This document shows, piece after piece, positions 1 through 22,984 of a DNA stretch of 22,984 nucleotides (position 1 is the first letter of the stretch; the number at the start of each line of letters is the position of its first letter). This DNA comes from a virus. Both the position numbers and the translations under genes were made by a program. The DNA lies in the IMG/VR virus record IMGVR_UViG_3300030116_005029, positions 1 to 22,984 of that record. The stretch is one strand, 5' to 3'. The notes under the pieces were generated by a model that saw only the letters and a list, made by a program, of their open reading frames with translations, searched no databases and was not told where the DNA came from.

Positions 1-1
1 T

Positions 2-679
2 AAGAGGAGTATGTCTAGTTATGCGTTCCGTCAAGAATTTATGGCATCGTTTGAAGCTCGTGGGTCAGAAATGTTTAGAGAAGATTGGATTCGGGTCGAA
101 GCTGATAAAGATCCCACCGGAGACTACTACATCGCAATCGACCTCGCCGGCTTCGAAGAAGTCAACAAAAAGCGCACCAAAAACCAAAAGCTCGACGAAA
201 CGGCAATCGCCGTCGTCAACGTCTCGGAAGAAGGCTGGTACGTCGAAAACATCATCCACGGCAGGTGGACGCTCGACGAAACCGCGATCAAAATCTTCCA
301 AGCGGTAAGGGACTACAAACCTGTGTCAGTGGGTATTGAAAGGGGCATAGCCAAACAAGCGGTTATGTCTCCTTTAACTGACCTACAAAAGAAATACGGC
401 ACGTTTTTTCGGGTGCAAGAACTAACCCACGGCAATAAAAAGAAGACCGATCGGGTGATGTGGGCGCTACAGGGTCGTTTTGAAAATGGCTATGTCACAT
501 TAAACAAGGGCGATTGGAACGTAAGATTCCTTGACCAACTGTTTCAATTCCCTGATCCTTTGACCCATGACGACTTAGTGGACGCTTTGGCGTACATTGA
601 CCAATTGGCTCAAGTAGCTTATGACTACGAATACGAAATAGACGACCACGACATCTTAGACATAGTGGCGGGATACTAA
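2..679 (+). CDS. terL: Terminase large subunit, C-terminal nuclease part (5' end outside window)
   Basis: This is the DNA-packaging motor subunit; the part visible is the RNase H-like nuclease domain that cuts the concatemer at the portal. The frame is open to the left edge, and the first Met (position 11) sits inside the FRQEF-type linker that in this family joins the ATPase to the nuclease. The ATPase domain must therefore lie upstream, and Met 11 is unlikely to be the true start. Numbered from that Met, the acidic metal-binding residues are D44 (in YYIAIDLAG), E110 (VGIERG) and D187/D188/D191 (HDDLVDALAY), in the usual order. A loop of about 15 mostly charged residues follows D44. The portal gene starts one base after the stop. 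Odd: codons from 113 to 304 never end in T (see the separate entry). The family call is secure; the missing N-terminus is inferred. Confidence 0.93.
   Translation, partial: KRSMSSYAFRQEFMASFEARGSEMFREDWIRVEADKDPTGDYYIAIDLAGFEEVNKKRTKNQKLDETAIAVVNVSEEGWYVENIIHGRWTLDETAIKIFQAVRDYKPVSVGIERGIAKQAVMSPLTDLQKKYGTFFRVQELTHGNKKKTDRVMWALQGRFENGYVTLNKGDWNVRFLDQLFQFPDPLTHDDLVDALAYIDQLAQVAYDYEYEIDDHDILDIVAGY
113..304 (+). other. Codon-usage island inside terL (no T-ending codons)
   Basis: In 64 consecutive terL codons no codon ends in T, while 39 end in C; every pyrimidine-ending codon uses C. The preceding 34 codons (11-112) contain 14 T-ending codons, and the next 64 codons contain 16. The edges are abrupt. 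The reading frame and the catalytic D44 are intact. Two near-identical 18-mers encoding LDETAI lie inside (191-208 and 272-289, 16 of 18 bases equal). This looks like a patch of foreign ancestry within the gene or a region under an extra nucleotide-level constraint. Confidence 0.7.
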
Positions 680-680
680 T

Positions 681-2693
681 ATGGACGAGATATACGAGCA
701 GGATCCTTTGATGGTTGAACAATCCGTAGAGGATTGGGTGATAACAAAGTGCGAAAACTGGCGGGATTACTATGAATCTAACTATGAAGCGCGTTTTGAA
801 GAATACTATCGGCTTTGGCGTGGGATTTGGGATCCTGCTGATAGCGAGCGTCGGAGTGAGCGTAGCCGTATTATCTCTCCTGCTTTACAGCAAGCTGTTG
901 AATCCAACGTGGCAGAGCTGGAAGAAGCTACATTCGGTCGAGGAAAGTGGTTTGATGTCTCCGATAATCTAGGTGACACCTCTAGGGAAGACGTTCTTTT
1001 CCTAAGAAACAAACTCACCGAAGACTTTGAAGACTGCATGATTCGCAAGTCTGTTGCGGAATGTCTTATCAATGCCGCCGTATTTGGTACAGGCATTGGC
1101 GAAATCGTCATTGAAGAAATGAAAGAAATGGCACCTGCTACCCAACCGATTATGGATGGGGATCTTCAGGCCGTAGGTGTTAATGTTCAAGATCGCGTCA
1201 AAGTAAAGCTGCGCCCAGTCCTGCCTCAAAACTTCTTGATTGACCCTGTAGCCACTAGTGTTGATGAGGCTATGGGTGTTTGCATTGATGAGTTTGTCAG
1301 TAAGCACCAAGTGGAACTTCTTCAAGAGCAAGGCGTATACCGTGATACCTATGTAGGATCTGCGGCTCCTGATACTGACCTCGAACCCGATCAAGACATT
1401 ACGATCTACAACGATGACAAGGTTCGACTCACTAAATACTACGGCCTCGTTCCTAGAGAGCTTCTTAATGAAGCAATGGATGAGGAAGTTGAAGAAGAAG
1501 GCAAGTATGTAGAAGCCGTTATTGTTGTTGCTAACGGCGGCACACTCCTAAAAGCGGAAGCTAACCCGTACATGATGGGCGATAGACCTGTCGTAGCATT
1601 CCCGTGGGATGTAGTGCCTGGACGTTTTTGGGGAAGAGGCGTCTGTGAAAAAGGCTATAACAGCCAAAAGGCTTTGGATACAGAACTCAGAGCGCGTATT
1701 GATGCACTGAGCTTAACGATTCACCCAATGATGGCGCTTGATGCAACTCGATTGCCACGAGGTGCAAAGCCAGAAGTCCGTCCTGGCAAGATGATTCTTA
1801 CGAATGGAGATCCCCGTGAAGTACTTCAACCGTTTAACTTTGGTCAGGTTAGCCAGATTACGTTCGCGCAAGCCGGAGCGTTACAACAGATGGTTCAACA
1901 AGCCACCGGTGCAGTTGATTCTGCTGGCATCGCTGGACAAGTTAATGGGGAGTCAACGGCGGCAGGTATTAGTATGTCTCTTGGCGCTCTTATTAAGCGT
2001 CATAAGCGCACCCTTATTAACTTCCAACAATCTTTCTTGATTCCATTTGTTAAGAAGGCCGCACATCGGTATATGCAGTTTGATCCTGAGAACTATCCGG
2101 TTGCTGACTATAAGTTCAATGCCAGCAGTACACTAGGCATTATTGCTAGGGAATACGAAGTCACTCAGTTGGTACAGTTATTGCAGACTATGGGCAAAGA
2201 CTCGCCGCTCTACACAACTTTGATTCAATCTGTTGTAGACAACATGAACCTGTCTAACCGTGAAGAACTGTTGGCGGCAATGGCTCAAGCTATGCAACCC
2301 AACCCTGAAGCACAGCAAATGGCTATGGCGGCTCAACAAGCACAGTTGCAGTTCCAGCAGTCACAAACTGCGGCTCTATCTGCACAGGCACAAGAGTCTT
2401 CGGCTAGAGCGCAGAAGCTTGCGGCTGAAGCGGCGGTCGTACCGCAAGAGCTTGAGATTGACAGAATCAACGCTGTTACACGAAACTTGCGTGAAGGCGA
2501 CCAAGACGACAAAGAGTTTGAGCGTCGTATGCAGGTTGCTGATCGCTTAATCAAAGAGAAACAAATCCAAGGAAAAGAGAATGCTAACCGACAGAGAATT
2601 TCAAATGCTACTGAACAGGCTCAACGCCCAAATGGAGCCGCTCCGACGCCAAGTCCAAGAACTCCAGTCCAAGGTGGAGGCTTTAACCAATGA
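681..2693 (+). CDS. Portal protein (P22-type head-tail connector)
   Basis: The portal forms the ring at the unique capsid vertex through which DNA enters and leaves, and it docks both terminase and adaptor. At 670 residues it is in the size range of P22-type portals. The N-terminus has the typical helical, aromatic start with WRDYYESNYEARFEEYYRLW, followed by a SRIISPALQQAVES segment resembling the 'trace/ice' strand of these portals. The middle is an alpha/beta stem-and-wing region with PFPW-like turns around residues 300-320. From about residue 535 to 640 it becomes a Gln/Ala-rich helix, as expected for a barrel or crown, and ends in a Pro/Gly-rich tail. It follows terL by one base and overlaps the next gene by four (ATGA). 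The product is inferred from composition, size and position between terL and scaffold, which agree strongly. Confidence 0.9.
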   Translation: MDEIYEQDPLMVEQSVEDWVITKCENWRDYYESNYEARFEEYYRLWRGIWDPADSERRSERSRIISPALQQAVESNVAELEEATFGRGKWFDVSDNLGDTSREDVLFLRNKLTEDFEDCMIRKSVAECLINAAVFGTGIGEIVIEEMKEMAPATQPIMDGDLQAVGVNVQDRVKVKLRPVLPQNFLIDPVATSVDEAMGVCIDEFVSKHQVELLQEQGVYRDTYVGSAAPDTDLEPDQDITIYNDDKVRLTKYYGLVPRELLNEAMDEEVEEEGKYVEAVIVVANGGTLLKAEANPYMMGDRPVVAFPWDVVPGRFWGRGVCEKGYNSQKALDTELRARIDALSLTIHPMMALDATRLPRGAKPEVRPGKMILTNGDPREVLQPFNFGQVSQITFAQAGALQQMVQQATGAVDSAGIAGQVNGESTAAGISMSLGALIKRHKRTLINFQQSFLIPFVKKAAHRYMQFDPENYPVADYKFNASSTLGIIAREYEVTQLVQLLQTMGKDSPLYTTLIQSVVDNMNLSNREELLAAMAQAMQPNPEAQQMAMAAQQAQLQFQQSQTAALSAQAQESSARAQKLAAEAAVVPQELEIDRINAVTRNLREGDQDDKEFERRMQVADRLIKEKQIQGKENANRQRISNATEQAQRPNGAAPTPSPRTPVQGGGFNQ

Positions 2694-2772
2694 GCAACAG
2701 GGATCCCCGACTCGAACGCGTAGGCGTAAGCGGGTACAACAAGCCGAAGAGAACCCCCAACCATCCCACTAA
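2581..2772 (+). CDS. Possible overprinted small coiled-coil protein
   Basis: A 63-codon ORF in another frame overlaps the last 113 bases of the portal gene and the first 83 of the following gene. Two features argue it may be real. An AAGGA ribosome site lies at 2569-2573, seven bases before its ATG. The product also reads like a protein: an amphipathic heptad stretch (LNAQMEPLRRQVQELQSKVEAL, residues about 12-33), then a basic RTRRRKR patch near residue 46. The portal tail it overlaps is low-complexity, which would tolerate overprinting. Against it, the whole ORF lies within other genes, and I cannot test conservation. If expressed, it would be a small DNA- or portal-associated helical protein; that role is only a guess. 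Confidence 0.4.
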   Translation: MLTDREFQMLLNRLNAQMEPLRRQVQELQSKVEALTNEQQGSPTRTRRRKRVQQAEENPQPSH

Positions 2773-2974
2773 ATCGCACGTTGTCGTTGCAAAGTGTGAA
2801 GATGGCTCGATTAGAACAATTCGTTTTGGTCAACAGGGTGTAAGCGGGGCTGGTAAAAATCCTAAAACCGCTAAAGAAAAGGCTAGACGTAAATCATTCA
2901 AGGCTCGTCATGCAAAGAACATTGCAAAAGGTAAGTGTTCTGCCGCATATTGGGCTAACAAAGTTAAGTGGTGA
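2690..2974 (+). CDS. Small basic phage protein of unknown function
   Basis: A 94-residue Lys/Arg-rich protein whose ATG overlaps the portal stop (ATGA). It contains GVSGYNKPKRTPNHPTKSH near the N-terminus, a short beta-like stretch, FGQQGVSGAG, and a basic helix ARRKSFKARHAKNIAKGK ending in AAYWANKVKW. I recognise the pattern from conserved uncharacterised phage proteins in portal-to-capsid intervals, but no function is established to my knowledge. No signal peptide, membrane segment or catalytic motif is visible. Its two cysteines (CEDG, KCSA) are not paired as in a zinc site. Nucleic-acid binding is plausible from the charge alone. Confidence 0.85.
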   Translation: MSNRDPRLERVGVSGYNKPKRTPNHPTKSHVVVAKCEDGSIRTIRFGQQGVSGAGKNPKTAKEKARRKSFKARHAKNIAKGKCSAAYWANKVKW

Positions 2975-2978
2975 CGAT

Positions 2979-3131
2979 ATGAAAGTACCAGCACCTAAAG
3001 GGTATCACTGGATGAAATCCGGTAAAGAGTATAAGTTAATGAAAGATCCTTCGGGTGGTTATAAGCCACACAAAGGAGCATCTAAGTCAGCAAACTTTGC
3101 AGTTCAAAAAGTACATGGAGGCAAGAAATGA
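2979..3131 (+). CDS. Small basic phage protein (50 aa)
   Basis: This is a 50-residue ORF beginning MKVPAPKGYHWMKSG and ending in a basic AVQKVHGGKK. The frame also contains an upstream ATG at 2910, but that would overlap the previous gene by 65 bases and encode residues unlike the rest. The ATG at 2979, four bases after the preceding stop, is therefore preferred. It has no membrane segment or recognisable domain. The composition (Lys, Gly, His, aromatic residues) is typical of the tiny virion-region genes in this cassette. The next gene starts on its stop (ATGA), suggesting coupled translation. Confidence 0.75.
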   Translation: MKVPAPKGYHWMKSGKEYKLMKDPSGGYKPHKGASKSANFAVQKVHGGKK

Positions 3132-3310
3132 AAGACAAAGACCACACGGTTAGTTACACACCTCTTGAGTATTACTCTATGTGCGAATCGTCTAAGCGTC
3201 GTATTAAGGAAATGCAAGATCAAGGCATTCCTACTAAGTACGATGCAAAAGATAAGCCAGAAGATGTTGGCAAGATGGAATCGTTTACTGTAATGATGTT
3301 TGGTAAATAA
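3128..3310 (+). CDS. Small hypothetical phage protein (60 aa)
   Basis: The 60-residue ORF overlaps the previous stop by four bases, with GGAG at about 3117-3120 giving good spacing. It differs from its neighbours in being mixed-charge rather than strongly basic, with a helical middle (ESSKRRIKEMQDQG) followed by KYDAKDKPEDVG and a short hydrophobic end (FTVMMFGK). I recognise no domain. Its place in a tightly packed, co-directional cassette with proper ribosome sites supports it as a real gene. Confidence 0.75.
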   Translation: MKDKDHTVSYTPLEYYSMCESSKRRIKEMQDQGIPTKYDAKDKPEDVGKMESFTVMMFGK

Positions 3311-3325
3311 ACTAAGGAGAATGTT

Positions 3326-3388
3326 ATGCCATATCATGGATCTATGAAGCCTAAGAAGAAAAAAGTAAAAAAGCCAAAGGGTAAGTAG
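3326..3388 (+). CDS. 20-residue polybasic mini-protein
   Basis: A 21-codon ORF starts with ATG at 3326 after a strong AAGGAG (3314-3319) with six-base spacing, and ends with TAG at 3386. The product starts MPYHGSMKP and is then almost all Lys with Pro and Val, giving ten Lys in 20 residues. The perfect ribosome site, placement between two genes with no overlap, and a composition matching its neighbours argue for a real peptide. Similar MPYH-start Lys-rich mini-proteins occur in other marine phages as far as I recall. A DNA-condensing or virion-packaged role is a guess. Confidence 0.65.
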   Translation: MPYHGSMKPKKKKVKKPKGK

Positions 3389-3390
3389 TC

Positions 3391-3579
3391 ATGCCTCGTA
3401 AGCGCTCAACGGGTGGTGCAAGTCGCCCTAAGAAAAAGTCTTCGCCAGTGCCTAAAAACAAAGCACTGTATGCTCGCGTTAAGGCTGAAGCCAAAAAGAA
3501 ATACAAGGTTTGGCCTAGTGCTTATGCTTCTGGCTGGTTAACTAAAGAGTATCAGCGTAGAGGCGGCACCTATGCCTAG
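3391..3579 (+). CDS. Small basic protein with STGGA N-terminal tag (62 aa)
   Basis: The 62-residue protein opens with MPRKRSTGGASRPKKK, then has a helical, basic body (ALYARVKAEAKKKYKVWPSAYASGWLTKEYQRRG). The body matches a conserved phage and giant-virus motif (ARVKAEAKRK..VYPSAYA..W), which I recognise as a family of unknown function. AAAGGG lies about nine bases before the start. It overlaps the next gene by eight bases. The N-terminal tag is nearly repeated at the start of that next protein although the bodies differ, suggesting a shared leader or interaction tag. A nucleic-acid-binding role is plausible but not demonstrated. Confidence 0.82.
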   Translation: MPRKRSTGGASRPKKKSSPVPKNKALYARVKAEAKKKYKVWPSAYASGWLTKEYQRRGGTYA

Positions 3580-3868
3580 GCGTGTTTCTACTGGTGGCGC
3601 TCGTAGACCAAAAAAAAAGAAGCCTTCGGGTGGATTGACTAAATGGTTTAAAGAAGAGTGGATTGACGTTAAGACGGGTAAGCCTTGCGGTCGCAGGTCG
3701 GCTACTAATAGTAATCGTCCTTACCCTTCGTGTCGCCCAAAAGCAGTAGCGGCCAAGATGACTAAGGCTGAAAAAGCATCATCAGCTAGACGTAAGACAG
3801 GGCCAAAGCGTGTAGCCCATGCTGTAACAGCATCAGGCAGGCGTAGAAAAACTACGAGAAATGCCTGA
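3572..3868 (+). CDS. Small basic protein, DUF5872-like (98 aa)
   Basis: A very basic 98-residue protein beginning MPRRVSTGGARRPKKKK. Its body, LTKWFKEEWIDVKTGKPCGR followed by YPSCRPKA, KMTKAEKASSARRKTGPK and a final basic run, resembles a conserved family seen in marine phages and algal viruses. I associate this family with the DUF5872 name, although I cannot confirm the domain number. Two Cys (about residues 39 and 54) flank a Ser/Asn-rich loop. The GAGG at about 3560 serves as ribosome site within the end of the upstream gene. A 55-base gap after it separates this cassette from the next genes. Function unknown; the charge suggests contact with DNA. Confidence 0.82.
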   Translation: MPRRVSTGGARRPKKKKPSGGLTKWFKEEWIDVKTGKPCGRRSATNSNRPYPSCRPKAVAAKMTKAEKASSARRKTGPKRVAHAVTASGRRRKTTRNA

Positions 3869-3923
3869 CATTTTTTAAAAAGCGTGCTACAAGGCACATA
3901 ATCAACTAAAGAGAGATAGGAAT

Positions 3924-4178
3924 ATGACACCTGAACTTGAGGAGTACTTTACTAACTACAATGAATTGTTTAACCATGCTGGGTTTAAGCAGTTGATAGA
4001 AGAGATAGCTAACAACGCAAGACAGTTAGCAGACCTTCAAACAGTTAAAGATCAGGAGGAGTTGTTCTATCGCAAAGGCCAGGTTGCCGCTCTAGCTACA
4101 GTAATCAACTTAGAAGCAACGATTACTGCGGCGCGAGACCAAGCCGAAGCGGAAGGACAAGAAGAGTTAGATGTATAA
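3924..4178 (+). CDS. Conserved small acidic helical phage protein (84 aa)
   Basis: An 84-residue, mostly helical and acidic protein (MTPELEEYFTNYNELFNHAGFKQ at the start, EGQEELDV at the end). It contrasts sharply in charge with the basic cassette before it. An AGGA-type site (ATAGGA) precedes the ATG. It overlaps the following zinc-ribbon gene by eight bases. Proteins of this pattern commonly lie just upstream of the scaffold in podovirus-like genomes, but I know of no assigned function. No membrane segment, Cys or catalytic motif is visible. A role in head assembly is inferred only from position. Confidence 0.8.
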   Translation: MTPELEEYFTNYNELFNHAGFKQLIEEIANNARQLADLQTVKDQEELFYRKGQVAALATVINLEATITAARDQAEAEGQEELDV

Positions 4179-4401
4179 GATATATGACTTCCGTTGTGAA
4201 AACGGTCATGTATTTGAAGAGATGGTAAGCAAAGGCGTTACAACCAGTAGGTGCGGTTGTGGTGCCAATGCTACTAAAATGCTGTCAGCGCCTAAGTGCG
4301 TACTCGATGGTCATAGTGGGGACTTTCCAGGTCGCCATATGAAGTGGGTACGGGAACATGAAGAAGGTGGCAGAAAACGTAAATCTCCAAACGGAGTTTA
4401 A
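4171..4401 (+). CDS. FmdB-like zinc-ribbon protein (76 aa)
   Basis: A 76-residue protein with an N-terminal zinc ribbon of the FmdB/Zn_ribbon_8 type: YDFRCENGHVFEEMV, then SRCGCGANATKMLSAP. Candidate ligands are C9, H13, C28 and C30. The usual second Cys of the first knuckle is replaced by the His in ENGH, and the second knuckle is compressed to CxC. The C-terminus is basic (RHMKWVREHEEGGRKRK). Such proteins recur in phage structural regions, but their role there is not known to me; the bacterial FmdB name reflects a regulator-like annotation, not a proven function. It overlaps the gene before it and ends three bases before the scaffold ATG. Confidence 0.8.
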   Translation: MYKIYDFRCENGHVFEEMVSKGVTTSRCGCGANATKMLSAPKCVLDGHSGDFPGRHMKWVREHEEGGRKRKSPNGV

Positions 4402-4403
4402 TT

Positions 4404-5219
4404 ATGTCTAGAGCAACGATTGTTGATCCGCACCTCGAAGAAGAGGGCAATGCGGAAAACATCGAAAACGAAGCCGAAGAGACTCAGCAAGCTGAAGCCG
4501 TTGAGCAGACTCAAGACGCGGTAGAGACCGACACTGACGACGATATTCCAGAGCAATACCGAGGTAAATCTCTGAAAGAAGTTGTTCAGATGCACCAAGA
4601 AGTTGAAAAGGTGATGAGTCGGCACTCTAACGAAGTCGGGGAGCTTCGTAAGATAGTGGATGAGTACATTACGACTCAAACACCATCGCCAGCACCTCAA
4701 CAGAATGTTGAGCCTGAAAGCGATATTGATTATTTTACGGATCCTCAAGGGGCTGTTAATAGGGCAATTGAGAACCATCCTAAGATTAGGGAAGCTGAAA
4801 AATACACTGAGGACTATAGGAAACAAGCGGCGTTAGCATCCTTGGGCAACAAGCACCCAGATATGCAAACAATTCTTAAGGATCCTAAGTTTGCAGAGTG
4901 GATATCAGCCTCAAAGATTAGGACTCAATTATTTGTAGAAGCCGACCAACAGTATAATGCTGACGCGGCTGATGAACTCTTTTCTCTCTGGAAAGAAAGA
5001 AAGGTAGTTGCTCAGCAAACCGCTAATGTTGAAAAACAGGTGCGTAAGCAACAACTACGGGCGGCTAATACAGGTAAAGCTCAAGGCAGTGCAGAGTCAA
5101 CCGCAAGAAAACAATATCGCAGGGCCGACATCATTAAACTGATGAAAACTGACCCCGAGCGTTACCAAGCCCTGTCAGGTGAAATCCTTCAGGCATACGC
5201 AGAGGGTCGAGTCAAATAA
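4404..5219 (+). CDS. Capsid scaffolding protein
   Basis: The 271-residue protein is placed immediately before the major capsid gene and has the classic scaffold profile. It has a very acidic, Gln/Glu-rich N-terminus (residues about 10-55), DIPEQYRGKSLKEVVQMHQEVEK leading into a coiled-coil helix, a Pro/Gln linker, a helical middle, and a basic C-terminal helical segment (ARKQYRRADIIKLMKTDPERY). That last segment would be the coat-binding element by analogy with P22 gp8. GGAG at 4393-4396 is seven bases from the ATG. There is no protease signature. It is expected to fill the procapsid and to be lost on DNA packaging. The assignment rests on position and composition, not on a sequence signature. 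Confidence 0.85.
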   Translation: MSRATIVDPHLEEEGNAENIENEAEETQQAEAVEQTQDAVETDTDDDIPEQYRGKSLKEVVQMHQEVEKVMSRHSNEVGELRKIVDEYITTQTPSPAPQQNVEPESDIDYFTDPQGAVNRAIENHPKIREAEKYTEDYRKQAALASLGNKHPDMQTILKDPKFAEWISASKIRTQLFVEADQQYNADAADELFSLWKERKVVAQQTANVEKQVRKQQLRAANTGKAQGSAESTARKQYRRADIIKLMKTDPERYQALSGEILQAYAEGRVK

Positions 5220-5236
5220 TCCTATAGGAGATTGAC

Positions 5237-6211
5237 ATGGCTACTGCAACTTATCCAGGCGCGGCTGGTAATACCGCGAAGACAGAAGCGGCAACGTTTA
5301 TTCCAGAGATCTGGAGTGATGAAATCATCGCCGCTTATCAAAAGAACCTGAAGATGGCTCCGCTTGTTAAAAAGCTTGCCATGACAGGTAAAAAAGGCGA
5401 CAAGCTTCACATTCCAAAGCCTACTCGTGGCGATGCGAATGCTAAAGCGGCTGACACTGCGGTTACTATCATCGCAAACACCGAAAGCGAATTGACAGTT
5501 GATATCGACCGTCACTTCGAGTACTCACGTCTTATTGAAGACATCGTAGAAGTTCAGGCTCTTTCTAGCCTTCGTCAGTTCTACACTGAAGATGCGGGTT
5601 ACGCGCTTTCAGTGCAGGTTGACAATGATCTTCACGCGGCGGGTACAGGCTTTGGTGACGGCGGTTCTGTCGTATTCAGCCCAGCGGCTACTGACTATCA
5701 GCACACTGGTTGCTTCTTTAATGACAACGGTACTACTACTCAGTACACCGATGACACTATGGTAGCGGCTGACGTATTTACTGATGCTTTCTTCCGCGAC
5801 ATGATCCAGAAGCTCGATGACAACAACGTACCTATGGATGGACGTTCGCTCGTTATTCCTCCTTCTGTCCGCAACACCATCATGGGTATTGACCGATACG
5901 TGTCTTCTGACTTCGTAACTGGTCAAGCTGTGAACTCCGGTCTTATCGGAAACTTGTACGGTGTAGACATCTATGTTTCAGCTAACTGCCGAACTATCGA
6001 AGCGGCGGCTGACAACACTGCGTCTTCTATCGATACTCGTGCGGCTCTTTTGTTCCACACTGACGCTATCGTCATGGCAGAACAGCAGGCTGTGCGTTCA
6101 CAGACTCAGTACAAGCAGGAATACCTCTCAACTCTGTACACGGCTGACTGCCTGTACGGTGTTCAGGTATACCGTCCTGAAGCTGGTTTCGTACTCGCAA
6201 TCGCTGAGTAA
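5237..6211 (+). CDS. Major capsid protein (HK97 fold expected)
   Basis: The 324-residue protein follows the scaffold and carries a near-ideal AGGAG site (5226-5230) six bases before ATG, fitting very high expression. The start has the typical pattern FIPEIWSDEIIAAYQKNLKMAPLVKKL. Next come LHIPKPTRGD, the ELTVDIDRHFEYSRLIEDIVEVQ spine-helix-like region, a variable insertion (about 140-190) and a P-domain-like segment with GRSLVIPPSVRN and LYGVDIYVS. It ends VYRPEAGFVLAIAE, typical of podovirus and siphovirus coats of this length. The codons look even and the coding is uninterrupted. A strong terminator lies ten bases after the stop. The HK97 fold is inferred from family resemblance. Confidence 0.93.
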   Translation: MATATYPGAAGNTAKTEAATFIPEIWSDEIIAAYQKNLKMAPLVKKLAMTGKKGDKLHIPKPTRGDANAKAADTAVTIIANTESELTVDIDRHFEYSRLIEDIVEVQALSSLRQFYTEDAGYALSVQVDNDLHAAGTGFGDGGSVVFSPAATDYQHTGCFFNDNGTTTQYTDDTMVAADVFTDAFFRDMIQKLDDNNVPMDGRSLVIPPSVRNTIMGIDRYVSSDFVTGQAVNSGLIGNLYGVDIYVSANCRTIEAAADNTASSIDTRAALLFHTDAIVMAEQQAVRSQTQYKQEYLSTLYTADCLYGVQVYRPEAGFVLAIAE

Positions 6212-6220
6212 TGATACCTG

Positions 6221-6248
6221 GCCCCCTTCGGGGGGCTTTTCTTCTTCT
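6221..6248 (+). terminator. Intrinsic terminator after the capsid gene
   Basis: A perfect six-base stem GCCCCC (6221-6226) / GGGGGC (6231-6236) closes a TTCG tetraloop and is followed by TTTTCTTCTTCT. It begins ten bases after the capsid stop and ends 20 bases before the fibre ATG. It would cap or attenuate the head transcript and set capsid levels apart from the fibre. Confidence 0.88.
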
Positions 6249-6268
6249 ATCTGCTATAGGAACCTCAG

Positions 6269-9178
6269 ATGTCTAACTACACTAAGACCACAGACTTTGA
6301 AGCTAAAGACTCGTTGCCAACGGGTGACTCGGGAAAAATCATTCGGGGTTCTGAATTTGAAACCGAGTTCGATGCAATTTCCACAGCTATTGCAACCAAA
6401 GCAGATACTGCAGGGCCTACGTTTACCGGAACCCTGACCTTTGAAACTATTTCTGATGGAACTATTGGTGTCACTGCATTCGTTGACGAAGACGACATGA
6501 CGTCTAACAGTGCAACTCTGGTTCCCACACAGCAGTCCGTAAAAGCTTACGTTGACTCACAAGTCACTGCACAAGACTTAGATGTCACTACTGACTCAGG
6601 CACGATTGCTATTGATCTTGATTCTGAAACACTGACCGTTTCCGGTGGTGAAGGTATTGACACATCTGCTACTGGCAATGCAATTACGATTGCGGCAGAA
6701 GATGCTTCTACATCTAACAAAGGCGTAGCTTCATTTGACTCAGCAGACTTCACAGTAACGTCTGGCGCTGTATCACTAGCGACAACTTCTACTGCGGCTG
6801 AACTTAATATTCTTGATGGTGCTACGGTTACTACCGCAGAACTCAATATTCTAGACGGTGTTACCTCAACCACTGCTGAACTTAATATCTTGGATGGCGT
6901 TACTGCCACGGCCACAGAGATTAACCTGTTAGATGGTGTCACAGCTACTACGGCTGAGTTGAACATCCTTGATGGCGTAACGTCTACAGCGGCAGAACTA
7001 AATATCCTTGATGGTGTAACCGCTACGGCTACCGAACTAAACATCCTCGATGGAGTGACTGCGACTACCGCAGAGCTAAACATCATGGACGGTGTTACGG
7101 CTACTGCTACAGAGCTTAATCTTCTAGACGGTATTACAGGCATCCTTGATGAAGACAACATGGCTAGTAACAGTGCTACGGCATTGGCTACTCAGCAGTC
7201 AATTAAGGCGTATGTCGATTCTCAGGTTGCTACGGCTGATGCACTGTCTGAGGTTCTTGGTAACGGTAACACTACTGGCGGTACAGACATTGCTGTAGGC
7301 ACGGGTGATGACATTACCTTTGCTGACAACTCTAAGGCTATCTTCGGCGCTGGCTCTGACCTACAGATTTACCACGATGGGTCTAATAGCATTATCACAG
7401 ACCAAGGCACTGGAAATCTAAAAATAAACGCTAGTAGTTTTGAGGTTAACAACTTCAACGATACCGCAAACATTATTGACGGTAACGCAGGCGGTGCAGT
7501 AAGGCTGTACCATGCAAATAGCCAAAAGCTTACCACAACCTCCACAGGCATCGACGTAACAGGCACAGTGACTGCTGATGGTTTAGACAGTAGTGACAAC
7601 ATTACAATTACAAAAAACTCTAGCTCTGCTCCAGCTTCATTAACTCTGGATTGTTCAGATACAGCAATTATTTCAGATCAGGTTTTTGGTGTTATTAACT
7701 TTGAGCATAGTGATGCCAATAATCCCGGTGTAGCGGCAAAAATACAATCTGTTTCTGACTTTAACACTGGTGTCGCAAGGCTTGAGTTCTTTACTGGTTC
7801 GCCAAGTTCATTAACCAAGGCGATGCAAATAAAAAACACAGGCGACATCAGCTTCTACGAAGACACAGGTACGACTGCGAAGTTGTTCTGGGATGCTTCT
7901 GCAGAAAAATTAGGTTTAGGTACTACTAGTCCAGCTAGAGAGGTTCATGTAACTACAGCAGGACAAAATGGGGTTCGACTAACCTCTACTGCTTTTGGCG
8001 CAGACTTTGGCTTGCTAAGTAGCGTCGGCGGCAATAATGGGTTCGGCATATACGACTACAACGCTACAACGTACAGATTTAATATAGATTCTAGTGGCAA
8101 CGTAGGTATAGGCACTAGCAGTCCAGCAAACAAACTTCATGTAAATTCAGGAACAACAGATACAGTTGCTAAATTTCAAAGTTCAGACCAATTTGCAGAC
8201 TTAGAACTTACAGATAGTGGCGGTACTTCTTTTATTCGCCAATCTAATGGCTCTTTAATCTTAGAAGCAGATAGAGCTAATGCTTCTGCTGGTTCAGCCG
8301 CAATAATTAAAGTTGATGGCTCAGAAGCCTTGCGCATCACCGCTAGTGGCGGCTTGCTGGTTGGTAAGACTTCCTCCTCAACAAGCACCGCAGGCTTTGA
8401 AGCAAGAGCTAATGGTCAGACTGTTGCAACTTTTGATGGTGGAACCGCTTTTATTGCTAATCGCAAAACATCGGATGGCGATGTTATAAAGGTTATGAAA
8501 GATGGTTCAACAGTCGGTAGTATTGGTACTGCTGGCGGTGAATTATTTATTTCACATGATGGCACGACAGATACAGGTTTACGCTTCAGAGGTAATGGGG
8601 ACATTATACCAGCGGTAGCTGGTGGCTCTGGAGACACAAATGGGACACAGAATTTAGGTGCGGCGGCGTATACATTCAAAAACCTCTACCTGTCAGGCGA
8701 CACTTTTGTTGGTGAAGCTTCAACAATCGGTGCTGGTGAAACTGGTGTTACTGTACGAGGATTAGGTCAAATTCGTATTGGGCGGTCAGGCACATCATCT
8801 GTGACGTTAGCCAGCTTTAACAACAATAACGGAGAAGTAGGTACAATCGTAACTAATGGGTCTGCTACTGCTTATAACACCTCTTCAGATCACCGCCTAA
8901 AGGAAAACGTAGTAGCCATGACAGGCGCTACAGCACGACTTAAGCAGTTAGCGCCTAAGCGATTTAACTTCATTGCTGATGCTGATACAACTGTTGATGG
9001 CTTCTTGGCGCACGAGGTGCAGTCTGTTGTACCAGAAGCAATCACAGGAACACACAATGAGGTTGATAGCGACGGCAATGCTGTCTACCAAGGTATTGAC
9101 CAGAGCAAACTTGTGCCGTTACTTGTGGCAACAATCCAAGAACTTGAGGCTAGAATAGCCGCACTTGAATCTAACTAA
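6269..9178 (+). CDS. Tail fibre / spike with C-terminal S74 chaperone
   Basis: A 969-residue trimeric-fibre protein that should mediate host contact. Order: an N-terminal virion-attachment region (about 1-70), a VDEDDMTSNSAT..TQQS..AYVDSQV motif (about 72-99), nine 13-residue AELNILDGVT-type repeats (177-291), and a second copy of the DEDNMASNSAT motif (about 294-321). Then come LQIYHDGSNS (about 364), GLGTTSPA (about 549) and GIGTSSPA (about 613), all motifs common in marine phage fibres. The last 97 residues are an intramolecular chaperone (peptidase S74): SSDHRLKEN holds the expected Ser873/Lys878 dyad, with FLAHEVQSVVPEAI downstream and a C-terminal coiled coil. By family knowledge, cleavage before Ser873 releases the chaperone after trimer folding. 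AGGAA lies six bases before the start. Confidence 0.92.
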   Translation: MSNYTKTTDFEAKDSLPTGDSGKIIRGSEFETEFDAISTAIATKADTAGPTFTGTLTFETISDGTIGVTAFVDEDDMTSNSATLVPTQQSVKAYVDSQVTAQDLDVTTDSGTIAIDLDSETLTVSGGEGIDTSATGNAITIAAEDASTSNKGVASFDSADFTVTSGAVSLATTSTAAELNILDGATVTTAELNILDGVTSTTAELNILDGVTATATEINLLDGVTATTAELNILDGVTSTAAELNILDGVTATATELNILDGVTATTAELNIMDGVTATATELNLLDGITGILDEDNMASNSATALATQQSIKAYVDSQVATADALSEVLGNGNTTGGTDIAVGTGDDITFADNSKAIFGAGSDLQIYHDGSNSIITDQGTGNLKINASSFEVNNFNDTANIIDGNAGGAVRLYHANSQKLTTTSTGIDVTGTVTADGLDSSDNITITKNSSSAPASLTLDCSDTAIISDQVFGVINFEHSDANNPGVAAKIQSVSDFNTGVARLEFFTGSPSSLTKAMQIKNTGDISFYEDTGTTAKLFWDASAEKLGLGTTSPAREVHVTTAGQNGVRLTSTAFGADFGLLSSVGGNNGFGIYDYNATTYRFNIDSSGNVGIGTSSPANKLHVNSGTTDTVAKFQSSDQFADLELTDSGGTSFIRQSNGSLILEADRANASAGSAAIIKVDGSEALRITASGGLLVGKTSSSTSTAGFEARANGQTVATFDGGTAFIANRKTSDGDVIKVMKDGSTVGSIGTAGGELFISHDGTTDTGLRFRGNGDIIPAVAGGSGDTNGTQNLGAAAYTFKNLYLSGDTFVGEASTIGAGETGVTVRGLGQIRIGRSGTSSVTLASFNNNNGEVGTIVTNGSATAYNTSSDHRLKENVVAMTGATARLKQLAPKRFNFIADADTTVDGFLAHEVQSVVPEAITGTHNEVDSDGNAVYQGIDQSKLVPLLVATIQELEARIAALESN
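6797..7141 (+). repeat. Nine 39-bp coding repeats in the fibre gene
   Basis: Nine consecutive units encode 13 residues each, consensus [AT]E[LI]N[ILM][LM]DGVT.T., fibre residues 177-291 (the last unit is cut short). At DNA level the copies use different synonymous codons throughout: Leu is read from CTT, CTC, TTG, CTA, CTG and TTA, and Asp-Gly from several combinations. The protein repeat is kept while the DNA repeat is scrambled. The period and the hydrophobic/DG alternation suggest a beta-helical or stacked shaft. Confidence 0.9.
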
Positions 9179-9189
9179 GGAGTTAAACA

Positions 9190-9483
9190 ATGGCTACATG
9201 GACTATAGCTAACCTTGAGCGCAACGTAACAGACGGCGGTGTAACCGTTGCCCACTGGCGTGTTACTGAAGTAGACGGAGATTACTCTGCTTCTGCATAC
9301 GGCACTGTAGGCTTTACACCTGACGCTTCTGCTGATGACTTTGTTGCTTACAACGACCTAACAGAAGAAGTTGTTCTTGGTTGGGTACACGCAGAAGTAG
9401 ACCAGAGCGCTACTGAAGCATCACTGACAGCAAACATTGCAGAGCAGAAGACACCGACCTCTGCTGATGGTATGCCTTGGTAA
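9190..9483 (+). CDS. Small conserved marine-phage protein, probably virion-associated (97 aa)
   Basis: A 97-residue protein: MATWTIANLERNVTDGGVT, then VAHWRVTEVDGDYSASAYGTVGF, a loop, and LGWVHAEVDQSATEASL with an AEQKTPTSADGMPW end. I recognise this as a conserved type found next to fibre genes in marine cyanophages and relatives, usually labelled virion structural or hypothetical. It looks like one small beta domain plus a C-terminal helix. AAGGAG (9177-9182) is seven bases from ATG, overlapping the fibre stop. There is no signal or membrane segment. Its place after the fibre suggests a fibre-associated role, which is inference. Confidence 0.85.
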   Translation: MATWTIANLERNVTDGGVTVAHWRVTEVDGDYSASAYGTVGFTPDASADDFVAYNDLTEEVVLGWVHAEVDQSATEASLTANIAEQKTPTSADGMPW

Positions 9484-9662
9484 AAACTCTTGTTCTGGTT
9501 CTAGTGTTAGAAGGAGGTACTTCAGCATACATAGGCAGACGAGTCGTTTACCACACAGTATGTGAATACAAAGAACTCTACACAGAATCAGATAAGCGGT
9601 ATCGGTGGTATGTCCCAGGAATTTATGACTGTCCACCGTATGTGAGATTTAAAGATGATTGA
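9477..9662 (+). CDS. Small ORF with short hydrophobic N-terminus (61 aa, TTG start)
   Basis: This ORF fills the 170 bases between two clear genes. Its only upstream-compatible start is TTG at 9477, inside the last codons of the previous gene. GTG at 9504 is the next option and would remove the hydrophobic stretch. The product starts KTLVLVLVLEGG (hydrophobic, short), then VVYHTVCEYKELYTESDKRYRWYVPGIYDCPPY with two Cys. Small proteins of this pattern (hydrophobic start, VYHTV, a Cys pair) occur in marine podovirus genomes as far as I recall, with no function known to me. It overlaps the next gene by eight bases. No good ribosome site precedes the TTG, so coupling to the upstream gene is likely. 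Confidence 0.6.
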   Translation: MVKTLVLVLVLEGGTSAYIGRRVVYHTVCEYKELYTESDKRYRWYVPGIYDCPPYVRFKDD

Positions 9663-10113
9663 TCCGGTAACTGCCATCGCTGGAGCAACTAAAGCCTTTA
9701 CGATGGTTAAAGCAATGGTAGAAGCCGGAAAGTCTGCTGAAGATACAATGATGCAGATAGGCAAGTGGTACGGTCACGCTTCGGACGTGATGTACGCTGA
9801 AAAGAAAGCTAGAAACGTAAATCCTTTTAAACGGGTTGTTTTTAGCGGAAGTGTACAGCAAGAAGCAATGCAGGCATTTGCCGCTAAGAAAAAAATGGAG
9901 GCTCAGCAAAAAGAGCTTCTTTCCATAATAGGAATGGTCTATGGAAAGGAAGGATTGCAAGAGTTCCGTGATATGAGAAAGCAGATTGCAAGAGATAGGG
10001 CAGATACGATCTATCGACAGCAAGAAGCAAAAGAGCAAATGCTTGCAGGACTTTTAGTTTTGTTAGGAATTGCGATAGTGGTAGGTACAGCAATATTTAT
10101 AGCGAGCGGTTAA
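9655..10113 (+). CDS. Tail-anchored membrane protein of the lysis/virion region (152 aa)
   Basis: A 152-residue protein with a helical soluble part and a single membrane segment at residues about 129-150 (LAGLLVLLGIAIVVGTAIFIA), so probably tail-anchored with the bulk in the cytoplasm. The N-terminus MIDPVTAIAGATKAF..VKAMVEAGKSAEDTMMQIGKWYG is a conserved start in marine phages. It is followed by a Lys-rich helical region with EAMQAFAAKKKMEAQQKELL and RDMRKQIARDRADTIYRQQEAKEQM. I recognise the family but not its function. It heads a run of four small membrane proteins, so a part in lysis or membrane remodelling is the likeliest reading. The next ATG immediately follows its stop. Confidence 0.85.
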   Translation: MIDPVTAIAGATKAFTMVKAMVEAGKSAEDTMMQIGKWYGHASDVMYAEKKARNVNPFKRVVFSGSVQQEAMQAFAAKKKMEAQQKELLSIIGMVYGKEGLQEFRDMRKQIARDRADTIYRQQEAKEQMLAGLLVLLGIAIVVGTAIFIASG

Positions 10114-10320
10114 ATGACACCAGCGGAAGAGGCATTAAAGCGTATTGAAATACATCAGGCAGAGTGCGAGATCCTTCGTAAGTCTATTGACGATCGGTTA
10201 GACCGTATCGAAAAAAGACTAGACGATGGTGGTTTGCAGTTCAAAAGACTTGAGCGAATGATTTTTGCTAATAGCTTACTAATTGTGGGTGTTCTTAAGG
10301 GTGTAGAGTATTTTGCATGA
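10114..10320 (+). CDS. XhlA-like small membrane protein (coiled coil plus one TM, 68 aa)
   Basis: A 68-residue protein with an amphipathic coiled coil (residues about 5-48, ALKRIEIHQAECEILRKSID, RLDRIEKRL) and a short C-terminal hydrophobic segment (about 50-63, IFANSLLIVGVL). The layout matches the haemolysin XhlA / holin-accessory type: N-terminal helix in the cytoplasm and one membrane anchor. It starts directly after the previous stop and overlaps the next start by four bases. Lysis accessory is the working call. The alternative is a structural membrane peptide. There is no signature residue to settle it. Confidence 0.75.
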   Translation: MTPAEEALKRIEIHQAECEILRKSIDDRLDRIEKRLDDGGLQFKRLERMIFANSLLIVGVLKGVEYFA

Positions 10321-10628
10321 CAACTTTTGACGATACAGACACCAACAACAATGGCGTTATTGAGCGCGAGGAATGGCACAGGCTAGAACTCGAAGACAAG
10401 CGCCGTAAGATGGTTGATGAAGATGCCAAGCGTGATAGTCAGCGCAAGATGGTTTGGTTTGCTTTGTCAGGCATGGTGATGTATCCGGTTGCTGTTGTTA
10501 CTTGCTCGATTGCTGGGTTTGATACTGCGGCTCAACTACTGCACGACATTGCCAACATTTACTTGGTTTCTGTATCGGCACTTGTTGGTGCTTACTTTGG
10601 TTTTAATGCATATGAGGCACGCAAATGA
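10317..10628 (+). CDS. EF-hand holin-like membrane protein (103 aa)
   Basis: The first 20 residues hold a canonical EF-hand loop, DTNNNGVIEREE, with D8, N10, N12, G13, I15, E16 and E19 at the positions used for calcium binding. A charged helix (about 16-43) leads into two membrane segments, about 45-65 (MVWFALSGMVMYPVAVVTCSI) and 79-97. It lies between an XhlA-like protein and a Holin_3TMs-type holin, with four-base overlaps on both sides. Related EF-hand/two-TM proteins exist in marine phages as I recall, normally unlabelled or called holin. The pairing suggests a membrane protein whose assembly is affected by Ca2+. A single EF-hand would need to dimerise or act structurally. Lysis role: inferred; motif: seen. 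Confidence 0.82.
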   Translation: MTTFDDTDTNNNGVIEREEWHRLELEDKRRKMVDEDAKRDSQRKMVWFALSGMVMYPVAVVTCSIAGFDTAAQLLHDIANIYLVSVSALVGAYFGFNAYEARK

Positions 10629-11023
10629 TTGAACAGCTAATTGCTCCAGTCACTGGCCTTTTAGATAAGTTTGTTGAAGACAAAGACCAAAAGGCTCGTC
10701 TTGCTCACGAAATATCAACCATGGCAGAGCGTCATGCTCAGGAGCTAGCCAGGGCGCAATTAGAAGTAAACAAGGTAGAGGCAGCACATAAGTCGCTTTT
10801 TGTTTCAGGGTGGAGACCTGCTGTTGGCTGGTGCTGTGTTCTAGGGATGTTCGGTAACTTTATTTTGATACCCCTAACTAACTTTGTTTTGGCTTTATCC
10901 GCAGTTGAAGTTGCTATACCGCTGATTGACTTAGAAACCATGATGCCTGTATTGATGGGTATGTTGGGATTAGGTGCAATGAGAAGTTACGAAAAAACTA
11001 AAGGTGTATCGAGGGAAAAGTAA
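10625..11023 (+). CDS. Holin, Holin_3TMs type (132 aa)
   Basis: The 132-residue protein matches the Holin_3TMs family. It has an N-terminal cytoplasmic helical region (IAPVTGLLDKFVEDKDQKARLAHEI...), the signature GWRPAVGWCCVLGMFGNFI opening the first membrane segment (about 66-92), and LETMMPVLMGMLGLGAMRSYEKTKGV spanning the last (about 104-119) with its basic tail. Holins of this class permeabilise the inner membrane at the end of infection so that an endolysin can reach the wall. No endolysin is encoded nearby in the window. Start and stop overlap the flanking genes (ATGA, TAATG), indicating translational coupling across the whole lysis run. Confidence 0.87.
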   Translation: MIEQLIAPVTGLLDKFVEDKDQKARLAHEISTMAERHAQELARAQLEVNKVEAAHKSLFVSGWRPAVGWCCVLGMFGNFILIPLTNFVLALSAVEVAIPLIDLETMMPVLMGMLGLGAMRSYEKTKGVSREK

Positions 11024-13518
11024 TGGCATTACGACCTAAACCAGGAATGCTTACAAGGCAAGAAAAGCCTCTTTCTAAACCTGCGCCTGGCAAAAATACT
11101 AAAACAGACCGAGCACCGCCTAAGCCCTTGCCTGATACAAAAGAGTCTGCGCCGACCCCTGCGCCAGAAACAGAAAATGCTACTACCTTTACATTTTTTG
11201 AAGGTGCTGAGCGAGGTGATGCTAATCCTAACGCGCTGTATGCAAGAGGTGAGGCCACACAAGTAACAGAAGCTGAACTACGTGAGTACTTTAATGCTCA
11301 GGGTTCTGGGATGCTCAGACAAGCCTTCGGCGACTTTGATAACTATCTTGCTTACATGACTGAGCGGGAGCAGTTAATTCAGTCAGGTGACTACGATGTA
11401 GGTAATTGGGATGAAGCTACTGGAGCATTGACTGAAGATCAATTAATGATTCTTGGAGGTGATGACCTTACCCAGTACTCCGATACTGATCGGGATGCCT
11501 ATACAGAAGCGTATGGTCAGCGGATGCAAGAGCAATCAGCCGCATACGATAACTGGGTTAACTCCGAAGCTAATCAAGCACTCTTAGCCAAGTATGGCGT
11601 TGGCTCTACCATCTATAACAACGATGGTGATAAATACGAGTGGAACGGCTCTGCCTATGTAAAAACTTACAAAGTAGATGACCACATGAATGTAGGCGAC
11701 TACATAAAAGCTGGTACTGCTTTATTTGTTTCACTTGTTGGCGCTCCAGCTTGGGCAGAAGCATTAACAGCCGCAGGAGCTACTGCTGGGTCTGCATCTG
11801 CTGTAATTGCCAATGCGTCTGCTGGCGCAATTGCTAGTGCCGCAAATCAATTAATTCTTACTGGCGAAGTAGATCTTAGTGATGTTCTTACTGCTGGAGC
11901 TATGGCAGGAGCGCAAGAGTTTATTGGCTCTTTGTTTGACTCTAATAATGCAAATCCAGATGAAATTAGAAATCAAGTTCAAGCTGAATACATTACAAAA
12001 GCAGATGAGGCTAGAGCCGCAGGCGATTTAGTAATGGCTGACTTTTATGAGCAAGTAGCCAATCAGGTAGGCAATGTAGATATTAGTGATATAACTGATC
12101 CTAGCTGGCAAAACGTTATTGTTAATTTGGCGCAACAGACTCCAGAAGCTGTAGAGATAGTTGAACAAGTTAATGAAAATGTTGAAGAAGCAAGAGACGA
12201 AGATACAGATAATGTTAACTCTGAATTAGTTAATCAAATACTTGAAAACGTACAATCCGAACCCGACAGACCTCCTCAAGAAGAATCTTTTGAGCCTGAA
12301 GAAATAGAGCAAGAAGAACAAGAAGAACCTAATGTTATTGATAATGAGCTAGAAATTCAGCCTCCGACGCTGCCGGTACAAGAAGAAGCAGAGGAGCAAG
12401 AAGAAGAATCAGAAGGTGGCGACGCTGGAGCTACACCAGAAACACAACAAGAAGTTCCTCAAGAAGCAGAAGTAGTAAATATTGCCGACGAAAATACTAT
12501 AGAGGACGAAGACTCTGAATTAGCTGATACCGTTCCTGCGGAAGGTGGGCTGGAAGCAGAAACTGAAGAGGTTATCTCTGAAGAAGCTGTTTCTGAAACG
12601 CCCATTGTTGACGCCTTGTTTCCTGAATATGCTGATCCAGCTACAGGGGTTGTTTCGGAAGAGTCTACTCCGCTTGATGAAACTGCAAATGTTTTAGATG
12701 AACAACAACAAGAATCAGAATCTGACTTGTCTTCTCAAATAGATGAGTTAGGCACGTCTATTCTTGGCGTAGAAAGAGAAGTAAGTGATGTAGAGCGCAG
12801 TCTTACAGAGGCGCTTGAAGCCGCAACACTCAATCAAGCAACTGAACTAAGTGATGCAGAGGCGCGCTTGCTTTCTGAAATTACAGGCATTGAGGCTGAC
12901 ATTCTTCAACAAATGGCAGAATCTGAGGCTGGCTTACAGCAAGAATTGCTTGACGTTGGAACAAACATCAATCAAGTGCGTAGTGACCTTCAGTCTCAAA
13001 TTCAAACAACACAACAGGAAACAGCAGAAAGTTTAGAGCAAGCATCTGATGAGCGTCGTGATTTACAACAATCAATTATTAGTGTGCAAGGTGATCTTAG
13101 TCAGTTAGATGAAAGCACTCGCCAGCAATTTGAAGAGTTTGGCGGTACTGTTAATGATCTGTTTTCTGATGTAAATGTTGATATTGAAGCATTGCAAGAA
13201 GGTCAAATTAGTCAGGCTGAAGCACAAGAAGCTTTTGAGTCTAGTGTAACTGAGCAGTTTGGTGAGCTAGGCGGCCAAGTTGCTGGCATTGGTCAAGGTT
13301 TAGAAGGTCTTGGTGAAGGCATTGCTGGCATCGGAGAAGGCTTGGGTGCAGGACTTATGGGTCTTGCGGCACAGCAAGCACTGTTGCCAGGTCAAATAGC
13401 GGCGGCCACACCTATACAACCCCAAAAGTTTGAGAAGTTCCAGCGAGGTTTAACACGACGTAAGTTGGCTGACCCGTTACGGATTGGAATGTTTACTGGA
13501 GGCGCTAGAAGCGTATGA
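11023..13518 (+). CDS. Large acidic/coiled-coil virion protein (831 aa), function unassigned
   Basis: An 831-residue multi-part protein. It has a Pro/Lys-rich N-terminus (about 1-50), a helical domain with LREYFNAQGSGMLRQAFGDFDNYL, and a Gly/Ala-rich hydrophobic segment (about 233-300). A very acidic disordered region (about 383-560) consists of runs of EE and QEE. A long coiled coil (about 566-726) follows, then a seven-residue Gly repeat (GIGQGLE, GLGEGIA, GIGEGLG; about 755-778), and a final basic tail RRKLADPLRIGMFTGGARSV. The C-terminal pattern LLPGQIA...KFEKFQRGL recurs in large uncharacterised phage structural proteins. GAGGGA gives it a good ribosome site, and its stop overlaps the adaptor start. 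It is probably virion-internal or tail-associated. An ejection protein or tail needle/fibre are both possible; no domain decides. Confidence 0.83.
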   Translation: MALRPKPGMLTRQEKPLSKPAPGKNTKTDRAPPKPLPDTKESAPTPAPETENATTFTFFEGAERGDANPNALYARGEATQVTEAELREYFNAQGSGMLRQAFGDFDNYLAYMTEREQLIQSGDYDVGNWDEATGALTEDQLMILGGDDLTQYSDTDRDAYTEAYGQRMQEQSAAYDNWVNSEANQALLAKYGVGSTIYNNDGDKYEWNGSAYVKTYKVDDHMNVGDYIKAGTALFVSLVGAPAWAEALTAAGATAGSASAVIANASAGAIASAANQLILTGEVDLSDVLTAGAMAGAQEFIGSLFDSNNANPDEIRNQVQAEYITKADEARAAGDLVMADFYEQVANQVGNVDISDITDPSWQNVIVNLAQQTPEAVEIVEQVNENVEEARDEDTDNVNSELVNQILENVQSEPDRPPQEESFEPEEIEQEEQEEPNVIDNELEIQPPTLPVQEEAEEQEEESEGGDAGATPETQQEVPQEAEVVNIADENTIEDEDSELADTVPAEGGLEAETEEVISEEAVSETPIVDALFPEYADPATGVVSEESTPLDETANVLDEQQQESESDLSSQIDELGTSILGVEREVSDVERSLTEALEAATLNQATELSDAEARLLSEITGIEADILQQMAESEAGLQQELLDVGTNINQVRSDLQSQIQTTQQETAESLEQASDERRDLQQSIISVQGDLSQLDESTRQQFEEFGGTVNDLFSDVNVDIEALQEGQISQAEAQEAFESSVTEQFGELGGQVAGIGQGLEGLGEGIAGIGEGLGAGLMGLAAQQALLPGQIAAATPIQPQKFEKFQRGLTRRKLADPLRIGMFTGGARSV

Positions 13519-14162
13519 CATATTTAAACCTAATGAATAGCGTACTGCGTCGTCTTCGAGAAGAAGAGACCACATCCGTTACAAGCACTACCTACAACAA
13601 AATGGTGGGTGACTTTATTAACGATGCTAAGACCTTGGTAGGTCAGGCGGCAGACTGGTCTGCACTTCGGGAAACACTCACGATCTCGACGACTGCTTCG
13701 GACAACACCTATTCACTAATAGGTGGTGGCGATAACGTAAAAGTCATGTCAATGCTCAACGATACTCAGAACTGCTTTATGGAGTATCAAACCAAAGATT
13801 GGTTTAACGATGCGTTGTACATTGCTAACGCTTCTGAGGGTGCGCCCAAGTACTTTACCTACAACGGTCTAGACGGTAACGGCGATACCCAGATCTTGGT
13901 TGGCCCTACACCTGATGGCGTGTACAGCATTCGGGTCGATCTTGTTAAACGGCAAGCAGACCTTTCAGCAAACACTGATTCACTGCTTATTCCTGCTCAA
14001 CCAGTCATTCACTTGGCGGTAGCGTTACTTGCGCGTGAGCGTGGTGAGACAGGCGGCACATCGACTGCGGAATACTTCCAGATTGCTAACCAGTATCTGT
14101 CAGATGCCATAGCAATTGATGCGGCAAAGCACCCAGAAGAGATGGTATTTAGGACGGTTTGA
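13515..14162 (+). CDS. Head-to-tail adaptor (SU10/T7 gp11-like)
   Basis: A 215-residue protein beginning TYLNLMNSVLRRLREEETTS, then FINDAKTLVGQAADWSALRETLTI and YSLIGGGDNVKVMSM. This is the helical-then-beta pattern of podovirus adaptor (tail tubular A) proteins, closest in feel to the SU10 adaptor family. The late part has a HLAVALLARERGE helix and an AEYFQIANQYLSDAIAIDAAKHPEE helix. It would form the ring under the portal to which the nozzle binds. Its start overlaps the 831-residue gene (ATGA), and the nozzle gene starts just after its stop. Assigned by pattern, length and position; fairly sure. Confidence 0.83.
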   Translation: MTYLNLMNSVLRRLREEETTSVTSTTYNKMVGDFINDAKTLVGQAADWSALRETLTISTTASDNTYSLIGGGDNVKVMSMLNDTQNCFMEYQTKDWFNDALYIANASEGAPKYFTYNGLDGNGDTQILVGPTPDGVYSIRVDLVKRQADLSANTDSLLIPAQPVIHLAVALLARERGETGGTSTAEYFQIANQYLSDAIAIDAAKHPEEMVFRTV

Positions 14163-14163
14163 T

Positions 14164-15687
14164 ATGGCTCAACAACTGCAAAGCATTAATCTTGTAGCTC
14201 CGGCCTTTAAGGGTGTTAACACCGAAGACTCGCCGTTAGCACAAGATCCGTCTTTTGCTGAGATTGCAGATAACGCTGTAATCGACAAGCGAGGACGTAT
14301 TGCTGCACGTAAGGGCCATAGCGTTCTTACAACTACCAAGACTGTGCTTGGCACTGCCTCTATCCGAGCTATCAAAGAGTTTAGGGATGACGGTGGCAAC
14401 ACCAAAATATTCTCTGTGGGCAACAACAAGATCATTAGCGGTACAACTACGTTAGTTGATGAAACACCTGGCAGTTACACAATTACTGCTGACAACTGGA
14501 AGATGGTGACGTTTAACGACAAGATCTATTTTTTCCAGCGTGGGTTTCAGCCGCTTGTATATGACAACGCAGGAGGCTCTGTAATCACGCTTAGTAGCGT
14601 TTCTGGTGCGGCTGGCGTTACGAGTGCTATATACGGCAACGAAGTTCTAGCGGCCTATGGTCGGCTCTGGACGGCTGACTTTAGCACTAACAAATCTACT
14701 ATTTACTGGTCTGATCTGCTTATTGGGCATGACTGGTCTGGTGGTACTAGCGGCAATATTGATATCTCAAAGGTATGGCCTGACGGTTATGACGAGATTG
14801 TTGCGCTGGCGGCACACAATGGATTGCTAATTATCTTTGGTAAGCACAGCATCATTGCGTATCAGGGAGCAGAGGCTCCTGCCACCATGTCAATCGCAGA
14901 CACTGTAGCGGGTGTTGGCTGTGTTGACAGAGATACCGTGCAGTACACCGGCACAGACGTGCTGTTCTTGTCGCATACAGGACTTAAGAGCTTTGGTCGG
15001 ACAATCCAAGAAAAGTCTTTGCCGATTAGCAGTCTGTCTAACAACATTACGAAAGACATTATTGCCGCACTACAAAACGAAACAGAGTTTTTTAGGTCGG
15101 TATATAGCCCAGAAGAAGGTTTCTATCTACTGACCTTCACAGGGCAAGACGTAACGTACTGCTTTGATGTGCGAGGCACATTAGAGAATGGCTCATACCG
15201 TGTAACACGCTGGCCTTCTACAGGCTTTACAGCGTATGCCCGATTGGAAAATGGTGACCTACAGATAGGTACAACCAACGGGATTAGCAAGTACACAGGG
15301 TATAGCGATAACGCAGAAGGCTATCGTTTTAAGTACTACAGCCCAAGTCTGACCTTTGGCGATAGTTCTCGCATCAAGATTCTTAAGAAGTTAAAGCCCA
15401 CCCTTGTCGGTGCAAACAGCGCAACCGTATTCCTTAAGTGGGCTTATGACTTCGATACAACTTATTCAACTGCTGAATTTACTGTCGGCACACAAATCAC
15501 CGGCTTCTACGGTGAAAGCGAATACACAACGGTTGAATTCACGGGTGGTGAGCTTACAAGCCAACGTAGTTTGAACACCACAGGATATGGGACAAGTGTT
15601 CAGGTAGGTCTGGAATCAGAAATTGATGGATCGCCCTTATCACTACAAGAAATTAACGTAATGGCTTTGATAGGTAAGCTACTTTAA
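14164..15687 (+). CDS. Tail nozzle, beta-propeller type (507 aa)
   Basis: The protein opens MAQQLQSINLVAPAFKGVNTEDSP and IADNAVIDKRGRIAARKGHSVL, the pattern of nozzle/stabilisation proteins of short-tailed phages (T7 gp12 / P22 gp10 functional class). The remainder is beta-rich with propeller-like blades: VGNNKIISGT, WKMVTFNDKIYFFQRG, AAYGRLWTADF, IYWSDL, LIIFGKHSIIAYQG, VLFLSHTGLKSFGR. I chose ATG 14164, with AGGA upstream. An in-frame ATG at 14116 would overlap the adaptor by 47 bases and add 16 residues unlike the family start. It would build the tube below the adaptor, gating DNA and anchoring fibres. No catalytic motif is seen. Confidence 0.82.
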   Translation: MAQQLQSINLVAPAFKGVNTEDSPLAQDPSFAEIADNAVIDKRGRIAARKGHSVLTTTKTVLGTASIRAIKEFRDDGGNTKIFSVGNNKIISGTTTLVDETPGSYTITADNWKMVTFNDKIYFFQRGFQPLVYDNAGGSVITLSSVSGAAGVTSAIYGNEVLAAYGRLWTADFSTNKSTIYWSDLLIGHDWSGGTSGNIDISKVWPDGYDEIVALAAHNGLLIIFGKHSIIAYQGAEAPATMSIADTVAGVGCVDRDTVQYTGTDVLFLSHTGLKSFGRTIQEKSLPISSLSNNITKDIIAALQNETEFFRSVYSPEEGFYLLTFTGQDVTYCFDVRGTLENGSYRVTRWPSTGFTAYARLENGDLQIGTTNGISKYTGYSDNAEGYRFKYYSPSLTFGDSSRIKILKKLKPTLVGANSATVFLKWAYDFDTTYSTAEFTVGTQITGFYGESEYTTVEFTGGELTSQRSLNTTGYGTSVQVGLESEIDGSPLSLQEINVMALIGKLL

Positions 15688-15700
15688 CTAGGAGACAACT

Positions 15701-17053
15701 ATGGTTGTTAATCAACGCACAGGTAATGCCGCCTTATCAGGCTCTAGCAATGCTGGGGTTATTGGCATGGACGAGATAATGGGCATGGCTGGAGCTTCGG
15801 ATCCTAGTGCCCTTGGTCAAATAGGGGCTGGATTAGGCGATATCTTTAGCGGTCTAATGGGGGCTGGACAATCCATCTTGTCTTCTCCTGATGCGCTTAC
15901 GGGTATTGCTGGTGGCTTGCTTACCAAAGAAGCGTATGACCGACTTAGTGGTATTGGTGAGCAGGCTAAACGTGAAGCAATGGGGATTGCAGAGCGTGGA
16001 CAAATGGAGTCTGAGTTTAGGCCGTTTACGGTGACTACTCCTACCGGCGCTATGTTTACTGCGCGTATGGGTGGTCAGCCTATGGTTAGGCCAATGCCTG
16101 TACAAGGTGGTAGGGACTTTTTGCCTACACCACCCATAGTAACGCCGATAGATCCACCTTCTATGGTGCTTCCTGAGCAACCCACACTAGGCAGGCCTGG
16201 CATGGTTACACCTCAGCCAATACGAGGCGGAAGAGACTTTTTGCCAACTCCTCCAATGGTACAGCCAATAGTTGCTCCTGGTGTAGACCCAAGACGAGAT
16301 TCACAGCCTATAGCTGATGCTGTACAGCCACCTATGGCACCGACTGGTGAAGGTCTCGAAATAGGTATGACGCTTTCTCCTGAAGAACAAGCACTGCAAC
16401 GACAGTTGTTAGGTGGTGCTGGTGGATTCTTCGGTCAAGCAATGCAACCTACCGTAGATCGTGAGCAGACTGTATTTGAGCGTATACGGGCCGCACAGCG
16501 CCCTGAAGAAGAACGGCAACGTTTAGCGCTCGAAGAGCGTTTAGCGGCTCAGGGGCGATTAGGAACATCCTCAGCGGCCTTTGGTGGTGCTACGCCAGAA
16601 CTTCTAGCGCAACAAACAGCCATCGGTGAAGCGCGTAATCGGGCAATGTTGAGCGCAATGCAACAGGCGCAAGCAGAGCAAGCACAGCAAGCGGCACTAG
16701 GCGGTCAGTTCTTGGGCGCTGGTTACTTACCACAGCAACAATTAATTGCGGCATTACAGCCTGGTTTGATTCAACAGGAGCTTGCACAGCAAGCACAGCA
16801 GTTTGGTACAGGACTCTTTGGTGAAACTGCACTGTCTGGTATCGAAGCGCAGTTACTTGCAGAACAGGCACGAGCTAACTTACTGGGCGGGATTGGTAGT
16901 AACCTAATTACTGGTCTTATCAACCAGCAGCGTGCCGCCGCCGCACAACCAGGTGGTGGAACATCAGGGTTAGGTGGTTTATTTGGTGATATCGTTGGTG
17001 GTCTTGGCAATGTAGGATCAGGCATTGGACGACTCTTAGGAATTGGAGATTAA
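15701..17053 (+). CDS. Internal virion / ejection protein candidate 1 (450 aa)
   Basis: A 450-residue Gly/Ala/Gln/Pro-rich protein. The N-terminal third is hydrophobic and glycine-rich (GQIGAGLGDIFSGLMGAGQSI...). A Pro-rich linker with two copies of GGRDFLPTPP (residues 136-145 and 176-185, 40 residues apart) follows. Then comes a long Gln/Ala-rich helical region with VFERIRAAQRPEEERQRLALEERLAAQGRLGTSSAAFGG, a pattern I have seen in marine phage internal proteins. The C-terminus is again Gly-rich (GLGGLFGDIVGGLGNVGSG), as in membrane-active proteins. AGGAG precedes the start. Size and position after the nozzle match P22 gp7/gp20 or T7 internal proteins that are ejected to form a trans-envelope channel. 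The function is inferred. Confidence 0.82.
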   Translation: MVVNQRTGNAALSGSSNAGVIGMDEIMGMAGASDPSALGQIGAGLGDIFSGLMGAGQSILSSPDALTGIAGGLLTKEAYDRLSGIGEQAKREAMGIAERGQMESEFRPFTVTTPTGAMFTARMGGQPMVRPMPVQGGRDFLPTPPIVTPIDPPSMVLPEQPTLGRPGMVTPQPIRGGRDFLPTPPMVQPIVAPGVDPRRDSQPIADAVQPPMAPTGEGLEIGMTLSPEEQALQRQLLGGAGGFFGQAMQPTVDREQTVFERIRAAQRPEEERQRLALEERLAAQGRLGTSSAAFGGATPELLAQQTAIGEARNRAMLSAMQQAQAEQAQQAALGGQFLGAGYLPQQQLIAALQPGLIQQELAQQAQQFGTGLFGETALSGIEAQLLAEQARANLLGGIGSNLITGLINQQRAAAAQPGGGTSGLGGLFGDIVGGLGNVGSGIGRLLGIGD

Positions 17054-17055
17054 TT

Positions 17056-18138
17056 ATGGCTAAGTATTCAACACAGTTTTTAAGAGCAATGACTCAGCCC
17101 TCATATCAAGAGGGTCTGTTTACTGCCGCTAGAGAATTAGGTGGTTTGCGTGGGCGATTAGATGAAGAGCGTCGTCAGGCAGAGCTTGAAAGGCAAGAAA
17201 AAGAAAAGCTTGCTAAACAACGTCAGTATCAAGCCAATCTACTTTCTTTGGGGGCCTCAGGCACATTTGATCCTGAAATGTTAAAGGGCGCATTAGGTGG
17301 TGCGGCAGAGCTAGAAATAAGTCCAGTAGCGGCGGCTCAAGCAATATCTGCGGGCCGACAAATGGCGCCCAAAAGAACTTTAACAAGATCTGAGTATTTT
17401 TCTAAAAACCCCAATGAGTTAGCAAACCTTTATAAGAATTTTAAGGGTGAGTCAGTTGATAGATTTCTTGCGGGAACAGGGCCTCTTCAGGTTTTAGATG
17501 ATAAAGAGGATGCCAAAAAACTTTCTTCTCACGGACAGAGATTGATTGAGCAAGGAATGATTGAGGATTCAGATGAATTTAGACAAGCAATGAAAGACTA
17601 CAACGAATCTCTTGTAAGCGGCAAAGCAAAAGGAATGACTTATAAAGGCCCGCTTGAGCAAACTCAGTTCTTAACAGACGAGTTTCGCAAGCATCCTTTT
17701 TATCAATCAATCGTTGATCAACTATCTAAAGTAAACTTAGCAGAGAGTCTTGCTCCTGGGGTTGAAGAGGGAAATTCCGAGCAGATTAGGTTGATGGAAA
17801 GAACGATATCGGAGCTTTATAACTCAGACAGCCGAGCGGCTTCTGAAATTGACAGGCTACTTCAGGGAAGGGGCATAAAAAGAGACTTTGCTGATTGGGT
17901 GTCAACTGCCGTAGCGGGTGATGTTAGTCCAGAAACAAAACAAGCCTTGCAAGAGATATTGAAAACTTCAAAGATTAGACTTCGGGCTATGCAGTCAGCC
18001 GCAGTTAAGTCGATATCGGATTCATATGGAGATTTTGTTAGCGAAAAAGTAATAAAGTCTTGGGTTGAAAAAAACAAGGACGCTCAAATTTTAGAAACTT
18101 TGACGGGTGATGAAGTTATAAGCATCTATCTTAAATAA
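17056..18138 (+). CDS. Internal virion / ejection protein candidate 2 (360 aa)
   Basis: A 360-residue helical protein starting MAKYSTQFLRAMTQPSYQEGLFTAARELGGLRGRLDEERR, with a strongly charged coiled-coil stretch (about 28-58). It continues with a mixed helical body containing AELEISPVAAAQAISAGRQ, LIEQGMIEDSDEFRQAMKDYN, and a C-terminal helix-rich part ending EVISIYLK. It starts two bases after the previous stop, with GGAG at 17045-17048. No enzyme motif is visible, in particular no transglycosylase Glu motif. As the second of three consecutive large genes after the nozzle it is probably an internal core component. From here to 20940 the coding sequence is visibly more A-rich than the head genes. 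Confidence 0.82.
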   Translation: MAKYSTQFLRAMTQPSYQEGLFTAARELGGLRGRLDEERRQAELERQEKEKLAKQRQYQANLLSLGASGTFDPEMLKGALGGAAELEISPVAAAQAISAGRQMAPKRTLTRSEYFSKNPNELANLYKNFKGESVDRFLAGTGPLQVLDDKEDAKKLSSHGQRLIEQGMIEDSDEFRQAMKDYNESLVSGKAKGMTYKGPLEQTQFLTDEFRKHPFYQSIVDQLSKVNLAESLAPGVEEGNSEQIRLMERTISELYNSDSRAASEIDRLLQGRGIKRDFADWVSTAVAGDVSPETKQALQEILKTSKIRLRAMQSAAVKSISDSYGDFVSEKVIKSWVEKNKDAQILETLTGDEVISIYLK

Positions 18139-18165
18139 GTAGGGCTAGTCACAAGGATTTAAGCA

Positions 18166-20940
18166 ATGTCAATTAACAAACAGTATAGTTATGAAGAAGC
18201 GGTAACAGCTATGACAAACGCTCATAATGCTGGTGACTTTGATAGCGCAAAAAAAATAGCAAATTACATCAAACAAAACGGCCTTCAACCCGCTGAGGAG
18301 CCTGTTGATATCGTAAAAGTAGATGGGTCAGAAAAAGAATCCTCTAGCTACGCAATAGACAAAATTAAATCCGGTGCGGCTGATTTTGTTTTTTCTGCTT
18401 TGAGTCAAAATGACCAAGTTTTGAGTTTGGCGCTAGGCTTAGACGATAAAGACTATTTTGGGGAAGACGGAACATACGACAGAGAAAGGTACGAAAGAGA
18501 CAAGCAAGCCGCCATTCAGAATGCTAAAGAAGAGTTTTTTGGGTATGACGGAATTAAGCCAGCATCAGAGGTCGAAAGGTATCTTGGAACAGCTTTAGAG
18601 TCGGTTGTTGCTGAAGGGCCTTTGGCTTTTGTTGGAGGGAGAGGTCTTTTTGGTAGCGCAAAAGAGCTTCTGCACTCCTATGCCGCCTCCTTATTGGGTC
18701 AGGTTGGCGCGGAAGCTGGTGCAATGACAGCACGAGCTTTGGGCGGGGGAGAAACCGCCCAGACATTGGCAGCTGGGGTTGGCGGCCTTGCTGGATCGAC
18801 TATAACAATACCTGGAAGAGCCGCGCTAGGCGCGGGAGCAGAGGTCGTTTCTAGAGCCGCATCAGAAAGAAAGCGAATAAATCAAAGTGTAGACTCTGCA
18901 ACTGATTATGTTGCAGGCTCAGAGGTAAAGCAGTTAATTGACAAGGCAACTCAAATTCAACCAGAGATAGATGACGTATTGAAAGCAACGGTTGATCTTC
19001 AAGATGAAATTCCAGGATTAATAGTGCCTCCCGTCGCGGCACTAGCTGAAAATCCTATTTACAGAAAAAACACAGAATACTTGTTAAGAACAAATCCTGA
19101 GTTTTACGCTTCAGCTAAAAAATCTTTGTCAGATGCAAGGAGTGTAATTGACGCAAGAAAAGAGGCCCTATTTGGCCAGTCTGGCCCTGCCGCGGATGCT
19201 CAGTTAAAAGCAAGGCTTCCGCAAAATTATGAGAAAGATATCAGGTCAGCAAAAAAACGAATTAACGCCATTGATGATGAGATATCGAAAGTCACTCAAT
19301 CTATACGCCTGTCCCCTAACTATCGTGACGTAGGAGAGAAGGCTAAATTCTTAATGAAAGCCAAAGAGGCAAGCATAAAAAAGAAGCTTAGCCCTAAATA
19401 CAAAAAGCTTTTCTCAGACGCTGAAAGCGCAGGCATCGAGTTTCCTGCAAGATCTGTCGGGGCAGTGCATCAGATGTACAAATCACTGCGATCTGAAGAT
19501 GTATTTGCTTCTTTTCCGTCTTTGACAAACAAGCTAAACAACCTTTGGTCTCCAAAGGAGATAGATCCAAGTCCAATCATTATTCCAGGAATGCCGCAAC
19601 CAAAAAGCAGAATGGAGTATCAAAGCGTTCCTTTGTCGGAAATGGACTCGCTAAAAAGGGCGCTAAATAAGGCTCTCAGGTCTACTAAAGATGAAAGCAC
19701 CGCAAGGATACTTACAAATCTAAAGAAAAGTCTCGATGGTGAAATAGCAAAGATGCCTGATGAGTTTTCTCAAGGATACAAAGATTTAGATCTTCAGTTT
19801 TATAGAGAGCTTGGTATACCTAAAAGTAAGGCAGAGATATCACAATTAGACTCTGCAAGGTTTTTAAGCTCTACTGGTAAATATCTTTCTAAGCCAGAGC
19901 AAGCATCGGAGTTTCTTGCATTTGTGGGGGATGCTGGAATTCCCGTGGTAAGAGATGCCATATTTATGAATATGCATGGTGGTGGACTAGTTGGAGGCGG
20001 CGTTTTTAGCGATGGGCTTGTTGACCCAAGGAAGCTTTCTTCATTTATAAACCAAAACATTCCTTTGATTAATTCTGTTCCAGGCTTACGTGATGAGCTT
20101 ACTAATGCCTCAAGACTTATTGATGGGCTTGTCTCTACAAAGGCTAGACTTGATGCGGAATACAACATTAAAGCAAAAGAGCTTGGAGAGGGATTTTATA
20201 GCGCATATCACAAGAAAGGCTTAGAGACTGTGGCCTCAGAAATACTTTCTTCTAGGTTAGATAGTCAAAAGTACCTAAAGGACATTAAAAACTTTGAGCC
20301 TGATACGGCAAAAATGGCAAAGCAAGCGGTTCGCGCCACTTTGCTTGAGAAGGCCATGAATTCAAGCTCATCAACAATTGATTTTGTTAACAAAAATTCT
20401 AAGGCTTTTTCCGACTGGTTTGGCCCCACTTACGCAAAAGATGTTCAGTCTATAGCCGAAGCATCAGACATTATTGCAAAAATTGACGTAGATAAGATGA
20501 GGTTTGCTATAGATTATGCGGGACAAGACATTCTTATGGAAAAGATAGGAATTGGAGGCCCACAGCTTCAATCAATATTGAGAGATCGAATAACAAACGG
20601 TCTTACAAAGCTCGCGATTATTGGCTCAAAGATAAGCACATCATCTGTTGCCGCAAAGCGAGACTCCAAGGTCATGGAGTTACTATTAAATCCAGAGGCT
20701 TTAGGCGTAATACGTAGAAGCGTTGAGTCTAAAAAATCAAAAATTTTAGATGAAAAAACACTGTCCAAAATTGGAATGGCTATAAACAATTCTGTTTACA
20801 GAGGTCTTTACTTTGGAACTACTGGGGTGGAAGAGGCGCTCAAAGAAGAGGTCGGCTTGGAACTTCAGCCTGGAGTATCTTCGGCAACATTACTAACGCC
20901 AGTAGCGCCGATGCTTACTCAAGAAGTCAATCCCAGCTAA
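18166..20940 (+). CDS. Large internal virion / ejection protein candidate 3 (924 aa)
   Basis: A 924-residue protein. Its first 35 residues (YSYEEAVTAMTNAHNAGDFDSAKKIANYIK) carry the short helix pair with 'A..AGD...A..IA' that opens many phage core and transglycosylase proteins. Residues about 145-230 are Gly/Ala-rich and hydrophobic (FVGGRGLFGS, AASLLGQVGAEAGAMTARALGGG, AAGVGGLAG), fitting a membrane-inserting segment. The remainder is long helical rod with Lys/Ser/Asp-rich segments (e.g. ARSVIDARKEALFG, LKRALNKALRSTKDE). I see no lysozyme or protease active site. AAGGA lies upstream of ATG. As the last late gene it would be the largest ejected protein (T7 gp16 / P22 gp16 position). The gene ends convergent to the minus-strand ninG-like gene, overlapping it by 14 bases. 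Confidence 0.83.
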   Translation: MSINKQYSYEEAVTAMTNAHNAGDFDSAKKIANYIKQNGLQPAEEPVDIVKVDGSEKESSSYAIDKIKSGAADFVFSALSQNDQVLSLALGLDDKDYFGEDGTYDRERYERDKQAAIQNAKEEFFGYDGIKPASEVERYLGTALESVVAEGPLAFVGGRGLFGSAKELLHSYAASLLGQVGAEAGAMTARALGGGETAQTLAAGVGGLAGSTITIPGRAALGAGAEVVSRAASERKRINQSVDSATDYVAGSEVKQLIDKATQIQPEIDDVLKATVDLQDEIPGLIVPPVAALAENPIYRKNTEYLLRTNPEFYASAKKSLSDARSVIDARKEALFGQSGPAADAQLKARLPQNYEKDIRSAKKRINAIDDEISKVTQSIRLSPNYRDVGEKAKFLMKAKEASIKKKLSPKYKKLFSDAESAGIEFPARSVGAVHQMYKSLRSEDVFASFPSLTNKLNNLWSPKEIDPSPIIIPGMPQPKSRMEYQSVPLSEMDSLKRALNKALRSTKDESTARILTNLKKSLDGEIAKMPDEFSQGYKDLDLQFYRELGIPKSKAEISQLDSARFLSSTGKYLSKPEQASEFLAFVGDAGIPVVRDAIFMNMHGGGLVGGGVFSDGLVDPRKLSSFINQNIPLINSVPGLRDELTNASRLIDGLVSTKARLDAEYNIKAKELGEGFYSAYHKKGLETVASEILSSRLDSQKYLKDIKNFEPDTAKMAKQAVRATLLEKAMNSSSSTIDFVNKNSKAFSDWFGPTYAKDVQSIAEASDIIAKIDVDKMRFAIDYAGQDILMEKIGIGGPQLQSILRDRITNGLTKLAIIGSKISTSSVAAKRDSKVMELLLNPEALGVIRRSVESKKSKILDEKTLSKIGMAINNSVYRGLYFGTTGVEEALKEEVGLELQPGVSSATLLTPVAPMLTQEVNPS

Positions 20941-21352
20941 CAAACTCCAACCACCCTGCTACCCCTGAGGCTCGTTCGTTCTCCATACGTGCGGCCTCAG
21001 TTTTATAGTGTTTAGCGATTAGCTTCTGCTCCTTGTTCATCCTCTTGCCAAGCTTGATGTCTTCCGCTTTTTCCCTAATTAACTCCAAGGCACCTTCGCC
21101 ATAGGTGTCAATATAGTGACGGACAAAGTAATCGGGGTTGCTACCGTACTTCTGGTGACAGCCGTAGCAGTGAGCGAAGGCATTCAGCGCATCGTACCGT
21201 ATACCCTTCTTTGACCGGCTGAAGTAGTGAGAGCAGTGCAGTCCCGTGCTGTTTGACTCGTACTGTGCGCCACATCCCTGGCACTTGAAGTCATTACGTA
21301 GCCTGACGCATCTACTGAACCAATGATCTGCCGCTGTTCTTTTTAACTTCAC
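20927..21352 (-). CDS. NinG/Rap-like recombination nuclease (HNH/zinc, 141 aa)
   Basis: A 141-residue protein with a zinc HNH-type core: C24xxC27 (FKCQGCG), then HCSHYFSRSKKGIRYDALNAFAHCYGCHQKYG with H39/C40/H42, N57, C62, C65 and H66. This is the arrangement of NinG/Rap proteins, which in lambda-type phages cut branched DNA during Red-type recombination. The second half is helical and basic (REKAEDIKLGKRMNKEQKLIAKHYKTEAARMEN), fitting DNA binding. The start is GTG at 21352, sharing a four-base GTGA overlap with the stop of the preceding NinB-like gene, with AAGGA upstream. The 3' end overlaps the last late gene tail to tail. Confident on family; the biochemical activity is by analogy. Confidence 0.86.
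   Translation of the reverse strand: MKLKRTAADHWFSRCVRLRNDFKCQGCGAQYESNSTGLHCSHYFSRSKKGIRYDALNAFAHCYGCHQKYGSNPDYFVRHYIDTYGEGALELIREKAEDIKLGKRMNKEQKLIAKHYKTEAARMENERASGVAGWLEFVSWD
20965..21004 (+). terminator. Hairpin terminator for the late transcript, inside the ninG-like gene
   Basis: CTGAGGC (20965-20971) and GCCTCAG (20994-21000) form a perfect seven-base stem with a 22-base loop, followed at once by TTTT (21001-21004). It lies 24 bases after the stop of the 924-residue gene, in the correct orientation to end plus-strand late transcripts. It is also coding sequence of the opposite gene. The loop is long and the T-run short, so it may be weak. Confidence 0.42.
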
Positions 21353-21774
21353 TTTAATTCATCCTTTAGTTGTTGAGGGAATGGCACATAGATCTGTTTG
21401 TTCTCTGAGAGCCACCTGATTAGCACCTCAGCGGTCTCTGAGAGTTCAGCAGGGGTAAGCTTGGTGGTAGTCTCTTTGTTAAACATGGCCTTTGCAGTGG
21501 GCTTGTAGAGCATCTCCTTTACCAGCACCTCAGTAAACGGTATCTCAAAGTTATCACTGAAGGGGTGCCGTACCCAGTATCCAGCATCGTTTAGCTCAAT
21601 GGCTATCTGCCTGAACCACAGGTGCATGGCGTTGTTCTGCCGGTCACTGCGCGTAGTGTCCTTGATTGAGTACATGACGTGCTTGCCATCCTCATACTGC
21701 TTCTTAACGAAGCTAATAAAGAACTTCAGCTTGTTTTTGTTATCGACTATCCAGCGATGTGCAGGGTCTGTCAT
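21349..21774 (-). CDS. NinB-like recombination-associated protein (141 aa)
   Basis: A 141-residue protein with KDTTRSDRQNNAMHLWFRQIAIELNDAGYWVRHPF, then FTEVLVKEMLYKPTAKAMFNKETTTKLTPAELSETAEVLIRWLSE and a YVPFP end. The R.....QN..MH.WF.QIA..LN..G pattern plus the late helix is that of a widespread phage family next to NinG, often called NinB-like. NinB of lambda (Orf) binds ssDNA and SSB and helps RecA-type loading. The N-terminus here (AHRWIVDNKNKLKFF) supports an OB-less helical/beta domain. Start: ATG 21774 with GGAG five bases upstream. The gene pairs directly with the NinG-like gene. Its precise match to the NinB family needs a profile search, so it is called NinB-like only. Confidence 0.72.
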   Translation of the reverse strand: MTDPAHRWIVDNKNKLKFFISFVKKQYEDGKHVMYSIKDTTRSDRQNNAMHLWFRQIAIELNDAGYWVRHPFSDNFEIPFTEVLVKEMLYKPTAKAMFNKETTTKLTPAELSETAEVLIRWLSENKQIYVPFPQQLKDELK

Positions 21775-21789
21775 ATCATCTCCATTCAG

Positions 21790-21919
21790 TTTGCCCAGTT
21801 TGCCCAGTTTGCCCAGAAATCCCCCAATGCCCTTGTTTTAGGGGGCGGGTTAGATGCCCAAACATAGGGGTGGGGGGTTAAACTTGGGCTTTAGGGGCAG
21901 ACGGGGCATTCTGGGCATT
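21790..21919. repeat. Intergenic repeat region: TGCCCA / TGGGC motifs and G-tracts
   Basis: The 145-bp gap between the ATPase and NinB-like genes holds three perfect 9-bp direct repeats TTTGCCCAG (21790-21816). TGCCCA follows again at 21855-21860. The motif then recurs inverted: CTTGGGCT at 21883-21890 and two 9-bp-spaced GGGCATTC units around 21903-21919. A perfect GCCCAA/TTGGGC inverted pair (21856-21861 and 21884-21889) encloses the tract AGGGGTGGGGGG. CCCCC (21821-21825) can pair with GGGGG (21841-21845). No ORF over 30 codons looks credible here. Iterons, an operator or a replication origin are the likely readings; no promoter is clear. Confidence 0.75.
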
Positions 21920-22984
21920 CTACATTGGGTTCCATCGGTAATACTTCTTACCATGTGCGCCTTTGCGCTCCAGCGTTAGGTTGTTTCCCTTCAGCAGGTC
22001 GATGCAGTTACGAAGCATCTTCTTTGTACAGCCGTTAGGATTTACCTCATGGTCACTCAGCAGATCAAACAACTCTGACTGCGCCCATAGCTTGCCTTCT
22101 TTCATAACACTACTGAGCAGGATGTACTCATCTTCGTACTTAGATAGAGCCTTGCCGATATTGATCTGGCCTCTCTGCTTTTCCTTTAACTCGCTGATGT
22201 CATCGGTACTCATAAACTCAACAGAGTCTACGGACTCTTCGTAGTGAACAACTGCGCTAGTTTGCTTGTACTTGAACCCACCCTCGAAGCTGATCTGGCT
22301 ACGATCCTTTTCATTGATTACTAAAAGCTCTTGATAGGCGGCGAACTTATCGTTCACTGGGTCAAGGCCAAACATATTGTCTACGTCTGACTTCAGATCC
22401 CCTACACCTTCGTAGATCAAGCGACCGTCCATGCTTCGGTGCTTGTTGCAGTGGCCTAACAGGATGACCGTGCCACCTGCTGCCGCAAACTCACGGAAGA
22501 CGTGTAGCACGTCCCGCATATCGCCCTTGTTTAACACTGGCGCAAACTTCTTGAGGGTGTCACAGATGACGATCTTGCCATCAGCATGACCCTCTTCGCG
22601 TATCGCGCTGAGCAGGCGTAGCGCATCTTCGGTGTTTCTCAGCATAGGATCTGGCGAGTTAGCCAGGGTGATCATGGTCATCCCGTGCTTCCTGCCCATC
22701 TTCGCCTTCTGGAGTACACCCTTAGCACCGTCATCTTCGTTAAAGTAGATCACGTCGGAGCCTTTTATCAGGTTATTCCGAATACTCTGAAAGAGGTTTC
22801 CCAGTATCCATACCGTCTTTCCTGCGCCGCTGGGTGCGTACACAAGGGTGACTGTGCCGGTTGTAATCATACCTGGTATCACGTCTCGCTCTTTGGCAAG
22901 GCGCTCTTCCATCTCTTCGATGCGGTCATTGACTGCCGCGAACATAAGTTTTGATAGTGCTGAAGACGTTCCGTTTTGGTGCGT
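21920..22984 (-). CDS. RepA-like AAA ATPase / helicase domain protein (5' end outside window)
   Basis: The frame stays open to the right edge, with 13 further codons before the Met at 22945, so the N-terminus, perhaps with a primase or TOPRIM part, is probably missing. Numbered from that Met, the P-loop is APSGAGKT (37-44) in TLVYAPSGAGKTVWILGN. Walker B is KIVICDTLKKF (D129), and a sensor-like segment TVILLGHCNKHR follows (about 159-170). This is the RecA-fold/AAA_25 pattern of RepA and phage replicative helicases. The last 70 residues (EYILLSSVMKEGKLWAQSELFDLLSDHEV...) look like a winged helix ending KKYYRWNPM. It is the first of three minus-strand genes and is followed downstream by the TGCCCA-repeat region. 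Confidence 0.85.
   Translation of the reverse strand, partial: THQNGTSSALSKLMFAAVNDRIEEMEERLAKERDVIPGMITTGTVTLVYAPSGAGKTVWILGNLFQSIRNNLIKGSDVIYFNEDDGAKGVLQKAKMGRKHGMTMITLANSPDPMLRNTEDALRLLSAIREEGHADGKIVICDTLKKFAPVLNKGDMRDVLHVFREFAAAGGTVILLGHCNKHRSMDGRLIYEGVGDLKSDVDNMFGLDPVNDKFAAYQELLVINEKDRSQISFEGGFKYKQTSAVVHYEESVDSVEFMSTDDISELKEKQRGQINIGKALSKYEDEYILLSSVMKEGKLWAQSELFDLLSDHEVNPNGCTKKMLRNCIDLLKGNNLTLERKGAHGKKYYRWNPM

Follow-up and report, generated by a model that had tools for sequence, protein, structure and literature searches.

Organization of the array and its flanking genes

The window, a linear stretch of 22,984 bases that makes up the whole of its IMG/VR record, derives from a phage with SU10-like portal and adaptor genes, together with terminase, head and tail genes. 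The ATPase gene (21920-22984, minus strand), whose 5' end lies beyond the window, encodes an AAA_25 domain at residues 22-183 and a predicted winged helix at residues 292-354 (21923-22111, minus strand). Downstream on the same strand lies a NinB/Orf-like gene (21349-21774), which in some relatives has been displaced or has given way to another gene. As in lambdoid phages, the array is followed by recombination genes of NinB-like and NinG/Rap-like type (20927-21774). On the minus strand, the gap of 145 bases (21775-21919) is bounded exactly by the ATPase stop codon (21920-21922) and the start codon of the next gene (21772-21774).

The gap contains two mirrored arms of 7-bp sites (TGCCCAG, with a spacing of mostly 9 bp) flanking a variable core. 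Read on the ATPase coding strand, the left arm (21886-21919, minus strand), composed of AATGCCCAG AATGCCCCG TCTGCCCCT AAAGCCC, abuts the ATPase stop codon, and the right arm (21787-21832, minus strand) consists of GGGCATTGGGGGATTT, three successive copies of CTGGGCAAA and a terminal CTG. The intervening GC-rich core (21833-21885) carries plus-strand G-tracts at 21841-21845, 21847-21849, 21867-21870 and 21872-21877, and its orientation is opposite in other relatives. Segments 21792-21823 and 21886-21917 form an imperfect inverted repeat with 78% complementarity.

On the plus strand, the right arm reads as three perfect copies of TTTGCCCAG at 21790, 21799 and 21808, spanning 21790-21816, with no further copy in the window; shuffled sequences contain 0.18 copies on average, and none of 100 reaches three. 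The original prediction of three such repeats is therefore borne out, and the CTTGGGCT and GGGCATTC units and G-tracts that it described lie where it placed them. Its view of the repeat unit needs one minor correction: the conserved unit common to both arms is the 7-mer TGCCCAG, and the two bases between units differ from arm to arm. The hexamer TGCCCA by itself is unremarkable in the window, with 13 matches versus 10.9 expected.

Conservation and variation of the array among relatives

Relatives were found via the ATPase, and the best 80 of 123 stretches encoding a relative were kept, with ATPase identities of 73-99%. All of these best 80 carry the same kind of element 3' of the ATPase gene, directly after it in 70 and after one extra small ORF in 10 (L002, L003, L005-L008, L013, L027, L031 and L032). 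The inserted ORF is not of one kind throughout; in all 10 loci it separates the ATPase stop codon from the array and is located before the first unit. Together with 11 loci from pattern scans and the window, the relatives provide 92 regions, comprising 76 distinct elements as delimited by script from local inverted-repeat alignment, with borders that overrun into neighboring sequence in a few loci.

The units fall into several types: TGCCCAG (A); TCCCCAG, TACCCAG or TTCCC (C); GTTGGCCCC-like (D); and longer AT-rich outer arms (E). These four classes were assigned by hand from the arm sequences, and a mechanical division into G and non-G sites agrees with C versus the rest. In the relatives compared, the unit type matches between left and right arms. 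Within the outer 60 nt of each arm, two to six C-runs recur with spacings of 9 nt (290 instances), 10 nt (54), 18 nt (51) and 8 nt (47). Regularly spaced copies of a short direct repeat, a hallmark of iteron-type origins, are therefore present, and a second hallmark, a single array next to the putative initiator gene, recurs in 80 of 80 relatives (the best 80 of 123).

The array is single in the loci examined, and a loose motif scan returned only seven stray matches outside the element, in six of 28 sequences. Scanning the viral collection with the right-arm triplet yielded 40 stretches, all linked to the ATPase except L095, a repetitive stretch with two matches, and L100, which ends before the ATPase. 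A core-hairpin scan yielded 10 stretches, composed of members and of ordinary hairpins in contigs without the ATPase, and the genome collection gave two repeats without it (L129 and L130). The L129 repeat, near position 5440 of a Burkholderia sp. contig, is a tandem 9-bp repeat of GGGCAAACT/GGGCGAACT and is probably unrelated. As the right-arm matches in the viral collection are nearly all ATPase-linked, a mobile hairpin or multi-copy repeat was rejected. Neither a random scatter of the motif nor a lack of conservation in relatives, the two outcomes that were to count against the original prediction, occurred.

The element also varies in orientation. It is present as a whole in the opposite orientation in L034, L035 and L049, and some groups differ from others by inversion of just the core. 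The window core fits the inverted, not the same-strand, cores of four relatives, with inverted versus same-strand z-scores of 6.6 versus 0.4 (L011), 10.9 versus 1.5 (L018), 13.9 versus 1.9 (L022) and 13.9 versus 3.3 (L068). The inverted match is better in 31 of 32 pairs, with one tie. Inversions of both the whole element and the core fit a site that works as double-stranded DNA.

Several loci display additional features. Group E arrays (L071-L081 and L132-L164) possess an AT-rich mirrored outer arm (AAAAACT...ATTTTT), forming palindromes of ~60 nt per arm. Cores of L044-L051 contain nested small palindromes, as though one hairpin had been inserted within another; examples are TTAGGGAAAAG...CTTTTCCCTAA in L047 and a longer set in L050. 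In L007, an insertion with repeated GGTAGCTAC separates the array from the ninB-like start. In L006, TGTAAACATCTGTAAACATTTGTAAC-like repeats at about 9790-9840 occupy the promoter region between the ATPase gene and a divergent gene for a 201-aa protein (phrog_11717, of unknown function), and are possibly an operator of that protein. The 58-kb contig IMGVR_UViG_3300046167_000364 (L014/L109 and L103) holds two ATPase-plus-array copies with different core types, and represents either two joined phages or a chimeric assembly.

The ATPase and its C-terminal winged helix

AAA_25 is the sole Pfam family above cut-off in the ATPases scanned, with no primase domain; it is a RecA-like, RepA-type family rather than a ParA family. 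The C-terminal ~60 residues are modeled by AlphaFold as a winged helix at high confidence (mean pLDDT 87); residue 325 falls in the recognition helix, which precedes the wing, and residue 343 at the wing tip. Fold matches to this domain reach Z-scores of about 8-9, the best being transcription regulators; superimposition onto DNA-bound PadR (5x11) gives a Z-score of 8.7 and an rmsd of 1.8 over 69 residues.

The full-length model, of low confidence, shows middling Z-scores to Rho, RSF1010 RepA and DnaB-type rings, too weak to choose among them. RSF1010 RepA (1olo) is among the best matches of this low-confidence model (Z-score 8.8, rmsd 4.4 over 165 residues, 18% identity). The model outside the C-terminal domain being poor, helicase activity of the ATPase is only putative. 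P4 alpha, SaPI Rep and pRN1 proteins are absent among the structure matches listed, which has no bearing either way. Searches of 50,697 GenBank phage records and 72,556 plasmids gave no match to the ATPase. Among 40 proteins scanned against PHROG, a non-exhaustive set, none strongly matches a polymerase or replicative helicase, and weak primase-family matches fell on DNA methyltransferases; the set thus contains no second replication gene that would back the origin reading.

Covariation of the sites with residue 325

Residue 325, encoded in the window by 22010-22012 (minus strand), is Arg in all 63 loci with GCCC (G-type) sites and Leu in all 18 non-G loci, covering 81 proteins and including every phage whose sites lack the G. 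Counted over distinct arm pairs, 319 of 327 units accompanied by Arg325 and 0 of 63 accompanied by Leu325 have a G before the C-run; with Leu325, T (49) or A (14) takes its place. Arg commonly reads G. The only alignment columns separating the Leu type from all others are 299, 306 and 325, all within the winged helix. Three comparisons of A with C arms, between ATPases 90-96% identical, place 12 of 12, 10 of 14 and 14 of 14 clean amino-acid differences in the last 60 residues.

The match between Arg or Leu and unit type is kept in 10 of 10 loci in which an ORF separates the ATPase gene from the array. A further set has Arg with G-type arms in 42 of 42 loci (residue read by regular expression in 32 and by eye in 10); as it holds no Leu type and consists partly of GCCC-pattern finds and second loci of contigs already used, it shows only an absence of counter-examples. 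The winged-helix tree has one Arg325/Leu325 change, and perfect agreement over 81 loci therefore does not amount to 81 independent observations; what recurs is the transfer of the reader and array as a pair. Co-transfer of neighboring DNA contributes to the Arg/Leu match, and only its decoupling from both flanks argues for selection.

Exchange of the winged helix and array as a cassette

The G/non-G arm class changes eight times on the tree of ATPase residues 1-290 (81 loci) and seven times on the ninB tree (76 loci with ninB), and once on the winged-helix tree. The four hand-assigned classes require 11, 13 and 3 changes on the ATPase core, ninB and winged-helix trees, respectively, with shuffled means near 30; collapsing branches with support <0.9 leaves at least 8, 8 and 3. 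In 49 of 76 loci the ninB gene lies ≤263 nt from the end of the ATPase gene; in the others the distance reaches up to 2.95 kb, so this flank control is not always an equally near neighbor.

Sliding identity between L014 and L015 runs at 94-100% over most of the ATPase gene, falls through 90, 77 and 70% to 65 and 57% over the element, and returns to 90-100% in the next gene. A similar cassette-like dip is present in the window versus L009, L033 versus L036, and L066 versus L067; a same-type control, the window versus L004, remains at 83-96% throughout. L012 and L014, both of the A (GCCC) type, dip as well (83, 73, 83 and 44%), so divergence in this stretch is not confined to type changes. Among ATPases with cores 94-99.5% identical, median winged-helix identity is 68.3% for different unit types (78 pairs) versus 92.1% for the same type (171 pairs). 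These sequence comparisons show that the winged helix and array travel together as one cassette. Covariation and joint swapping indirectly indicate a third hallmark of iteron-type origins, a repeat sequence matched to the DNA-binding domain of the initiator.

The core and its G-tracts

The core had been proposed to form a G-quadruplex, but the G-tracts are not its conserved part. In 36 of 81 loci the two G-blocks share a strand (the ATPase coding strand in 25, the opposite one in 11), and the commonest core class, with 30 of 81 loci, has a G-block facing a C-block. With one-strand G-blocks in under half of the loci, a G-quadruplex was rejected as a conserved feature.

Comparison with known replication systems

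The closest precedents are SaPI Rep and its origin, P4 alpha, and pRN1. SaPI Rep and SCCmec Cch2 are initiator helicases with a C-terminal DNA-binding domain and multiple short iterons directly 3' of their own gene, and SaPI Rep has been proposed to bind as two hexamers (PMC7581432). The window ATPase resembles both in its predicted C-terminal DNA-binding domain and its array of short sites downstream of its own gene. By description, the helicase families of SaPI Rep and Cch2 (DUF927, Primase_Cterm/D5; PMC7581432) are not that of the AAA_25/RecA-like protein here. Further differences are the 7-bp sites placed every 9 bp in mirrored arms and the GC-rich core of the window element. P4 alpha is a helicase whose winged-helix domain binds repeats at the phage origin (PMC4234260); it also has a primase, whereas Pfam gives no primase domain in the window ATPase. 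The C-terminal winged-helix-type domain of SaPI Rep and P4 alpha initiators is thus found here in the model, and their helicase-family domain is not, AAA_25 alone lying above the Pfam cut-off.

In pRN1, a 100-nt stem-loop right after the replication gene (ORF904) is needed for replication and is conserved in form, poorly in sequence; Bordetella phage BIP-1 has a similar stem-loop (PMC4234260). The window likewise has a long palindrome directly 3' of a replication-type gene that encodes a C-terminal winged helix. ORF904 combines a primase and an SF3 helicase with its C-terminal winged helix, but pRN1 lacks iterons, and specific binding went undetected in that system (PMC4234260). Here, in contrast, the arms are iterated sites with a sequence that tracks the winged helix, and Pfam finds no primase-polymerase plus SF3 helicase protein.

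The covariation has a counterpart in PLE, in which the origin and the RepA_N DNA-binding domain of the initiator vary together and have been exchanged as a module on at least two occasions, with origin swaps proving the match (PMC8263062). This exchange perhaps occurs under attack by an origin-directed nuclease (ICP1 Odn; PMC8263062). PLE differs in its N-terminal RepA_N domain, its semi-palindromic iterons of ~30 bp and its nature as a satellite rather than a phage. Lambdoid phages carry iterons within gene O (PMC7466680); the window resembles lambda O and its origin in having several iterons in the replication region followed by nin genes. It differs in that the array lies outside the gene, after the stop codon, and is mirrored, the presumed reader is itself an ATPase, and no AT-rich region was found, so that the lambda-type arrangement of iterons in the initiator gene beside an AT-rich region is absent. 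RSF1010 has a separate iteron-binding protein, RepC (PMC4234260), unlike the reader domain that appears fused to the ATPase here; the likeness is the RecA-like ring ATPase fold match. The proposed system would operate in the manner of these precedents, but because its ATPase belongs to another family and no AT-rich region accompanies the array, we do not place it as a member of a known system. Literature searches, at the level of listings and selected passages, provided precedents and no description of this array or cassette.

Proposed function of the array

The arms vary in step with the DNA-reading domain of the neighboring ATPase, and the gap is therefore probably the place from which this ATPase begins to copy the phage genome. 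We read it as a set of short sites, bound as double-stranded DNA by the ATPase that the phage itself encodes, and most probably as a replication origin. In the proposed mechanism, the C-terminal winged helix would read the 7-bp sites, TGCCCAG in the window, repeated every 9 bp in two mirrored arms, with Arg325 of the recognition helix specifying the G preceding CCC. The mirrored arms would seat two ATPase rings face to face across the core, which may then open or extrude as a hairpin, allowing host replication enzymes to enter in both directions. From sequence comparison we strongly infer that the winged helix contacts the 7-mer sites; that rings assemble, that the core opens and that the outcome is replication rather than regulation we infer with less certainty.

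The origin reading is favored by a neighbor of apparent ring-ATPase type, with a Rho/RepA/DnaB-like fold in a low-confidence model, by the lack of any strong polymerase or replicative helicase match among the other scanned proteins, and by the two mirrored arms, the single array, its occurrence in both orientations and the known analogues. Other results count against it. The GC skew, which had been suggested as a check, does not flip at the element and follows the gene strand in the 27 loci with enough flank. No AT-rich unwinding element occurs within 250 nt on either side (25-nt windows, mean AT 0.50-0.63), and the core is GC-rich. The description of the array as iteron-like, next to a replication ATPase and the best origin candidate is supported by its presence in all of the best 80 of 123 relatives and by the covariation of arms and winged helix. 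In the original prediction of an origin or early-gene switch, the origin is partly supported and much strengthened; the G-quadruplex and the switch are unsupported.

Alternative functions

The main rival, which we consider unlikely, is an operator: bound by the winged helix, the array would control transcription, either of the ninB operon downstream or of the ATPase gene itself, and not the start of replication. Covariation reveals that reader and site form a pair without telling what the pair is for, many regulators contain winged helices and transcription regulators are the best fold matches, and the array immediately precedes the start codon of the next gene. Yet the gene 3' of the array varies among relatives (ninB-like, DNA methyltransferase and others), and the array stays with the ATPase gene. 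None of 55 loci has TGCCCAG in the 250 nt that precede the ATPase gene, with 2.4 expected, and autorepression via the ATPase promoter was rejected on this ground. Neither a promoter-like nor a terminator-like site (hairpin plus T-run) lies inside the window's gap, which together with the missing upstream 7-mer leaves the early-gene switch with no positive support; one weak promoter-like match starts at the gap edge, no more than chance would give. An operator usually has fewer sites than the five to ten that occur here in two mirrored arms.

A function as RNA is very unlikely: the early transcript would fold into a long hairpin between the ATPase and the following gene, and this RNA element would terminate, protect or regulate the message. 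The minus-strand gap RNA has a strong predicted fold, at -63.2 kcal/mol versus -47.8 +/- 3.7 in shuffles (z -4.15), and a T-run follows the inner hairpin in a subset of relatives, including L017, L033 and L057. Against this reading, the element has no Rfam match and the window's gap no terminator-like site, the element and core both occur inverted, and the winged-helix covariation is left unexplained. Across 59 elements chosen from the 92, G-T (G-U) mismatches in the arms are not in excess over A-C mismatches (109 versus 96), with counts that vary by group (31 versus 11 in group B and 23 versus 29 in A_xG), so that overall nothing points to one transcribed strand being under selection. The 7-mers pair between arms, but in most A and C elements the linker dinucleotides face each other unpaired, A-A opposite A-A. 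Paired 7-mers with unpaired linkers are expected for binding sites, less so for a hairpin selected for pairing.

Linkage could also produce the match, with a recombination hotspot or mobile palindrome dragging the adjacent 3' end of the ATPase gene and with no relation between reader and site; this we regard as highly improbable. The covarying residues adjoin the element, the Arg/Leu change is single on the winged-helix tree, and the inversions and nested palindromes point to active rearrangement. Pure linkage does not, however, predict the decoupling of the other flank (seven changes on the ninB tree versus one). Nor does it account for Leu versus Arg tracking one specific site base, for the persistence of the match in all loci with an inserted ORF, or for an element found solely beside the ATPase, chance repeats apart.

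Least probable of all is a partition, packaging or condensation site bound by the ATPase: short-site arrays around a palindrome occur at centromere-like sites too, but the ATPase is RecA-like and RepA-type, not ParA, the terminase gene lies elsewhere, and none of 20 related records of 28-36 kb has a tyrosine integrase, leaving a plasmid-like prophage without support.

Implications

The origin reading turns an unannotated gap into a testable initiator-origin pair, in a phage group whose ATPase has no GenBank phage or plasmid match. As natural swaps provide matched and mismatched pairs, the questions of how an initiator recognizes its origin and why phages exchange origins can be reduced to a simple binding test of one residue against one base. 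We are evenly divided on a broader proposal, that these phages represent an undescribed class of phage replicon: a RecA-like ring ATPase would carry its own origin reader, the C-terminal winged helix, with a one-residue Arg/Leu switch setting the base shown by a mirrored 9-bp array. The reader-plus-array cassette would be traded among marine phages, with at least seven to eight partner changes on either side; the presumed benefit would be to keep each origin from being used or attacked by co-infecting relatives or parasites. If the origin reading is correct, a RecA-like family would join the initiators that carry their own origin-binding domain.
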